A stretch of DNA of 64,000 bases from Alteromonadaceae bacterium Bs31 (GTDB taxonomy: Bacteria > Pseudomonadota > Gammaproteobacteria > Pseudomonadales > Cellvibrionaceae). Made by a program: the position numbers and the translations under genes. The notes below the pieces were generated by a model. That model saw only the letters and a list, made by a program, of their open reading frames with translations, made no database searches and was not told where the DNA came from. Location of the stretch: contig FXAI01000001.1 of NCBI GenBank assembly GCA_900177435.1, positions 683,361 through 747,360 of the forward strand, written 5' to 3'. Below, piece by piece: positions 1 to 64,000 of this stretch (its first letter is position 1; every line of letters starts with the position of its first letter).

Positions 1-27
1 TAATCGTTTCAGCCAAGGGGCTGTAAC

Positions 28-87
28 GCCCCCTTCGGGGCATCGCCGCTTTGCGGCTCGTTCCAAATGCTGTGCATTTGGTCGAAC
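28..87. repeat. Cluster of three adjacent hairpins (REP-like)
   Basis: Three inverted repeats follow one another with almost no spacing: GCCCC/GGGGC (28-41), GCCGC/GCGGC (45-57) and CCAAATGC/GCATTTGG (63-81). The last is extended by flanking GTTC/GAAC. No frame here looks coding. The block lies downstream of the tRNA-Arg 3' end in the tRNA's direction, past its terminator. Such blocks are common as repetitive extragenic palindromes or as tRNA-linked integration scars; which applies cannot be told from one copy. Confidence 0.5.
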
Positions 88-121
88 CTGTGGAGCTTCT
101 CATTCTCCTGAGTGCACATAC

Positions 122-152
122 AAAAAAAGCCACCCCAAACGGGGTAGCTTTT
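122..152 (-). terminator. Intrinsic terminator of tRNA-Arg
   Basis: On the minus strand an AAAGCTACCCC arm pairs with GGGGTGGCTTT around a GTTT loop and runs into a U-rich tail of seven residues. It starts eight bases after the tRNA CCA end, so it most likely ends the tRNA transcript. Confidence 0.75.
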
Positions 153-159
153 ATTTGTA

Positions 160-236
160 TGGCGCACTCGGGAGGATTCGAACCTCCGACCGCTCGGTTC
201 GTAGCCGAGTACTCTATCCAGCTGAGCTACGAGTGC
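160..236 (-). tRNA. tRNA-Arg (anticodon ACG)
   Basis: The minus strand folds into a full 77-nt cloverleaf. The 7-bp acceptor stem is GCACTCG/CGAGTGC, followed by discriminator G and an encoded CCA. The D-arm has GCTC/GAGT. The anticodon stem CTCGG/CCGAG encloses loop CTACGAA with anticodon ACG, and the T-arm GGAGG/CCTCC encloses TTCGAAT. ACG (deaminated to ICG) reads the CGU, CGC and CGA arginine codons. All paired positions match. Confidence 0.97.
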
Positions 237-479
237 GTGTCTTGAAGGGCGCGTATCTTATGCAGTTGGGTGCTTTGAGTCAAGCATGTATTAGCTGATT
301 TTTTCTCGTCTTTAAAGGCTTGGTTGTGCTTCGGGCGCAGGGTGTTCGAGGCTTTCGCTGGAATGAAGGCGAATTAGTGCTTTTTGCGGCTCTAAAAGGG
401 GTGAATTAGAGCTTTTCGTTTAGAATGTGTATAACTATAGCGTATTCACTATAACCCTACAGAATCCAGAGGATTACAC

Positions 480-938
480 TTGAAATCCAAGACTCAAAAA
501 CTCCATGCCAAGAAAAACATTGCTTTGGTCGCCCACGACAATATGAAGGACCCTTTGTGCGGCTGGGCTGTACGGCATAAATTCAAGCTCTCTGCCCATA
601 AGCTCTATGCCACGGGAACTACTGGCTACCGGCTGGAGGAGGCTACCGGGCTTACCATACATAAGTGTGTGAGTGGTCCATTAGGGGGAGATCAGCAGAT
701 TGGCGCTAAGATATCAGAAGGGGAAATCGATATTCTTATATTCTTCTGGGACCCCTTCGAGCCAATGCCTCACGACCCGGATGTAAAAGCGTTGCTGCGA
801 ATTGCTGCGGTTTGGAATATTCCTGTCGCTTGTAATCCTTCTTCAGCAGATTTCATTATTTCGTCGCAGTATATAGCTGAAGATTACGAGCGTTTAGTTC
901 CCGATTACGAGAGCTACATCTTAGATCGCACATCCTAA
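480..938 (+). CDS. mgsA: Methylglyoxal synthase
   Basis: Converts dihydroxyacetone phosphate to methylglyoxal and phosphate, a glycolytic bypass used when phosphate is short or sugar phosphates build up. The 152-residue length equals that of the E. coli enzyme and key positions align without gaps: H19-D20 in the VAHD motif, the GTTG phosphate loop at 46-49, catalytic D71 in GGDQQ, and H98 and D101 in the PHDPD motif. The start is TTG at 480, preceded by AGAGGA; no in-frame ATG would keep the conserved N-terminus. It lies 36 bp ahead of the gamma-glutamyltransferase gene on the same strand, so the two could be cotranscribed, although no functional link is obvious. Cytoplasmic. Confidence 0.96.
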   Translation: MKSKTQKLHAKKNIALVAHDNMKDPLCGWAVRHKFKLSAHKLYATGTTGYRLEEATGLTIHKCVSGPLGGDQQIGAKISEGEIDILIFFWDPFEPMPHDPDVKALLRIAAVWNIPVACNPSSADFIISSQYIAEDYERLVPDYESYILDRTS

Positions 939-974
939 GGCGCATACAGACCAGACTCACACAAAGGATTCAAG

Positions 975-2687
975 ATGAATGTTGAAGCACGACTCCTCAC
1001 GGGGTTAACACTGCTAAGCTTGGCTGTATTCAGCTTTGCTGGTGCCTATCAGCCTCCCACCTATAACTTCGAAGATGCTGCTCAAATTACTCACGATGGT
1101 AAAGGCGCGATCGCGTCGGGGAACAGCATTGCCACCCAGCTGGGGCTCGACGCTTTCGCACGGGGAGGGAATGCAATAGATGCCGCCGCCGCTGTGGCGT
1201 TTGGATTGGGCGTTGTGGATAGCGCTAATTCGGGTATTGGTGGTGGTTGTTTTATTTTGATTCATTGGGCTGATGGAACAATTGAAGCGATTGATGGCCG
1301 TGAAATGGCACCACACAAGGCCACTAAAGATTTGTTTCTTGTGAAGGGTAAATACGAACCACAGCTGAGTAAAACAGGTGCTCTAGCGATTGGTGTTCCA
1401 GGCTCTGTTGCAGCGCTTGAATATATTGTTCAAAAAGGTGGCAAATTAAAGTGGAAAGATGCCATTTTACCGGCTGCGACAATAGCGGAAAAAGGTTATG
1501 TGGTAGGGGATTATTATTCCAAGCGTTTTTCGCGCTACAGTGAGCAACTGTCTCTGTTTCCGGAGACCGCTAAAATCTTCCTCAATGAAAAGGGCGCTGC
1601 ATGGGCACCTGAGCATGTTCTCAAGCAAAAAGATCTAGCCAGCACTTATAGAAAAATAGCGAAAAAAGGCAGTGCGTATTTTTATAAGGGTGATTTTGCC
1701 GAGAAAGTAGAAAGCTGGATGAAGCAGAATGGAGGTATTGTTAGTGCTGAAGATTTTGAGCGTTACCAGACGCTTGTTCGTCAGCCTGTAAAAACCAGCT
1801 TTAAAGGGTATACGATTTTAGGCTTTCCACCGCCCAGTTCTGGTGGCACCCACGTGGGGCAGATATTAAATATTCTGGAAAATTACCCCTTAAATAAACT
1901 TTCTTCTGTCGACCGGTATCACTATACCATCGAAGCTATGAAACTGGCTTTTGCTGACCGGGCCTTTTGGATGGGCGATGCAGATTTTGTTGATGTTCCA
2001 ACTGGGTTGGTGGATAAGTCCTACGCTTTAAGTCTGGGGAAAACCATTAATCCTTTAAAGGCTAACGAGGTAAAAGGCCACGGCACGCCGCCAGATGCAG
2101 CGACTAAAATATTTAATCGCCATACAACACATTTGACGGTAGCGGATAAAGAGGGAAATTGGGTAGCGATAACAACAACGATAAATACCGGCTTTGGAAG
2201 CAAGGTGGTTATACCGGGTACTGGTGTATTGATGAATAATCAGATGGATGATTTTACCGGTAAAGCGGGTTCAGCAAATATTGCCGGCTTGGTGGGTTAT
2301 GATGCAAATCTGGTGGAGGCGAGAAAACGCCCACTCTCCAGTATGAGTCCGACCATTGTCCTAAAAGAGGGGAAGCCGGTATTAGCTGTAGGGGCTGCTG
2401 GTGGGCCGACAATAATTACTCAGGTTGTGCAAACCTTGTTAAATACTCTAGCGCTTGATATGCCACTTGAGCAGGCAATGGCCGAACCGCGAGTTCACAA
2501 CCAATGGCGGCCAGAACGGACACTGGTGGATGCTTTTATCGATGCTGGCTTGAGAAAAAAATTAAGTGACAGGGGGCATACTCTGGTAGATTGGCCAGCC
2601 TTCGGAGGTACCCAGGCAATCTCCCTTGAAGATGGCAAGTTTATCCCGGTAACAGAGCCACGATTAAAAGCGCGAATGGATTTCTAA
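975..2687 (+). CDS. ggt: Gamma-glutamyltransferase (glutathione hydrolase)
   Basis: Cleaves the gamma-glutamyl bond of glutathione and transfers the group to water or to amino acids and peptides. It is a periplasmic N-terminal-nucleophile enzyme made as a proenzyme that cuts itself into large and small subunits. The predicted signal peptide covers about residues 1-24. The autocatalytic cleavage site lies before T384 in the TTHLTVAD motif, which becomes the nucleophile of the small subunit. The downstream NNQMDDF and PLSSMSPT motifs that bind the gamma-glutamyl group are intact. Length (570 residues) is typical. ATG at 975 has AAAGGA upstream. The 3' end overlaps the convergent dusC gene by 24 bp. 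Confidence 0.95.
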   Translation: MNVEARLLTGLTLLSLAVFSFAGAYQPPTYNFEDAAQITHDGKGAIASGNSIATQLGLDAFARGGNAIDAAAAVAFGLGVVDSANSGIGGGCFILIHWADGTIEAIDGREMAPHKATKDLFLVKGKYEPQLSKTGALAIGVPGSVAALEYIVQKGGKLKWKDAILPAATIAEKGYVVGDYYSKRFSRYSEQLSLFPETAKIFLNEKGAAWAPEHVLKQKDLASTYRKIAKKGSAYFYKGDFAEKVESWMKQNGGIVSAEDFERYQTLVRQPVKTSFKGYTILGFPPPSSGGTHVGQILNILENYPLNKLSSVDRYHYTIEAMKLAFADRAFWMGDADFVDVPTGLVDKSYALSLGKTINPLKANEVKGHGTPPDAATKIFNRHTTHLTVADKEGNWVAITTTINTGFGSKVVIPGTGVLMNNQMDDFTGKAGSANIAGLVGYDANLVEARKRPLSSMSPTIVLKEGKPVLAVGAAGGPTIITQVVQTLLNTLALDMPLEQAMAEPRVHNQWRPERTLVDAFIDAGLRKKLSDRGHTLVDWPAFGGTQAISLEDGKFIPVTEPRLKARMDF

Positions 2688-3620
2688 GTTTAATCGTTTT
2701 TCGATCTGTTCCCGGTTTCTGGATGTTTTTATGTCGTTAAATAGTGCGTCGGCTTCCGGATAGGTTTTTCGCAAATAATGGAGCCATTGCTTCAAACGAT
2801 TACCAAGGTATTTTGCCGGGTAGGCTGTGCAGGTTTGCTGAAAGAACAGGTGTACGCGGGTTGCGATTTCCGCCCACTCCAGGTGTGCAAATGGTTTGCC
2901 CTGTGAGGCGGCTTTAATAGCGAGTGCTAAGTCAGGCTTTGCCAGCAGACCTCGGCCTAGCATTACATCATTGCACCCACTTTGCTCCCTACACTGGAAA
3001 TAATCGTCAACTGTCCAAATTTCCCCGTTTGCAATAACGGGAATTTTTAGAGCCTGGCGAATTTCTCCTATATAGCCCCAGTATGCCGGTGGCTTGTATC
3101 CATCCTTTTTGGAGCGAGCATGCACGAACAATTCATTCGCACCGGCTTCTTCAATGGCTTTTGCATTTTTCAGGTAGCTATCGCGCTCATTGTAGCCGAG
3201 GCGAATTTTGGCTGTAACGGGAGTAGATGCAGGCACGGCGTCGCGCACTCGGCTGACGATTTCGTAAATTAAATCGGTGTCATCCAGCAGGCAGGCGCCA
3301 CCACGGTTTTTGTTGACGGTTTTTGCCGGGCAGCCAAAATTGAGGTCAACTGCGGGTGCACCAAGTTGGGCGACTTTTCGAGCGTTTGCCGCCAGCGCTC
3401 GTGCATTGCTGCCCAAAAGCTGAACTCTCACGGTATAGTCTGAGTCCCCCAGCAATTCAGGGCAGCTCCGAATAAACACACGGCGCGGAAGGGTATGGTC
3501 TGTAACGCGAATAAATTCTGTCACGCAGCTATCTATTCCACCAGAAGCATCGGAAGCGCTTAGAATTTTGCGCATATGGTGATCTACAACACCTTCCATT
3601 GGCGCTAAAAATATTTGCAT
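2664..3620 (-). CDS. dusC: tRNA-dihydrouridine(16) synthase DusC
   Basis: FMN/NADPH enzyme that reduces uridine to dihydrouridine in the tRNA D-loop; the DusC subfamily acts on U16. The N-terminus IFLAPMEGV and the motif NFGCPAKTVN are family hallmarks. The latter holds the catalytic cysteine, about residue 97 from this start. The KIRLGY, HAR and IANGEIW segments line the FMN barrel, and the C-terminal RLKQWLHYLRKTYPEA segment is typical of the DusC branch rather than DusA or DusB. I chose ATG at 3620 because E. coli DusC begins just before LAPMEG; a TTG at 3638 would add six residues and has no better ribosome site. Its 3' end overlaps ggt. Confidence 0.93.
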   Translation of the reverse strand: MQIFLAPMEGVVDHHMRKILSASDASGGIDSCVTEFIRVTDHTLPRRVFIRSCPELLGDSDYTVRVQLLGSNARALAANARKVAQLGAPAVDLNFGCPAKTVNKNRGGACLLDDTDLIYEIVSRVRDAVPASTPVTAKIRLGYNERDSYLKNAKAIEEAGANELFVHARSKKDGYKPPAYWGYIGEIRQALKIPVIANGEIWTVDDYFQCREQSGCNDVMLGRGLLAKPDLALAIKAASQGKPFAHLEWAEIATRVHLFFQQTCTAYPAKYLGNRLKQWLHYLRKTYPEADALFNDIKTSRNREQIEKRLNLEIHSRF

Positions 3621-4065
3621 AAGGTTGGGGCTATTCAAGACGGGTGCGAGAGGGTAGCAGAAACAAAGCCGGTCATAAATACAGCACTTGAGTGGATTCT
3701 AGACTTAATGACGGTTAATTGAGCGTTTTCGCTAGAAAAGTAAGATGTTGCACTTGCTCAATCGGTAACATTTTCTTTATCTTATGCCCCCGACATTATT
3801 GCCTTAAAAGCTTTATAAAAATTAAGGCTATTTGTGCTGAGTAGGTATGAGCTTTAGCTAATCCGGCTATCTCTCTGATCTAGCTCAATACGAAAAAAGT
3901 CAACTAGTTCAAACTATGGCGATAATGATAACAAACCAATAAATCTTGTTTCAGTGCAAAGATGTCGTTTATTTCAGTTGGGCAAAGGCTCGCAGTCAAA
4001 GGGTTTGATACCAAACAATTTGATACAGTACGACTCGGGTAAGATTCACGCTTAAGAGGAAAGTC
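3621..4065. other. Intergenic region upstream of oadGAB
   Basis: About 445 bp between the divergent dusC and oadG starts. It must hold both promoters. TTGATA elements occur at 4005 and 4020, but neither has a convincingly spaced -10 box. AAGAGGAAAG directly before 4066 is a strong ribosome site for oadG. I see no riboswitch fold, repeat or credible small gene. Confidence 0.4.
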
Positions 4066-4314
4066 ATGAAAGAAAATCTGTGGCAACAAGGTCTTGACCT
4101 CATGCTCTATGGCATGGGAACCGTATTCGTGTTTCTTACGCTGCTGGTGATATGCACCATACTTATGTCAACCTTGCTGCGCCGCTTTCTGGGAGAAGAG
4201 CCAGAGCCGGTTGTGGCAAGAGTGGATACTGCTTCTGCTGAATCAGTAAGCCCGAAAACATTGGCCGTTATTCAGGCCGCTATTCATGCGCACCGCGCAA
4301 AACATCAGAAATAA
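4066..4314 (+). CDS. oadG: Oxaloacetate decarboxylase gamma subunit
   Basis: Small membrane subunit of the Na+-translocating oxaloacetate decarboxylase; it anchors the alpha subunit to the beta subunit. The 82-residue protein has one transmembrane helix (about residues 14-35), the LMLYGMGTVFVFL signature of the OadG family, and an acidic/proline linker. Its basic C-terminal helix (about 60-82, TLAVIQAAIHAHR) is the part known in the family to contact the alpha subunit association domain. It is the first gene of oadG-oadA-oadB, in the usual order, with a 46-bp gap to oadA. ATG at 4066 follows a strong AAGAGGAAAG. Confidence 0.92.
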   Translation: MKENLWQQGLDLMLYGMGTVFVFLTLLVICTILMSTLLRRFLGEEPEPVVARVDTASAESVSPKTLAVIQAAIHAHRAKHQK

Positions 4315-4360
4315 TATGATTTTTAACGAACAACCACCGATGATATGGGGGCTGCTGTAA

Positions 4361-6154
4361 ATGAGCGAAACAAAGAAAAAACTGGGTATAACTGAGGTTG
4401 TTCTGCGAGATGCGCACCAATCGCTGTTTGCCACGCGTATGCGCATCGATGACATGCTCCCCATAGCGGCAGAGCTTGATGAAATTGGCTATTGGTCTGT
4501 AGAGACCTGGGGCGGAGCAACATTTGACTCCTGTATTCGCTTCCTGGGTGAGGACCCATGGGATCGCATTAGGGAGCTTAAAAAAGCGATGCCGAAAACG
4601 CCTCATCAAATGCTGTTTAGGGGGCAGAACATTCTGGGTTATCGTCATTATGCTGACGATGTGGTAGCGAAGTTTGTTGAGCGCTGTGCAATTAATGGCG
4701 TGGATGTTTTCCGAGTTTTCGATGCGATGAACGATATGCGTAATATCGAAACCGCGTTAAAAGCTGTTAAACAGGTGGGCAAGCACGCGATGGGTACAAT
4801 CTCTTATACCCTCAGCCCTGTGCACACCGTCGAAAAATGGGTAGAGCAAGGAAAGATCATTGAGGACATGGGCGCAGACTCCATTGTTATCAAAGATATG
4901 GCGGGGCTTATGAAGCCCTATGAAGGTTATGACCTGGTAAAACAGTTAAAAGCGGCTTGTGATATTCCTATTCACTTCCACTGTCATGCAACTACGGGTC
5001 TTGCGCATTCAACCCTTATTAAGATGGCAGAGGCTGGTATCGATAATGTAGATACTTCCATATCGTCCATGTCTACCACCTACGGTCACAGCCCTACAGA
5101 AACACTGGTTGCTGCTCTGGAAGGTACGGAGCGTGATACCGGACTGGATTTGGCGCGTTTAGAAAAAATAGCTTTGTATTTCCGCGATGTGCGACCTAAG
5201 TACGCCAAGTGGGAAGGTGCATTAAGAGGTGTCGATGTACGCATTCTTACCGCACAGGTTCCTGGCGGTATGCTTACCAATATGGAAAACCAGCTGAAAG
5301 AGCAGGGTGCTTCAGATCGTATTGATGAAGTGCTTGAAGAAATTCCTCGTGTACGCGAAGACCTGGGTTTTATTCCTCTGGTGACACCAACCTCCCAAAT
5401 CGTGGGTACTCAGGCGGTACTTAACGTTTTGTGCGGTGAGCGCTACGGTAACATTTCCAAAGAAACGCGCGGAATTTTGCGAGGCGAATATGGCCTCTCT
5501 CCTGCGCCGATTAATAAAGAGCTTCAGGCCCGTGTGTTGGAGGAAGGTGAAGAACCGATTACCTGCCGCCCTGCGGACCTTCTCGAACCCGAGCTCGATG
5601 CATTGGCAAATGAGCTCAGAGCGAAAGCGGCTGAGCAAAATGTTGAACTGCATACGGGAGAGCAAGAAATAGATGATGTGTTGATCTACGCCTTGTTCCC
5701 GCAAGTGGGTCTTAAGTTCCTTGCTAACCGCAATAACCCCGATGCCTTCGAGCCTGTTCCAACAGGTAAAGAGACCTCAGTGGTTAAATCCAAGGGCGGA
5801 GATGAAGTTTATACCGTCAATGTGGAAGGTAAAGACTACACAGTAACCGTGAGTAACGGTGGTGAGTTAACGGGAATTGTACCTTTGGCAGGGGTTGCTG
5901 CCGGGGCATCCGCAGGTGGCAGCGCTGCTGCACCGGCAGGAGGAGACCCGGTGCCCGCTCCGTTGGCAGGGAATATTTTCCGAGTAATGGTTAGCCCCGG
6001 GCAGGAAGTAGTTGAAGGGGATACCTTGTTAATACTCGAAGCCATGAAAATGGAAACGCAAGTCGCTGCGCCTCAAGCTGGCATCATCGGCTCTATAAAC
6101 GTGAAAGAAGGTGACAAAGTATCTGTTGGCGATACCTTGTTAACCATAGCCTAA
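4361..6154 (+). CDS. oadA: Oxaloacetate decarboxylase alpha subunit (biotin carboxyltransferase)
   Basis: Transfers CO2 from oxaloacetate to biotin, giving pyruvate; the carboxybiotin is then decarboxylated by OadB with Na+ export. Residues 1 to about 300 form the HMG-CoA-lyase-like barrel, with VLRDAHQSL, the metal-binding HFHCHATTG segment and the VIKDMAG segment (family carboxyltransferase lysine). A conserved association domain follows (about 310-460). After an Ala/Gly/Pro linker (about 505-530) comes a biotinyl domain with the EAMKMET lysine that carries biotin near residue 563. 597 residues is normal for the family. It is a cytoplasmic peripheral subunit between oadG and oadB, the latter starting 17 bp downstream. 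Confidence 0.96.
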
Positions 6155-6171
6155 GATAATAGGGGTCATTC

Positions 6172-7485
6172 ATGGGGAATTTGTTGGGGCTTTGGCAGGC
6201 TTCTGGCCTGTATCAAATGCATGTTGGGCAGTTTGTGATGATACTCATCTGCCTGTTGTTGCTTTTCCTGGCGATCCGAAAAGGCTTTGAGCCCTTGCTT
6301 CTTGTGCCGATCGGCTTTGGTGGGATTTTAGCGAATATTCCGGGGGCAGGTTTAGCGCTGCCGGCGGTAGAAAATGCGCTTGCAGCCGGGGACCCAACGG
6401 TACTCGCTGGTTTGGCGGAGCTACTGGGTCTTGGCGCGTGGGATTCTGCGAAAGATATTTATAACGCCTATCAGTCTGCCGGGCCTGCTGCCCATAAGTT
6501 AACGGCCTTGTACGCGGCAGAGGCGGGCTACCACAACGGTATGCTGTATAACTTCTATTCGGTTGCTATCGCAACTGGAGCAGCCCCATTGATCATCTTC
6601 ATGGGTGTTGGTGCCATGACAGATTTTGGACCGCTGCTGGCGAACCCCAAAACCCTGTTTCTTGGCGCCGCTGCGCAGTTCGGTATTTTTGCTACCATCA
6701 TTGGAGCGGTGTTCCTCTCCGCCAACGGCATTATGGACTTCTCCATTGCCGATGCGGCGGCTATCGGGATTATCGGTGGTGCCGACGGGCCAACAGCTAT
6801 TTATGTTTCGAGCAAGCTGGCTCCGGATCTATTGGGTGCGATCGCTGTAGCGGCCTATTCCTACATGGCCCTGGTTCCGCTGATTCAGCCTCCCATTATG
6901 AGAGCGCTAACCAGCGAGAAAGAGCGCAAAATAGAGATGACTCAGCTGCGCACCGTTGGTCGTCGTGAAAAAATCTTTTTCCCGATGCTGCTGCTTATTC
7001 TTGTTGCGCTGGTGCTGCCAGATGCTGCCCCACTGCTCGGTATGTTCTGTTTCGGTAATTTGATGCGTGAGTGTGGTGTGGTAGACCGTTTATCAGAAAC
7101 TACGCAGCATTCTCTGATCAATATTACTACTATCTTCCTAGGTTTGTCGGTGGGCTCAAAACTGGCTGCGGATAAGTTCCTCGACCCTAAAACTATGGGG
7201 ATTTTACTGCTGGGTATCGTTGCTTTCGGTATTGGCACTGCCATGGGTGTATTGATGGCTAAACTTATGAACAAGTTTAGCAAACAGAAAATTAACCCCC
7301 TCATTGGTTCTGCGGGTGTTTCTGCTGTGCCTATGGCGGCAAGGGTTTCCAACAAAGTAGGTCAGGAAGCTAATCCACACAACTTCTTGCTAATGCATGC
7401 GATGGGGCCGAATGTGGCGGGTGTTATCGGTTCAGCGGTAGCTGCAGGTGTGATGATCTCAATGGTGACGGGAATGCTGCAATAG
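6172..7485 (+). CDS. oadB: Oxaloacetate decarboxylase beta subunit (Na+ pump)
   Basis: Integral membrane subunit that decarboxylates carboxybiotin and drives Na+ out of the cell. The 437-residue protein is rich in hydrophobic helices. It carries the [19 protein letters not shown] signature near residues 198-216, where the conserved aspartate is implicated in Na+ binding in this family. The C-terminal GMLQ end and the [24 protein letters not shown] segment are also typical. It is the last gene of the oad operon and is followed 26 bp later by a strong terminator. In a marine heterotroph it would convert decarboxylation energy into a sodium gradient usable by Na+ symporters such as the one at 32957-34846. 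Confidence 0.95.
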
Positions 7486-7511
7486 CGTTCTGGGTTTTTC
7501 ATCATAACGCC

Positions 7512-7543
7512 AAAACGGGCCTTTACAGCCCGTTTTGCTTTTT
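7512..7543 (+). terminator. Intrinsic terminator of the oad operon
   Basis: A perfect 9-bp stem, AAAACGGGC/GCCCGTTTT, closes a CTTTACA loop and is followed by a T-rich tail (GCTTTTTC). It sits 26 bp after the oadB stop. The stem is symmetric enough to act weakly in the other direction too. Confidence 0.9.
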
Positions 7544-7649
7544 CTAAGGGGTGTATATCTGTTCTTCTCGCCCCTACAAACTTTCTTAATCGCGCAGCAG
7601 CATGGCTCTTTTTCTGTGTTTGTGTTCAGGCAAATATATGAGAAGCGTT

Positions 7650-7677
7650 TTTACTCTCATGCTGCCTATAGTAGAAT
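7650..7677 (+). promoter_or_regulatory. Probable sigma-70 promoter of pyruvate kinase
   Basis: TTTACT (7650-7655) and TAGAAT (7672-7677) are separated by 16 bp. The -10 box is followed by GCGCGC, a GC-rich discriminator that also follows the -10 boxes I assign to dnaX and ffs. The inferred start point would leave a leader of about 30 nt before the pyk ATG. Confidence 0.45.
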
Positions 7678-7716
7678 GCGCGCAATTTCATATATGAACC
7701 ATCACGGAGTCATCCA

Positions 7717-9162
7717 ATGTATAGACGTACCAAGATTGTAAGCACGCTCGGCCCGGCAACTGACGAAGCGGGAATACTGGAAAAACTAATAGTAGCGGGC
7801 GTCAATGTTGTACGTATGAATTTCTCTCACGGTAGCGCAGAAGATCATCTGCGGCGGGCAGAAGAAGTGCGCGAACTGTGTAAAAAGCACAATACTTACG
7901 TCGCTATTTTGGGTGATCTCCAGGGGCCAAAAATTCGTGTGGCACGCTTTGCAGAAGGCCCTGTACAGCTTGAAATCGGTGATAAGTTTGCACTGGACGC
8001 CTCCCTGGCACGAGAAGCCGGCAATCAAAAAGAAGTAGGAATTGACTATAAAGAGCTGCCAAATGACGTGAATCCCGGTGATATGCTGCTTCTGGATGAT
8101 GGCCGCGTAGTGCTTAAGGTGGAGTCTGTTGACGGTCAGAGAATCAATACGGACGTGGTGGTGGGCGGTAAGCTCTCCAATAACAAGGGGATCAATCGGC
8201 AGGGCGGTGGTTTATCTGCACCTGCACTGACCGAAAAAGACGTTCAAGACATAAAAACAGCGGTTGAAATCGGTGTGGACTACTTGGCGGTATCTTTTCC
8301 TCGAAACGCTGAAGACATGAACCTTGCCCGCCAGCTTACTCGTGATGCGGGTGGCAACATGTATATGGTGGCAAAAATAGAGCGGGCAGAAACTGTTGCA
8401 GACACGCAGATTCTGGACGATATCATTCTGGCTTCTGACGCTGTAATGGTTGCTCGTGGCGACCTCGGAGTTGAAATTGGTGATGCCCAGCTGATAGGCG
8501 TGCAAAAGCACTTAATTGAGCGTGCACGCTGCCTGAACCGCTGCGTTATTACAGCCACTCAAATGATGGAAACCATGATCAGCAGCCCACTACCTACGCG
8601 CGCGGAAGTATTCGATGTGGCCAATGCTGTTTTGGACGGTACAGATGCTGTAATGCTTTCTGCCGAAACCGCCGCCGGTAAATATCCTGTGCAAACTGTC
8701 GAAGCTATGGTGCGGGTAATACGAGGTGCGGAGAAACACCCGCAAGCGGAAACTCCGCCAGCCCAGCCAGAAGGGGGCTATACCGCCATTGATGAAGCAA
8801 TTGCCATGTCTACCATTTTCGCTGCTCATAACCTGCAAAAGGTAAAATGCATCGCTTCCATGACGGAGTCAGGCTCAACACCCCTGCTTATGTCTCGAAT
8901 TGGTGCCCGTTTGCCGATTTTTGCTTTTTCTCGCAGTGAGAGAACATTGCGACGAGCGGCGCTCTTCCGGGGCGTTCAGCCTGTGTTATTTGACAGCGAC
9001 AGCATCCCCCATGCAGAAGCCAATGCTCGGGCGGTTGATGTTTTGGTTGAACAAGAGGGCCTCGAAGACGGAGATCTGGTACTCATTTCCAAAGGTGATT
9101 ATGCCAATGTTCACGGTGGAACAAACACCATGAAGATTGTTCAGGTGGGTTCGGTAACCTAG
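7717..9162 (+). CDS. pykA: Pyruvate kinase (PykA type)
   Basis: Final ATP-yielding step of glycolysis: phosphoenolpyruvate + ADP to pyruvate + ATP. The protein opens with [14 protein letters not shown] and carries NFSHGS (phosphate and K+ site), the [10 protein letters not shown]-domain hinge, the active-site MVAKIERAE segment with its catalytic lysine, [12 protein letters not shown], and [10 protein letters not shown]. The A-B-A-C arrangement is complete at 481 residues, matching E. coli PykA (480) rather than PykF (470). ATG at 7717 has CACGGAG upstream. It stands alone between the oad terminator and a convergent response regulator gene. Confidence 0.95.
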
Positions 9163-9186
9163 TAAGCGACTAGCTTTGATGTAGCC

Positions 9187-9825
9187 CTAAGCAGGGCTGT
9201 TGTTCTCTTCCTCGAGCTCCAGTGCTGCTTTTATTTTTCCTTCAAGTACATCGATATCAATGGGTTTAACGATATAGTCGTTAACACCCTGCTGAATAGC
9301 CTCCCTAATGCGAGCCGCTTCTGACACGGCGGTAACCATCATGAAGTGTGCATTTTTCAGCGTGTTAGAAGCTTTTGCCTTTGTATGCACTTCCAGGCCT
9401 GTTAGCTCCGGCATATCCCAGTCGCAGAGAATAAGATCATAGGGTGACTCTGCTGCTTTGATCTTGTCGAAAGCTTCTTTGCCGTCTGTTGCCAGGTCAA
9501 CCAGCTTCATTCCAAAGTCTTCAAGAATATCCATCAGCAATTTGGCTGAATCAGCATTATCCTCTGCAACCAGAACTCTCGCCGTGGCCATGGATAGTTT
9601 ACGAGGGGTTTTCGCTGCGGCGGCTTTGGCTGGAGCTACACTTGCTGTGCTTGCGGGCGCGGTGGCAGCAAGTTTCTTCATTGCGTTTTCAAGCAGCCTT
9701 ATGGACTCAATGTGCTCTTTTCTTACGTCTGGATCCTGATGCGCGTCCTCCAGAGTTTTACGTAGCCAGGCCCGGCGTTTGCTTAGCGTAGCGACAACAA
9801 TTTTTATTTCTGCGCTGGATAGCAT
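9187..9825 (-). CDS. CheY-like response regulator with N-terminal extension
   Basis: The receiver domain occupies about residues 82-205. It has the acidic pair E88-D89, phosphoacceptor D135 in LILCDWDMPE, T165 and K187 in the IVKPID loop, so it should be phosphorylatable. There is no DNA-binding or enzymatic output domain. Instead an 80-residue N-terminus carries a basic helical segment (about 5-50, SKRRAWLRKTLEDAHQ) and an Ala/Pro/Thr linker (53-74). The role is probably signalling by protein contact, as in chemotaxis or phosphorelays; no partner kinase gene is adjacent. It converges on pykA with a 24-bp gap containing an AGCCCT/AGGGCT hairpin (9183-9198). Confidence 0.85.
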   Translation of the reverse strand: MLSSAEIKIVVATLSKRRAWLRKTLEDAHQDPDVRKEHIESIRLLENAMKKLAATAPASTASVAPAKAAAAKTPRKLSMATARVLVAEDNADSAKLLMDILEDFGMKLVDLATDGKEAFDKIKAAESPYDLILCDWDMPELTGLEVHTKAKASNTLKNAHFMMVTAVSEAARIREAIQQGVNDYIVKPIDIDVLEGKIKAALELEEENNSPA

Positions 9826-9946
9826 GCTTGAAAATCTCGCTCTAACTTGTTCATGTTCTACTTAAGTATAGAGCGAAATTCGAATGCTGGACTGCTTCTC
9901 GCTAAGATTTGGTTTGGGCAGTCTGGTGCTTGAAAGGAAGGTAGGG

Positions 9947-10177
9947 CTAGGCTGAATCGCTTTGTTTATCGCGTTCAGGGGTGCTTGTGCTGGTTATAAC
10001 TTTTTGCATATAAGAATAGTAGTCGTCGCTAAGAGATTTGTTAGTATCCCTTCTATCTTTGGATTTACGCCGTTTCCTGTGGTAAAGATCCATTGGGATA
10101 TTGCTACAAGGGTCGGCGTCCAGTCGGCGATCATCTCCCTTGCGTCTATCAACGAAAACTAATTTATGCGTTTGCAT
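9947..10177 (-). CDS. Small basic protein with DRR repeats, function unknown
   Basis: A hydrophilic protein of about 76 residues with two clusters of the form DRRKGDDRR and RRKSKDRR separated by about 18 residues. It has no signal peptide or membrane segment. I know short gammaproteobacterial proteins with such arginine-rich DRR motifs but no assigned function. ATG at 10177 is the likely start; a TTG at 10189 would add four residues. It is transcribed divergently from bolA across a 300-bp gap, and the CheY-like gene lies downstream on the same strand. The motif and charge bias argue for a real gene. Confidence 0.65.
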   Translation of the reverse strand: MQTHKLVFVDRRKGDDRRLDADPCSNIPMDLYHRKRRKSKDRRDTNKSLSDDYYSYMQKVITSTSTPERDKQSDSA

Positions 10178-10477
10178 CAGGTCTCTCAAATTTACTACTC
10201 AATTACACGTGATACCATAGCCGCCAGTTACTCTCGCAGCTCAATATCAGCATAGCCTCAATAGGGCGAGTTCGCAGTGTGATTGTAGAAAATTTGCGTC
10301 AAAACATGTAAAGGATTGTAATGACACTTTCCGAGGTATTTTCCCGTCGATATAGCGAGCCTGTTGCAAAAATGGCAGTCAGTGGTTCAACAGTCGGCCA
10401 CTAAGAATCGCCGCCCAGTAAGGACAGTAGCTTAGAATTAAGATGACAACTTTCACACCAAAGCCCACGTTTAGCCT

Positions 10478-10798
10478 ATGAATACTGCACACCTCGCCAT
10501 ACAGACAACTCTGCAAGAATCTCTCGAGCCCAGCTATCTGGAGCTGCTGAATGAGAGCCATATGCATGCTGTCCCGGAAAATTCTGAAACGCACTTTAAG
10601 CTAACCCTAGTATCGGATAAATTCGAAGGTCTAGCGCCTGTGAAGCGCCATCAGATGATCTACGCGCTGCTGGAAACTCAGATGTCAAACGGGGTTCATG
10701 CGCTTGCTCTGCACCTGTATACCCCAGCCCAGTGGGCGAAAAGGCAGGAAAGCTCTCCTGAGTCGCCACAATGCATGGGTGGCTCGAAGGCTCAGTAA
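10478..10798 (+). CDS. bolA: BolA family protein
   Basis: BolA proteins bind [2Fe-2S] clusters together with monothiol glutaredoxins, and E. coli BolA also acts as a transcription regulator linked to cell shape and stress. The 106-residue sequence has the class II KH-like fold features: the LEPSYLELLNESHMH strand-helix with a histidine, the THFKLTLVSDKFEG segment, and the terminal VHALALHLYTPAQW motif, which carries the invariant C-terminal histidine. A polar tail follows. ATG at 10478 lacks a strong Shine-Dalgarno. It is followed by a 23-bp tandem repeat and trhO, possibly in one transcript. Confidence 0.9.
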   Translation: MNTAHLAIQTTLQESLEPSYLELLNESHMHAVPENSETHFKLTLVSDKFEGLAPVKRHQMIYALLETQMSNGVHALALHLYTPAQWAKRQESSPESPQCMGGSKAQ

Positions 10799-10810
10799 AG
10801 GGGCTTCCGC

Positions 10811-10856
10811 GCCAGCTTCCCATTAGTTCATTAGCCAGCTTTCCATTAGTTCATTA
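10811..10856. repeat. 23-bp tandem duplication in the bolA-trhO spacer
   Basis: Two consecutive copies of a 23-mer beginning GCCAGCTT and ending TTCATTA differ at a single base (10811-10833 and 10834-10856). They fill most of the 74-bp spacer ahead of trhO. This looks like a recent slippage duplication; I see no function. Confidence 0.85.
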
Positions 10857-10872
10857 GATAGATACCCGATTT

Positions 10873-11808
10873 ATGACTCAAACCGTTATTGCTGCACTCT
10901 ATAAATTTGTTCGCTTTCCCAATTATCGAGAGTTGCGGGATCCGCTGCTGAATTTTTGCCTTGAGCAAGGTGTAAAAGGGACTTTGCTGCTCGCAGAGGA
11001 AGGTATTAATGGCACTGTTGCGGGTTCCAGGCAGGGTATTGATAAGCTGCTGGCCTACTTAAAAGGCGTAGAGGGCTTATCTGATATCGAGCACAAGGAA
11101 TCTTTTGAAGAGGGCATGCCTTTCTATCGAATGAAAGTTAAGTTGAAGAAAGAAATCGTCACAATGGGGGTGCAAGGCATCGATCCCTTGAATGTAGTGG
11201 GTACGTATGTAGAGCCTTCCGATTGGAATGCTTTAATCAGTGACCCCGAGGTCACAGTGATTGATACTCGCAACAATTACGAGTACGAAATTGGTACCTT
11301 CAGCGGCGCCATCAATCCCGAAACTGACTCCTTTCGCGAGCTCCCAGACTACGTGGAAAAGAACCTATCTCCTGTGAAAAACAAGAAAGTTGCCATGTTT
11401 TGTACTGGTGGGATTCGTTGTGAGAAATCCACAGCGTATATGAAGGAACAGGGTTTCGAAGAGGTATACCACCTGAAAGGGGGCATCCTTAAATATCTAG
11501 AAGACGTTTCAGCCGAGAATAGTTTGTGGCAAGGGGAGTGCTTTGTTTTTGATAATAGGGTCTCTGTAAACCATCAATTGGAAAAAGGTATTTATGACCT
11601 TTGTCATGGCTGCAGGCACCCCATATCCGACCAAGATAAGCGCTCCGAGCAGTTTGTGGAGGGTGTTACATGCCCGAATTGCTACGAGAGCCTTACTGAA
11701 GAGCAGCGAGCACGCTTTACTGAGCGGCAAAAGCAAATACAACTAGCGAAACAACGCGGGCAAGAGCACTTGGGGGCTCTGCCACCAAAGCGCCAGCAGG
11801 AGAAGTAG
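10873..11808 (+). CDS. trhO: tRNA uridine(34) hydroxylase TrhO (rhodanese domain)
   Basis: TrhO (formerly YceA) hydroxylates wobble uridine 34 on the way to 5-carboxymethoxyuridine or 5-methoxyuridine. The N-terminal domain (about 1-95) has [15 protein letters not shown] and [13 protein letters not shown]. The rhodanese domain (about 115-225) carries the [13 protein letters not shown] segment and the [10 protein letters not shown] loop, whose first cysteine is C177. The C-terminal part holds CHGC and CPNC pairs (about 243-275) that look like a small zinc site. 311 residues is normal. Cytoplasmic. Confidence 0.94.
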
Positions 11809-11843
11809 TTGATCGCAGGAATGGCGCAGCACTTGAAAAACAA

Positions 11844-11858
11844 GACGACCGGTCATAT
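11844..11858. promoter_or_regulatory. Candidate TetR operator upstream of the tetR gene
   Basis: GACGACCGGTCATAT contains the palindrome GACCGGTC centred at 11850/11851, 17 bp before the ATG of the TetR gene. The same motif, AAG(A/C)CGAC(C/T)GGTC(A/G)TAT, occurs twice more before the LpxR-like gene. The position implies autoregulation. Confidence 0.65.
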
Positions 11859-11867
11859 GATACTCCC

Positions 11868-12449
11868 ATGAGTAAACGTGAAGAGAAAAAACAAGCAATA
11901 CTTTTGTCCGGCTTGGAAGTGATGCGGCAGCGAGGCTATAACGGCACCTCGGTAAAAGATATTGTCGATGCAGCGAAGGTACCAAAAGGCTCCTTTTACA
12001 ACTACTTCGACAGCAAAGAAGATTTTGTATTGGAAGCCATTGAGTACACATCGTGCCAGAGTTACCAGGCCACAGAAGCGATGTTGGCGGATAAGTCTAT
12101 TTCCGCCCTAGAAAGGCTTAAGGAGTTCTTCTCATCAGGCGCTGATTTTTTGTGCACTGAAGAGTTCAGGGGTGGTTGTTTTATTGGCACTATGTGTCAG
12201 GAAATGAGTGACACCAGTGAAGCTGTGCGTGTGAAGCTAAATTCAGTACTAGGAAGGCAGATCAAAGTGATTTCCAGAGTTTTGCAGGATGGGCATCTTG
12301 ATGGAAGCATCAAACAGGGGCTGGAGCCCGCCATCACTGCTGAATTTATTTTTAATGCGTGGGAGGGCACCATCATGGCTTGTAAAGCCATGCGTTCAAG
12401 GGTGCCGCTAGATTCTTTTCTTAAGACTTTACCTGTGCTGTTGGCCTAA
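11868..12449 (+). CDS. TetR/AcrR family transcriptional regulator
   Basis: Residues 1-60 form the TetR helix-turn-helix domain: helix 1 EEKKQAILLSGLEVM, then GYNGTSVKDIVDAAKVPKGSFYNYFDSKEDFV, the classical recognition region. The C-terminal domain (61-193) resembles the NemR/AcuR-like ligand-binding type, with an EFRGGCFIGTMCQE segment containing two cysteines that might sense electrophiles; that role is a guess. A candidate operator overlaps its own promoter and two more lie before the gene 250 bp downstream, so it probably represses both itself and the LpxR-like gene, perhaps also the molybdenum hydroxylase genes beyond. Confidence 0.9.
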   Translation: MSKREEKKQAILLSGLEVMRQRGYNGTSVKDIVDAAKVPKGSFYNYFDSKEDFVLEAIEYTSCQSYQATEAMLADKSISALERLKEFFSSGADFLCTEEFRGGCFIGTMCQEMSDTSEAVRVKLNSVLGRQIKVISRVLQDGHLDGSIKQGLEPAITAEFIFNAWEGTIMACKAMRSRVPLDSFLKTLPVLLA

Positions 12450-12637
12450 CGCTTAGCTAAACGCTATGCGATAGCTTTGCAAGGTGGCTGCGCATCATCA
12501 CCAAATTTTGAATCAACATTTGTTCTACTAGCACTATTGAGCCGCTAGGACTTCTGGCGATTCCTCATCCCTTTCTGGGAAAAAAAACATTCTAATAATT
12601 ACAGGCTAAGCCAAAGAGGTGTTGAACTGCAACTAAC

Positions 12638-12683
12638 CAAGACGACTGGTCATATATTGAATTAAGCCGACCGGTCGTATTAT
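12638..12683. promoter_or_regulatory. Two candidate TetR operators before the LpxR-like gene
   Basis: Palindromic cores GACTGGTC (12644-12651) and GACCGGTC (12669-12676) lie exactly 25 bp apart centre to centre, in the contexts AAGACGACTGGTCATAT and AAGCCGACCGGTCGTAT. A TATTAT box at 12678 overlaps the second site, so a bound repressor would block the promoter. These match the site in front of the TetR gene. Confidence 0.68.
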
Positions 12684-12698
12684 TCGGGGGTATCTACG

Positions 12699-13820
12699 AT
12701 GTATAGAAAAATTGAAAGAAAACTACAGGCACAACGACATCCAGCATGGTTCCGGCCTCTGATGTTGTTAGTGGTCCTTGGGCAAATCACCTGGGTGGCA
12801 GCGGACGAGAATCATGGGCAGGTTTCAATGGCGGATGAGCGCTACCAGAAACTGGACATGCGCGTTCCAGCACCCGCGGTAGATGGTGCCCGTTGGTATT
12901 TATCCTTCGATAATGACTTGCTGTCGCCGAAAAATCGAGATCAGGATTACACCTACGGTATTAATCTTGGCTATGCCTCTCCGGAGGTTACTTCGTGGTG
13001 GCCAAACGAAGCCTTAATTAGTTTGGACAAACTTTTAGGCCTCTCCTCCAAGAACCTGCGAGGTAGTGCCTTGGAGGCAGGTCTGTATGGTTTTACGCCG
13101 TCGAACGTTGAGTCCAGCGAGCCGAACAAACTTGACCGGCCCTACTCGAGCCTGGTGTATGTGGCAACAAGTGCGGAGCGTATGAACTGGGAAAAGCAGG
13201 TCGTATTGCGCAGCCAGTTTACCTTGGGGGCTTTGGGCCTGGATGCTGTTGGTGATGTGCAGAACCTAACACACCGCTTTACCGGTGGGCACGAAGCTAA
13301 AGGGTGGCACAATCAAATTTCCAATGGCGGCGAACCCACTTTTCGCTATAGCGTGGCGAGAATGAAGTTGCTGGAGACAGCGCTACCCAGGCTAGAGTTA
13401 AAACATACTGCTGCTGCCTCCGTAGGTTACATTACTGAAGCCAGTTGGAGCATTAGCGCGCGCGTCGGCAAAATCGCAACGCCTTGGCATAGCTTTAAAC
13501 CTGAATCCAAAAATTATGCAGAATCTCAAGGCGCTAAGCGAGGGCGGTCACCCGAAAGCTATTTTTGGATTGGCAGTGCAATAAAACTACGTGCTTACAA
13601 CGCTTTCTTACAAGGGCAATTTCGTGAAAGTGCAGTGACATACTCTCACGACGAACTACGCCCGGTTGTTGTGGAGGCTTGGGTGGGATATGCCCACGAG
13701 TTCCCCAATGGCTATCACTTGAACTATGGTCTGCGTGGTCATACCTCTGAAATAAAAGAAGGAGAAGGGGATCGGGACGTGATCTGGGGCGGAGTAATGA
13801 TTGGAAGGCGAATACTGTAA
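12699..13820 (+). CDS. LpxR-family (DUF2219) outer-membrane protein
   Basis: The LpxR family includes the lipid A 3'-O-deacylase of Salmonella, an outer-membrane beta barrel that trims lipid A. After a long N-terminus with a hydrophobic signal (about residues 18-35), the mature part begins with the family hallmark RWYLSFDNDLLSPKNRDQDYTYG; the Asn-Asp pair corresponds to catalytic residues in LpxR. Alternating hydrophobic strands run to a C-terminal aromatic/hydrophobic strand ending GGVMIGRRIL. 373 residues is typical for the family. Deacylase activity here is inference. Two TetR-type operators precede it, which suggests inducible envelope remodelling. Confidence 0.82.
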   Translation: MYRKIERKLQAQRHPAWFRPLMLLVVLGQITWVAADENHGQVSMADERYQKLDMRVPAPAVDGARWYLSFDNDLLSPKNRDQDYTYGINLGYASPEVTSWWPNEALISLDKLLGLSSKNLRGSALEAGLYGFTPSNVESSEPNKLDRPYSSLVYVATSAERMNWEKQVVLRSQFTLGALGLDAVGDVQNLTHRFTGGHEAKGWHNQISNGGEPTFRYSVARMKLLETALPRLELKHTAAASVGYITEASWSISARVGKIATPWHSFKPESKNYAESQGAKRGRSPESYFWIGSAIKLRAYNAFLQGQFRESAVTYSHDELRPVVVEAWVGYAHEFPNGYHLNYGLRGHTSEIKEGEGDRDVIWGGVMIGRRIL

Positions 13821-13833
13821 CAGGCTCTAATAG

Positions 13834-13868
13834 AGGCGCGTTTTGGCATAAAAACAATTAGCGCGCCT
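13834..13868 (+). terminator. Possible terminator after the LpxR-like gene
   Basis: AGGCGCG (13834-13840) pairs with CGCGCCT (13862-13868) across a 21-nt loop and is followed by TGTTT. The loop is long and the T-run short, so termination may be partial, and readthrough into the molybdenum hydroxylase genes is possible. Confidence 0.4.
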
Positions 13869-13947
13869 TGTTTACATTTTCTTCACGCAGCTACCTCAAG
13901 AATAGGCCCGATTGATGCCCTTATACCAACAATAATCGGAGCGCTTA

Positions 13948-14406
13948 ATGATCAAGCTAAAGGTGAATGACCAGCAAAAAGTTTTTCGGGGCGATCCGGA
14001 TCAACCGCTATTGTGGTTTCTACGTGAAGAACTCTCCCTTACCGGCAGTAAGTACGCTTGTGGCATTGGGGCATGTGGTGCCTGCACTGTGCATTTTAAC
14101 GGTGTGCCTGTTAGATCCTGCAGCATGCCGATGTCGGCCATGAGTGGAGCTGAAATTCGCACTATCGAAGGCTTGGCTTCTCCGGTAGCCAAGCAGGTTC
14201 AAATGTCTTGGCAGGAAATGGATGTTGTACAGTGCGGTTACTGCCAGTCGGGGCAAATAATGTCAGCCGTTGCCTTGCTAGAGCGAAATACAAAGCCTAG
14301 CAGCAAGGAAATCGACGAGGCTATGGATGGCAATATTTGCCGCTGTGCTACCTACCAGCGCATTCGAGCCGCTATTGAAGACTCGTCTGACAAATTAGGA
14401 GCTTGA
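13948..14406 (+). CDS. [2Fe-2S] subunit of a molybdenum hydroxylase (IorA-like)
   Basis: Small electron-transfer subunit of a xanthine-oxidase-family enzyme. The plant-type ferredoxin domain carries CGIGACGACTVH and a further cysteine in VRSC. The C-terminal four-helix domain carries CGYCQSG and ICRCATY, which bind the second cluster. At 152 residues it matches the alpha subunit of isoquinoline 1-oxidoreductase and related two-subunit enzymes, which lack a separate FAD subunit. The partner subunit starts 2 bp after its stop. The substrate cannot be told from sequence; aldehydes and N-heterocycles are both common in the family. Confidence 0.92.
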   Translation: MIKLKVNDQQKVFRGDPDQPLLWFLREELSLTGSKYACGIGACGACTVHFNGVPVRSCSMPMSAMSGAEIRTIEGLASPVAKQVQMSWQEMDVVQCGYCQSGQIMSAVALLERNTKPSSKEIDEAMDGNICRCATYQRIRAAIEDSSDKLGA

Positions 14407-14407
14407 T

Positions 14408-16600
14408 ATGGATATGCCTCTTAAATTGTTTAATAGCGCGAACGAATCCAGCCTAGAAAATCAATCCCGCAGACAGTTCATAAAAGCATGTGCTGCTAGT
14501 GGGGCGCTTATCGTCGGAGCGGGCTATTTACCAATAACTTCTGCAGAACAATCCTCTCGAGGAAAGCATCGGGATGCATTGGTATTCAATGCCTTCGTAA
14601 AAATCACGCCGGATAACCGTGTAGTTGTGGTGATAAAACATCTTGATAAGGGGCAGGGCGTAACCACCGGCCTGGCCACAATTGTTGCAGAAGAGATGGA
14701 CGCTAACTGGAGCCAGGTTGGATGGGAGTTTGCTCCTGCTGATGCAACAAAATATAACAACCTTTTCTGGGGGCCTAACCAAGGTACTGGAGGTTCCACC
14801 GCAATAGCTAACTCCTGGCAGCAGTTGCGTAACGCCGGTGCAGCGGCACGGGCAATGTTTGTTAATGCAGCAGCAAAAAAGTGGGGGGTAGATTCGAGCG
14901 CAGTCACTGTTAGCGATGGGTTTGTTAAATCGTCTACACACCGGGCGAGCTTTGGCGAATTAATCGAACTGGCCTTAAAGGAGCAAGCGCCGGAGACGCC
15001 TACTTTAAAATCAGCTGGGCAATTTCGCTTAATTGGTAAAAAAATACCGCGTATCGATAGCCCGGAAAAAACCACTGGCCAAGCTACCTACACACAAGAT
15101 ATACAATTGGAAAATATGCTTACCGCCCTTGTGCTTTATCCGCCACAAGAAGGTGGAGTGCTGGTGAGTTTTGATGATAGTGCCGCAAAAAAAATAGACG
15201 GTTTTCATGCTGCATTTAAAATCCCCAAAGGCCTAGCAGTGCTTGCCACAAGCTTTTGGGCGGCAAAAAAAGCCAGGGATGCAGTTATCGCAAAATGGGA
15301 TTTAGCAAGCTGCGAAACTCGCAGTAGCGAAGAGCTCTTTAAAAATTACCGCAAAGTCGCCGAGAAGGCGGGTACCGCAGTAACGCAAAAAGGCGATGTA
15401 GAAAAAGAACTTGCTCACAGCAAGGCTGGCGAGCATATCGTAGAAGCTTTGTACCAGTTACCTTACCTCGCACATGCCACCATGGAGCCGATGAACTGCG
15501 TGGCACTGGTTGGCGACAGTAGCTGTGAACTTTGGTTTGGTAGCCAGTCACCTACTATGGACCAGCACGACGCATCCCAACTCTTGGGTATTGCTCCAGA
15601 GAAGGTGGTAATTAATACTCTTTTTGCCGGAGGTAGCTTTGGCAGACGAGCTTGTCCAAACGACTACGTGGTGGATGCGATAGCTATTGCCAGGCAAATT
15701 AAAAATCGCCCAGTAAAAATGGTGTGGACTCGTGAAGATGACATGCTTCGTGGCAAGTATAGGCCTATGGCCGTTCACAAAGTTCGGGCAAAAGTATCCA
15801 GCAAGGGGGGGATTTCTGCCTGGCATCATCATTCGGTTGCACAAGCCATTTTGAGAGGAACACCCTTAGAAGGGTTAATAAATGGGCCGGTGGAAGGAAC
15901 CCTCACAGAAGGAATTCACGATCTACCCTATAGCACCGCAAGCTTAAGAGTGGAGGGCACAGAGCTGCCGTCTACAACTTCCGGTTTGTGGTGGCGCTCG
16001 GTAGGACACTCAGGTAATGCCTTTGCGGTTGAGTGTTTTGTTGATCAACTAGCCCATGCGGTGGAGAAAGATCCTCTTGAGTTTCGTCGCGCTCTTTTAC
16101 AGGGGCAGAGCCGTTACTTAGGCGTATTAAATCTGCTTGCAGAAAAGGCTGACTGGTCGAAGCCCTTACCAAAAGGGCATGCCAAAGGCATAGCTGTGCA
16201 CAAAGCAATGGGCTCCTGGGTGGCCCAGCTTGCCGAAGTTTCCTTTGATAAGGAAAAGAACCTGCAGGTGGATCGAGTTGTGTGCGCCGTAGATTGTGGT
16301 ATTGCAATAAATCCGGATATTGTGAAGGCACAAATGGAAGGCAGTATTGGCTTTGCACTGGGTGCGGTTTTTGGTGAACAGGTCACTTTGGAAAAGGGTG
16401 TTGTAAACCAGAAAAATTTTGATGCCTATACGCCACTGCGGTTTAGTCAGATGCCCAAAGTAGAGGTGCACATCGTTCCTTCCGCAGAGCCTCCAACGGG
16501 CGTTGGAGAACCTGGAGTGCCCCCGCTCACGCCTGCAGTGGCCAATGCTGTGTTTGCGTTAACGGGTAAGCCTGTTTACTCGCTACCTATTGAGTTATAG
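14408..16600 (+). CDS. Molybdopterin-binding subunit of a xanthine dehydrogenase family enzyme (IorB-like)
   Basis: Large catalytic subunit holding the Mo-molybdopterin cytosine dinucleotide cofactor. A Tat signal SRRQFIKACAASGALIVGAG (about residues 20-39) indicates export of the folded heterodimer to the periplasm or its outer face. GGSFGRRACPNDYV and the GVGEPGVPPLTPAVA motif near the C-terminus (its Glu is the family's active-site base) are present. 730 residues matches the IorB/periplasmic aldehyde dehydrogenase class. It is translationally coupled to the 2Fe-2S subunit, and the XdhC maturation gene follows 4 bp downstream. Confidence 0.92.
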   Translation: MDMPLKLFNSANESSLENQSRRQFIKACAASGALIVGAGYLPITSAEQSSRGKHRDALVFNAFVKITPDNRVVVVIKHLDKGQGVTTGLATIVAEEMDANWSQVGWEFAPADATKYNNLFWGPNQGTGGSTAIANSWQQLRNAGAAARAMFVNAAAKKWGVDSSAVTVSDGFVKSSTHRASFGELIELALKEQAPETPTLKSAGQFRLIGKKIPRIDSPEKTTGQATYTQDIQLENMLTALVLYPPQEGGVLVSFDDSAAKKIDGFHAAFKIPKGLAVLATSFWAAKKARDAVIAKWDLASCETRSSEELFKNYRKVAEKAGTAVTQKGDVEKELAHSKAGEHIVEALYQLPYLAHATMEPMNCVALVGDSSCELWFGSQSPTMDQHDASQLLGIAPEKVVINTLFAGGSFGRRACPNDYVVDAIAIARQIKNRPVKMVWTREDDMLRGKYRPMAVHKVRAKVSSKGGISAWHHHSVAQAILRGTPLEGLINGPVEGTLTEGIHDLPYSTASLRVEGTELPSTTSGLWWRSVGHSGNAFAVECFVDQLAHAVEKDPLEFRRALLQGQSRYLGVLNLLAEKADWSKPLPKGHAKGIAVHKAMGSWVAQLAEVSFDKEKNLQVDRVVCAVDCGIAINPDIVKAQMEGSIGFALGAVFGEQVTLEKGVVNQKNFDAYTPLRFSQMPKVEVHIVPSAEPPTGVGEPGVPPLTPAVANAVFALTGKPVYSLPIEL

Positions 16601-16604
16601 ATGT

Positions 16605-17546
16605 ATGTTAAAACTCGCGTGTGAGCATGTTATCCAGGCCTTGTGTGAGAACTTGCAGCGTTCAACACGGGTGTATTTGTGCACGGTAATTAGTACCTGG
16701 GGAAGTTCGCCGCGCCCACCCGGAGCGATGATGGTGTGGAGCGAAAGTGGTATCGCGGGCTCAATCTCTGGCGGCTGCGTGGAAGATGATTTATTTGAGC
16801 GTTTTGTTGCTGGAGAATTTGAAAATAAAACGCCCTGCCTTATTCGTTACGGCGATGGTAGCGAAACGCGAAAAAAAGTTAAATTGCCATGCGGAGGAAT
16901 AATGCAGGTGCTGGTGGAAAGCATGCCTGCAGATTCGCTAGGGCAATGGCAAAATATATTAAAGCAAATCAGCCAGAGACAAGGGCTAAGCAGAACGGTA
17001 AATCTAGTTTCCGGTGATTGGACTGTTGACCTTTCCGGGCCTGTGTTACTGGAAAAAAACCAGCAGCAATTGGTTTACTACATCGGGCCTGCGAGAAAGT
17101 TGCTAATTGTCGGAGCAAATCAAATTAGCTATTACCTGGCAAACTATGCAAGCACCTTAGATTTCGAGGTTACCATTTGTGATCCCAGTGAAAAGGTTTC
17201 TGCGCAACTTAAAAATGCTGGTTTTGAATTTATAGCACGGTACCCAGATGGGATAATTGATCAGCGTTTTTCTGATGCAAATTCAGCGGTGGTGGCTGTT
17301 TCTCATGACCCTCGCCTGGACGATATGGCCTTGCTGGAGGCCTTGCCATCACAAGCCTTCTATGTGGGGGCGATGGGCTCCAAAAGAACATCTGCGGCGC
17401 GTATGGACAGGTTGCACTTATTGGATTTGCCCGAGAAAGCCCTGTCTCGCCTGCACGCACCTATTGGCCTTTCTATTGGAAGTAAAACTCCCTCTGAAAT
17501 CGCCATTAGTATCGCAGCCCACCTCGTTGAGCAATATGCGACCTAG
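16605..17546 (+). CDS. XdhC/CoxI family maturation factor
   Basis: XdhC proteins bind molybdenum cofactor, protect it, help sulfurate it, and load it into xanthine-dehydrogenase-type enzymes. The N-terminal XdhC domain shows VISTWGSSPRPPGAMM and GSISGGCVEDDL. The C-terminal Rossmann domain has the LLIVGANQISYYLANYA nucleotide motif and the MGSKRTSAARMDRL and IGLSIGSKTPSEIAISI motifs. I place the start at ATG 16605, 4 bp after the catalytic subunit stop; a TTG at 16590 would overlap that gene. It overlaps the next gene by 11 bp, so the four molybdenum genes form one operon. Confidence 0.9.
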   Translation: MLKLACEHVIQALCENLQRSTRVYLCTVISTWGSSPRPPGAMMVWSESGIAGSISGGCVEDDLFERFVAGEFENKTPCLIRYGDGSETRKKVKLPCGGIMQVLVESMPADSLGQWQNILKQISQRQGLSRTVNLVSGDWTVDLSGPVLLEKNQQQLVYYIGPARKLLIVGANQISYYLANYASTLDFEVTICDPSEKVSAQLKNAGFEFIARYPDGIIDQRFSDANSAVVAVSHDPRLDDMALLEALPSQAFYVGAMGSKRTSAARMDRLHLLDLPEKALSRLHAPIGLSIGSKTPSEIAISIAAHLVEQYAT

Positions 17547-18132
17547 CGGCAAGACAAAGACTCCTGGCTTCCTGGTGCTTGCTGCGGGCGAGTCTGTGCG
17601 CTTTGGCGAACCCTGTAAATTACTGTCTAAACTACCCAATGGTTCTTCCCTCATAGACAATACGCTTGCTGCATTATCTGCGGTAAATAATAAAATATGT
17701 GTAGTGCTTTCGGAAACGTCGCCGCTTAAAAAGCGTGTTGCTGAGCTTCCTTTTGACTATACCGTTTACCCCGGCAAGTCACCCGGCTTGGGTGACTCAC
17801 TTGCCTGGGGGGTAAGGGCAACCGAGGCTTGGGGCGGCTGGATTATTTGCTTGGCGGATATGCCTTGGATTGACTCCAAGGCATATCGTGCAGTATTTGA
17901 CTTGGCCTGTAAGCAAAACAACATTATTGCGCCCACTTTTAATGGTCAGCGTGGCCATCCCGTATTCTTCCCGCCAAAATTTAGAGAACAACTGGCAGCC
18001 TTGAGGGGGGATAGTGGTGCCAATAGCATTATAAAGTCTCATGCTAGTGAACTACTTACACTGGAAAGTGCTTGTGAGGGAGTACTGATGGATGTTGATG
18101 TGCCTGTAGATCTGCATTCGAGTATCAAATAA
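17536..18132 (+). CDS. MobA-like nucleotidyltransferase (molybdenum cofactor cytidylyltransferase type)
   Basis: A 198-residue NTP transferase-fold protein opening with FLVLAAGESVRFGEPCKLL, the nucleotide-binding signature of the MobA/MocA group, followed by CLADMPW for the metal-binding Asp and GQRGHPVFF. MocA makes molybdopterin cytosine dinucleotide, the cofactor form used by xanthine-oxidase-family enzymes. Its position after xdhC and the catalytic subunits fits that role exactly. ATG at 17536 overlaps the xdhC end. A longer open frame back to 17257 is just the shadow of xdhC. Its 3' end overlaps the convergent neighbour by 8 bp. Confidence 0.86.
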   Translation: MRPSGKTKTPGFLVLAAGESVRFGEPCKLLSKLPNGSSLIDNTLAALSAVNNKICVVLSETSPLKKRVAELPFDYTVYPGKSPGLGDSLAWGVRATEAWGGWIICLADMPWIDSKAYRAVFDLACKQNNIIAPTFNGQRGHPVFFPPKFREQLAALRGDSGANSIIKSHASELLTLESACEGVLMDVDVPVDLHSSIK

Positions 18133-19441
18133 CGCGAAAAACAAGCTCTCCAAGGCCCCGCTTCATTCCTGGTGAAAATACGTGTGTTTTTTCTATCACC
18201 CAGCCGGGTATCAGTTTCATTACTCCAGCCGTTGTAACCGGGTCTATGGGTCTCGGGCCTTTCTTTGGCGCTTCAAGACAATAATAGCCTTTTTCCGTGA
18301 GGCTATATTTTTGTGGTTGCAGGGGGATGTCGTTACCGGTGTACGAGAGCAGTAACACTCGCGTATCCGTCTTACAGTAAGGGAGCAAGCGTTTACCGAT
18401 AGCTTTAATCTGATCTTTAGTACAAAAATTAAAAATATCCCATAGCACAATTAACTCAAACTGAAAGCCCGTATTGAAACGAAGTGCCTCATCACTAATG
18501 GGGCGCTCCCTGACGTCTGTAATTGCTTCGTTTGCGAAGTTTCGCCAATGCAACGACGAGGGCAGGTCTTCTGTATATACGTTATTAAAATGCTCTCGCC
18601 AGAACTCCATATTTTGTGAAGACTTGTAGCCTAGATCGAGAATGGTATTTTTTCTTTCCAGTAAAGCCAGTATCGACTCAATGGCCGGTGAGGTAAATTG
18701 AGCTTCTCCGGTATTTGCTTTTGCAGATTGTCTTCTGTCTTTTGTTGGCGCTACGGTATTCTTTGCCTCTCTATGTGCCTGAATGGAATGGATTTCGGCA
18801 CTGGCTACATATTGTTTTCGCACGGACTTGTCATCGGTATAGCGCATAACGTGCTCTGCAATTCCCGAAGCCATGCCTTTTTCATTCATCAAATTATTGT
18901 GTAAGTAGTATTGGGGTATATGTTTGAGTAAGGCGGCTGTAGGGTGGTTTGCGATACGCCTTGGACTTACTTGCTGTGAAGAGATTTCCAGCAGGTATTG
19001 ATCCAATATTTTGAAACGAGCGGGTTGAGTAGGGATTTTCCCGTTCAGATATTTTATGGTGTGTAGCAAGGTGTTTGGTTTACAGAAGCTGTTTAACAAA
19101 GTAAACAGTTTGTGAATCACTGGTAAAGGCAGGTAATTAAGTAGATCCCAGGCAAGTATTACATCGAATTTATCTGTTTTTTTCTGTTCCTGTAAATATT
19201 TTTCCAAGCGAAAAATAAGGTTGTCGTCGGAAAGCTGCCCATTTTCTTCAATAAACTCATCAAGGTTTTCGAAATGAATTTTACAGCTAAGGGAAGACAG
19301 GAAATTAAAGTTGTCAGCAACCATAGAACCTAAATCAAGCACGCGATTCTGGCGTGAGGATTTAACTTCATTGTAGATGGTGGTGAGTCCTGGAGAGCGG
19401 TGTCTCATAGTAATAGGGCAGAGGCAGTGTGTGATAGGCAT
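18125..19441 (-). CDS. Protein with two tandem methyltransferase-like halves, function unknown
   Basis: About 438 residues containing the same fold twice. Half A (about 30-215) has RVLDLGS, then FDVILAWDLLNYLP, then KIPTQPARFKIL. Half B (about 265-438) has TILDLGY, FELIVLWDIFNFCT, and DIPLQPQKYSLT, and both halves end in a similar IP-(x)n-G segment. These resemble the core strands of Rossmann SAM methyltransferases, but motif I lacks the usual GxGxG, so cofactor binding is doubtful. It starts 30 bp after the bactofilin gene and is probably in its operon. The first ATG (19441) has no clear ribosome site; ATG at 19408 is an alternative. Confidence 0.75.
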   Translation of the reverse strand: MPITHCLCPITMRHRSPGLTTIYNEVKSSRQNRVLDLGSMVADNFNFLSSLSCKIHFENLDEFIEENGQLSDDNLIFRLEKYLQEQKKTDKFDVILAWDLLNYLPLPVIHKLFTLLNSFCKPNTLLHTIKYLNGKIPTQPARFKILDQYLLEISSQQVSPRRIANHPTAALLKHIPQYYLHNNLMNEKGMASGIAEHVMRYTDDKSVRKQYVASAEIHSIQAHREAKNTVAPTKDRRQSAKANTGEAQFTSPAIESILALLERKNTILDLGYKSSQNMEFWREHFNNVYTEDLPSSLHWRNFANEAITDVRERPISDEALRFNTGFQFELIVLWDIFNFCTKDQIKAIGKRLLPYCKTDTRVLLLSYTGNDIPLQPQKYSLTEKGYYCLEAPKKGPRPIDPVTTAGVMKLIPGWVIEKTHVFSPGMKRGLGELVFRVI

Positions 19442-19471
19442 TCACCACTGACTCTACCCGGGATGTAAGCT

Positions 19472-20050
19472 TTATTTGTTATCCGATTTGGAAGAGTTAT
19501 CTTGAGATGTAACCTTGCTGACAGCTGGAGAGCTGGCACCCATTTTCTGGAATTTATCTTTGTGAGATTCAATATCCATGTCAATGGAGCCGCGGAACTT
19601 CGCGCCATCTTCAAGTGTTACTCTCTCCGCGACGATGTTGCCCTTAACATTACTGGACGCGAGAATAGAAATACGCTCCTGACCAAACAAATCGCCTTCA
19701 ATGGTACCTTCGATAGTTACTGTTTTGGCAAGAACGTTTGCTTTTACCACGCCTTGTTCACCCACAGTGAGGGTATGATTTTTAAGGTCGATAGTGCCGT
19801 CCACTTGTCCTTGAATTAGTAAATCTTCCTCTCCCACCAGCTCGCCTTTAACGCGAATTTTAGGGCCGATAATTGCGGTGGGTGCTGCACTTCGTGTTGG
19901 CGCAGCCGAAATCGACGAAGGGGTAGAGCTTACGCTAGCACTGGGGCTTGCGGGCGAATGGGGTGCAGAAGATATGGTACTCGAACTCATGGATTCACCT
20001 CTGAGGGGTTCGCTGGAAGATTTAGAGTCACTACTTTTAAAACCACGCAT
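19472..20050 (-). CDS. Bactofilin family cytoskeletal protein
   Basis: Bactofilins polymerise without nucleotide into filaments that organise cell-wall or polar machinery. A Ser/Pro/Ala-rich N-terminal tail (1 to about 62) precedes the bactofilin beta-helix core (about 65-165). The core begins GPKIRVKGELVGEEDLLIQG and shows the regular repeats I-G-V/I-G/D of the family, for example ANVLAKTVTIEGTIEGDLFG. A charged C-terminal tail follows. 192 residues is normal. It lies directly upstream of the tandem methyltransferase-like gene. Cytoplasmic, membrane-associated through the N-terminal tail in some homologues. Confidence 0.9.
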   Translation of the reverse strand: MRGFKSSDSKSSSEPLRGESMSSSTISSAPHSPASPSASVSSTPSSISAAPTRSAAPTAIIGPKIRVKGELVGEEDLLIQGQVDGTIDLKNHTLTVGEQGVVKANVLAKTVTIEGTIEGDLFGQERISILASSNVKGNIVAERVTLEDGAKFRGSIDMDIESHKDKFQKMGASSPAVSKVTSQDNSSKSDNK

Positions 20051-20765
20051 TGAAAATTACTCCTGAAAGAGGACCAGGAACTACGTCAATGTAATAGTGG
20101 ATTGCGAAGCGCGAATCCGTACCAACCCTGGCAGAGAGAGAATACCTTAAATAGCGACGTATTACTGGAACAAGGCCCTTAAAAGGCCTGCCTAAACTCT
20201 AGCAACATAGCGCATATAGCGATAATGGCGCGCGACTAAACCTGCGCCACTTTATAGGTAGTAGTTCTCGTTTTGAATTTTGGTAACAATTAGTCACCAG
20301 CCCTAGTTCTTTTTAATATGTTTTAGTTCTGAACAGTCGAAAACCCCGAACACATTATTGTATGCATTGCTGGTTGTACGACAATTCTATTGGTGCTGTA
20401 TGCCCTGTTTACCCGATTGCCCACCATAGTGAGAGAGCAAGTCAAAAATATGACATAAGCACCCGTGCAATTTAATTTTTTTTCTGATGTTTAACAAGTG
20501 CTGTTATGTGTCTTTCGTCAATAAAGAAAAATGAATATGTGCGACTTGGATAGGGATTAATCAGATTATGAATGTATACAACGATATTAGAATTTTACTC
20601 ATCCAGTCATCACGTCTTGAAGCCATGAGTCTGTGAGCCGAAAAGAATCCAGTTAAGTATTTTAAACAATGAGCCTGCATGCTTTTCATTGTCATCAGGG
20701 CCTGGGTAAGGAACGCTCGTTTGAGAGAAAGAGTAGTGGCGCGCCAGGATTAAAAGGTGGTGGTG
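20051..20765. other. Long intergenic region between bactofilin and psp
   Basis: AT-rich sequence between divergent units with stop codons in all frames at short intervals. Open frames around 20610-20867 on either strand have no ribosome site and no protein-like pattern. There is no pspF gene here, unlike in enterobacteria where it lies divergent to pspA. I see no RNA gene. Confidence 0.5.
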
Positions 20766-20827
20766 AAATTTACCAACTGTTACGAGATATTCTTTTCTTT
20801 TGGCGTACCATACCAAGTGGTAAATTT
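20766..20827 (+). promoter_or_regulatory. Inverted repeat, candidate PspF enhancer site
   Basis: AAATTTACCA (20766-20775) and TGGTAAATTT (20818-20827) are perfect inverted copies 42 bp apart. They sit roughly 90-150 bp upstream of the predicted psp transcription start, where PspF-type enhancer sites are found in known systems. Binding by PspF is inference. Confidence 0.4.
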
Positions 20828-20888
20828 GGCTCGTTTGGCTTACCAAGGAAAAGTGCTTAAAAAACAATAGGATACAGCGCTTAAAAAG

Positions 20889-20904
20889 TTGGCACGCTTT
20901 CTGT
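20889..20904 (+). promoter_or_regulatory. Sigma-54 promoter of the psp operon
   Basis: TTGGCACG-N5-TGT places the -24 GG (20891-20892) exactly 12 bp from the -12 GT (20903-20904). This is the spacing required by sigma-54 holoenzyme and close to the known enterobacterial pspA promoter form. It lies 111 bp before the pspA ATG. Confidence 0.8.
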
Positions 20905-21014
20905 TATAGAGATACTGTGGTTGGCACTGATGTTCCCCAATTAGCTGGGTACGAAGTACAAGTGTCATTTAGCCGGGCCTTCCGGCAATTTAGCAAAGCC
21001 AAGGAGACTAGAAG

Positions 21015-21689
21015 ATGGGCATTTTTTCCCGATTCTCAGATATTATTAATTCAAACATCAACGCACTGCTGGATAAAGCTGAAGATCCAGAAAAAATGGT
21101 GCGCCTCATTATCCAAGAGATGGAAGAAACTCTAGTGGAGGTGCGCACAGTATCGGCAAAAGCCATTGCCGATAAGAAGGAGTTGTTGCGGCGTAAACAG
21201 TGGTTGGCGGATCAGGCCGACTCATGGGAACAGAAAGCCGAACTGGCAATCCAGAAAGGTCGGGAAGACCTGGCCAAAGGCGCACTGGCAGAAAAACTCA
21301 AGTTCCTTAACGACGGGGAAGCAGTGGATTCAGAGCTGGAGGCTATCGAAGAAAATCTGCAGACACTGGAGGGTGAAATCACCCAATTGCAGCATAAGAT
21401 TACTGAAGCCAGGGCGCGCCAAAAGTCACTGGTGTCTCGCCAGAAAACCGCCAGCTCGAAGCTCAAGGTGCGTATGGTGCTGCAGGGCGGTTCAGTGGAT
21501 GAAACCCTGTCTAAGCTGGAAGGCTATGAGCGCAAGTTGGATGAACTGGAGGGTAAGGCGGAGTCCATGGATATGGGCAAGAAAACGTTGGCCGATGAAA
21601 TAGAGCAGTTGGCGAAAGATGAGGAAATCGAAGCGCAACTGGCCGCGCTGAAAGAGAAGGTCCAGGAAAAATCTAACGAAAAGAATTAA
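21015..21689 (+). CDS. pspA: Phage shock protein A
   Basis: PspA (ESCRT-III/IM30 superfamily) binds damaged inner membrane, preserves the proton gradient and, in the classical system, inhibits the activator PspF. The 224-residue protein is almost wholly helical. An amphipathic N-terminal helix (MGIFSRFSDIINSNINALLDKAEDPEKMVR) is followed by long coiled coils with the WEQKAELAIQKGREDLAKGAL motif. ATG at 21015 has AAGGAGA upstream. It is the first gene of the psp operon behind a sigma-54-type promoter and is followed 23 bp later by pspB. Confidence 0.96.
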   Translation: MGIFSRFSDIINSNINALLDKAEDPEKMVRLIIQEMEETLVEVRTVSAKAIADKKELLRRKQWLADQADSWEQKAELAIQKGREDLAKGALAEKLKFLNDGEAVDSELEAIEENLQTLEGEITQLQHKITEARARQKSLVSRQKTASSKLKVRMVLQGGSVDETLSKLEGYERKLDELEGKAESMDMGKKTLADEIEQLAKDEEIEAQLAALKEKVQEKSNEKN

Positions 21690-21712
21690 CGAACGAGTAT
21701 AGGGAGTATCAA

Positions 21713-21943
21713 ATGGAAGCTATTCAAGCTCCACTAATAGTGTTTTTGGTCATAGTGGCGCCCATTTGGATTGCCATGCATTACCGGCACAAGAACAAAT
21801 CCAAACCCTTGGCCGCTGAGTCCATGGAGGACAAGAAAAAGATCGAGGAATTACTGGCGATGGCAGAAAAAATGGAGAACCGGATTGAGACACTGGAATC
21901 CATTTTAGACAGGCAGGATGCGAACTGGAGGCATGATGTATGA
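21713..21943 (+). CDS. pspB: Phage shock protein B
   Basis: Small inner-membrane protein that, with PspC, senses membrane stress and recruits PspA. The 76 residues comprise one transmembrane helix (about 7-24, LIVFLVIVAPIWIAMHY) and a cytoplasmic coiled coil. The coiled coil ends in the family signature MENRIETLESILDRQDANWR, nearly identical to E. coli PspB. The stop overlaps the pspC start (ATGA), which implies translational coupling. Confidence 0.95.
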   Translation: MEAIQAPLIVFLVIVAPIWIAMHYRHKNKSKPLAAESMEDKKKIEELLAMAEKMENRIETLESILDRQDANWRHDV

Positions 21944-22320
21944 GCGAGTTCAGGAGTCAAAAAAAGCTGTACCGCAATCGAAAAAAAGGAATGATTGGCG
22001 GAATCTGTGCGGGACTATCGGACTACTTTGATGTCGATGTGGTGCTCATTCGCATAATCGCAGTAACTTGTTTCTTTTTTACTTTGCAAGTTGCCTTTAT
22101 TGCCTACGTGATTGCTTATTTTGTTTTGAATGAGGACCCACGTGCATTGACCAATGAGAGTGGTGAATTAAATTCAAATTTTCGCTATTCCTATGAGCGC
22201 AAAGCAGTGTTCAATAGTGTGCACGATCGCTTTAGCAAGGTAGAGGGCCGTATCCGTAAAATGGAAGCTTACGTAACGTCCCCCCGTTTTAAACTAAGCG
22301 ATGAAATAGACAAATTGTAG
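21940..22320 (+). CDS. pspC: Phage shock protein C
   Basis: Membrane sensor of the Psp response. The PspC domain is at residues 10-65: LYRNRKKGMIGGICAGLSDYFDVDVVLIR, then a transmembrane helix (about 40-62) ending AYFVLNEDP. The remaining periplasmic or cytoplasmic tail (66-126) includes a helix that could form a short zipper (VHDRFSKVEGRIRKMEAYVTS). 126 residues is close to E. coli PspC (119). It overlaps pspB by 4 bp. Confidence 0.95.
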   Translation: MSEFRSQKKLYRNRKKGMIGGICAGLSDYFDVDVVLIRIIAVTCFFFTLQVAFIAYVIAYFVLNEDPRALTNESGELNSNFRYSYERKAVFNSVHDRFSKVEGRIRKMEAYVTSPRFKLSDEIDKL

Positions 22321-22356
22321 TTTTTAAATACGAATACTGACATAGGATGAAGCAAA

Positions 22357-22758
22357 ATGGGCTCTCATAGTGCATGTAGCGAGCAGTATATCGAAAGTGA
22401 CCAGCGGTTTTATGGGAAAATTACTGAAAAAGGACTGGGTGGTATTGAGAGTAGTTCTGAATATCGCGACTTGAGTACAAAAGCCGTTTCGGTATTTTGG
22501 GCGGTAATAAAAGGTATCTTTATCGCGAGTGTTGCCACAGTTGCTGTTCCAGCTTTATTCTTTTTCACAATGATATTGCTGGCGGATGTAACGAGTGTAG
22601 AAAGTACAGCACTTAGACTTATCAGCCGAGTTGATGGCTATGTTGGAATGCTAATGGTATTAAACCTTGTGATTGTTCTGATCGGTTTTACTGTGCCGGA
22701 TATTTTACACCGCAAGTCGCGTAATTCGTACAACAAGTCGCTTAATTCGTACAAGTAG
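22357..22758 (+). CDS. Two-helix membrane protein at the end of the psp operon, function unknown
   Basis: A 133-residue protein with two hydrophobic segments, about 48-75 (AVIKGIFIASVATVAVPALFF) and 93-114 (YVGMLMVLNLVIVLIGF), and a polar N-terminus. I do not recognise the family; it is not a clear PspD, which is smaller. It lies 36 bp after pspC and just before a strong terminator, so it should be induced with psp. Its last residues contain an in-frame 21-bp tandem duplication (22714-22755) encoding KSRNSYN then KSLNSYK. Confidence 0.7.
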   Translation: MGSHSACSEQYIESDQRFYGKITEKGLGGIESSSEYRDLSTKAVSVFWAVIKGIFIASVATVAVPALFFFTMILLADVTSVESTALRLISRVDGYVGMLMVLNLVIVLIGFTVPDILHRKSRNSYNKSLNSYK

Positions 22759-22763
22759 TTATT

Positions 22764-22796
22764 AGGTGTCTTTCGAGAGATTGACACTTTTTTTTT
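22764..22796 (+). terminator. Intrinsic terminator of the psp operon
   Basis: AGGTGTC (22764-22770) pairs with GACACTT (22783-22789) around TTTCGAGAGATT and is followed by an unbroken run of T to 22796. It starts 6 bp after the last psp-operon gene. Confidence 0.75.
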
Positions 22797-22834
22797 GTAA
22801 GTATCTGTCCAAAGTTTATTTCGTACTTATTTAT

Positions 22835-22870
22835 AAAGTGGGCCAAGAAGCCGTTGGCCCGGCCCACTTT
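22835..22870 (-). terminator. Hairpin downstream of the first GH94 gene
   Basis: AAAGTGGGCC and GGCCCACTTT form a perfect 10-bp stem 33 bp past the stop of the minus-strand phosphorylase. An inner GGCC/GGCC pairing is also possible. The minus-strand tail (ATAAATAAG) is only moderately U-rich. Confidence 0.6.
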
Positions 22871-22902
22871 CTCTGATGGTAATTACAAGAACGGGACCAT
22901 AT

Positions 22903-25296
22903 TTAACCCATAATTACCAGAACACTTGTATGTTCAGTGCAGCTATTGGTATCGATTGTATTTCCCTCGTAGCTTTCTCCATTAACAGTAATAGATTGAA
23001 TGCCTTTCTGCACCCCTTTAGGGTTCTGCACTTCAATGTGAAATGTTATTCCCCTGAACGTACGCGTGGCTTTAAAACCGCTCCAGCTTGAAGGTATACA
23101 GGGGTCTATTGTCAAACCCTTGTATTCTGGCCGAATACCCAGCATGTATTGCGAGCTGGCGTGATAGGCCCAGGTTGCTGCGCCGGTTAACCACGGAAGG
23201 CGAGAGGCTCCATAGCGTGGGCTGTATTTACTGTGAGTACTCTGGCAATACACGTAAGGCTCGCTTTCGCGAATTTCTGCCTTTTCATTAAATGCGGCGG
23301 GCATAAAACTGCGAAGGTATTGATAGCTTCTGTCGCCATTGCCGAGCAGGCTCTCGGCCATAACAACCCAGCCTTGGGTATGGCAAAACACCGCGCCGTT
23401 TTCTTTCATTCCCGGGTTAAAGAGGCGGGCGCGCATTATGTCGGGGTCCAGTTTTGTAACGGGTGGATCAAGTACCATTAAGCCGGCGTCGGTGGCCAGG
23501 CGCTGCTTTACACTGTTCATCGCCAAGTGCGCCTTCTCTTTGCTGGCGTGTCCGCTGATAACTGACCAGCTTTGTGGGTTAAGGAAGATAGAAGCCTCTT
23601 CGTTTTCGCAAGAACCAAAAACAAAGCCGTCTACACGAAATGCGCGGCGGTACCATTCACCATCCCAGCAGTGTTGGTCGAGATTCTTGTCGAGTATTTC
23701 CAGATAGGTTTCGGCCCAGGCTACTTCATGGGCTTGCTCTTTCATTTCACAAATTTCAACATAAGTCGCCAAAGCATAGCGCAGCTGTAGCGCAACAAAT
23801 ACGGTTTCACCGTCTTGTCCCAGTACTAGACAATCGTTCCAGTCAGCCAATAGGCCGCAGGGCAGGCCGTGCTTACCCAGGCGGTTCAGGCTGAACTCAA
23901 TGGCGCGTTTCATATGGCCGAGCACGCTGTCTTCTCCCTCATCGGCGTAGGGCAAAACCTTGTCATAAAACGATAAGTCGCCAGTTTCCTTAACCAGTGA
24001 AGGGATAGTGTTAAACAGCCACAGGCTGTCATCGGAGCGATATTCCGACTCTTTTGGTCGCGCCTCTGAACCGGGTGAATGGGCGAAAGGTTTAACCACC
24101 GGCATGGCACCGCCAGTACTCACTTGGCCTGTGAGCATTAATTCGAGTCGTTGCTGTGCTTCTGCGGGGATGGAGTGGAGGGTGCCCAGCATGTCCTGCA
24201 CTGTATCCCGGTAACCGAGGCCATCTCGCTCGCCGTTGTACACCAGGCTGGCAGCGCGAGACCAGGCGAAGGTAATCAGGCAGTTGTAGGGGTTCCAGGT
24301 ATTGAAAAAGCTATTTAGTTCGGCATCAGGGGTTTCGATGGTGAAATTATCCAGGCGCGAGTGCCAATAGTTCTTAACATCAGCCAAGGCCGCTCTAACG
24401 CAACTCATATCCGCATAACGTTGCTGAGCTTTCAGGCCTTCATCTTCCGCTCTGCCTATTCCCATAATGACGCAAAAGTCTTTTGTCTCACCGGGAGCCA
24501 GCTCAATGTCAATTTGCAGAGTGCCACAGCCATTATCGGCCACTGCCAGAGATTGGCCGCACTCGCCGCGCTCCACGGTCTGGGGATTGTGATAGCTGCG
24601 ATAAGGGCCGAGGAATTTCTCCCGATCGGTATCATAGCCGCTAACTTCCGCTCCGCTGATGGCGAGGAAAGTGTGCCGCCCCTGATCGGCATCTTGAAAG
24701 TTCTCTGGGTTGGGGTCCATGCTGACATTGGTACCGTGATCAACAATGCCATTGTGCACACTCATTTTTACGATGTAGGCGGAATACTGCAGATTGAGCA
24801 GGTCGTTTGTGAGGTTCCAGTTATTGGTGTATTCCACAAAGGTGAACAGGCGCAGTTTACGTGGCCTGTCGCTGGTATTTGTTACTTTGGTGTACCACAG
24901 CTCATTGCTTTCACCCAGGGGAACAAAATAACTGGTTTTAGACTGAATGCCTGAATAAGTTGATGTGATGGTGGAGTAAGCTGTGCCGTGTCGACATTCG
25001 GACTGGAATTCATCCAAATTTTTGCCTACTGGCTGCCAGGCATTGGACCAGTAGTCACCGTTTTCCTGGTCTCGTATGTAGATATTGCGCCCTGGTTGAT
25101 CCATAGGCACGGCATTTGAGCGGTAGCGAGTAAAGCGCCCTTGTGCCGCCGATTTATAGAAGCTATATCCGCCTGCGTTATTGGTAATGATTGCGCCGTA
25201 TTCTGTGGAACCCAGATAATTTGTCCAGGAGCGAGGTGTGTCTGGACGAGTGATAACATATTCGCGCGCTTCGTCGTCAAAGTAACCGTATTTCAT
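22903..25296 (-). CDS. GH94 glycoside phosphorylase (cellobionate/chitobiose-type, specificity uncertain)
   Basis: GH94 enzymes cleave beta-linked disaccharides with phosphate, releasing a sugar 1-phosphate. The 797-residue protein starts MKYGYFDDEAREYVITRPDTP and has the N-terminal beta-sandwich, linker helices, the (alpha/alpha)6 barrel and the C-terminal GITFHIEVQNPKGVQKG sheet. The general acid is D485 in LLADWNDCL. The N-terminal third (NAGGYSFYKSAAQGRFTR, MDQPGR) looks closer to cellobionic-acid and N,N'-diacetylchitobiose phosphorylases (both near 800 residues) than to cellobiose phosphorylase, which is encoded separately at 30422-32857. Cytoplasmic. It stands alone on the minus strand. 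Confidence 0.88.
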   Translation of the reverse strand: MKYGYFDDEAREYVITRPDTPRSWTNYLGSTEYGAIITNNAGGYSFYKSAAQGRFTRYRSNAVPMDQPGRNIYIRDQENGDYWSNAWQPVGKNLDEFQSECRHGTAYSTITSTYSGIQSKTSYFVPLGESNELWYTKVTNTSDRPRKLRLFTFVEYTNNWNLTNDLLNLQYSAYIVKMSVHNGIVDHGTNVSMDPNPENFQDADQGRHTFLAISGAEVSGYDTDREKFLGPYRSYHNPQTVERGECGQSLAVADNGCGTLQIDIELAPGETKDFCVIMGIGRAEDEGLKAQQRYADMSCVRAALADVKNYWHSRLDNFTIETPDAELNSFFNTWNPYNCLITFAWSRAASLVYNGERDGLGYRDTVQDMLGTLHSIPAEAQQRLELMLTGQVSTGGAMPVVKPFAHSPGSEARPKESEYRSDDSLWLFNTIPSLVKETGDLSFYDKVLPYADEGEDSVLGHMKRAIEFSLNRLGKHGLPCGLLADWNDCLVLGQDGETVFVALQLRYALATYVEICEMKEQAHEVAWAETYLEILDKNLDQHCWDGEWYRRAFRVDGFVFGSCENEEASIFLNPQSWSVISGHASKEKAHLAMNSVKQRLATDAGLMVLDPPVTKLDPDIMRARLFNPGMKENGAVFCHTQGWVVMAESLLGNGDRSYQYLRSFMPAAFNEKAEIRESEPYVYCQSTHSKYSPRYGASRLPWLTGAATWAYHASSQYMLGIRPEYKGLTIDPCIPSSWSGFKATRTFRGITFHIEVQNPKGVQKGIQSITVNGESYEGNTIDTNSCTEHTSVLVIMG

Positions 25297-25495
25297 TTTC
25301 GTTCTCGGTAGGTTAGAGATCTTGGCTAAGAGAAAAGGGGCAATTCTTGTTGTTTTGTGCGCCCTTGGCAGTGGAGAGAATTATAAATAAGTTGTTTTAC
25401 CTTGTCCTCTTATGGAACCCGTTTCATGTGAGTAGACATGATTAGATTCCAGCACTATTATCCATTCACGTTAATGTCATTAGGTAGTAGGCTTC

Positions 25496-26830
25496 TTGGA
25501 TAATCATACGCATAGCTATTGTCAGCAAATTTTACTCCTGTGGGTTTTCACTCTAAGTGTTCTTTTGAGCGCTATTCCAGTGCAAGCGCAACAGCAAAGC
25601 TCGGGGCAGGCAGAAAAAGCATTTGCTGAATTTGGCTCCTCCATATATCAAGTACGCATTATTAATATCAAATCACAGAACCTGAATAGTTCAGGCAGCG
25701 GTTTTTACGTGGGAGATGGCCAACTGTTCGCCACTAATTACCACGTTGTGTCTTCGGTGGTTCTTGAGCCAGATGAATACAAAATAATTATAGAGATGGG
25801 GCCGGAAAAAGTAGAGCTGGACGTGGTTGCCATCGATGTTGTTAACGATCTTGCATTGCTGCGTGTTCCCAGATTGGGTAAAGCCTTGAGTTTGCGTGAA
25901 AGTATTCCCGCCAAAGGGGAAAAAATGTTTTCTATCGGCAACCCCCACAATATAGGCATGACCATCGTGGAGGGTAATTACAACGGCTTGGCAGATGACT
26001 ATGTTTTTGACCGCATTCATTTTTCCGGGGCATTGAACCCAGGCATGAGTGGTGGCCCGACCATTGATGCAAAAGGTCGTGTGGTGGGTGTTAATGTGCA
26101 GACAGCCGGAAATCAGGTTGGGTTTTTGGTTCCAGTAGAAAAATTATCGGAACTTCTATCGTCGGTAAATTCTCAAAAAGCAGAGAGCGAGGAGTTGGAC
26201 AATCTGTCTACTCTCGAAACCTATCAAAAACTGCAGCTTGGTATCGGTAATCAAATCCTCGCTTCTACAGCTAAGTTGATTGAAGAGATTAATGAAACTG
26301 TATGGCCCCGAGAAGAACTGGCAGATGGGCTGGTGGTGGGCAAGATTCATCCTGGATTTCACTGCTGGGGACAAAGTGATACGGATGAGAAAGATAAAAT
26401 TACTACCGTGCGAAAAAGCTGCAACAGCAGGCAGTCTATCTACGTTTCCAGCGAGCTTAGCTCAGGGTTTTTTGAATACGAGTTTCAGTTTGTTGAGGCT
26501 GAAGAATGGCCGGAAACGGCATTTTACCAATACGCGTCACTGGAATTTTCTCAGGGCAGGCCATCTAACCGAGCGGGTGAAGACGACGTAGACAACTTTT
26601 CCTGCATTAATGATGTGATCGAGCGCAAGCCAGGAGAAATGCGGCGTAAAGCTGCTTTTTGTTCCAGGCCCTATAAAAAATATCCGGGTTTGTATGACGT
26701 TTTCTATATGGCTGTTACTACGCAAAAAAATGATAGAGCATTAATGGAGCACTTCTGCTTATCTGGTGTGAGTAAGGAGAATTCGGATAGCTTCCTACAG
26801 AAGTTTATTTCGCAGGTGGAATGGAAATGA
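25496..26830 (+). CDS. Secreted trypsin-like serine protease with a C-terminal unknown domain
   Basis: A signal peptide (about residues 10-32, ending VQAQ) leads into a chymotrypsin-fold protease (about 40-225) of the DegP/trypsin_2 type. The triad is visible as H83 (NYHVV), D118 (NDLALL) and S185 in GMSGGP. There is no PDZ domain. The C-terminal 200 residues are of unknown type, with six or more cysteines (HCWGQ, KSCNSR, FSCIND, FCSR, HFCLSG) suggesting disulfides and periplasmic location. The start is TTG at 25496; no ATG lies upstream of the signal peptide in frame. It overlaps the following FHA gene by 10 bp, so the two are translationally coupled. Confidence 0.82.
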   Translation: MDNHTHSYCQQILLLWVFTLSVLLSAIPVQAQQQSSGQAEKAFAEFGSSIYQVRIINIKSQNLNSSGSGFYVGDGQLFATNYHVVSSVVLEPDEYKIIIEMGPEKVELDVVAIDVVNDLALLRVPRLGKALSLRESIPAKGEKMFSIGNPHNIGMTIVEGNYNGLADDYVFDRIHFSGALNPGMSGGPTIDAKGRVVGVNVQTAGNQVGFLVPVEKLSELLSSVNSQKAESEELDNLSTLETYQKLQLGIGNQILASTAKLIEEINETVWPREELADGLVVGKIHPGFHCWGQSDTDEKDKITTVRKSCNSRQSIYVSSELSSGFFEYEFQFVEAEEWPETAFYQYASLEFSQGRPSNRAGEDDVDNFSCINDVIERKPGEMRRKAAFCSRPYKKYPGLYDVFYMAVTTQKNDRALMEHFCLSGVSKENSDSFLQKFISQVEWK

Positions 26831-27786
26831 TTGTAGAGATAGTCACTAAAAGCGGAAGAGCAATGGAGCTTCATTCTTTTCATAAAGGACGGATAAGTAT
26901 CGGTCGAGGTTATGGCAATGATCTTATTCTACAGGACCCATTTATGGAGGCGGAGCACCTTGATGTTTGGCTCGATGAGGAATCCGGTAAGATATTTGTG
27001 CAGGATAAAAACACCCTCAATGGTACGCACATACAACGCTCTGAAGAATACCTTCCTGCAAATGAGCCAATAGAGCTGGCTGCCGGGCAAATTCTCTCTT
27101 TGGGGAAAACACACATAAGGCTGGTGGATAAACAGCAGCCCTTGCCGGCAGCAATAAAATTATCCGTATTGGAGCCTATGTATACCAAATTGGGTTCCTG
27201 GTGGCTTACCTTATTGTCGGCTTTGGTCTTATCTGCTTTGAGCTTGCTTGCGGCCTATTGGGCGGCACCTCATTCAGACAAACTTTTAAAGGAGCTTGTG
27301 CAAGTTGTATTTATGCTTGCAAGCGCCATTTTCTATGCTTCCCTTTGGCTATTGGTGGCTCGCTTAAATAACAGGGAAGGGCGCTTCCTGTTTAATGTTA
27401 ATTTGCTGCTTGTTTTACTAGTGTTAGATGCGATTGTTCAAATGTTAATACCTGCCTATGAATTTAACCTGGGCTGGTTGTTGTCGGGCGGTTATTTAAT
27501 GATGTTAGTCATGTTTTTACTAACCTCAGGTGTCCTGTTCATTTCTATGACGCAAACCCTTAACAGTAAACCCTGGGTGGCCTTAGGTTTTGCCTCTGTT
27601 GTTGGGTTTTTATTTGTAATGGATGAAATAAGCCGCAGCTTGTTTCCACCCGACTTTGAAAGCGCCCCAGCTTATAATATGACATTGGTGTCGCCAAAAT
27701 ATCAATTCAGAGGGGCTGTGAGTGAAGGTGCTTTTCTGGAGCGCGTAAACGCATCCTACCAGCACTATTCTTCTGAGGATAAATAG
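26821..27786 (+). CDS. FHA-domain membrane protein coupled to the serine protease
   Basis: Residues 1 to about 105 form a forkhead-associated domain: ISIGRGYGNDLILQDPFMEAEHLDVWL, then DKNTLNGTHI. The Arg and Asn-Gly-Thr positions are kept, but the usual Ser of the SxxH phosphothreonine pocket is replaced (MEAEH), so phosphopeptide binding is uncertain. Residues about 125-275 contain five hydrophobic segments, and the C-terminal 45 residues are polar. The domain order puts FHA in the cytoplasm. The gene overlaps the secreted protease gene; the pair may act as a two-sided membrane module. ATG at 26827 is an alternative start two codons later. Confidence 0.8.
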   Translation: MEMIVEIVTKSGRAMELHSFHKGRISIGRGYGNDLILQDPFMEAEHLDVWLDEESGKIFVQDKNTLNGTHIQRSEEYLPANEPIELAAGQILSLGKTHIRLVDKQQPLPAAIKLSVLEPMYTKLGSWWLTLLSALVLSALSLLAAYWAAPHSDKLLKELVQVVFMLASAIFYASLWLLVARLNNREGRFLFNVNLLLVLLVLDAIVQMLIPAYEFNLGWLLSGGYLMMLVMFLLTSGVLFISMTQTLNSKPWVALGFASVVGFLFVMDEISRSLFPPDFESAPAYNMTLVSPKYQFRGAVSEGAFLERVNASYQHYSSEDK

Positions 27787-27806
27787 GCTCTAGGGAGCTA
27801 GTGCAT

Positions 27807-27844
27807 AGCCCGGATACTGCAATGCTTAGCAGAGTATCCGGGCT
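27807..27844. terminator. Bidirectional hairpin between convergent genes
   Basis: AGCCCGGATACT (27807-27818) and AGTATCCGGGCT (27833-27844) form a perfect 12-bp stem with a 14-nt loop. It lies 20 bp after the FHA gene and 32 bp after the convergent symporter gene. T-tracts are short on both sides, so it may also block exonucleases. Confidence 0.65.
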
Positions 27845-27876
27845 TGTTAAGCCTGCGTGGTTTCCTGCGTTCTGTT

Positions 27877-29283
27877 TTATTCGGCTTCTCGAGCTTGAAG
27901 CTCGTCGGTGATGCCTCGCATTTGAGCGTCGCTAAGTGGGTATATGAGCATCGCTACAGCTCCCAGTAAGCAAGCTACCATAGGTGCCCAGCTCATCATA
28001 ATGCTCATGATTTCTTTTACGTTTTCAGCTTGCACTTGATCGGGCTGGTATCCCGCAAGGCCCAATAAAATACCTGTTAGCGAGCCACCAACAGCCCAGC
28101 CGAATTTTTGAGAGAGCGAACCTGCAGACATCACAAGTGCAGAAGAGTCGCTGCCAGTTTGGTGTTTGATGTAGGCAGCAATATCTGTGTACATGGCAAA
28201 TAAAATCGCCGCTGTGGGGCCGGTTAAAAAGGAGAAGGCGCACTGAGCTATGATGATGGTAGTGATGTTAGTGTTTGGGATGTAGTAGAAAAGAATAGAG
28301 ATAAAAGCAGAGACGGTAATCAAAGAGATATACATTTTTTTCTTATCAACTTTTTTTACGAAAAAGCTCATAAAAACAATGCCTAGCAGAGAAAATACCG
28401 TACCAAGGGTAAAGAAAGCACTTACCGCACCTCCCTTAATAAACCCTATGTTCCACGCTTCAACGGCTGTTTGGTCGGCATAGTATTTGAAATAGAAGGC
28501 TGCCACTCCGAAGCGAATAGTAAATGCTGCGATAGTAAAAAACGCTACAAAAAACAATATCCACCAAGGTTTGTTTGTAACTATAATTTTCAGGTCTTTG
28601 CTGAGTTCACCTTTAACTTTAACCTTTGGCGTGATGCGCTCTCTTGTCATTTTTCCGGTAAGAATGAAGCACGCGACGGCGATCACGGCGAATAGTGCCA
28701 TTGTTAAAAAGAACCCCCTTTGCTCGTTTCCTGCGCCGAGTAATGCCACAACAGTCATCAAACTACTGGAAACAAAAAGACCGGCAAGCTGAGCACCGAT
28801 CATGCGAAAAAAACTGGTGCTACTACGTTCGCTGGGCTCTTTGGACATAACGCTCATGAGCGCGGAATAGGGAATATTAATTGCGGTATAAATCATGCCA
28901 AACGCAGTATAGGTAACCCAAGCGTAAACTAATTTGCCTGAGGGGCTTAAGTCCGGCGTGAAGAACGCAACAGAGCCTACCAGGCCAAACGGAACTGCGA
29001 ACCAGAAGAGAAAGGGCCGGTATTTTCCGAGCCCGGCTCTTTGAGGGTTTCTGTCAGCAAGAATACCCATTACCGGGTCGTTCACTACGTCCCATACGCG
29101 TGTAACCAGTAACATAATGCCAACGGATAGGGCTGATATGCCGAATACGTCGGTATAAAAGTAGGTGCCGTAGAGAATAAAGGGCATCCAAAAAAGGTTC
29201 GATGCGAAATCCCCCAGGCCGTAGCCGAACTTCTCCTGAAAAGGGATAACCTGAGATGGGTCTACTTGTCTTTTATTAGGCAT
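27877..29283 (-). CDS. GPH-family sugar:cation symporter (MFS)
   Basis: A 468-residue, twelve-helix carrier of the glycoside-pentoside-hexuronide:cation family (MelB relatives). The N-terminus FQEKFGYGLGDFASNLFW and the helix 2-3 loop TRVWDVVNDPVMGILADR are family hallmarks; the Asp residues belong to the cation site in MelB. It would import a di- or oligosaccharide with Na+ or H+ into the cytoplasm. Its place between two GH94 phosphorylase genes suggests that their substrate enters here, but the substrate is not readable from sequence. The start is ATG at 29283. A 12-bp hairpin separates its 3' end from the FHA gene. Confidence 0.88.
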   Translation of the reverse strand: MPNKRQVDPSQVIPFQEKFGYGLGDFASNLFWMPFILYGTYFYTDVFGISALSVGIMLLVTRVWDVVNDPVMGILADRNPQRAGLGKYRPFLFWFAVPFGLVGSVAFFTPDLSPSGKLVYAWVTYTAFGMIYTAINIPYSALMSVMSKEPSERSSTSFFRMIGAQLAGLFVSSSLMTVVALLGAGNEQRGFFLTMALFAVIAVACFILTGKMTRERITPKVKVKGELSKDLKIIVTNKPWWILFFVAFFTIAAFTIRFGVAAFYFKYYADQTAVEAWNIGFIKGGAVSAFFTLGTVFSLLGIVFMSFFVKKVDKKKMYISLITVSAFISILFYYIPNTNITTIIIAQCAFSFLTGPTAAILFAMYTDIAAYIKHQTGSDSSALVMSAGSLSQKFGWAVGGSLTGILLGLAGYQPDQVQAENVKEIMSIMMSWAPMVACLLGAVAMLIYPLSDAQMRGITDELQAREAE

Positions 29284-29592
29284 AGCAGTCTCTTTTTATA
29301 GTTTTTTTGAGGTAAATACGAATTCGATATTTAAAGGGCTATGTGTGCTTTATCTCTCTAGAAACTAATGGATTTTATTCGCCATTTAGCTCTGAGTAGG
29401 CTTAATTTGGATCCAGCAACTGCACCTTAATCTATTGCTTGTTACGCAAAGAAGTATATCTTTCTTGGCAGTGAATAGATATTGATAGATCTCAGGGATT
29501 GGTTTTTCTGCGATTGCTAGCTGATCCTTTTAATGTACACTTTTTGCGATTATTTTGGTCGAGAAATGGTTGATCCGTGCCAGGCTGATGAT
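29284..29592. other. Upstream region of the GPH symporter gene
   Basis: About 310 bp of AT-rich sequence between the symporter start and the terminator at 29593. It must hold the symporter promoter. I see no strong palindromic operator and no small gene. Confidence 0.35.
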
Positions 29593-29630
29593 AAAAAACC
29601 CGCAAGGCTTATCGGCCTTGCGGGTTTTTT
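29593..29630 (-). terminator. Strong bidirectional intrinsic terminator
   Basis: AAAAAACCCGCAAGGC pairs with GCCTTGCGGGTTTTTT around a short loop, giving a U-run on either strand. It sits 21 bp after the stop of the minus-strand gene at 29652-30110 and also shields the symporter region from readthrough. Confidence 0.9.
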
Positions 29631-29651
29631 AGGTGTGAAGGCTTGCTTTAA

Positions 29652-30110
29652 TTACTTTGCACTAACGACAACCAGTTGACCTTTGCGCAGGCTGTTAAAG
29701 TCAGAGCCTTTTACATTGCCGGAAACTTTTACTTTGTCACTGAAGCGAACTTCAACAACTTCATTGTAGGCAACACGAATACGTGCTGAGAGACTGTCTC
29801 GGTCCAAGCTTACAATCTCGCCTTCAATTTTTTCAGTGGTAGGTGAGTAGGTGGTGCGCTTTATTTTTATACTCTGGCCTGTACTCAGGTCAGACAGCGC
29901 GGCTTGCTCCCCATCGAAGTAGATATTTGCGGAAGGTTTTAGCATTACTTCCTCTTTACTGCCGAAGAATCCTTGAACTACCAGTGTGTTTTGCAGGCTA
30001 TTGATGGATGCAATTTTTCCACTAACAACGTCTGTGTCCACAATTGAATACGCGCTGGCGAATGAAGACAGGAAAGTTAGGGTTGCGATAGCTACGAAAT
30101 TCTTAAGCAT
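29652..30110 (-). CDS. Small exported protein, DUF5666-like
   Basis: 152 residues with a clear signal peptide (1 to about 20, ending SFASA). The remainder is two repeats of a small beta-rich unit: VVSGKIASINSLQNTLVVQG, LSTGQSIKIKRTTYS, then IEGEIVSLDRDSLSARIRVA and LRKGQLVVVSAK. This resembles the OB-fold modules of DUF5666-type periplasmic proteins. The function is unknown. It is transcribed alone, with a strong terminator downstream. Confidence 0.75.
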   Translation of the reverse strand: MLKNFVAIATLTFLSSFASAYSIVDTDVVSGKIASINSLQNTLVVQGFFGSKEEVMLKPSANIYFDGEQAALSDLSTGQSIKIKRTTYSPTTEKIEGEIVSLDRDSLSARIRVAYNEVVEVRFSDKVKVSGNVKGSDFNSLRKGQLVVVSAK

Positions 30111-30356
30111 GTTTGGGTTACCTTTGGTTTGTGTTTGGGGTTGATCAAAAGATGTGCGTATATTACACGTGAACCCGAATTAGTGTTACCAAAAGAAACG
30201 CAATATTTAGATGTCTTTGCTATCAATAGAGTCTGGTTATCATTTGTTATGAATAAGAGCTATTAAAAGACGCTATATTGGCGTAAGTATATGTCAGGGA
30301 GGAATAAAGAGTTGAAAATATGCCTGAGTGTTACCTTGGGTATCGCTTGTGAGAAT

Positions 30357-30388
30357 AAAAAACCCGGCACGCAGTGGCCGGGTTTTAT
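30357..30388 (-). terminator. Intrinsic terminator of the cepA unit
   Basis: AAAAAACCCGGC (30357-30368) and GCCGGGTTTT form a stem around an 8-nt loop, with a U-run when read on the minus strand. It begins 34 bp past the cepA stop. Confidence 0.88.
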
Positions 30389-30421
30389 TGTTGAAATTAC
30401 ATAGTCTGATGAAAAAAGCCT

Positions 30422-32857
30422 TTAGCCGAGCACCACTTCCACGCTCACGTTGCTACCTTCGGCTTGCAGAGGAATAAGGGTGCCTTCGACAGGCTCGCCG
30501 TTAACCATCAAAGACTTAACGCCTTTAGATACATGCTGTGGATTTTTCACTTCAATATTGTAAGTTGTGCCGCGGAACTTGCGGCTGACTTTAAAGCCGT
30601 CCCAGTCTTTAGGAATGGCGGGGTCTATGTTGAGGCCCTTGTAGTCAGGTTTAACACCGAGAATATACTGAGTTATGGCCACGTAGTTCCAGGAGGCTGT
30701 TCCTGTAAGCCAGGAATTTTTGCCTTCACCCGGTTTGAAGGCATCTTTACCGGCAATCATCTGACAATACACATAGGGTTCAACCTTGTGCAGATCGCTG
30801 ATGTCTTCAATAAAGGCTGGTGCAACCTTACAGTAATAGTCATAGGCTCTGTCACCATTACCTATTTGTGCCTCAGCAATGACAATCCAGGGGTTGTTGT
30901 GGCAGAAGATTCCTGCGTTTTCTTTGTAGCCCGCCGGGTAGGTGGAAATTTCACCATACTCAATGTAGTACTTGGTGAAAGCTGGCTGTTGCAGCACGAT
31001 GCCGTACTCGCAATCCAGGTGCTCCTTAACGGAATCCATGGCTTTATGAACCATGCCATCCTCTTCTCCAATACCCGCCATGCCGCAAAAGCCCTGTGAC
31101 TCAATGAAGATCTTTCCTTCTTCGTTTTCTTTAGAGCCGATTTTCTTGCCGTAGTAGTCGTAAGCGCGCAGATACCAATCGCCGTCCCAGCCGTCTTTCT
31201 TAACGGCTTCGATCATTGCGTCAACGTGGCTTTGAGCTTCTTCTGCTTCGCCATCTTTGCCAATGGTGCGACAAAGCTTCACGAATTCCTTACCGTACAG
31301 TACGAAAGAGCCAGCAATCATTAGAGATTCAGCAGTGAAGCCTTTTTTGTTTCCGGTTGTTTGGAACGATTCGTTGGGATCTTCAGAGAAGCAGTTGAGG
31401 TTCAGGCAGTCGTTCCAGTCTGCTCGGCCAATCAGTGGCAAGCCGTGGGGTCCAAGGTTGTTAACCGTGAAATAAAATGAGCGCTTAAGATGCTCGAAGT
31501 GGCTTGTAGCTTTGCTCTCATCATTGTCGTAAGGCACTTGCTCATCGAGAATGGCAAGGTCACCGGTTTCTTTAATGTAGTCGGTGGTTGAGAGAATGAG
31601 CCACAAGGGGTCATCGTTAAATCCGCCGCCCAGCGCGTGGTTGCCGCGTTTGGTGAGAGGCTGGTATTGGTGGTAGGCCGAGCCATCTTCAAATTGGGTT
31701 GAGGCGATATCGATAATACGTTCGCGGGCGCGTTCGGGCGCTTGATGTACAAAGCCGATTAGATCCTGGCTGGAGTCGCGGAACCCCATGCCACGACCAA
31801 TGCCGGTTTCAAAGAACGAAGCCGAGCGGCTCATGTTGAAGGTAACCATGCACTGGTATTGGTTCCAGATATTTACCATGCGATCCAGTCGCTCATCACC
31901 GGAATCGACGGAGTAGTTAGACAGCAGGTCGCTCCAGTAGTCGCTCAGCTTTTTCAGTTCCGCATCGACTTTTTCAACTGTATCGAAACGTGCGATCAGC
32001 TCTTTAGCAGGTGTTTTATTAATAACACCTTTGCTCTCCCACTTATTGGCAGGATCTACTTCGATGTAGCCTAAAACGAAAACCAGCTCTTTTTCTTCGC
32101 CTGGAGCCAGTTCAACTTCGATGTAGTGAGATGCACAAGGTGACCAGCCGTGGGCTTCTGAGTTGCGCGGTTTGCCCTCGAATACGGCATCAGGGCGATC
32201 GAAATCATTGTAAAGGCCTTTCCATATATCGCGATCAGTATCGTAGCCCTGAATGGGTGCATTCACTGAATAGAAGGCGTAGTGATTGCGGCGCTCTTTA
32301 AACTCTGTTTTGTGATAAATAACCGAATCTTGAACTTCGACTTCGCCAGTGGAAAGGTTGCGTTGAAGGTTTTGCATGTCGTCTTCGGCATTCCAAAGAC
32401 ACCACTCAGCCCATGAGAACAGCTTCAATTTTTTTGTTTCGCCAGACTTATTCGTCAGCTTAACTTTTTGAACTTCGGCAGTGGTTTTTAGTGGAATGAA
32501 ATAGGTCACTTCCGCTTCAACACCTTTGCGCTCGCCGGTGATGCGGGTGTAGCTCATGCCGTGGGCACAAGAGTAGTTATCTAGCTCTGCCTTAACCGGC
32601 TTCCAGCCGGGTGACCACACGTCTCCGCCATCATTGATGTAAAAATATTTACCGCCATTATCAACAGGAACGTTGTTATAGCGATAGCGGGTGAGGCGGC
32701 GGAATTTCGCATCTTTGTAAAAGGTGTATCCGCCCGCCGTGTTTGACATAAGACTGAAGAAGTCTTCGTTGCCGAGATAGTTAATCCACGGATACGGAGT
32801 TTTTGGGTTCGTGATGACGTACTCACGAGCTTTATCGTCAAAATGACCAAATTTCAT
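30422..32857 (-). CDS. cepA: Cellobiose phosphorylase (GH94)
   Basis: Phosphorolyses cellobiose to alpha-glucose 1-phosphate and glucose in the cytoplasm. The 811-residue sequence follows characterised Cellulomonas and clostridial cellobiose phosphorylases over its whole length: [61 protein letters not shown], and general acid D480 in [14 protein letters not shown]. Also present are the [13 protein letters not shown] segment, [17 protein letters not shown], and the C-terminal [12 protein letters not shown] sheet. It lies 99 bp downstream of the SSS symporter gene on the same strand, forming an uptake-phosphorolysis unit, and is followed by a terminator. Confidence 0.95.
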
Positions 32858-32956
32858 TTTTTTCTACCTTAGCGCGTTATAGGTTAAATACATAAGAGCA
32901 TTGAATATTGGCCCCAATCGCCTCTATCCAAAGCTCAGTTCCGTGTTGTTATTATT

Positions 32957-34846
32957 TTAAGCCGAAGCGTTTTCTCTTTCGATTTCCTCTTCTGGCCAGT
33001 CTCTCAATTTTTTGTACCAGGTTTTCCAGAGAATCAAAGCAGCGCTAGTCGACAGCGAAGCCGTTATCGCCGCAGAATAAAACTCCTTGATTACAAAGAA
33101 AATTGGCAGTGCTACTAGAGAGGTTTGTAGCACAATACCAACGAGAATGTTAAACATATCCCGCTTGAAATTCGGGTTGCTTGTGAAGCCCGGGTTTTCT
33201 GCCGCCACCTTATCGTGAATAGGCTTCCAGTAACCCCAGGGGCGAACCATTTTATAGAATATTTTTAGGCGCTCTTCGTCTTCAGCTTCTGTGTAGATGC
33301 TACCTGCGACTGCAGCTGTGGCAGACGCGATGAGTATGAAGGGGAAAGCATAAAGTGGAAGGATATCGCTCGGAACGGCAGGTAGTAATTTACCCGCAAG
33401 AGGTACCAGCAATGCACAGCCTACGCCCACTATCATGCCCCAGAAATAGCCCATGCCATTAAATCGCCACCAGTACCACTTGAGTACGTTGGAAACCGTG
33501 TAGCCTCCATACAAGCCAGAGACGATCCACTGCAGTACGGCGTTGATACTGGAAATAAGCAGGCCAATACAGGTACTAATAATGACTACGCCCACGGAAA
33601 CGGCATAGCTCATTCTAACCAGTTTTTTGGCGGAGGCCTTCGGGTTTATGTAGCGCTTGTATATGTCATTAACAAGGTAGGCAGGTGCTGCATTTACTGT
33701 TGATGCAAAGGTAGACATAAATGCCGCAAGCAAGCCCGCCAACAGTAAGCCCATTACTCCGGCAGGAGCAAACTGACTGATTGCAGAAGGCAGGATGTTT
33801 TCAAAATCGATTCTTCCGCCAACGTCCAAGTTTAATTGATTATAAAAAACCAAAGCCAGTACGGTAAAGCCGGCAATCATCAGGTAGCGAATTGGCATGA
33901 GTACCACGGAAACGAAACCACTCATTTTCGCCGCTTCGCGTGGAGATTTTGTTGCGAGAATTTTTTGCATATCGTAATTGGGAGCAGGGCCAGCAGCACT
34001 GATCAACACTCCCTTGAATAACATCATCATTACAAAAATAGTGAACAGCTCGTAGCCATCTGAATTAATTTTGCTCATTACCTCTGGAATGGTATGACTC
34101 CAGTCGAGACCAAGCTCCCAGCCAAAGAAAGGGTTGGTCCAACCACTGGGCACGGCTGCCTGTAAAGCTTCTGGCGACACATTACTCATGGCGATGGCGG
34201 CAATGATGACTGCCGATACCGCCATAATGGTGAATTGCAGGAGGTCTGCCCATACGATACTTAGCATGCCGCCGAGCATTACATAGAAGGTGGCGATTGC
34301 CGTGAACAAAATACCGTAGAGGTGCGGTACATATTTGGCTGATACAGAGAATGGCACATAAGGTGATACCACCTCCCAGGGAATGAAAATCAGCATAAAT
34401 TTACCGATTCCCACAAAACCGTAGGCAAGAAAGCCAAGCACGCCGATAAGTGCAAATACAACAATGATGGCATGAGAAAGTACGCCACCAAGGTCATCGC
34501 CAAACCGCATACGTATCCATTCTGCGCCGGTTAGTACGTTTGATCGGCGCAACCACAGAGACAAAAACACCATCAGGAAAACTTGGTTGAATACTGGCCA
34601 CAGCCAGGGGATCCAGATACTTTTTAGTCCGTAAACAAAAAGCAGGGTAACCAGCCACATGGTACCAGAGATATCAAACATGCCGGATGCATTGGAAAGG
34701 CTGAGCATATACCAAGGCAGGGTTTTACCCCCCAGGAAGTAGGCGTCCAGGTTTTTCGATGCTCTTTTTTTCAGCATGATACCGATTACCACCGTGCTGG
34801 CCAGATAAAGGCCAATGATGGTGATATCTAAAGCAGAAAGATGCAT
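32957..34846 (-). CDS. Sodium:solute symporter (SSS/SGLT family), likely for cellobiose or glucose
   Basis: A 629-residue membrane protein of the solute:sodium symporter family. Helix 1 starts LDITIIGLYLASTVVIGIMLKK, followed by DAYFLGGKTLPWYMLSLSNASGMFD, the characteristic SSS N-terminus. Further motifs are GGMLSIVWADLLQF and LLLAGLLAAFMSTFASTVNAAPAYLVNDIY, which contains the Na2-site serines. About 13-14 helices are expected. The cytoplasmic C-terminus (about 520-570) is charged, with two further hydrophobic segments after it. It is upstream of cepA on the same strand, so it probably imports cellobiose with Na+; glucose is an alternative. Confidence 0.9.
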   Translation of the reverse strand: MHLSALDITIIGLYLASTVVIGIMLKKRASKNLDAYFLGGKTLPWYMLSLSNASGMFDISGTMWLVTLLFVYGLKSIWIPWLWPVFNQVFLMVFLSLWLRRSNVLTGAEWIRMRFGDDLGGVLSHAIIVVFALIGVLGFLAYGFVGIGKFMLIFIPWEVVSPYVPFSVSAKYVPHLYGILFTAIATFYVMLGGMLSIVWADLLQFTIMAVSAVIIAAIAMSNVSPEALQAAVPSGWTNPFFGWELGLDWSHTIPEVMSKINSDGYELFTIFVMMMLFKGVLISAAGPAPNYDMQKILATKSPREAAKMSGFVSVVLMPIRYLMIAGFTVLALVFYNQLNLDVGGRIDFENILPSAISQFAPAGVMGLLLAGLLAAFMSTFASTVNAAPAYLVNDIYKRYINPKASAKKLVRMSYAVSVGVVIISTCIGLLISSINAVLQWIVSGLYGGYTVSNVLKWYWWRFNGMGYFWGMIVGVGCALLVPLAGKLLPAVPSDILPLYAFPFILIASATAAVAGSIYTEAEDEERLKIFYKMVRPWGYWKPIHDKVAAENPGFTSNPNFKRDMFNILVGIVLQTSLVALPIFFVIKEFYSAAITASLSTSAALILWKTWYKKLRDWPEEEIERENASA

Positions 34847-35497
34847 GAGACCGACGCCTTTTGTATTTAATTGTTTTTTTAACGGGTCTGCGTGTAACCA
34901 ACGATCTTGTGCATTACTTTAATACTCAGCCGAGCGGAACGAGCTACTGCCGAGGTATCAAGTAATGCAGCTCAAGCTTTGGGGCTCAAACAGATACTCC
35001 TGAAATTGTGTCTACATACATGTAATTTTATCTTGCTGAGTCACTGTGAGATGTCTGCCCTTATTTCCCCCTGAAATAAAGAATGCCACCGCTGGCTAGT
35101 CAAGCTTCAATGTAGGCGAGTGTATTTTATGAGAATTTGTGGCAATTGACAGCTCTCAAGCGCTAAAAAACCTCAATAAACAAGATATTTCCGTAAAAAT
35201 GATCGAATTTCCTTGTTGCAGGGGCATCTGGAAATGGTGGCGCCGACGATTTCTCAAATAGCTAATCGTTTTCACCGAAATATACTTGGGTTTTTCCAGA
35301 TTCGTGTAATCGGTTTAGCTTAAATAATTGCCCTGTCTCGCGTGCCTTTTCTCTGTCGCTCATGTTATAAGGTTTCCGCGCGTAAAAAAAATATGTTGAC
35401 GCAATCGAAGAATAAGCAAGAGCAACGATAACAATAACGCATACTTCTCATCGATTACGCCAGCGAGTGAGAAGAATCTTGTTTTTAAGGAGACTAC
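34847..35497. other. Divergent control region between the SSS-cepA unit and the DUF4380 gene
   Basis: About 650 bp without a gene. AAGGAGA at 35487 is the ribosome site of the DUF4380 gene. A TTGACG box occurs at 35396 but no -10 box lies at the right distance. A palindromic site at 35231-35253 is listed separately. The length fits a regulated divergent promoter pair. Confidence 0.4.
35231..35253. promoter_or_regulatory. Imperfect palindrome, candidate LacI-type operator
   Basis: GAAAT and ATTTC flank a GGTGGCGCCGAC core with the self-complementary GGCGCC in the middle. LacI/GalR-family operators have a central CG and similar length. It lies in the divergent region before the cellobiose uptake genes. 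No regulator gene is nearby. Confidence 0.3.
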
Positions 35498-36340
35498 GTG
35501 AAACAAGAGCTTTTAAAGCTTAAATCCAGCTGTGCGAGCAGACAGATGGAGGTAAGTATTTATGGCGGCAGAGTGCTTTCATTTTCAATTAACAAGCAAA
35601 ATGCCTTAGTCGATTCTGGTGCGCAAGTAGGCTCTACTTTCTGGCCTTCGCCACAATCCCTTTGGGATTGGCCACCGCCAATCGCATTAGATTCTGCTCG
35701 TTACAGTACGCTGGAAGTTTCCGATAGAAAAATTTGTTTACAAAGCGGTGTCGATCATTCCCTTGGAATAAGCGTAATGAAAACGTTTACTTCAGCGTTA
35801 AACGGGTTTCATATGGAGTACGCTTTGGTAAATTCTTCCAATGAAACTGTCACTGTTGCTCCCTGGGAAATCAGTAGGGTGAGTGGGGGTCTGTCTTTTT
35901 ACGCAGCAAATTCGCCACCTGAAATTCAATCTAGCTGCGAAATTAAACATGTAAACGATCATTACTGGTATCAGTATGAGCCAGGAAAGTTGCAGGGAAT
36001 TCCTAAAATATATGCCAACAATACGGCTGGGTGGCTAGCCAACGCCAATGAGGGTTTGCTGTTAATAAAGCGCTTTCCGCAAGTAGAGCCAAAGTTTATC
36101 GCCCCTTCGGAAGCAGAAGTGGAAATCTACGCTCATGCAGATGTTGAAACGCCTTATGTGGAAGTTGAACAGCAGGGTGCCTTCAAAGCGATAAAGCCAG
36201 GGATGGAAAGCCGCTGGGCGGTAGATTGGTTTTTGTTCGAGCTGCCCTCTGATGTCAGGGTTGAAGCCGGCAGTGCGGATCTGCTTAGCTTTGTTGCGGA
36301 TGTACTTCGGCCTGACTCCTGTGTAGCAGAAGTGGGCTAA
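35498..36340 (+). CDS. DUF4380-type protein, mutarotase-like fold
   Basis: 280 residues without signal peptide or membrane segments. GGRVLSFSINKQNALVDSG near the start and FWPSPQSLWDWPPP around residues 49-62 are the features I associate with the DUF4380 family of galactose-mutarotase-like beta-sandwich proteins. A role in handling sugar anomers would suit its position opposite the cellobiose symporter and cepA, but no catalytic residues can be assigned. The start is GTG at 35498 after a good AAGGAGA. It precedes the PHA genes by 104 bp with no terminator seen. Confidence 0.72.
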   Translation: MKQELLKLKSSCASRQMEVSIYGGRVLSFSINKQNALVDSGAQVGSTFWPSPQSLWDWPPPIALDSARYSTLEVSDRKICLQSGVDHSLGISVMKTFTSALNGFHMEYALVNSSNETVTVAPWEISRVSGGLSFYAANSPPEIQSSCEIKHVNDHYWYQYEPGKLQGIPKIYANNTAGWLANANEGLLLIKRFPQVEPKFIAPSEAEVEIYAHADVETPYVEVEQQGAFKAIKPGMESRWAVDWFLFELPSDVRVEAGSADLLSFVADVLRPDSCVAEVG

Positions 36341-36387
36341 AGTACAGGCCTTCGATCAAAAAAACGTTAAATTAGTACACCTTATTG

Positions 36388-36405
36388 TGCAGTGCAGTGT
36401 AAAAT
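36388..36405 (+). promoter_or_regulatory. Candidate PhaR box and -10 element before bdhA
   Basis: TGCAGTGCAG (36388-36397) lies 2 bp before TAAAAT (36400-36405), a good -10 box. The identical decamer occurs twice before the phasin gene at 39798 and once with one change before the phasin gene at 40413. PhaR-type repressors bind TGC/GCA-rich sites at pha promoters. A protein bound here would block the bdhA-phaC-phaR promoter. Confidence 0.6.
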
Positions 36406-36444
36406 GCTCCCCACTCGAAATGCTGTTTTTGGGGAGACCTTGCC

Positions 36445-37221
36445 GTGAAAACACTGTGTGATACTACTTTGACAGCCTTAATTACCGGTGCAGGCAGTGG
36501 TATTGGTGCTGCACTCGCAAAATCCCTTGGAAGCGCGGGCATGAGGGTAGTCGTCAGCGATCTGAATTTGCAGGCAGCTGAGCAGGTGGCAGGCGAGTTG
36601 CAAGAGCTTGGCTGCCTGGCTGAGACTCTTGAGCTGGACGTTACCCAGCAGCGACAGATAGATGCAGTTGCTGATTACCATACTCCCATCGACATTCTGA
36701 TCAATAACGCAGGCCTGCAACATGTGGCCCGGCTGGAAGCCTTTCCCCCGGAACAGTGGCGTCTATTGATAGAAGTGCTGCTGGTTGGCCCAGCGATGCT
36801 AGCTCGTGCAGTGCTCCCTTCAATGAAGCAAAATAATTTCGGTCGAATTATCAACATCGGCTCCATCCATGCATTGGTAGCATCCCCCTTTAAAAGTGCT
36901 TATGTTGCCGCTAAGCACGGAATTCTTGGTTTTTCCAAGGCCCTTGCCCTGGAAACCGCAGAGTTTGATGTTACTGTGAATACCCTTTGCCCCTCCTATG
37001 TAAAAACACCGCTGGTTGAGCATCAGATTGCACAACAAGCGCAAGAGCATGGCATGTCTGAAGATGAGGTGATCAACAAAATTATGTTAGAGCCCATGCC
37101 GAAAAAATCTTTTATCGATATGGACGAGCTTGCTGGAACTATCGATTATTTGATTTCTGATGCCGCAAAAAATGTCACGGGGCAATCGATTGTATTAGAT
37201 GGTGGTTGGACAGCAAGGTAA
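36445..37221 (+). CDS. bdhA: 3-hydroxybutyrate dehydrogenase
   Basis: Short-chain dehydrogenase interconverting 3-hydroxybutyrate and acetoacetate with NAD, the route out of stored polyhydroxybutyrate. ITGAGSGIGAALA binds the nucleotide. The triad region is GSIHALVASPFKSAYVAAKHG (Ser, Tyr, Lys), and the substrate-specific NAGLQHVARLEAFP, CPSYVKTPLVEHQIA and DGGWTAR C-terminus are diagnostic for 3-hydroxybutyrate dehydrogenases. 258 residues is normal. The start is GTG at 36445 preceded by GGGGAGA. phaC follows after 31 bp, indicating an operon. Confidence 0.93.
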   Translation: MKTLCDTTLTALITGAGSGIGAALAKSLGSAGMRVVVSDLNLQAAEQVAGELQELGCLAETLELDVTQQRQIDAVADYHTPIDILINNAGLQHVARLEAFPPEQWRLLIEVLLVGPAMLARAVLPSMKQNNFGRIINIGSIHALVASPFKSAYVAAKHGILGFSKALALETAEFDVTVNTLCPSYVKTPLVEHQIAQQAQEHGMSEDEVINKIMLEPMPKKSFIDMDELAGTIDYLISDAAKNVTGQSIVLDGGWTAR

Positions 37222-37252
37222 ATGCTGATATGACTCGAGTCTGGAAAAAATA

Positions 37253-39034
37253 ATGACGGAACAGGAACGCATTGAGCTACTTCAGTATCTGGAAAAATTC
37301 AGTGGTGTCTTCAATGACCTTGTGCATCAGGTTCTCAAGCGAATCATAAGCAGCCAATTTGACGGCGATTTCTATACCGCAGCTGAATCCGAAAAAGCCT
37401 TTGCGTCAAACGCCAAGCTTCCCAACGTAAATGTAAACACTGAGCATTTTATTCAGCAGCAACTCTCTTATTTGGAAAAGCAGCAGGCGCTCTGGCAAAG
37501 CATGTCTCAAGCGATGTTGGGAGAGCCCGCCGAGCCAGTGGTTAAAGAGGAGAACGGGGATAAGCGTTTTGCCGATGGCGATTGGCAGGGTAACCCTATG
37601 TTCAGTTACATCAAACAAGCTTATCTGTTAAATGCGGAATACGTTAAGCAGATGGTGGAATCGCTAGAGTTTGATGATAATAAAATCGAACAACAGGTAA
37701 AATTTTATACGCGTCAGTTTATTAATAGCATGTCCCCCAGTAACTATGTGCTCACCAACCCGGAAGTGTGTAGAGAGATACTGGAAACAGAAGGAGAAAG
37801 TCTGGCAAAAGGTATCGATAATTATATGCGAGACCTCGAAAACAGCCCAAACGAAGCCTTTAAAATTACCCAGGTAAACCCGGAAGCTTTCACGTTGGGA
37901 GACAGTCTCGCATACACTGCGGGCGAGGTTATTTTTCAAAACAGCCTTATTCAGCTTATTCAGTACAAGCCTCGAGTCGATAAAACATTTGCTGTTCCTC
38001 TACTAATAGTTCCTCCTTTTATTAATAAATATTACATTCTGGACTTGGACGATAAAAAATCGCTGGTTCGCTGGCTGCTGGATCAGGGCTTTACTGTGTT
38101 TATGATTTCCTGGGTAAATCCCTTAGAAGGCTCTGATGGTTTGGAATTTGATGACTATGTAGAGGCGGGAGTTATTGCAGCATTAGACGTTGTTGAAAAA
38201 GTCACTGGCGCCAAGCACATAAATGTTGCTGGCTATTGTGTGGGCGGAACGCTACTTGCGGCTACCCAAGCCTACCTTATCGCTAGTGGAGACAAGCGTA
38301 TTTCATCACTTAGCTTCCTTGCGAGCCTGTTTGATTTTTCAGAACCTGGTGAAGTAGGCAACTACATGTCTGAACAAATGTACCCGATGATAGAAAAATT
38401 GGTGAACACCAAAGGCTATCTGGATGGCCGCATACTGGCTATGAGTTTTAGCTTGCTGCGTGAAAATAATTTGTTCTGGTCCTTTTTTATAGAAAACTAT
38501 TTAAAGGGGAAGGACCCAGCACCCTTCGATATACTCTATTGGAACTCTGATTCCACCAATATTCCTGGCCCCGCTTATCTTTTTTATCTGCGTAATATGT
38601 ATATGGAGAATAAGTTTATTGAGGCTGGTGGGATTCAGGTCAAGGGCATTGATATCGATTTGTCTACAATTAATACGCCTAGTTATTGTCTCGCGGCTAT
38701 GGCAGATCACATTGTACTTTGGCCCGCGGCTTTTCGCAGCGCGCACTGTTTGGGAGGCGAGCAGCGTTTTGTTTTAACCGAATCAGGGCATGTGGCGGGT
38801 GTTGTTAACCCCGCAGGTGAGGGCAAGTACCCTTACTGGGTAAACCCTGTGATGGACAAGGATCATCAAAAGTGGCTGGCAGGAGCAAAACAGAAGAATG
38901 GCTCCTGGTGGAAGGATTGGCACACCTGGTTGTCAGCATTTAGTGGTGACAAAGTTGACCCGCCCTCAATGGGCAGTGATCAATATCAAAAAATAGAAAA
39001 CGCGCCCGGCAGTTATGTAAAGGTAAGAATATAA
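37253..39034 (+). CDS. phaC: Class I polyhydroxyalkanoate synthase
   Basis: Polymerises (R)-3-hydroxyacyl-CoA into PHA on the granule surface. An N-terminal PhaC domain (about 95-265, including PSNYVLTNPEV) precedes an alpha/beta-hydrolase fold. The catalytic C329 lies in the lipase-like box GYCVGG, the Asp in ADHIVLWP, and the His in SGHVAGVVNP. YILDL and FMISWVNP are further class I features. 593 residues fits class I enzymes that work without a PhaE partner. The next gene, phaR, starts 74 bp downstream. Confidence 0.95.
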   Translation: MTEQERIELLQYLEKFSGVFNDLVHQVLKRIISSQFDGDFYTAAESEKAFASNAKLPNVNVNTEHFIQQQLSYLEKQQALWQSMSQAMLGEPAEPVVKEENGDKRFADGDWQGNPMFSYIKQAYLLNAEYVKQMVESLEFDDNKIEQQVKFYTRQFINSMSPSNYVLTNPEVCREILETEGESLAKGIDNYMRDLENSPNEAFKITQVNPEAFTLGDSLAYTAGEVIFQNSLIQLIQYKPRVDKTFAVPLLIVPPFINKYYILDLDDKKSLVRWLLDQGFTVFMISWVNPLEGSDGLEFDDYVEAGVIAALDVVEKVTGAKHINVAGYCVGGTLLAATQAYLIASGDKRISSLSFLASLFDFSEPGEVGNYMSEQMYPMIEKLVNTKGYLDGRILAMSFSLLRENNLFWSFFIENYLKGKDPAPFDILYWNSDSTNIPGPAYLFYLRNMYMENKFIEAGGIQVKGIDIDLSTINTPSYCLAAMADHIVLWPAAFRSAHCLGGEQRFVLTESGHVAGVVNPAGEGKYPYWVNPVMDKDHQKWLAGAKQKNGSWWKDWHTWLSAFSGDKVDPPSMGSDQYQKIENAPGSYVKVRI

Positions 39035-39108
39035 CTGTGGCAAGCGGAAAGGATAAGAGTGTACACACCGAATAAATAAATAGAAATCAACATGCAGAGG
39101 TAGAACGC

Positions 39109-39600
39109 GTGATACTAATAAAGAAGTACCCAAATCGACGATTGTACGATACATCGCAAAGCCAGTATGTGAACCTTGAAACCATCAAGCAACTGGTTAT
39201 GGAGCATAAAGACTTCAAGGTAATAGACTCCAAGTCTGAGGATGACCTTACCAAGAGCATTTTGTTGCAGATTATCAGTGAGCAGGAAGCCAGTGACCAG
39301 CAAGCCATACTGACCCAGACCGTATTGAAGCAACTTATACGCTTTTATGGCAGCGATATGCAGGTGTTTATGCGACAGTATCTGGAACAGAGCATTGCTA
39401 CCTTTCTTGATCGCCAGGAAGTGTTTCAGGGGGCAATGCAGGAGTTTATGGAGACTGCATCGCCAGTGAACGTGTTCAACCAGATGATGGAGAAGAACAT
39501 GGATGTGTGGAAGAACTTTGGTATGCCCGGTGTGACGCCCACTCAGCCGAAGGCTTCAAAGCAGCCACCTGAAGATGATGCCGGCGGTAAAACAGAGTAA
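39109..39600 (+). CDS. phaR: PHA synthesis repressor PhaR
   Basis: DNA-binding regulator that also binds PHA; it represses phasin genes until granules titrate it away. The N-terminal domain IKKYPNRRLYDTSQSQYVNLETIKQLV (residues 4-30) is the PHB/PHA-accumulation regulator DNA-binding domain, followed by the accumulation domain (about 60-105, QIISEQEASDQQAILTQTVLKQLIRFYG). A Pro/Lys-rich tail follows. 163 residues is typical. The start is GTG at 39109 with AGAGGTAG upstream. It is the third gene of bdhA-phaC-phaR and lies just before two boxes it probably binds. Confidence 0.94.
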   Translation: MILIKKYPNRRLYDTSQSQYVNLETIKQLVMEHKDFKVIDSKSEDDLTKSILLQIISEQEASDQQAILTQTVLKQLIRFYGSDMQVFMRQYLEQSIATFLDRQEVFQGAMQEFMETASPVNVFNQMMEKNMDVWKNFGMPGVTPTQPKASKQPPEDDAGGKTE

Positions 39601-39701
39601 ATGGCATTGTTTTCTCCTGTGGAGCTAATCCGCTATTAACAATATGACGTAGCGTTTTTAGGGAGCTTAAGTCTTAGGGTTAAACGGTCTAAAAATTATC
39701 C

Positions 39702-39777
39702 TGCAGTGCAGCATTATCTCTTGACCAATAGCTTGGCTGGTTCTACACTACTAACAAATATTGCAGTGCAGCAATAT
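39702..39777 (+). promoter_or_regulatory. Phasin promoter flanked by two PhaR boxes
   Basis: TTGACC (39721-39726) and TACACT (39744-39749), spaced 17 bp, form a good sigma-70 promoter. One TGCAGTGCAG lies upstream (39702-39711) and one downstream (39762-39771), with centres 60 bp apart. The downstream copy sits inside a symmetric ATATTGC-N6-GCAATAT element (39758-39777). The arrangement suits repression by PhaR, with possible contact between the two sites. Confidence 0.65.
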
Positions 39778-39797
39778 CATTTAAGGAGGGAAACGCC

Positions 39798-40112
39798 ATG
39801 TTAGATAAAATGTTCGAACAAGCCCAAAACGCTTTCAAACCCGTTAATGAGCTGTACACCTTAAATACCAAGGTACTGGAAGAGCTTGCAGATAAGCAAA
39901 AAGAGCTGTTCACAGATATGGTTAATGAAAGCATGACATTTGCTAAAGAATTGGGTTCGCAAAAAGACTTTAGCGGCGTGTATCAAACGCAAAAATCCTA
40001 CCTGGAAGGTGTGCAGAACAAATGGGTGAACGCCTCTACAGAGGTATATGAGCTGCTTACTACAAGCCAGGAAAAGGCGGGTGAGGTTATTAAGGGCGCC
40101 GCTACGGTGTAA
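39798..40112 (+). CDS. phaP: Phasin family protein
   Basis: Phasins coat PHA granules and control their number and size. The 104-residue, all-helical amphipathic protein has the phasin pattern: FEQAQNAFKPVNELYTLNTKVLEELADKQ, then FTDMVNESMTFAKEL and YLEGVQNKWVNASTEVYELLTTSQEKAGEV. AAGGAGGG precedes ATG 39798, an unusually strong ribosome site as expected for an abundant protein. It is its own transcription unit, with a promoter between two PhaR boxes and a terminator 62 bp downstream. Confidence 0.92.
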   Translation: MLDKMFEQAQNAFKPVNELYTLNTKVLEELADKQKELFTDMVNESMTFAKELGSQKDFSGVYQTQKSYLEGVQNKWVNASTEVYELLTTSQEKAGEVIKGAATV

Positions 40113-40173
40113 CTAATTTTACTATTCAACCATAGCTTGGGCATCGCTATAGCAACAGGCCCTGGTAGAAACA

Positions 40174-40201
40174 AGCCTGGGGCATAGCTCCGGGCTTTTT
40201 T
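40174..40201 (+). terminator. Intrinsic terminator of the first phasin gene
   Basis: AGCCTGG and CCGGGCT form a 7-bp stem with one G-T pair around GGCATAGCT and run into six T residues. Confidence 0.82.
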
Positions 40202-40335
40202 GATGTACGATTTACCCGCCGGGCAGGGTAGTGCGGTTATCGCGCAAGCTATTCGCATTTTAACTCAGCGCATCGCGCACTATTTGGACCTGCCCTAAAC
40301 TGGTGGTTCTATTTTGCGTTGCAACACGTTTGTAC

Positions 40336-40400
40336 CTGCACTGTAGTTAATAGTGAGTGCATGCCAAGTGAGCGAACGAAAGCGAACGAAAGCGAACGAG
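40336..40400 (+). promoter_or_regulatory. Degenerate PhaR box and tandem decamer before the second phasin gene
   Basis: CTGCACTGTA (40336-40345) is the inverse complement of TACAGTGCAG, one change from the TGCAGTGCAG box. It overlaps a TGTAGT -10-like element (40342-40347) that lies 17 bp after TTGCAA (40319). Downstream, the decamer AGCGAACGA(A/G) is repeated three times without gaps (40371-40400), ending just before the AGAGGAGC ribosome site. Confidence 0.5.
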
Positions 40401-40412
40401 AGGAGCATTAGT

Positions 40413-40877
40413 ATGTACGACAAATATTTACAGCAATCTGAGAGCATGCTCAAACCCTTCACCGAAATTATGAGTATTAACCTGGAAGCCATGGATGCAA
40501 TCCGTGAAAAACAGCTTGAGCTCTTGAACGACGTCATGAAGGAGAGCCTTCAGCATGCCAGCGATATAAATGGGCAGAGCACAATCGAGTCTTTTGTTAG
40601 CGCCAATAAAAGCTACTGGGACACCATGCAAAGTAAGTTTAGCGAGAATGCAAATGAGGCCATTGCCCTGCTAAAAGCCTCTCAAGAAAAAATCAGTGAA
40701 AAAGTTCAGCAAACGTCAGCATGGTCAGAAATGCCATTCTGGTCTGACATACTTCAAGCAGGACAGCAAAGTGTGCAAGGCAAGAAAGCTGTAGTAAAAA
40801 AATCGCCAGCTAAGCGAAAAGTAAAGGCTGCAGCTCAAGAGGCAAAGCCTGCTTCGGCAGAAGCGGTTGAGGAATAG
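40413..40877 (+). CDS. Phasin family protein with basic Ala/Lys tail
   Basis: 154 residues. Residues 1-118 are a phasin helix bundle, parallel to the neighbour at 39798 (SMLKPFTEIMSINLEAMDAIREKQLELLNDVMKES; YWDTMQSKFSENANEAIALLKASQEKI). The last 35 residues are Lys/Ala/Pro-rich (KKAVVKKSPAKRKVKAAA), like the histone-type tail of PhaF proteins that bind DNA and share out granules at division. That tail suggests a granule-DNA link, which is inference. I use ATG 40413 with AGAGGAGC upstream rather than an earlier GTG, because the homology starts at MYDKYLQQ. Confidence 0.88.
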   Translation: MYDKYLQQSESMLKPFTEIMSINLEAMDAIREKQLELLNDVMKESLQHASDINGQSTIESFVSANKSYWDTMQSKFSENANEAIALLKASQEKISEKVQQTSAWSEMPFWSDILQAGQQSVQGKKAVVKKSPAKRKVKAAAQEAKPASAEAVEE

Positions 40878-40947
40878 AATACCGCCTCATGGAGTATGCC
40901 TACGCCTTCTGTAGGGGGGCAAATTATAGAGGGCGCAGTTTTCGCCG

Positions 40948-41673
40948 TTAATACATGTGTTGCCCGCCATTTATAGATAAGGTGGAGCCGGTAACAAAAC
41001 CAGCCTCATCGGCAACGAGAAACTCCACTCCTCTTGCAATCTCGTCTGCCTCCCCCAGGCGCCCTATGGGGATTCTGGCGACTATCTTTTCAAGCACCCG
41101 TTCTGGTACGGCTTTTACCATGTCAGTAGCTATGTAGCCGGGCGCGATGGCGTTGACCGTAATGTTGTGTCTAGCGCCCTCCTGAGCAAGGGCTTTGGTA
41201 AAACCGTGTATGCCTGACTTGGCAGCAGCATAGTTCACTTGACCGTATTGCCCCGCCTGCCCATTAATTGACCCGATATTCACAATTCGCCCAAAGTTAT
41301 TGACTCGCATGCTGTCTATTACAATGCGGCACATATTGAAGCAGGAGCCCAGGTTGGTATCCATTACTTTATGCCAGCATTCAGGGGTCATTTTATGAAT
41401 GGTGTTATCGCGGGTTATTCCTGCATTGTTAACCAAGATATCGATGTCATGGCCCAGTTCCGACCGGATAGTTTCCACCGCCAACTTACAGGCTTCAAAA
41501 TCGGCCACGTCAAACTTATAAACGGGAATGTGGTGTCGCTCGCTAAAAACCGCTGCTTTCTCCTCGTTGCTACCGTAGTTGGCGGCAACAAGATAGCCTG
41601 CTTTCTTTAATCGAATAGAAATGGCTTCACCTATACCGCGGGTACCTCCTGTTACAAGCGCCAATCTGCTCAT
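40948..41673 (-). CDS. phaB: Acetoacetyl-CoA reductase
   Basis: NADPH-dependent short-chain dehydrogenase making (R)-3-hydroxybutyryl-CoA, the monomer used by PhaC. Motifs: ALVTGGTRGIGEAIS for the nucleotide, NNAGITRD, the catalytic Ser/Tyr/Lys in GSINGQAGQYGQVNYAAAKSG, and the IAPGYIATDMVKAVPE segment typical of PhaB. 241 residues from ATG 41673, which has AAGGAGCA at the right distance; an earlier in-frame start adds 28 non-homologous residues. It converges on the second phasin gene with a 70-bp gap. No PhaR box is seen at its start. Confidence 0.92.
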   Translation of the reverse strand: MSRLALVTGGTRGIGEAISIRLKKAGYLVAANYGSNEEKAAVFSERHHIPVYKFDVADFEACKLAVETIRSELGHDIDILVNNAGITRDNTIHKMTPECWHKVMDTNLGSCFNMCRIVIDSMRVNNFGRIVNIGSINGQAGQYGQVNYAAAKSGIHGFTKALAQEGARHNITVNAIAPGYIATDMVKAVPERVLEKIVARIPIGRLGEADEIARGVEFLVADEAGFVTGSTLSINGGQHMY

Positions 41674-41822
41674 GAGAATGCTCCTTGGTCTGTTTTCAGG
41701 GTGGGGGTCTAATTCTACGACAGAGTGAGTTGCTATGGCACAATTGAAACCTGCCAAAAAGCAACCATATATAAACGATTATATATAACCAATTCCTATG
41801 CTTAACAGAGAGGTGCACCCCG

Positions 41823-42677
41823 GTGTCCGAACATATTGTTGAAATAACCGAAGCAAATGCACAGGCACTGCTTATCGAAGAGTCCTTTAAGCGCCCAGTA
41901 CTTATCGATTTTTGGGCTGACTGGTGCGGCCCTTGTAAGTCCTTAATGCCCATACTGGAAAAGCTATGCAATGAGTTCAACGGCGCATTCCTCCTGGCGA
42001 AGGTGAACGCCGACGAGCAGCAGATGATCGCCGGTCAGTTTGGTGTGCGCTCCCTTCCTACCGTGATGCTGATGAAGGATGGCCAACCGGTAGATGGCTT
42101 TGCTGGAGCACAAGCAGAACCGCAGGTTCGGGAGTTGCTGGAAAAATACCTGCCAAAGCCCTGGGACCTGCAGTTTAATCAGGCTAAGGCGCTGATTGAG
42201 GAGCAAAACTTCAAGGAAGCGCTGCCACTGCTGCAGCAGGCTCACAAGGACTCCAGTGCTCAGGCAAATATTTCTATTGCGCTGGCAGATGCTCAGATTG
42301 AGCTAAAAAGGCTAAGTGATGCGGAGGACATTTTGAAGTCCGTGAAAATGGTTGATCAAGACGCAGAGTATCAAAATGTGCTGGCTAAGCTGGAGCTTGC
42401 ACAGGCTGCCGGAAAAATACCGGAAATCGAAGCTCTTGAAGCTGAGCTTAAAGCCAAACCTGAGGATAAAGAGACAAGTTACCAGCTGGCGGTGCAATAC
42501 AGTCAACATAACTACTATGCAGAATCTTTAGCGCTGTTATATAAGATCCTGCAGTCAGATTTAAATTTCAAAGACGGAGAAGCCAAGAAAATTTATACCG
42601 ATGTGCTGGCGATATTGGGTAAAGGTGATCCTCTGGCGGTTGAATACCAGAGAAAAATGTACACCTTGCTCTATTAG
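41823..42677 (+). CDS. cnoX: Thioredoxin-TPR protein (CnoX/YbbN type)
   Basis: CnoX is a chaperedoxin that holds unfolding proteins under oxidative stress and hands them to GroEL. The thioredoxin domain (about 8-110) has a full FWADWCGPCKSL active site, unlike E. coli CnoX, whose motif is altered, so this one could be a true thiol oxidoreductase. Residues about 115-284 form the TPR-like C-terminal region (AKALIEEQNFKEALPLLQQA and YQLAVQYSQHNYYAESLALLYKILQ). The start is GTG at 41823. It is divergent from phaB. Confidence 0.88.
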   Translation: MSEHIVEITEANAQALLIEESFKRPVLIDFWADWCGPCKSLMPILEKLCNEFNGAFLLAKVNADEQQMIAGQFGVRSLPTVMLMKDGQPVDGFAGAQAEPQVRELLEKYLPKPWDLQFNQAKALIEEQNFKEALPLLQQAHKDSSAQANISIALADAQIELKRLSDAEDILKSVKMVDQDAEYQNVLAKLELAQAAGKIPEIEALEAELKAKPEDKETSYQLAVQYSQHNYYAESLALLYKILQSDLNFKDGEAKKIYTDVLAILGKGDPLAVEYQRKMYTLLY

Positions 42678-43246
42678 TGCAAACTCATAAAGGTATCGCG
42701 CTAGAGACGGGCCCCTTAGCTAAATTATCTACCGGGGGCCTCCCATAGAAAAATTAAAAATTCTTGATAAAAAGGCGGGGCATAAAAATCTTGGGAAGCA
42801 GTAAAATATTCCAGAGTAATTATGCTTGGATGCTTATCTCCGCAAGCACTGCGCGTGACCAAAGCCACAAAACCCAGAGGAGAAAGTAACCGTTTACTTT
42901 CTCTTTTTTTATTAAGCTGCTGCGATAATTATTGTTTTTTGCTATCTGCGCTCATGTGTTTTTCTGCCTGGCCAAAAGGGTGCACAAAACGGATGTAAAT
43001 AATTAGGTTCGAATAAGTACCCAGCCATTCCGTCAAACGATTAATCCATACCAGTTACCTCAGAACTCCCGCAGAACTGCCTCCAAGTTGTCTTAATACC
43101 AGCCGGTATTCCTCGCATGCTTATTGAGCAAGATTAAATAAGCAGCTTGCGCTGCTTAAATCCACGCCCGCGTGCAAAAAAATTTGGTACTATCCGCACA
43201 CTATTAGGAATCCAATATAACAATATCAATAACAACAGGTTTACCA
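42678..43246. other. Gene-free interval containing a terminator and a possible small RNA
   Basis: A GGCCCC/GGGGGCC hairpin near 42709-42738 probably ends the cnoX transcript. From there to the terminator at 42880-42910 no protein gene is credible, so a small RNA of up to about 150 nt or a long 3' UTR could lie there. The rest (42911-43246) leads to the MFS gene and shows no other structure I can support. Confidence 0.4.
42880..42910 (+). terminator. Strong intrinsic terminator not adjacent to any gene
   Basis: GAGAAAGTAA (42880-42889) and TTACTTTCTC (42894-42903) form a perfect 10-bp stem with a CCGT loop, followed by seven T residues. It is 203 bp past cnoX and 336 bp before the next gene. 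Confidence 0.88.
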
Positions 43247-44602
43247 ATGACTTCTAAGCAAAAGACCACTCATCCTCTCTATTGGGTGCCATCTGGCTAT
43301 TTCACCATGGCACTCACCTACAATATGCTCACCGCTGCGGCGGTTGTTATGTTCAGCAATATCGGTATGGATAACGCCAGGGCAGCTGCTTATGCAAGTG
43401 CTTTGGGGCTGGCTTATACCGTTAAGCCTCTTTTTGCAGCATTTCTTGAAATGTATAAAACCAAAAAGTTTTTTGTACTGCTAAGCCAGTTTATCCTCGC
43501 TGCTGGATTTATATGCGTTGCACTGGTCATGAGTTTGCCAGACTACGTGATGATAATGTTGGTGTTGTTTTGGGTGCTTTCATTTGTAGGCTCAGCACAA
43601 GACATTACTACCGATGGAGTGTACGTCACCTCTCTGGATGCCAAGCAGCAGGCGCTGTTCTGTGGCTGGCAGAGCCTCAGTTGGAACCTCGGTAAGCTGG
43701 CCATGATGAGTGTGATGGTAGTGCTGAGCGGGCTTCTGCATCAACATGTGTTCAAGCACGACCCCCACGTTTCCGGGCCGGAGTGGACTAGTTCCTGGCA
43801 AATTGTCTTTGCACTAATGGGGGGCATAATGCTGGCAATGGCTTTTTGGCATATGAAGTTTATGCCTGATGGCTCCAGAGCAGAAAACACGCCAAAAAGC
43901 CCAGCGGAGGCCATGAGCACCCTGTGGGATGCCTTTGTTACCTTTTTTCAGAAGCGTGGTATCTGGGTAATGATCGGCTTTGCTCTGCTGTTCCGAGTGA
44001 GTTTTGGCTTTCTTAATGCGCCCAGTATGCTGTTTATGAAAGATGCTGTTCTCAATGGTGGTCTGGCCTTAACCAATCAGGAATTTGGCATCATCTACGG
44101 TACTTTTGGTCTGGTTGCTTTGCTTATAGGTTCCCTGGTTGGCGGTGCGTATGTCGCCAAAAAGGGGCTGCAGAAAGCCATATTCCCTCTATGCTTTTGC
44201 GTGAATGTACCGAACGTAACATTTCTGATACTGGCCATCTATCAGCCGCAAAACCACATGTTAATAACCGCGGGGGTGGCGATTGAGCAGTTTTTCTTCG
44301 GCATAGGTTCTGTAGGATTTATGATCTATCTGATGCAGCAGCTCGCCCCTGGCAAGTATGCAACAACCCACTATGCCTTTGGTACCGCACTAATGGGGCT
44401 TTGCATGATGCTAACAGGGATGGTCTCTGGAGCTTTGCAACAAATGATGGGTTACATCGGTTACTTCGTTTTTGTAATGGCTGCGACTATTCCTTCATTT
44501 ATCATTTGCTGGTTTGCACCTTTTCACATAAAACATGATGAAGATGGATCCTCAGATAATGATGAAGGAAAAGAGACTGGAACCGCTAGCTCCACGGCTT
44601 AA
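43247..44602 (+). CDS. MFS transporter (AmpG/PAT-like)
   Basis: A 451-residue membrane protein with about 12 hydrophobic helices. The sequence FVGSAQDITTDGVYVTSLDAKQQALFCGWQSLSWNLGKL around residues 115-155 resembles the helix 4-5 region of the AmpG/PAT branch, whose members carry muropeptides or acetyl-CoA, though the match is not specific enough to name a substrate. Other parts (FAAFLEMYKTKKFFVLLSQ; the polar C-terminus HIKHDEDGSSDNDEG) fit a cytoplasmic tail. ATG at 43247. It stands alone; its long upstream region is listed separately. Confidence 0.75.
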   Translation: MTSKQKTTHPLYWVPSGYFTMALTYNMLTAAAVVMFSNIGMDNARAAAYASALGLAYTVKPLFAAFLEMYKTKKFFVLLSQFILAAGFICVALVMSLPDYVMIMLVLFWVLSFVGSAQDITTDGVYVTSLDAKQQALFCGWQSLSWNLGKLAMMSVMVVLSGLLHQHVFKHDPHVSGPEWTSSWQIVFALMGGIMLAMAFWHMKFMPDGSRAENTPKSPAEAMSTLWDAFVTFFQKRGIWVMIGFALLFRVSFGFLNAPSMLFMKDAVLNGGLALTNQEFGIIYGTFGLVALLIGSLVGGAYVAKKGLQKAIFPLCFCVNVPNVTFLILAIYQPQNHMLITAGVAIEQFFFGIGSVGFMIYLMQQLAPGKYATTHYAFGTALMGLCMMLTGMVSGALQQMMGYIGYFVFVMAATIPSFIICWFAPFHIKHDEDGSSDNDEGKETGTASSTA

Positions 44603-45068
44603 GCAGCCTTATCTGGCTCAGGTAAAAGCCTGAGCACAGCCGTCTGGTTTTTTCGAGCCAGGCGGCGAGCCTTAATAACAGAGCTCGCAAGACAAGTGAC
44701 AAGGATGGGGATACTTTAAACACATGCATTTATTACACAGAGAAGAGTGAGAAATATCACACCTTCGTTTGCGCTCCAGCATAAGTTGATCCGCTTCAAT
44801 ATCCATTCAGTCATAAGTGTATCTCGCGCTTGCAGCACTAGGAGTGCAGGCGCAAGAATGGCATAATAGCGCTCCGTTTTAGGGAGTGCCTGAATATACC
44901 GGGGTCATTCTAAGTTTTACCCGGTCATCTTGAAGCCGTTCCAAGCGGCAACCATCAAAGAACTAGTCTCGGGAACCGAAGAACAGATCTTCCCTAAGTA
45001 TGCTGGCCACAACCAGTAAAAGCTACAAAGCCCCGTTTGGGGTTTTGAACGTTATGTAGAGGATAAAA
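44603..45068. other. Leader/promoter region of serC
   Basis: A GCTCAGG/CCTGAGC hairpin (44616-44635) followed by a GGTTTTTTC stretch probably ends the MFS transcript. CATAATAGCGC at 44862 resembles a -10 box with GC-rich discriminator. ACCGGG/CCCGGT (44898-44925) is a possible leader hairpin. A 19-codon frame (45000-45059) spans the terminator-like hairpin described next. Confidence 0.4.
45027..45046 (+). terminator. Terminator-like hairpin just before serC (possible attenuator)
   Basis: AAAGCCCC pairs with GGGGTTTT around GTTT, ending in a T-run 23 bp before the serC ATG. Its place inside the leader, after the likely promoter, means it would stop transcription before serC unless bypassed. 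Confidence 0.5.
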
Positions 45069-46184
45069 ATGCAACCGCAAGCTAAACCTAACAATCCCAA
45101 CTTTTCTTCTGGCCCCTGTAGCAAGCGACCTGGTTACAGCGTAGATGCGCTTGATTTGGCTACCTTGGGGCGATCGCACCGCTCCTCCATTGGAAAGAAA
45201 GTGCTGCAGCAGGTGTGTTCGCAAACCGCCCAGGTGCTAGGTTTGCCTGAGGGTTACAGAGTGGGTGTGGTAGCCGGTTCCGATACCGGTGCAATGGAAA
45301 TGGCTATGTGGTCCATGTTGGGTGCTCGTGGTGTAGATGTTTTAGCCTGGGAGTCTTTCGGCTCCGGTTGGGTTACTGATATCACCAAGCAGCTCAAGCT
45401 GGAAGATGTCTCCGTGCGAGAAGCGGGTTACGGTTCCTTACCCGATTTGACCAGTGTTGATTTCAACAATGATGTTGTATTCACCTGGAACGGCACAACA
45501 TCCGGCGTAAAAGTGCCGGATGGTAACTGGATTCCAGATGATAGAGCGGGCCTGACTATTTGTGATGCCACATCAGCGGTATTCGCAATGGACGTCGCTT
45601 GGGAGAAACTGGATGTAGTTACCTACAGTTGGCAGAAAGTATTAGGGGGGGAGGGTGCTCATGGCATGTTGATCCTTAGCCCGCGAGCAGTAGAGCGTTT
45701 GGAGAGCTATACACCGGCCTGGCCAATGCCGAAGTTATTTCGCATGACTAAGGGCGGCTCTTTAATCGAGGGTATTTTTAAAGGAGCAACTATCAACACA
45801 CCGTCCATGCTCTGTGTAGCTGACTATCTGGATGCTTTGAACTGGGTTGAAAGCCTCGGTGGTGTATCTGCTGCTATTAAGAAATCTCAGGCTAACCTCG
45901 CCGTTATCGAAAAATTTGTCAGCGAAAACGACTGGATTGATTTTCTTGCTGCGTCCCCGAATATCCGTTCCAACACCAGCGTCTGCCTAACTCTTAAGGC
46001 TGAGCCGGAGCAGGTAAAAGCCATTGTTAAATTACTGGATACTGAAGCGGTAGCTTATGACATTGGTGCCTATCGAGATGCGCCTGCAGGTATGAGAATC
46101 TGGGCGGGTGCAACGGTAGAAGCAACAGATTTGGAGTTGTTAATGCCCTGGTTGAGCTGGGCTTATGCGCAGGTTTGCCAATAG
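45069..46184 (+). CDS. serC: Phosphoserine aminotransferase (alphaproteobacterial/archaeal type)
   Basis: PLP enzyme converting 3-phosphohydroxypyruvate to phosphoserine. It begins [30 protein letters not shown] and has the PLP lysine K190 in [15 protein letters not shown]. These features belong to the SerC subfamily found in Alphaproteobacteria and Methanosarcina rather than the E. coli-type SerC, whose start is FNFSAGPAMLP. 371 residues is normal for it. serA follows after 264 bp, so the first two serine-pathway steps lie together. Confidence 0.9.
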
Positions 46185-46448
46185 CCTGTAAATCAGCGAG
46201 TTGGGAAATTAAAAAGACCCTGGTGCTGAGCCCAGGGCCGAATCGAAGAAACAAGGTTTTACCTCGCAGTAAAAAGGTCTCGGACCTTCATATAGCTTGG
46301 TGCTTTCTAAAAAGCAAAAATAAGGCCAGAAAAAAATATTATTGTTATCAACAACTTAGCGTCGGCCAAAAGTTCAGATGTTAAATAATCTGACAGAAAA
46401 AACAACAAAGGCTCACGGACAACGAAATCGATCACTAGAAGGTGCAAC

Positions 46449-47627
46449 ATGTATCAAATTAGAACCTACAACAAAATTTCAGATAAAGGCCTGAGCCGCT
46501 TTCCTAGCGAAAAGTACAGTGTAGGAGAAGATATCGGGCAGCCTGATGCTGTTTTGCTGCGCAGCCAAAAACTTCACAATGAAGCCTTACCTGAGAGTGT
46601 TATGGCTGTTGCTCGCGCAGGTGCGGGAGTTAACAACGTACCTGTTGAGGAATACACGCAAAAGGGTGTTGTGGTATTTAACACACCAGGAGCAAACGCT
46701 AACGCCGTTAAAGAGCTTGTGCTCGCGGGCATGTTACTTAGTTCCCGTGGCATTATGCAGGGGCGTGACTTTGTGGGTGGCTTGGGCCATATGTCTGATT
46801 CGGGTGAAATGTCCAAACTGTTGGAGGCCGAAAAGAAAAATTTTGCCGGCAGTGAGCTGGCAGGTAAAACCCTCGGTATTGTCGGCTTGGGCGCCATCGG
46901 CTCCATGGTTGCTGAAGCTGCACTTGCCTTGGATATGAATGTAGTGGGTTTTGACCCCGCGCTGTCGGTTGAAGCAGCATGGCGCTTACCCAGCGAGGTT
47001 GGCCGCAAAGAGAGTTTGCAGGCACTGCTGGGGGAAATAGATTATTTGTCACTGCATGTGCCAGCCATTGAGCCCACCAAAGGCATGATCAATGCGGAAG
47101 CGCTTGCACTGATGAAACCCGGTGCTGCAATAATGAACTTTGCTCGCGATGCCATCGTTGTAGCCGAAGATGTTGTGGCGGCTCTGAATGCAGGTAAGCT
47201 GAGACAATATGTGTGCGACTTTCCTGAGCCTTGTCTAATAGGCCATGAAAAGGTTATTGCTTTGCCGCATATTGGTGCTAGTACCGCAGAAGCTGAAGAG
47301 AACTGTGCTGTCATGGCCGTAAATCAGCTAAGGGATTATCTGGAGTTTGGCAACATTAAGAACTCTGTAAACTTTCCTGCCGCGAGTATGGGGCCGCTAA
47401 CAGGAGGTTGCCGCTTAACCTTTACCAACGAAAACGTCGCGGGCGTGCTGGGTAATGTGCTCTCAGTTTTTGCTGAAAATGATGTGAACGTCATCGATAT
47501 GATGAATAAGAGCCGAAACGATGTGGCGTACAATATCCTGGATTTCGATGCCCGCCCAAGCGATTCCGTGATAGAAGCCGTGCGAAGTGTTGAGCATGTG
47601 ACGTCACTGCGTATTATCTGCGGCTAG
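46449..47627 (+). CDS. serA: D-3-phosphoglycerate dehydrogenase
   Basis: First step of serine synthesis: 3-phosphoglycerate + NAD to 3-phosphohydroxypyruvate. RSQKLHNEALP and AVARAGAGVNNVPVEEYTQKGVVVFNTPGANANAVKEL are substrate-domain motifs. LGIVGLGAIGSMVAEAA binds NAD, and catalytic Arg/Glu/His lie in NFARDAIV, DFPEP and ALPHIGASTAEAE. A C-terminal ACT domain (about 320-392, VLSVFAENDVNVIDMMNKSRNDVAYNILDF) suggests serine feedback control. 392 residues is a short SerA form. It is preceded by a weak AGAAGGTG ribosome site. Confidence 0.92.
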   Translation: MYQIRTYNKISDKGLSRFPSEKYSVGEDIGQPDAVLLRSQKLHNEALPESVMAVARAGAGVNNVPVEEYTQKGVVVFNTPGANANAVKELVLAGMLLSSRGIMQGRDFVGGLGHMSDSGEMSKLLEAEKKNFAGSELAGKTLGIVGLGAIGSMVAEAALALDMNVVGFDPALSVEAAWRLPSEVGRKESLQALLGEIDYLSLHVPAIEPTKGMINAEALALMKPGAAIMNFARDAIVVAEDVVAALNAGKLRQYVCDFPEPCLIGHEKVIALPHIGASTAEAEENCAVMAVNQLRDYLEFGNIKNSVNFPAASMGPLTGGCRLTFTNENVAGVLGNVLSVFAENDVNVIDMMNKSRNDVAYNILDFDARPSDSVIEAVRSVEHVTSLRIICG

Positions 47628-47647
47628 AGGATGTTATGCCCAAGGCA

Positions 47648-47675
47648 TTGCATTATCTTGTAAAAACCGGATAAT
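47648..47675 (+). promoter_or_regulatory. Probable promoter of the SRP RNA gene
   Basis: TTGCAT (47648-47653) and GATAAT (47670-47675) with 16-bp spacing, followed by a GCGC discriminator. It starts 20 bp after serA. A start near 47682 would give a leader of about 32 nt containing a CCGGCG/CGCCGG hairpin (47685-47705) before the mature RNA. Confidence 0.5.
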
Positions 47676-47713
47676 GCGCTCCCCCGGCGGGCTATGTTTC
47701 GCCGGTTTTCAAT

Positions 47714-47828
47714 GGTGGCCCAATCTGGTCCCCCCGCAACAGTTCGCTGTGAACTCCGCCAGGTCCGGAAGGAAGCAACGGTAGCAGTACAATTGTGTGC
47801 CGGGGTGTGGCTGGGTTGGGTCCCCTCC
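47714..47828 (+). ncRNA. ffs: 4.5S signal recognition particle RNA
   Basis: RNA of the bacterial signal recognition particle that binds Ffh and targets membrane proteins. The diagnostic apical loop GGTCCGGAAGGAAGCA lies at 47762-47778, with the asymmetric and symmetric internal loops on its flanks (CGCC/ACGG; GCAACAG; GTGTGCCGGGG). The ends pair through CCCAA/TTGGG and outer G/C runs, giving about 115 nt as in E. coli (114). Exact ends are estimated from pairing. Confidence 0.94.
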
Positions 47829-47951
47829 AATATAGAAGACTTCACACTCTCCGCTGCACAAATCGCACAATTCATTGGGCTTGGGCCTTGCTTACTACTA
47901 TACCTTTATAGGTATCATGACGTTTCACGCGCGTCTTGCTAAGGAAGATAA

Positions 47952-49724
47952 GTGCTTGTGTTGAATCTCAGCAAAAAACAGAAAATTCGTATTAAGCACA
48001 CCATGCTGGCGATAGCTGGCGGATTACTGCTTACCGTGGCCTTGTTTTACGCAAACTTTGTTAACCTTACTTTTATCAGTCTGCCAACCTTGGTGTTGTC
48101 TGTGACGGTATTCTGGACGGTTAACTTTGCCATATTGGCTGCGCTTTTCAGCGGTTTTAATGAGCGTTTGTCCGACCCATCCCTCAGCCTTGTTCAGATG
48201 TACTGGGCAAGTACTGCCGCGCTGTTGGGCTTTTTAGTTTCGCACGAGCTCGATACGCTTTTCTATTTACTTCTGTTGGTGATCACTGTTTTTGGTATTT
48301 TCCGGGTAGCTGTAGTTAAGTTTCAAATATTGTGCTTTTACATCGTACTAATGTTACTTGTCACAATTTTAGCTCGGCACCATTATTTCTTTCGTGAAAG
48401 TATACTTGTGAACGACCTTATCCTTTGGTCAACCTTCTGCTTTTGTACCGCCATCCTTATGTCGATTTGTAGCTCAATAATGCTATTGAGAGCGCGGTTG
48501 AGGGAGAAAAATGAGCAGTTACAGCAGGCACTGGAAATTAAAAGCCTTTTTCTCGCGAATATGAGTCATGAAATTCGTACTCCAATGAACGGGGTATTAG
48601 GAATGCTGGAGCTCAGTTTGCTGGGCGAGTTGGACAGCAAAACAAAAAATCAACTGAAGATCGCAAAAAATAGCGCAACCAGCTTACTCCGGATACTTAA
48701 CGATATACTCGATTTTTCAAAAATTGAAGCGGGTAAATTGCTTATTGAGGAGGACGAATTTGATCTGCAGCTGCTATTGAGAGCTGTGCATGTGAGCTTT
48801 GCTCAAGCGCTTGAGGAAAAGGGCCTTGGATACGAACTAAGCGTTGCAGCGTCGGTGCCGGATATAATTAAAAGTGACCAAACCCGCCTGAAACAGATTT
48901 TAATAAACCTCATAGGGAACGCGATAAAATTTACGCCTAAAGGCAAGATAGAGATCCGGGTGAATACTGAGCCCACAGGCTGTGAGCCCGGTGGCATATC
49001 GTCTGACAATAAGGAGCTCCTGCCTGATAGTAGCGAGCGTATTGAATTGCATATTAGCGTGAGCGATAGCGGTATTGGGATAGAAAAAGATAAGCTTGAC
49101 CATCTTTTCGATTCCTTCACTCAGGCAGACCCTACAACAACGCGCAACTATGGCGGTACCGGGCTTGGTCTAGCTATTACTAAAGAGTTATGCGAATTAT
49201 TGAATGGTGGCATAAGTGCTACCAGCAGGGAGGGCAAGGGTAGCGTTTTTAACTTTTGGATTAGCGTAGAAAGCCCAAAAATACCGAAGGTTTCTCTTGC
49301 CTCTGAGAGTAAAAGCGAGCGTGCGCAATACAGTTTTGCAGGTAAACGCTTACTGGTTGTTGAAGACAATCCTGCGAATCAGGAATTAATACTGCATACC
49401 ATGGAGCCTTTAGGGGCTGATATTGAGCTCGCAAGTAACGGTGCCGAGGCATTGGGCATTCTTAGTATGGCGAGTGAGCGAAGAGTAAATTTTGATGCAG
49501 TAATGATGGACTGCCAAATGCCAGTAATGGATGGTTTTGAGGCCTGTAAGAAAATACGTTCTACCGAGAGACTGGGGCGCTTATCTAAAATACCAATTAT
49601 TGCCATTACTGCTTCTGCCATGGACGGCGACAAAGAAAAATGCCTGCAGGCGGGTATGAATGATTACCTTACCAAGCCTCTTAACCTGGATCTATTAAAG
49701 GAAACCTTGCATAAATGGCTTTAG
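47952..49724 (+). CDS. Hybrid sensor histidine kinase
   Basis: 590 residues: an N-terminal membrane region with about six helices (15-185) lacking a large periplasmic domain, a coiled linker (185-200), a HisKA domain with H206 in MSHEIRTPMNGV, and a HATPase domain (NLIGNAIKFTPKG; DSGIGIEKDKLDHLF; GGTGLGLAI). A receiver domain (about 460-590) follows with phosphoacceptor D520 in VMMDCQMPVMDG and a TKPLN lysine loop. The signal is probably membrane-linked or intracellular. There is no HPt domain, so a separate phosphotransfer protein is expected. The start is GTG at 47952 with AAGGAAG upstream. Confidence 0.92.
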   Translation: MLVLNLSKKQKIRIKHTMLAIAGGLLLTVALFYANFVNLTFISLPTLVLSVTVFWTVNFAILAALFSGFNERLSDPSLSLVQMYWASTAALLGFLVSHELDTLFYLLLLVITVFGIFRVAVVKFQILCFYIVLMLLVTILARHHYFFRESILVNDLILWSTFCFCTAILMSICSSIMLLRARLREKNEQLQQALEIKSLFLANMSHEIRTPMNGVLGMLELSLLGELDSKTKNQLKIAKNSATSLLRILNDILDFSKIEAGKLLIEEDEFDLQLLLRAVHVSFAQALEEKGLGYELSVAASVPDIIKSDQTRLKQILINLIGNAIKFTPKGKIEIRVNTEPTGCEPGGISSDNKELLPDSSERIELHISVSDSGIGIEKDKLDHLFDSFTQADPTTTRNYGGTGLGLAITKELCELLNGGISATSREGKGSVFNFWISVESPKIPKVSLASESKSERAQYSFAGKRLLVVEDNPANQELILHTMEPLGADIELASNGAEALGILSMASERRVNFDAVMMDCQMPVMDGFEACKKIRSTERLGRLSKIPIIAITASAMDGDKEKCLQAGMNDYLTKPLNLDLLKETLHKWL

Positions 49725-49806
49725 TTTTTACAGCTTGAACTTCAGATGTTTAGATCAAATAGAGAGGGTATGAGCGCTCAAACCCCCTCACGCCTCAAGG
49801 TGAAAA

Positions 49807-51867
49807 TTAAAAGTAAACACGATAAGTTAATGCTGGTTGAATCCCTATACCCTGCGTATCGATGGTTTCCACTTTGTCTCCCGGGGCGCTAACCTTGTCG
49901 TAGTCCAGGCTTCGTTCGCTGATATTCGAGTAGTTAAGTGCATTGATGATGTCGAGAATAATAGCCGACTCTTTTCCAAACGTTGTTGTGTCCCACTGCA
50001 TACGTATGTCCAGTCGATTGTAGAAGGGCAGTCGATTGGAAAATGCTTCGCCGTATATGGGTAGCACACTGTCTTCGAACCAAGGGTTTTCCTGTACACC
50101 TGTTATAGGCGTGTAGGCTTTACCGCTGCGCACAGACCAGCGCCATCCAATATTGAATTTTTCTCTCATCTGGTAGTTCATTACCCAGTTAGCAATCACC
50201 GGGGTATCGAGGAAGTATTCTTTGGTATCGTCAGTGGCCAGGTTGGTACGATTGCTTTCACTAAAGCTCAATGCAAACCAGCCCCACCATTTATCCGTGC
50301 GGTTTTTGTTTAACATGATGTCTACACCACGAGCTTCACCCTCTGTTTCGTTTACGTAGCGCAGCTCATTGGTGTCCTCTTCTGCTGGAACCGCACGTGG
50401 CAGGTTTTGCAGTTCCTTGTAATAGGCTTCCACATTTACGCTCCATCCGTTGCCGAGCTCTTGCTCGACACCGACCGTATAGTGATCTGCGGAAGGTGAT
50501 TTAAGCTCAGGATTTCCAGTTTGCGGTAAAACTGTTTCCAGATCGGGAAAGCGGTTGTAGCTGCCAGCTTTTACACTGAATGTGGTTCTTTCTGCCAGCT
50601 TCCAGTGAGCTGCAGCGCGGGGGTGTACAAACTCCTCATCGGTGTAGTCGTTGTGCTGGTATTGCACACCCAGGTCGAACACAAGCGATTCAGTTGGCAT
50701 CCAGCTACTGTCCACATAATGTGAGCTTTCCACCACATTTAGGGTGATTTTTTCTTCCAGTGTGCCTGCGCGCTTCAAGTCGCAATCCGGATCGAATTCG
50801 GTACACACAAATAGCAGTGAATCCACTTCATAGCGCCAGTCGTGATCGGTGTATTGGCTACCCACTCTCACCCGAAATTGCTCACCCACTGGAATACTCA
50901 ACATGCCCTTCACTGTACTCTGAGCATTTTCTGCTTCTTGAGAATAATCTGCGCCCCAATACAGGTTTTCCTGATCGTTAAGCAGGCTGTAACCCAGCTT
51001 CCACTCCGTGCCGCTATCGCCAAAGTATTCCCACAAAGCGCTAGCGCCGTTATATTTCTCTTCCAGCCTTGCATCGCCTTCGAAATCCGGGTTACTGCGC
51101 ACAAAATCGGCTTCTTCCGTAAGTACCGCTTCTATGTTGTCCATCGCCCCGTTTGCGGATATAGACAGGCGATGATTATCGCTACTGTTCCAAGTGTATT
51201 TTGCCTGGTAGTCAGTTTCTTTCGGAACTTCTGTAATTTCAATGCCATCGTCCGACAAGTCTTCGCCAGCAACAAATAAATCGAGCAAGCTTCGACGGGC
51301 AGATACGAAAAAGGCTGAATTTTCAGTTAGGCCACTCTCCACAAAAATACCAGAACGCAACATCGAGAAGTCTACAACGGCCTGCAGGTCCTGGTTTTTT
51401 GGCTCTCGTAGTTTTACATCAAATACAGCCCCTGTGGCCCCGCTATACTCCGGCCCGAAGCCTGCAGAGTGCATTTGGAAATCATGAAGGATGAATTCAC
51501 TAAAAACAGAGACACCAAATTCATGGAAAATGTAGCTGGCGGGCATAAAGTCCACCACGAAAACATTGTCCGCCGGGCTTGAGCCACGAACAGCCGGTTC
51601 CTGGCTTTCGGAGTAAGAGACGCCCGGTAGAGCGAAAATGGCGCCCAGAGGGTCTCCCATTGCGCCAGCGGTTTCCACTAGCTTTTCTGCATCCTCGGTG
51701 ATAATGGTGTAATCACCCGTGCGCTGAGCACCAATCACGAGGGTTTCCTCCACTTGCGGGTCTGCCTGTGATTCTTGCACCCCTTCGGTATTTTGTTCTG
51801 CGGCCAAGGCCTGTTGCATGGCGAGGCAGGTTAAGAGAAGCGTAGTACTCCTGAAACGACTATTCAT
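49807..51867 (-). CDS. TonB-dependent receptor
   Basis: Outer-membrane active transporter. Signal peptide residues 1-23 (ALAA cleavage). A TonB-box-like EETLVIG lies around 40-46. The plug domain (about 60-170) has LPGVSYSESQEPAVRGSSPADNVFVVDFMP and GFGPEYSGATGAVFDVKLR, and a beta barrel runs to the C-terminal aromatic strand TYRVYF. At 686 residues it is of medium size. I start at ATG 51867, which has AAGGAC upstream and leaves a proper signal peptide; an upstream in-frame start adds 29 residues. Substrate unknown; siderophore or oligosaccharide are both possible. Divergent from the OmpV-like gene. Confidence 0.9.
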   Translation of the reverse strand: MNSRFRSTTLLLTCLAMQQALAAEQNTEGVQESQADPQVEETLVIGAQRTGDYTIITEDAEKLVETAGAMGDPLGAIFALPGVSYSESQEPAVRGSSPADNVFVVDFMPASYIFHEFGVSVFSEFILHDFQMHSAGFGPEYSGATGAVFDVKLREPKNQDLQAVVDFSMLRSGIFVESGLTENSAFFVSARRSLLDLFVAGEDLSDDGIEITEVPKETDYQAKYTWNSSDNHRLSISANGAMDNIEAVLTEEADFVRSNPDFEGDARLEEKYNGASALWEYFGDSGTEWKLGYSLLNDQENLYWGADYSQEAENAQSTVKGMLSIPVGEQFRVRVGSQYTDHDWRYEVDSLLFVCTEFDPDCDLKRAGTLEEKITLNVVESSHYVDSSWMPTESLVFDLGVQYQHNDYTDEEFVHPRAAAHWKLAERTTFSVKAGSYNRFPDLETVLPQTGNPELKSPSADHYTVGVEQELGNGWSVNVEAYYKELQNLPRAVPAEEDTNELRYVNETEGEARGVDIMLNKNRTDKWWGWFALSFSESNRTNLATDDTKEYFLDTPVIANWVMNYQMREKFNIGWRWSVRSGKAYTPITGVQENPWFEDSVLPIYGEAFSNRLPFYNRLDIRMQWDTTTFGKESAIILDIINALNYSNISERSLDYDKVSAPGDKVETIDTQGIGIQPALTYRVYF

Positions 51868-52090
51868 TTTTGTTGTCCTTTGATGAATAAGTAAAATTTG
51901 TGGAGCTACTATCCCAAAAACGAGGTAAACACCCTGTAACACTCTGTGGCGCATTGTTGCAAGATGTTTCAGTGTTTTGGGCAGGCTAGGCCAAAAATGG
52001 GTCTGGAACGTTCAGTAACATACTGTTACAGGTATAAAATGCGTCATATCGGTTACAATTCAATATCACTAAACTCACTGTCGAACGGTT

Positions 52091-52960
52091 ATGAGAAGTT
52101 CTAAATTTTTAGCAGCTTGTTACCTGGCGCTGTGCACTCCACACTTGGCTCAAGCTGCCGATATAGCCGGTGCTGTACAAAATAACGGTAGAGCTGTCGA
52201 TGAAGACGGCGGTTATTTTGAAATCGGTTTTGCCACGGGTTATTTGCACATGCCCTATGACACCTCGCAGGAGCAAGAAACAGCCGACCTTTTTATTGGT
52301 ATTGATGCTAGCTTCGAATTTCGTAAGAAGGGCTTTTTTACCGAAGTTGTACAAGGTACTCAGGATGGCTTAAACCTCGGCTATACCCTTTGGCACAATA
52401 ATACTTGGGTGGTTGATTTTCTGGCTGCGAGCATGAACCGCTTTTATGACCCGGATTTGGACAACAAAATTAAGCCGGAAGATGACGAAGATACCCGAAA
52501 TAAAAAACTGTATAACAGAAATAGCTTTTATTTGGGAACCGGTTTAAGAATTTCACATTATCTTGACGAATACGTCATACAGTATCGCCTCGTTACCGAC
52601 ACGCTGGATGATAATGGTGTGATCAGTACACTGCGTCTAGGCCGTGGCTGGCAATATCGAAATTGGAATTTTCACTGCATCTTAAGTGCGCAATATACCT
52701 CCGCCAAAACGAATAACTATTGGTTCGGGGTTGAGCAGTGGCAGGCAACAGAAAGGTACCCCGCCTTCAGTCCGGATTCATCACTTTCCTACAGTGCACA
52801 ATTTGGCCTCGCGAAACCGCTTTCAGAAAAATGGGTGGCCAGGTTGTTTACCGGGTGGGAGCAGTACCCAAGTGAAGTCCGTGGAAGTCCATTCGTGGAT
52901 GACAGTGACGGAAGCTACATGGCTTTCACCGTTTCCAGAGTATTTAGTTCGGGGCACTAA
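52091..52960 (+). CDS. MipA/OmpV family outer-membrane protein
   Basis: 289 residues with a signal peptide (1 to about 22, AQAAD) and a small beta barrel ending in an aromatic strand near MAFTVSRVFSSGH. GGYFEIGFATGYLHMPY, the charged loop near residue 140 (DLDNKIKPEDDEDTRNKK), SFYLGTGLRISHYLDEY and LRLGRGWQYRNWNF match the MipA/OmpV family, whose members either scaffold murein synthases or are stress-induced porin-like proteins. It is the first of four same-strand genes (DUF3019, response regulator, kinase) and is 7 bp from the next. Confidence 0.85.
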   Translation: MRSSKFLAACYLALCTPHLAQAADIAGAVQNNGRAVDEDGGYFEIGFATGYLHMPYDTSQEQETADLFIGIDASFEFRKKGFFTEVVQGTQDGLNLGYTLWHNNTWVVDFLAASMNRFYDPDLDNKIKPEDDEDTRNKKLYNRNSFYLGTGLRISHYLDEYVIQYRLVTDTLDDNGVISTLRLGRGWQYRNWNFHCILSAQYTSAKTNNYWFGVEQWQATERYPAFSPDSSLSYSAQFGLAKPLSEKWVARLFTGWEQYPSEVRGSPFVDDSDGSYMAFTVSRVFSSGH

Positions 52961-52967
52961 ATTAGCA

Positions 52968-53363
52968 ATGAAAATTACGCAAGGAATATGGATACCCGCG
53001 TTTATTGCACTACTGGTGCCTATGCTGGCCTACGCGCAGCAAAACGAGGAGCTATTACGTGTGAAGCCTGATCGCTGTATCGCTTTACGACAAGGCCAAT
53101 ATTGCTATCAAAAATTGGAGTTTAGCTGGGCAACATCCGGGGACCAAAAATTTTGTTTGTTAAGCAAAGGCAGAGTGGAGCCTCTGGTGTGTTGGCAGGG
53201 TAAAAAATTAACTTTGTTTGAATACGAATTCAAATCGTCCCAGGACCAGGCCTTCGTATTGATCGAGCTCAGCAGCGGTAAAATCCTGGATGAGGTTGAA
53301 GTGGATGTAGCGTGGGTTTACAAAAGCAGTAAGAAAGTTTCTACCGGTTGGAGGTTGTTTTGA
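52968..53363 (+). CDS. DUF3019 family exported protein
   Basis: 131 residues with a signal peptide (1 to about 23, AYAQ). The mature part carries LRVKPDRCIALRQGQYCYQKLEFSW with paired cysteines, then KFCLLSKGRVEPLVCWQGK with another pair. This is the Cys pattern I associate with DUF3019, a family seen beside OmpV-type proteins and two-component genes in marine gammaproteobacteria. Probably periplasmic, disulfide-bonded. The stop shares its last base with the ATG of the regulator gene, so translation is coupled. Confidence 0.8.
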   Translation: MKITQGIWIPAFIALLVPMLAYAQQNEELLRVKPDRCIALRQGQYCYQKLEFSWATSGDQKFCLLSKGRVEPLVCWQGKKLTLFEYEFKSSQDQAFVLIELSSGKILDEVEVDVAWVYKSSKKVSTGWRLF

Positions 53364-54049
53364 TGGAAAATATATTAGTTGTTGAGGACGACGCTTCGCT
53401 ATCCGAGTGGATATCAGATTACCTCACCGATCACGGTTACCAGGTTACAGTTGCCAACCGCGGCGATACCGCTATTGAGCTAATTGAATCTGATATGCCA
53501 GACCTGGTGTTGCTGGACATTATGCTCCCGGAAAAAGACGGCTTTGAGGTTTGTAAGGAAGTGCGGCGCTTTTACCCGAGCCCAATCTTGATGATGACAG
53601 CATGTAGTGAAGAGAGTGATGAAATCCTCGGGCTGGAACTGGGTGCCGATGACTACATTAATAAGCCTGTGCGCCCGAGGGTGCTGTTGGCTCGGATTAA
53701 GGCATTGTTGCGGCGAAACGACGAGGGCTCCTCACAAACAATGATTCGCAATTTTGGTGCATTAAAAATTGACTCCAAGTCAAAAACAGTGAGCTACGAA
53801 GATGCACCGATTTCCTTAAGTTCTAACGAGTTTGATGTTCTTTGGTTGCTGGCATCGCAAGCGGGCAATGTGGTAAGCCGCACAGAGCTTGTCAGCGAGT
53901 TGCGCGGAATTGAATACGACGGCTTCGACCGCTCTATTGATATTCGTGTTTGTCGCATTCGTAAGAAGCTCAAGGATGACCCGAACAACCCCCGTCGAAT
54001 CAAAACCATCCGAGGTAAAGGTTATCTGTTTACTGAGGATGCCTGGTAA
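53363..54049 (+). CDS. OmpR-family response regulator
   Basis: 228 residues. The receiver domain (1-120) has acidic residues in VVEDD (E8-D10), phosphoacceptor D52 in LVLLDIMLPEKDG, T82 region MMTACS and the NKPVRP lysine. A winged-helix DNA-binding domain (about 130-228) follows, with LSSNEFDVLWLLASQAGNVVSRTEL and SIDIRVCRIRKKLKDDP...IKTIRGKGYLF. ATG 53363 overlaps the DUF3019 stop (TGATG). The cognate kinase starts 2 bp after its stop. Confidence 0.94.
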   Translation: MENILVVEDDASLSEWISDYLTDHGYQVTVANRGDTAIELIESDMPDLVLLDIMLPEKDGFEVCKEVRRFYPSPILMMTACSEESDEILGLELGADDYINKPVRPRVLLARIKALLRRNDEGSSQTMIRNFGALKIDSKSKTVSYEDAPISLSSNEFDVLWLLASQAGNVVSRTELVSELRGIEYDGFDRSIDIRVCRIRKKLKDDPNNPRRIKTIRGKGYLFTEDAW

Positions 54050-54051
54050 AT

Positions 54052-55329
54052 ATGCGTAACCTGAGTGTCTCTTTAATAGTGGTGGTGATTGCCTCCATTA
54101 TTGCTTTTGGTTGGATTTTGAATCAAATCTACATCCACTCTTCTCCCGTACAAAATGCATCAGAAAATGCAACTCAGGTTAAAAATGCCACCGAAGTGTT
54201 TGCTGTCGTGAATGCAAGTGAAGGTAGAGCTGACTTTATTAAGCACTGGAATAGCAATAGTGAAATTAAACTGAGCGTTATAGCCCTGGAAAATTTCCCT
54301 CTTCCTGTAGAGCTGGAATCTTCCTTTTCGGCAGATAAACCGCTGGTGTTGGAGTCTGATGAAGGAATAAGTATTCATTTCCCTCTTAAAGATGGTGGTG
54401 AGATATTGGCTATTTCAATTCCCGAAGAAAATGTAGTTGCTCAGGAAAATAATCTAGAGCTGATACTCACGCTAAGCTTTTATGCCGGGGTAACCACGAT
54501 AATCCTTATTTGGATATGGCCATTAATTCATCAACTAGCACGCTTGCGTGACGCTGCGGTTCATTTTGGCAAGGGGGATCTTGGCGCTCGGGTGAAACTT
54601 GCACGATTTTCTTATATACGTGAAATAGAAACTGAATTTAACCGCATGGCAGACAGAATTCAGTCTCTAATCAATGATAATAAATTACTTAGCAGGGCGG
54701 TTTCACACGATTTGAAAACGCCCGTAGCACGTTTGCGTTTCGGTCTGGATGCCCTAACAGAAACGGAAAGTGAAGATCAGCGAAAGCGCTACGCAGAGCG
54801 GGTAAATCGTGATCTCGAAGAGATGGAATCTCTCATCGAAACCTTGTTGCAATATGCTCGATTGGATGAAAGCAGAATTCAGCTTGCTCCAGAACCTATT
54901 GGCCTGAGTAAGCTTGTTGATCTGCTGGTTCAGACTCAAATTAGCGATGGTCTGGAGCTGGATTTTGACAATCAGGTGAAGTATGCGCAAATACGAGCAG
55001 ACAAGCGCTATATCACCATGCTGATCAACAATTTGTTGAGCAATGCGCTTCGGCATGCCAATCATCAGGTAAAAGTGTCTCTGGTGGAAATGAAAGCACG
55101 CTACATTTTGAGTTTTGAAGATGATGGCCAGGGAATCCCCGATGATGAGCGAGAAAATGCCATCAAGCCGTTTTGGCGCGGAAAAAAGGGCAGAGGACAG
55201 AAGGGGCACGGAATGGGGCTTGCGATTGTCTCTCGTATCGCCGAATGGCATGGTGCAACGCTCGATATTTCCGACTCAAAGGCCCTCGGCGGAGCTTGCG
55301 TAAGCCTCAGTTTTTCTTCCTATAATTAA
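54052..55329 (+). CDS. Sensor histidine kinase (RstB-like)
   Basis: 425 residues. TM1 (about 5-25), a periplasmic domain of about 110 residues, TM2 (about 140-162), then a HAMP domain (LRDAAVHFGKGDLGARV), HisKA with H219 in AVSHDLKTPVARL, and HATPase with NNLLSNALRH, DDGQGIPDDERENAIKPFWRG and GHGMGLAIV. Membrane-bound partner of the regulator directly upstream. Because the gene set includes OmpV and DUF3019 envelope proteins, a periplasmic or outer-membrane stress input is plausible. Nothing in the periplasmic domain identifies the ligand. Confidence 0.93.
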   Translation: MRNLSVSLIVVVIASIIAFGWILNQIYIHSSPVQNASENATQVKNATEVFAVVNASEGRADFIKHWNSNSEIKLSVIALENFPLPVELESSFSADKPLVLESDEGISIHFPLKDGGEILAISIPEENVVAQENNLELILTLSFYAGVTTIILIWIWPLIHQLARLRDAAVHFGKGDLGARVKLARFSYIREIETEFNRMADRIQSLINDNKLLSRAVSHDLKTPVARLRFGLDALTETESEDQRKRYAERVNRDLEEMESLIETLLQYARLDESRIQLAPEPIGLSKLVDLLVQTQISDGLELDFDNQVKYAQIRADKRYITMLINNLLSNALRHANHQVKVSLVEMKARYILSFEDDGQGIPDDERENAIKPFWRGKKGRGQKGHGMGLAIVSRIAEWHGATLDISDSKALGGACVSLSFSSYN

Positions 55330-55602
55330 TTGCGTTACATCACCTCTGTACTGCAAAAGTGCAAATCAAATTGGCTTGCTCATTCATGGTGAGTTGCGCC
55401 TGTCACAATAAGCTGCTTAGTAGCGCAAATCCTCACTTTTTTCGTGCAATTAGCCCTTCTTCTCAAGCTGGCATACTTGCTGCTATTCCATTCTAAAGAT
55501 TGGCCTGCCCCTCAGCGGGTCTAATTAAAAACTGTTAAAAACAGATCTTTCCGGGTGAGCTTTGCAACAGGGAAACCAAATTTAAAGTAGAGGCTTTTAT
55601 TT

Positions 55603-55863
55603 ATGATTGAAGGCGTGAGAACAACACCCGCTGTAGATAGCTCAAGTGCGGATGTAAAAATCTGGGCGCAAAAGCACTGGGGGTTGCCACAGGAAACAAA
55701 ACTCCTGGTGAGAGAGGTGCGAATGGATGAGCGTAATGTGCCAGCTGTTGTCACCGTGATAGCCGTGCTATCGCTAGCGGTGGTGGACAAAACCATCAAA
55801 ATCGAGAAACGTATACGCGACATTCGGGAGTCGGATATTCAGGCAGTGGATATCTGGAATTGA
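55603..55863 (+). CDS. Small protein of unknown function
   Basis: 86 residues, no signal or membrane segment. The pattern LLVREVRMDERNVPAVVTVIAVLS then KTIKIEKRIRDIRESDI recalls a family of small proteins with VxEVxCxxPGCPPxETVI and KIHKxxxEVTxxDV motifs known beside nitrate and molybdenum genes. Here the cysteine motif is replaced (MDERNVP), so any metal or redox role of that family would be lost. There is no strong ribosome site before ATG 55603. It lies alone between the kinase gene and dnaX. Confidence 0.55.
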   Translation: MIEGVRTTPAVDSSSADVKIWAQKHWGLPQETKLLVREVRMDERNVPAVVTVIAVLSLAVVDKTIKIEKRIRDIRESDIQAVDIWN

Positions 55864-55905
55864 CCCCGCCGGCTCCAGGGAAGTGGCTTCGAGCCCAACG
55901 ACGGG

Positions 55906-55911
55906 TATAAT
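55906..55911 (+). promoter_or_regulatory. -10 box of the dnaX promoter
   Basis: A perfect TATAAT followed by GCGCTCC, 44 bp before the dnaX ATG. No good -35 box lies at the right distance (TGGCTT at 55884 is the nearest). Confidence 0.5.
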
Positions 55912-55955
55912 GCGCTCCTTAACTCTATAGATCGCAACTCGAGACCCTTTCCCTT

Positions 55956-57824
55956 ATGAGCTATCAGGTTCTGGCGCGCAAATGGCGGCCGGGCAATTTC
56001 CGTGAAATGGTCGGCCAGGAGCATGTTCTCAAGGCCTTAATTAATGCCTTAGACCACAATCGACTTCATCATGCCTATCTCTTTACCGGCACGCGAGGTG
56101 TAGGAAAAACAACCATCGCCCGGATTCTGGCTAAGTGCCTGAACTGTGATTTGGGTGTCACCTCTACCCCGTGTGGCGAATGCAGCTCCTGTGTGGAAAT
56201 CAGTGAGGGGCGCTTTGTCGACTTGATTGAGGTGGATGCGGCCTCCCGCACCAAGGTGGAGGATACCCGCGAGCTGCTCGACAATGTGCAATACGCACCC
56301 ACTCGTGGTCGCTACAAGATCTACTTGATCGATGAAGTGCACATGCTCTCCAATCACAGCTTTAACGCCTTGCTGAAGACCCTGGAAGAGCCTCCTGAGC
56401 ATGTGAAATTCCTTCTGGCAACGACCGATCCCCAGAAACTGCCCGTTACCATTCTATCTCGCTGTTTGCAGTTCAATCTCAAGAACATGAGCCCGGAACG
56501 TATTGTCGGGCACCTGCAACAGGTGTTGGAGCAGGAAGTGGTGCCGGTTGAAGAGGCCGCTCTGTGGCTGTTAGCCCGTTCGGCAGATGGCAGTATGCGA
56601 GATGCTCTCAGCCTCACCGATCAAGCGATTGCTTATGGCAATGGCAAGATCACTGAGCCGGAAGTGGCCGCTATGCTGGGTACCATAGATCACCAGCTGA
56701 TCCAAAAACTGATGCAAGGCCTGATTGCTGCTGAAGCGACAAAAATACTAGAGGCTGTTGCGCATTTCGCCGAGCACGCGCCGGACTTTAATGCAGCTCT
56801 GTCAGACCTGTTAACTCTGTTGCATCGCATTGCCATTGCGCAAGCCATGCCAGAAGCGCTGGACAATAGCTTTGGTGACAGGGAGCAAGTACTGGGGTTT
56901 GCAGAACAACTGACATCTGAAGACGTACAGCTTTTCTATCAGACAGCACTGATTGGACGCCGGGACCTGCATCTATCGCCGGATGAGCGCAGTGGTTTTG
57001 AAATGACATTGCTGCGTATGCTGGCGTTTAAGCCCCAAGGCTTGGTTGATGTACCCAGGCAAGGGCTCTCTAGCAGCGCCACAAGGTCACAAGTGGCAGA
57101 GCCGGTGCCACAGAGTCCGAGTGATAATCACCCCTCAGCTCCCACTAAACCGGAGGAGCCCTTAACAAAAAAGCCCCCAGCTGAAGTCGAGCCCGCGCCA
57201 GTAGTGCCGGAAGCCTCGATTTCAGCGCATGTGATCGAGCAGCAGCCTGAGCAAGAGGCAGAGAATAATAACCAGCAAGTTAAAGAGCTTTTAAAGCAAC
57301 AAATAAAAGCCATCACCGGAAAGGAAGGTATAAGCTCGCCCGCTGTTGAGCCGGCACCAGCGCTAAATAATGTAGACACAAGTGAAGCAAAATTACCCGA
57401 GCCTGCTGCTGTTGGCGAAACACTCGATGCTATAGAGCAGTTTGATAATGCCCGTTGGTTGAAAGTTTTCTTTAAACTCAATATCAAAGGCACCCTGCAC
57501 AGTGCTACCTCCAATGCAGTCTTGATGGGTAATGATGGCGTAACTTTATTTTTCGCTCTGGATGTACAGCGCGGCACATTATTTAATGAAAGTCACAATC
57601 AGCAGCTGGCAGATTTGTTAAGTGAATTTTTTCAGCAGCCGATTAAAGTCGATATTAATTTACAAGCTCTTCCCGAAGGACTGGAAACGCCGTCTCAGTG
57701 GGCTGAAAGGGATAAGCAAGAAAGGCATCAGCACGCTCTGCAGCAACTGGCGGTAGACCCGGTTATACAAACCCTGCAACGGGAATTTGGTGCACAATTA
57801 GATGAAAACTCCGTATCGTATTAG
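55956..57824 (+). CDS. dnaX: DNA polymerase III tau subunit (with gamma by frameshifting)
   Basis: Clamp-loader ATPase subunit that also ties the polymerase cores and helicase together. N-terminus SYQVLARKWRPGNFREMVGQ; Walker A GTRGVGKTT; four zinc cysteines in CLNCDLGVTSTPCGECSSC; DEVHM Walker B; sensor and lid segments through about residue 360. A Pro/Glu-rich linker (about 370-480) and the tau-specific C-terminal domain (about 490-622) complete it. A recoding site at codons 404-406 should also yield a gamma form of about 409 residues. ybaB and recR follow in the standard dnaX-ybaB-recR order. Confidence 0.96.
   Translation: MSYQVLARKWRPGNFREMVGQEHVLKALINALDHNRLHHAYLFTGTRGVGKTTIARILAKCLNCDLGVTSTPCGECSSCVEISEGRFVDLIEVDAASRTKVEDTRELLDNVQYAPTRGRYKIYLIDEVHMLSNHSFNALLKTLEEPPEHVKFLLATTDPQKLPVTILSRCLQFNLKNMSPERIVGHLQQVLEQEVVPVEEAALWLLARSADGSMRDALSLTDQAIAYGNGKITEPEVAAMLGTIDHQLIQKLMQGLIAAEATKILEAVAHFAEHAPDFNAALSDLLTLLHRIAIAQAMPEALDNSFGDREQVLGFAEQLTSEDVQLFYQTALIGRRDLHLSPDERSGFEMTLLRMLAFKPQGLVDVPRQGLSSSATRSQVAEPVPQSPSDNHPSAPTKPEEPLTKKPPAEVEPAPVVPEASISAHVIEQQPEQEAENNNQQVKELLKQQIKAITGKEGISSPAVEPAPALNNVDTSEAKLPEPAAVGETLDAIEQFDNARWLKVFFKLNIKGTLHSATSNAVLMGNDGVTLFFALDVQRGTLFNESHNQQLADLLSEFFQQPIKVDINLQALPEGLETPSQWAERDKQERHQHALQQLAVDPVIQTLQREFGAQLDENSVSY
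57152..57226 (+). promoter_or_regulatory. Programmed -1 frameshift cassette in dnaX
   Basis: Parts in order: Shine-Dalgarno-like GGAGGAG (57152-57158); 8-nt gap; slippery heptamer A AAA AAG in frame (57167-57173, codons ACA AAA AAG); 6-nt spacer; 12-bp stem GCTGAAGTCGAG (57180-57191) with CTCGATTTCAGC (57215-57226), one G-U pair. After slipping, the -1 frame reads GCC CCC AGC TGA, stopping at 57184. This matches the three-part E. coli dnaX signal that makes gamma. Confidence 0.88.
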
Positions 57825-57851
57825 TTGAAAAATTGTTAGAGGAGAATAGCG

Positions 57852-58172
57852 ATGAAAGGCTTGGGCGACATAATGAAACAGGCTCAGGAAATGCAGGAAA
57901 AAATGCAAAAAATGCAGGACGACATAGCCAGCCTGGAAGTTGAAGGGCAGGCTGGTGCCGGCTTGGTGAAGGTTGTAATGACAGGCCGCCACGATATTAA
58001 AAAAGTGGATATAGACTCGAGCTTAATGACGGAAGAGAAAGAAATGTTGGAGGACTTATTGGCTGCAGCGGTGAACGATGCAGTGCGAAGAGTTGAAGAA
58101 GAAAATAAAAGCCGGCTTGGTGATTTAACCGGCGGTTTTCAGATGCCTCCTGGTTTCAAAATGCCGTTTTAG
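57852..58172 (+). CDS. ybaB: YbaB/EbfC nucleoid-associated protein
   Basis: 106-residue DNA-binding dimer. The N-terminal helix [48 protein letters not shown] and the C-terminal [15 protein letters not shown] are typical. Its usual neighbours dnaX and recR flank it here. AGAGGAG precedes the ATG. Recombination or nucleoid roles are suggested for the family. Confidence 0.95.
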
Positions 58173-58190
58173 GCATGGAAGAATAACAGC

Positions 58191-58784
58191 ATGTTTTCTC
58201 CCTTAATAGATCAGCTAATAAGTGCCTTACGAATATTGCCCGGTGTTGGCCCAAAGTCCGCCCAGCGCATGGCCTTGAATTTACTCGAGCACAACAGAGA
58301 TGGGGCAATAAACCTGGCGGAGGCACTTCAACAGGCCGCTGACTCCGTGACGCGCTGCGAGCAGTGTCGGACTTTAACGGAGCAGGCAAGTTGCAGTATT
58401 TGTGCAAACCCGAGAAGAGATCGCTCGCAGATATGTGTGGTGGAAACGCCTGCGGATGTACTGGCCTTGGAGCAGTCCGCGATGTTTAGCGGCATCTACT
58501 TTGTATTACTGGGTAAACTTTCTCCTATCGATGGTGTGGGTCCAAAAGAGCTTGGCATTGACATGCTCGAAGAGAGGCTTATCACAGAAAAGATAGAAGA
58601 GGTGATTATTGCCACTAACCCAAACGTAGAGGGTGAAGCTACATCCCATTACATTGCCGAGCGGGCAAAAAAACACGGTATTAAAGTTTCTCGTATTGCC
58701 CACGGCGTGCCCATTGGTGGTGAGCTTGAGTACATTGATGGCAGTACCCTGGCACATGCACTAAGTAGTCGTCGGGAAGTTTAG
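58191..58784 (+). CDS. recR: Recombination protein RecR
   Basis: Ring-forming partner of RecO/RecF that loads RecA at gaps. The N-terminal helix-hairpin-helix [17 protein letters not shown] (about 13-29), zinc cysteines in CEQC...CSIC (about 57-72) and a Toprim domain (about 80-175, [29 protein letters not shown]) are complete. 197 residues is normal. It lies 18 bp after ybaB. Confidence 0.96.
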
Positions 58785-58807
58785 GCGATCGGGAACAATA
58801 GGTAATT

Positions 58808-60004
58808 ATGTCACATCCCCTGTTAAAACAAGAAATTCATTGGGTCGATAGCGAAGCAAGTTTAAACTCTTTATGTGAAAAATGGCGCTCCTGCGAAATG
58901 CTGGCGGTTGATACCGAGTTTATGCGTAGCCATACCTACTACCCCATCGTTGGCTTGTTGCAGGTTAATGATGGTGAGGCGAACTATCTGATCGACCCCA
59001 CAGTAATTTCGGACTGTTCTTCTTTCTCGGATATCCTGCTGGATGAAAAACTAATCAAGGTTCTGCACTCCTGTTCAGAAGACTTAGAGGTTTTCCAGTC
59101 TGCCCTCGGTGTTGTACCCAGAAATATTTTTGATACGCAAATTGCTGCCTCAATGTGTGGCCACGGTTTTTCTGTGGGGTATGCGCGCCTTGTTATGATG
59201 GTGCTGGAGCAGGAAGTGCCAAAAGAGGAGACGCGATCGGACTGGCTGCAAAGGCCATTAAGTCAATCACAAATAGATTATGCCGCCATTGATGTAGAGT
59301 ATCTTTACCAGTTGGCGACGATTCTAATACAAAAACTAAAAGCTGAAGAGAAGTTGGGGTGGTTAGCGGAAGACTGCCAGAAACTACTTTTCAATTACAA
59401 AGAAAATCAGGGTGTGGAATTCAGTTACTTGCGTTTTAAGCAGGCATGGCGGTTGAGCAACAGTAAACTGGCGGTGTTAAAAGCACTGGCCACCTGGCGC
59501 GAGAAAAAAGCACGCAAGCGAGATATTCCACGCAATCGTGTGGTAAAAGAGCATACCCTTATGGAGTTTGCCATGATGCTACCGGAGCATGTGGGGCAGT
59601 TGCGCAAATTCGATGGCATGACTGAGCGAATGATCCGTAGCGACGGCGCTGAGATAATAGACATTATTAATCAGAGCCTGGACGGAGACCCAGGGGATTT
59701 CCCCGACACCCTGCCCAGACCGCTTAGCAGCACCGAAAACAAGTGGGCTAAACATTTGCGAGAACGGGTATTACAGATTGCCGAAGCGTTCGATTTAGCA
59801 CCGGAAGTGTTAATGAAAAAGCGCGATTACGAAGCCCTGACACGGTTTTTTATGCCCAGGGAAAACCCGGCACTTGAAGACGTGCTCGAGCAGCTAAAAG
59901 CATTTATAAAGGGCTGGCGATATGATCTGCTTGCAGAGCCCTTGAGTGAAACTATATACAGCAAAACGGTTGCCGCTGAACAAGCGCCACCTTCTACCGA
60001 TTAA
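58808..60004 (+). CDS. rnd: Ribonuclease D
   Basis: 3'-5' exoribonuclease in tRNA 3'-end maturation. The DEDD catalytic residues appear in VDTEFMR (D-E), HSCSEDLEVF (D) and the IDYAAIDVEYL region (D, with Tyr). One or two HRDC domains follow (about 215-290 and 320-390). 398 residues, slightly longer than E. coli RNase D (375). It starts 23 bp after recR and is followed 14 bp later by ycgL, an order common in this class. Confidence 0.94.
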   Translation: MSHPLLKQEIHWVDSEASLNSLCEKWRSCEMLAVDTEFMRSHTYYPIVGLLQVNDGEANYLIDPTVISDCSSFSDILLDEKLIKVLHSCSEDLEVFQSALGVVPRNIFDTQIAASMCGHGFSVGYARLVMMVLEQEVPKEETRSDWLQRPLSQSQIDYAAIDVEYLYQLATILIQKLKAEEKLGWLAEDCQKLLFNYKENQGVEFSYLRFKQAWRLSNSKLAVLKALATWREKKARKRDIPRNRVVKEHTLMEFAMMLPEHVGQLRKFDGMTERMIRSDGAEIIDIINQSLDGDPGDFPDTLPRPLSSTENKWAKHLRERVLQIAEAFDLAPEVLMKKRDYEALTRFFMPRENPALEDVLEQLKAFIKGWRYDLLAEPLSETIYSKTVAAEQAPPSTD

Positions 60005-60018
60005 GCCCTTGGATAGCT

Positions 60019-60312
60019 ATGTTGTTAAGTGAAATATATCGATCGAAAAAGAAAGAAGGCATGTACCTTTTCCTAAAAAAAGGTGCAAGCTTGGAGGGTT
60101 TGCCTGAAGCTTTACAAAAGCAATTTGGCGTGGCGGAGTTGGCCATGACCCTGGCTTTAACAGCGGAAAAAAAGCTCGCTCGCGCCGATGTAGAGAAAGT
60201 GATTGATTCGATAAATTCACAGGGCTATTACCTGCAAATGCCGCCGTCACTCAGTGATGCAGAACAATATATGATAAAAATTCCCAACAGCAAACTCGGT
60301 ATTCAAACATGA
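60019..60312 (+). CDS. ycgL: YcgL domain protein
   Basis: 97 residues of the YcgL family, function unknown. The markers IYRSKKKEGMYLFLKKG, LPEALQKQFG and GYYLQMPP (about 77-84) are all present. ycgN overlaps its end by 4 bp (ATGA), suggesting translational coupling. This rnd-ycgL-ycgN group is conserved in gammaproteobacteria. Confidence 0.92.
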   Translation: MLLSEIYRSKKKEGMYLFLKKGASLEGLPEALQKQFGVAELAMTLALTAEKKLARADVEKVIDSINSQGYYLQMPPSLSDAEQYMIKIPNSKLGIQT

Positions 60313-60755
60313 GTTCTGTTCGAGATAAGTTCTGGCAGAGTTTATCTCTTGGCGAACTGAATGATGAAGAATGGGAGGCCCTGTGTGACGGGTGTGGAAA
60401 GTGTTGTCTTAACAAGCTGGAAGACGAGGAGAGCGGTGAACTCGCGTATACCGCAGTAGCCTGTCGACAGCTGGATGAATCAACTTGCCGTTGTAAAAAC
60501 TATCCACAGAGAAAAGACCTGGTACCAGAATGCATAGTGATAGATATTAATCAGCCAGAAATATTTGAGTGGTTGCCTGGCACCTGCGCCTATCGCAGGT
60601 TATATGAAAATAAAGCGCTTGAGGCTTGGCACCCTTTAATCAGCGGAAACTGCCAGAGTGTTCAGTTGGCTGGGCACTCGGTCGCAGGAAAGGTTATTTC
60701 TGAAGAGTTTGTGCACCCGGATGCACTGGAAGAATATGTGGTTCAATGGGTGTAG
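60309..60755 (+). CDS. ycgN: YcgN family cysteine-cluster protein (UPF0260)
   Basis: 148 residues with the conserved cysteines CDGCGKCC (about 27-34), CRQL...CRCKNYPQR (about 53-66), CIVI and CAYRRLYE. The CxxCxxCC pattern suggests a metal or iron-sulfur site, but the function is unproven. It overlaps ycgL by 4 bp and is followed 14 bp later by slyX. Confidence 0.92.
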   Translation: MSSVRDKFWQSLSLGELNDEEWEALCDGCGKCCLNKLEDEESGELAYTAVACRQLDESTCRCKNYPQRKDLVPECIVIDINQPEIFEWLPGTCAYRRLYENKALEAWHPLISGNCQSVQLAGHSVAGKVISEEFVHPDALEEYVVQWV

Positions 60756-60769
60756 GGCACCATTACACA

Positions 60770-60994
60770 ATGAATGAAATTGAAGATTTACAAGCCAGAG
60801 TTGCTTTTCAGGAAGACATCGTTCAAAGCCTGAACCAGGAAGTTGCAGAGCTGTCTCAGCAAGTGCAAAGTATGCAAAAGCAAATGAAACACCTGAACAA
60901 GAAACTGGAGGAAGTGCTCTACCAGGCCGAGCAAGGGCAGAGTCAGGATGGATCAGGCGCTATGGCCGAGCAGGAACGACCACCCCACTACTAA
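60770..60994 (+). CDS. slyX: SlyX family protein
   Basis: 74-residue coiled-coil protein. IEDLQARVAFQEDIVQSLNQEVAELSQQV matches the SlyX heptad region and the RPPHY C-terminus is the family signature. I start at ATG 60770, which matches family length; an earlier in-frame ATG at 60746 overlaps ycgN. Function unknown. Confidence 0.9.
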   Translation: MNEIEDLQARVAFQEDIVQSLNQEVAELSQQVQSMQKQMKHLNKKLEEVLYQAEQGQSQDGSGAMAEQERPPHY

Positions 60995-61057
60995 ACGACG
61001 AGCAGACTTCCAGTGAGCATTTGAACCGCAATTGAATATTGCACCGAGACTATTCCG

Positions 61058-61423
61058 ATGATGACAGAAAACGAATACCTATGGGCATGGATCTACTATG
61101 TGTTGGGGGCCGGCTTGCTGTTAGCCTGCTGGTGGTACCTTACCAGGCGTATCCCCTGGATGGAGCTCCGCCATGTGCTTCGCCTTGTTATGGCGGTAGC
61201 CCTGCTGGTGCCGTGGTACACCAATACTCAGCAAGAATATATGTCTCCAGCGCTGCTCATCGCTCTGGTTGAAGGTCTGTTTGACGGCTCTCCAGCGTTT
61301 TGGCGCGCGGGCACGCCCTTGTTGAGCGCGGTGCTTGCAGCGCTTGTGCTGTCCACCATCGTCTTCCTTGTTCGATGGGTAATCCTGCGGAGGCGCTCCA
61401 GCCACGCTGCTACTGCCAGTTAG
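61058..61423 (+). CDS. Small inner-membrane protein, function unknown
   Basis: 121 residues with hydrophobic segments about 8-28, 38-55, 62-80 and 92-113, a short Arg-rich C-terminus (RRRSSH) and the conserved-looking PWYTNTQQEYMSPALL loop. Inside-positive charges fit four helices. I do not recognise a named family. It lies between slyX and the vWA gene, both on the same strand; cotranscription with slyX is possible. Confidence 0.72.
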   Translation: MMTENEYLWAWIYYVLGAGLLLACWWYLTRRIPWMELRHVLRLVMAVALLVPWYTNTQQEYMSPALLIALVEGLFDGSPAFWRAGTPLLSAVLAALVLSTIVFLVRWVILRRRSSHAATAS

Positions 61424-61519
61424 CCCACCTCTGCTGGTGCTTAAGTCCTTTATTCGCCAGCAATTGTCGCTTCTAGCTGCTATAAATAACTAAAGGTTAT
61501 CAGCTACTTAGAGATCTCA

Positions 61520-63763
61520 ATGAAACTCTCCCCTCGATGGTTTGTGGGCACGCTTTGCCTGTTGGCGGCAATTGGCACCGCTGCGCAAGATCAAGACATC
61601 GCTCAGGAAAAAGCGCTACCACCAGATGTACGTCTGGTGATTGACGTTTCCGGCAGTATGAAACGCAATGATCCCAATAACTTACGCCAGCCCGCTGTAG
61701 AGCTGCTTGTTCAGTTGTTGCCGGAGGATAGCCGTGCCGGCGTGTGGACATTTGGCAAGTGGATCAACATGCTGGTGCCTCACAAACCTGTGACCACTCA
61801 GTGGCGTGAGTCCGCCCAGTTAAAATCCGGTGCCATAAATTCGGTGGGCCTGTATACCAATATTGGTGATGCTCTGGAAAAAGCGGCTTACGACCACAAA
61901 AGCGCTTCCAGCAAGTATCGACCAAGCATCATTCTGCTAACCGATGGCATGGTGGATATCGATAAGTCGCCGGAGGTGAATAAAAAGGAATGGCGTCGTA
62001 TCGTTGATGAAGTTCTGCCAAAACTGAAACAGGCAGGCTTCACCATTCATACTATTGCCCTGTCGGACAATGCCGATAAAAACTTGATGAACAAGTTATC
62101 CATAGGTACGGGTGGTATGGCAGAGGTAGCTAAAACCGCTGACGACTTGATGCGTATTTTTCTCAAGGCTTTCGATGCGGCAGTACCCTCGGAACAGGTC
62201 CCCCTGGCCAATAACCAATTTGTTATCGATTCCAGTGTTGAAGAATTTACTGCGCTTATTTTTCGTAAGAACCCTCAACAGCAAACGGAGCTGGTGGGGC
62301 CGGATAAAGCGGTGTACTCCTCGTTAAAACCCTCTTCAGACCTGAAGTGGCATCGTGCAGACAGGTACGACCTGATTACTGTGCAGCGTCCCCTCGAGGG
62401 CGAGTGGGGAATAAAAGCAGATATGGCGCCAGATAGCCGGGTTACGGTGGTGAGCAACCTTAACCTGCGAGTAAAGCCTTTGCCTGTGAATGTCTTTAAA
62501 GGGCAAGAGGAAATTCTTACGCTGTTTTTGCAGGAGGATGGAAAAACCATCGTACGGGAAGAATTTTTATCATTAATGGATATTGATGCCTCGATGGAAG
62601 CGGGCAATGATGAGTTTGATCTCAAGGAGTTTTGGCAGCACGCGGTATCTGAGGGTGCTCCACCGACAGATGGTCGTTATACCGAAGCGCTGCCCTCATT
62701 CGATAAGGACGGAATTTATCAGTTGAATATTGTGGTGGATGGAAAAACCTTTGTGCGGCAGTACAGCCATCAGTTTCATGTGCGTCAGACCTTCGGCGCT
62801 GAGGTCAAGCAGGTCTTCACCGATGGAAAAATGGAATACGTATTGATCGCTAGCTCATACAAGCAAAACATCGATATTCCTAAAACCCAGCTGGCGGCAA
62901 CCGTGATAACGCCCAAGGGACGTAAAAAGATTAGACCGCTAACATCCACCGATGTGGACACCTGGAAAGCGACGCTGCTACCCGACACCGAGGGAGAATA
63001 CACCGCAAGAGTTAAAGCAAAAGGGGTGGACCTGGAAGGTAAGGAATTTGACCTGACGCTTGATGAAATCAGTTTTATCTACTCTGCAGAAGGCGGCTTT
63101 GTTGAGGAGAAAGAACCTTTCTTTGAGCCAACGGCAGAGCCTACGCTGGAAGCTACGACAGTTCCCAGCAAAGAACCGAACATAGACCCGGTACCCGAAG
63201 CCCAAGATGAACAGAGTGAAAAGCCCCAGGCAAGCACGGCGGTGCCGTCCTGGATGCTCTATGCCATTCTCGGTGTGGGTAACTTGTTATTACTGGGCCT
63301 CGGTTATTTTGCCTTTCGAAAAATATTGGGCAAAGGGGAAGAGGACGTACTTGCGAATTTTTCCGATGAGAAAATAGCGGAAGAAACCGTTGAAGACGCA
63401 GCTGCGCCAGAAGCTGAAGCAGAGCCTGATCCAGAGCCGGAAATGGAGGAAGAGCCTCCTATGGAGGATCTCGACCCTGTAGTGGACGAGCCCATCGAAG
63501 AAGCAAGTGCAGAAGAAGACGATCTGGACCCAGAACCGCCCGCTGGTGAAATGCTGGTGGAGGAGGATGGGCTGGATGATCTGGATCAAATGGCCAGTTC
63601 AGAGGAGGGAGAGAATAATGCTGGCGAGGAAGAGGACGATATGGTTGCCGAGATGCTTAAGGCCCAGGGCCTTGATTTGGCTGAGGATGAGCTTGATGAA
63701 GCCATATCTACCTTAATAGACGATCTTGAAGACGATGAAGACCCGGAAGAAGAGAATAAGTGA
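61520..63763 (+). CDS. Large von Willebrand factor A membrane protein with acidic tail
   Basis: 747 residues. Signal peptide 1-22 (TAAQ). The vWA domain (about 35-215) has MIDAS residues D42-x-S44-x-S46 in DVSGSM, a downstream Thr, and TDGMVD. Next come beta-rich domains (about 220-540, ending EISFIYS), a Pro/Glu/Thr spacer, a transmembrane helix (about 577-600, LYAILGVGNLLLLGLGYFAF) and a strongly acidic cytoplasmic tail of nearly 150 residues. Exported sensor- or adhesin-like architecture. I associate part of it with uncharacterised vWA proteins of marine gammaproteobacteria (TIGR03503-like). No partner ATPase gene is nearby. Confidence 0.85.
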   Translation: MKLSPRWFVGTLCLLAAIGTAAQDQDIAQEKALPPDVRLVIDVSGSMKRNDPNNLRQPAVELLVQLLPEDSRAGVWTFGKWINMLVPHKPVTTQWRESAQLKSGAINSVGLYTNIGDALEKAAYDHKSASSKYRPSIILLTDGMVDIDKSPEVNKKEWRRIVDEVLPKLKQAGFTIHTIALSDNADKNLMNKLSIGTGGMAEVAKTADDLMRIFLKAFDAAVPSEQVPLANNQFVIDSSVEEFTALIFRKNPQQQTELVGPDKAVYSSLKPSSDLKWHRADRYDLITVQRPLEGEWGIKADMAPDSRVTVVSNLNLRVKPLPVNVFKGQEEILTLFLQEDGKTIVREEFLSLMDIDASMEAGNDEFDLKEFWQHAVSEGAPPTDGRYTEALPSFDKDGIYQLNIVVDGKTFVRQYSHQFHVRQTFGAEVKQVFTDGKMEYVLIASSYKQNIDIPKTQLAATVITPKGRKKIRPLTSTDVDTWKATLLPDTEGEYTARVKAKGVDLEGKEFDLTLDEISFIYSAEGGFVEEKEPFFEPTAEPTLEATTVPSKEPNIDPVPEAQDEQSEKPQASTAVPSWMLYAILGVGNLLLLGLGYFAFRKILGKGEEDVLANFSDEKIAEETVEDAAAPEAEAEPDPEPEMEEEPPMEDLDPVVDEPIEEASAEEDDLDPEPPAGEMLVEEDGLDDLDQMASSEEGENNAGEEEDDMVAEMLKAQGLDLAEDELDEAISTLIDDLEDDEDPEEENK

Positions 63764-63868
63764 AATCAGCCCGGAGGGCTTCCGTTCTTTGGTCAAATAA
63801 AAGATAATAATTGGCCAGACCAGTTGGCTGACCCCCATCGACATTGATAAGAACAGAAGGCATCAACA

Positions 63869-64000
63869 ATGAGTGAATTAGCATTAATCAACCGATCCAA
63901 TCATCAAGCACCTGCATACAAAGAGCGCGTTTTGCAGTTTGGTGAAGGAAACTTCCTTCGTGCATTCGTGAACTGGATGATCCACAAGATGAACAAAGAG
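63869..64000 (+). CDS. uxaB: Tagaturonate reductase-like dehydrogenase (partial, runs off the window)
   Basis: The first 44 codons start at ATG 63869, which has AGAAGG upstream. They read through [45 protein letters not shown]-type sequences mark the NAD-binding start of UxaB, the altronate:NAD oxidoreductase of galacturonate (pectin) breakdown, within the mannitol dehydrogenase superfamily. The remaining roughly 440 residues are missing, so the exact subfamily is not certain. Confidence 0.75.

Follow-up and report, generated by a model that had tools for sequence, protein, structure and literature searches.

Does the dnaX gene of Alteromonadaceae bacterium Bs31 code for one protein or, through a ribosomal frameshift like that of Escherichia coli dnaX, for two, the full-length tau and a shorter gamma? 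The question is raised by a segment inside the gene in which a Shine-Dalgarno (SD)-like stretch, a slippery heptamer and a stem-loop follow one another. The window referred to throughout is the whole stretch of 64,000 nucleotides that was analysed, and positions are counted from its first letter. From the sequence data reported below, the segment very probably works as a signal for −1 programmed ribosomal frameshifting like that of E. coli dnaX, by which gamma would be made.

The dnaX gene of strain Bs31 and its putative frameshift signal

The gene corresponds to an open reading frame on the forward strand (55956..57824) that begins with the ATG at 55956. Its zero-frame product, tau, consists of 622 amino acids and matches the NCBIfam equivalog NF005942 (DNA polymerase III subunit gamma/tau) with 818 bits, the cut-off being 613; a Pfam search assigned residues 232–358 to domain III and residues 497–620 to tau domain V (PF12170). 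The zero frame is open to 57824 and has no stop right after the putative shift site; thus, the gene does not have the reversed layout discussed below for some relatives.

All the elements of the signal were read from the sequence of the forward strand. The slippery heptamer A_AAA_AAG (57167..57173) is in the X_XXY_YYZ phase and its A-run is exactly six residues long. The SD stimulator GGAGGAG (57152..57158), internal to dnaX, precedes it by 8 nt (10 nt if counted from the GGAGG core) and forms the best anti-SD duplex of its own linker. On the other side, 6 nt past the heptamer, a stem of 12 uninterrupted pairs, one of them G.U, was both read and recovered by folding; its 5′ arm (57180..57191) and its 3′ arm (57215..57226) enclose a loop of 23 nt (57192..57214). 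In the −1 frame the heptamer is followed by GCC CCC AGC TGA, and this TGA (57182..57184) falls within the 5′ arm. The predicted gamma (55956..57184) would therefore be 409 residues long, with KK-APS as its C-terminus; ending past the end of domain III (358), it leaves domains I–III intact. The original prediction had been made in these very terms (heptamer in the correct frame, GGAGGAG at 8 nt, a 12-bp stem with a 23-nt loop at 6 nt, a −1 frame closed after three codons, a gamma of about 409 residues), and it is borne out on each of these points, as is its statement that all three parts of the E. coli signal are present, their order and spacing being correct. Moreover, as it had suggested, the loop is paired internally in the minimum-energy fold, where 57192–57193 pair with 57209–57210 and 57195–57198 with 57204–57207. 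The fold of 57174–57240 has an energy of −25.9 kcal/mol (z −3.66), equalled in stability by only one out of 200 shuffles, and that of the wider region 57140–57270 has a z of −2.96.

How much of this could be expected by chance was then evaluated part by part. A6G is common by itself, since it occurs 29 times in the window (17 on the forward and 12 on the reverse strand). The SD and the fold of the window's dnaX each rank first in comparison with the other in-frame positions of the linker at least 45 nt away; the duplexes were scored with a general anti-SD, because no match to 16S rRNA was found in the genome's own assembly (G000, 46 contigs). When the stretch was shuffled by mononucleotides 20,000 times, a helix of 12 bp at the anchored position (i.e., starting 4–14 nt past the heptamer) arose in 0.075% of the shuffles; among 1,545 background linker positions of the family, the figure is 0.58%.

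According to the mechanism that we propose, the anti-Shine-Dalgarno of a ribosome translating dnaX would pair with GGAGGAG, and the stem-loop would be met while tRNA-Lys occupies AAA-AAG. A fraction of the ribosomes would then slip back by one base (from A AAA AAG to AAA AAA), read GCC CCC AGC, stop at TGA and release the 409-residue gamma, which would comprise the ATPase domains and domain III and would lack the polymerase-binding tau domain; the ribosomes that do not slip would stay in frame and complete the 622 residues of tau. Since the −1 TGA sits within the 5′ arm, termination of the slipped ribosome would presumably go along with a first opening of the stem. We infer from E. coli that the slip takes place, how efficient it is, and that gamma is used in the clamp loader. 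The shift in that organism has been tied to its single tRNA-Lys, with anticodon TTT (PMC5009743), and a tRNA-Lys pattern search in the genome of strain Bs31 gave one match, also with anticodon TTT, though the pattern might miss a CTT gene that has diverged.

Conservation of the signal in the genus and in the family

The genus set included eight genomes and the family set 144, 139 of which had a dnaX match. Three partial matches (G058, G127, and G031) were left out, and 136 family genes were read; three of them (L190, L192, and L253) end early and show no heptamer, so that 133 could be judged. The original prediction would have been refuted by a lack of conservation of the heptamer and of the stem in close relatives, and the two parts behaved differently. 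The heptamer is conserved: an in-phase copy, together with an SD of the GGAG/GAGG type and a −1 stop within three codons, was found in 8/8 genomes of the genus. Conservation is poorest, on the other hand, for the stem: the anchored helix measures at most 12, 10, 10, 9, 5, 6, 6, and 5 bp in L118–L125, respectively (L118 is the window).

In the family, exactly one in-frame A_AAA_AAG beyond codon 360 is present in 105 of the 136 dnaX genes, and at all 105 sites a −1 stop follows within 12 codons (after one codon in 54 cases and after three in 29); for 86 of the 105 sites the stop lies within three codons, as compared with 19% of 14,511 background linker positions. The distribution of A6G over the three phases of the linker is 104/2/1; in codons 1–360 the motif is lacking in any phase, and in the last 150 codons its distribution is 1/3/1. 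Furthermore, 104 of the 120 Lys-Lys pairs of the linker are coded by A|AAA|AAG, while the Lys codons of the linker are mixed (345 AAA and 276 AAG, sites included). The SD and the fold were ranked against the other in-frame linker positions in 103 genes, since one of the 105 is truncated and another has no background positions: 91 of the 103 have their upstream anti-SD duplex, scored with the general anti-SD named above, among the top 10% of the linker, whereas for the downstream fold 47 reach the top 10% and 68 the best quarter. The mean fold z is −1.31 at the family sites and −0.20 at 206 background positions. The A-run consists of six residues at 84 sites and of seven at the other 21. The heptamer ranges in position from nt 1142 to nt 1730 of the gene, in a linker that varies in length and sequence. 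The family counts are not independent, the genomes being related; the argument for selection rests on the persistence of one heptamer in one phase amid a changing linker, and from these sequence comparisons we conclude that the dnaX frameshift signal is under selection.

A_AAA_AAG is absent from 28 of the 133 judgeable family genes, three of which have C_CCA_AAG; the signal is thus dispensable in some lineages. A second tRNA-Lys (CTT) was considered as a cause of the loss of the heptamer and is not supported: the eight genomes of genus g14, all without heptamer, show the TTT gene; among the matches listed, those of the CTCTTAA type belong to G052 (no heptamer) and to G011 and G012 (heptamer present).

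As regards the structure downstream, an anchored helix of at least 7 bp is present in 46 of 104 family genes (44%) vs 20% of the 1,545 background positions. The original prediction had also pointed to compensatory changes in the stem. These were looked for in the window, L119, and L120, the three genus members sharing the stem, in a table built by position, because MAFFT, when aligning the three, introduced a break into the window's 5′ arm. With the genomes in this order, T-A, C-G, and T.G are found at one pair, and A-T, C-G, and C-G at another, so that two pairs have changed on both sides; above the second of them, L119 and L120 have a broken pair, and their stems measure 10 bp. Covariation in the stem is weak: apart from these two pairs, the pooled test over 48 sister pairs of the family gave 39 double-sided compensations vs 39.9 expected, with no excess. 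In the same test, 239 broken pairs were counted vs a mean of 277 under random substitution, and none of 200 replicates was as low. Since fewer pairs are broken than under the null and compensations are not in excess, a structure is favoured, though one that seems to be rebuilt repeatedly and not closely conserved.

Distribution, variant heptamers and swapped frames

The presence of the signal was also checked in named groups, i.e., in the best 80 of 584 relatives, a set overlapping the other samples; 78 were scored, and groups were taken from NCBI ranks. Among these best 80 of 584, the signal was found in 10/10 Cellvibrionales and 8/17 Oceanospirillales, and in none of the three Marinobacteraceae and the 37 Pseudomonadaceae; one unplaced member of Pseudomonadales lacks it, and the records without an order name are split five to five. 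Its absence from the Pseudomonas of this set fits the statement of a review (PMC3290774) that P. aeruginosa dnaX expressed in E. coli gives tau only. Many Pseudomonas dnaX genes (such as L042, L064, and L101, at nt 1109 of the gene) share an in-frame G_CTA_AAG, with a −1 stop four or nine codons on, which may be due to chance, the surrounding protein being conserved.

A quick FastTree phylogeny was built from the N-terminal 358 residues (299 tips, 291 of them labelled), presence being defined as A_AAA_AAG, C_CCA_AAG or the reversed layout. On this tree, at least 25 changes in presence are needed, vs a mean of 93 when the labels were shuffled 100 times. With equal costs, 13 or 15 of the changes are gains, depending on the state of the root; with a present root and the cost of gains doubled, there are 3 gains and 28 losses. 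Judging from this pattern, the signal is inherited, but lost or gained repeatedly, and the tree cannot separate gains from losses.

Since gamma is apparently dispensable in places, as in the Pseudomonadaceae of the best 80 relatives and in the tau-only P. aeruginosa dnaX expressed in E. coli (PMC3290774), one might ask whether the ribosome does slip while the benefit consists in a pause or in a lower output of tau, rather than in a functional gamma. If the short product matters, however, it is expected to keep the ATPase and domain III and to end near the site, and this is what was observed at 105/105 family sites, where it retains the ATPase and domain III region and ends within 12 codons. 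We therefore regard a benefit without a functional gamma as very unlikely, and prefer the production of gamma as the role of the signal.

In the order, an even sample of 145 genomes gave 143 with a match, from which 60 genes were picked by hand (one to three per family); 58 of them were parsed (all except L299 and L306). A heptamer followed by a −1 stop no more than 12 codons on was found in 30 of the 58 genes and in 21 out of 37 further families; in two of the 30 (L258 and L313), the heptamer lies within runs of 10 As. Sampling of the class beyond the order gave 63 genomes with a match, from which 20 genes were read (L332 is truncated); in three of the 20 the heptamer is followed by a −1 stop within nine codons, L334 and L336 having the heptamer inside runs of 9 and 10 As, respectively. 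In L340, also from the class, the zero frame ends at a run of 11 As and the −1 frame is open for 209 codons. L334, L336, and L340 are candidates for transcriptional slippage.

These runs of 9 to 11 As (L258, L313, L334, L336, and L340), together with the slippage-type dnaX genes known from the literature (PMC3711429 and PMC5009743), raise the question of whether RNA polymerase might slip on the A-run of the window as well, gamma being translated, as in Thermus, from a mixture of mRNAs. Against this, the run in the window contains only six As, and those in the family six or seven, while slippage is reported at 9–10 As; moreover, a ribosomal slip agrees with the strictly kept −1 phase, with the SD, and with the nearby −1 stop. 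Transcriptional slippage was thus rejected for the window on account of its short A-run, and is in our opinion highly improbable as the source of gamma; the ribosomal frameshift remains the preferred reading.

The heptamer itself is not the same in all members of the family. In all three members of genus g21 (L185, L195, and L203), A_AAA_AAG is replaced by C_CCA_AAG, with GGAGGAG upstream, a −1 stop after three codons, and stable downstream folds; the relatives from other genera that are closest in N-terminal sequence identity (L166 and L189) both carry A_AAA_AAG. In the family as a whole, CCCAAAG shows no phase enrichment (5/3/3), and the case for C_CCA_AAG thus rests on its context in one genus. 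According to one study (PMC4066793), the most efficient E. coli heptamers with stimulators are C_CCA_AAG, G_GGA_AAG, and A_AAA_AAG. Two single cases from other families, which are only leads, were noticed as well: L290 has G_GGA_AAG at nt 1118 of the gene, with AGGGAG upstream, a −1 stop at two codons and a palindrome just after, and L298 has C_CCA_AAG at nt 1229 with a −1 stop at eight codons.

A different arrangement was found in family f21 of the order, for which five genomes gave six dnaX matches (L317 was left out of the comparison of layouts). In three genes of its genus g52 (L318, L320, and L321), the zero frame stops one codon past A_AAA_AAG (KKN, KKG, and KKS), while the −1 frame runs on for 294, 254, and 244 codons, respectively, and ends in tau domain V, above the Pfam cut-off in 3/3. 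Their shift sites contain an SD-like stretch and no more than six As. Each of the three has a different stop (TAA, TAG, and TGA), and this speaks against a sequencing error common to all. In two of the three genomes (G163 and G198), no second dnaX match was retrieved at E up to 1e-60; the third (G248) has two unlike copies, the reversed L321 on contig 100 and L316 on contig 218, full-length and without the heptamer, and the second copy may be a contamination. L319, from the sister genus of g52, has the standard layout. If the swapped frames are real, tau in genus g52 would need the slip.

The last explanation to be weighed, namely that there is no recoding at all and that Lys-Lys is kept for protein reasons, next to an SD-like stretch and a hairpin that are coincidental, might appeal to the low complexity of the linker, to the frequency of A6G in the window, and to the variable stem of the genus, but it is scarcely credible in view of the almost fixed codon choice, of an SD enrichment and a near −1 stop that have no protein reason, and of the three f21 relatives, which would require the shift for tau; conservation of Lys-Lys for protein reasons was rejected, in particular, on the codon choice and on genus g21, which is without Lys-Lys and yet has another slippery heptamer.

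With the ribosomal frameshift as the preferred reading, the data of this section suggest that the dnaX frameshift of the order is probably a module that can be re-wired: the site is retained together with its SD and its near stop; the heptamer is swapped among the three most efficient ones (A_AAA_AAG, C_CCA_AAG, and possibly G_GGA_AAG); and in g52 the frames would be flipped, so that tau needs a ribosomal −1 slip on six As at a signal resembling that of E. coli. If true, this would represent a natural proof of an efficient slip, and the reversed genes hitherto mostly attributed to transcriptional slippage would have their clearest ribosomal parallel in g52.

Comparison with known dnaX systems and gene neighbourhood

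The reversed genes in question were described in a source (PMC3711429) according to which tau is made by the shift in 17 dnaX genes from 12 genera; 12 of the 17 have A-runs of 7–10 and were attributed to transcriptional slippage. They share with our sequences the gene and its two products, and their layout is that met in L318, L320, and L321. They differ from the window, whose layout is standard, and from the f21 genes, which have only six As and an SD-like stretch instead of the 7–10 As of the 12. An unpublished reversed candidate with E. coli-like stimulators has been mentioned for Chlorobium (PMC5009743). Thermus thermophilus dnaX likewise yields tau and gamma from one gene, but there slippage takes place on nine As (PMC3711429), i.e., a longer run is needed than the six As of the window, which are accompanied by ribosomal stimulators.

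The closest resemblance is with E. coli dnaX. The signal occupies the corresponding place in the same gene, after domain III and before the tau-specific part, and it has the same A_AAA_AAG, the SD core 10 nt upstream, a downstream stem-loop, and a near −1 stop. The two differ in that the E. coli stop comes after one codon (K-K-E) and that of the window after three (K-K-A-P-S); moreover, the stop of the window is inside the 5′ arm, and its 12-bp stem carries a 23-nt, internally paired loop. The Rfam model RF00382, which finds E. coli (L254) at 96.8 bits, gave no match at its threshold of 35 bits in the window, L119, L120, L121, L124, L125, L185, L203, and L320, and a search of positions 54000–60000 of the window retrieved no DnaX element at E up to 5; an annotation based on RF00382 would thus miss this element.

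As for the literature, PMC3711429 (2013) presents a logo of the E. coli-type dnaX signal from nine genera, and the review PMC3290774 (2012) states that signatures of dnaX frameshifting are not retained in most bacteria other than enterobacteria. In the open-access literature that was searched, we found no report of a dnaX frameshift for the family of the window, nor of a reversed gammaproteobacterial dnaX. The kind of mechanism is known, and this lineage is a new, well-supported example of it. The signal is ordinary in kind; it is useful for its spread and for two natural experiments. With the signal in 105 of 136 family genes and in none of the 37 Pseudomonadaceae among the best 80 of 584 relatives, the purpose of gamma can be addressed by comparing close relatives, and in the flipped genus g52 the output of tau would directly report the efficiency of the slip.

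The gene neighbourhood offers a further likeness, in that the annotated gene order of E. coli K-12, dnaX-ybaB-recR, is the one read in the window, where we take the two genes 3′ of dnaX, named from their translations without a family search, to be ybaB and recR. A small SRP RNA was observed at 47723–47819 of the window, about 8 kb upstream of dnaX; in the genus mates L120 and L125, it lies no more than about 300 bases upstream of the gene. The stretch between the SRP RNA and dnaX in the window (47952–55329) contains what we assume to be a hybrid histidine kinase, a receptor-like protein, a two-component pair, and others, and is perhaps an insertion.
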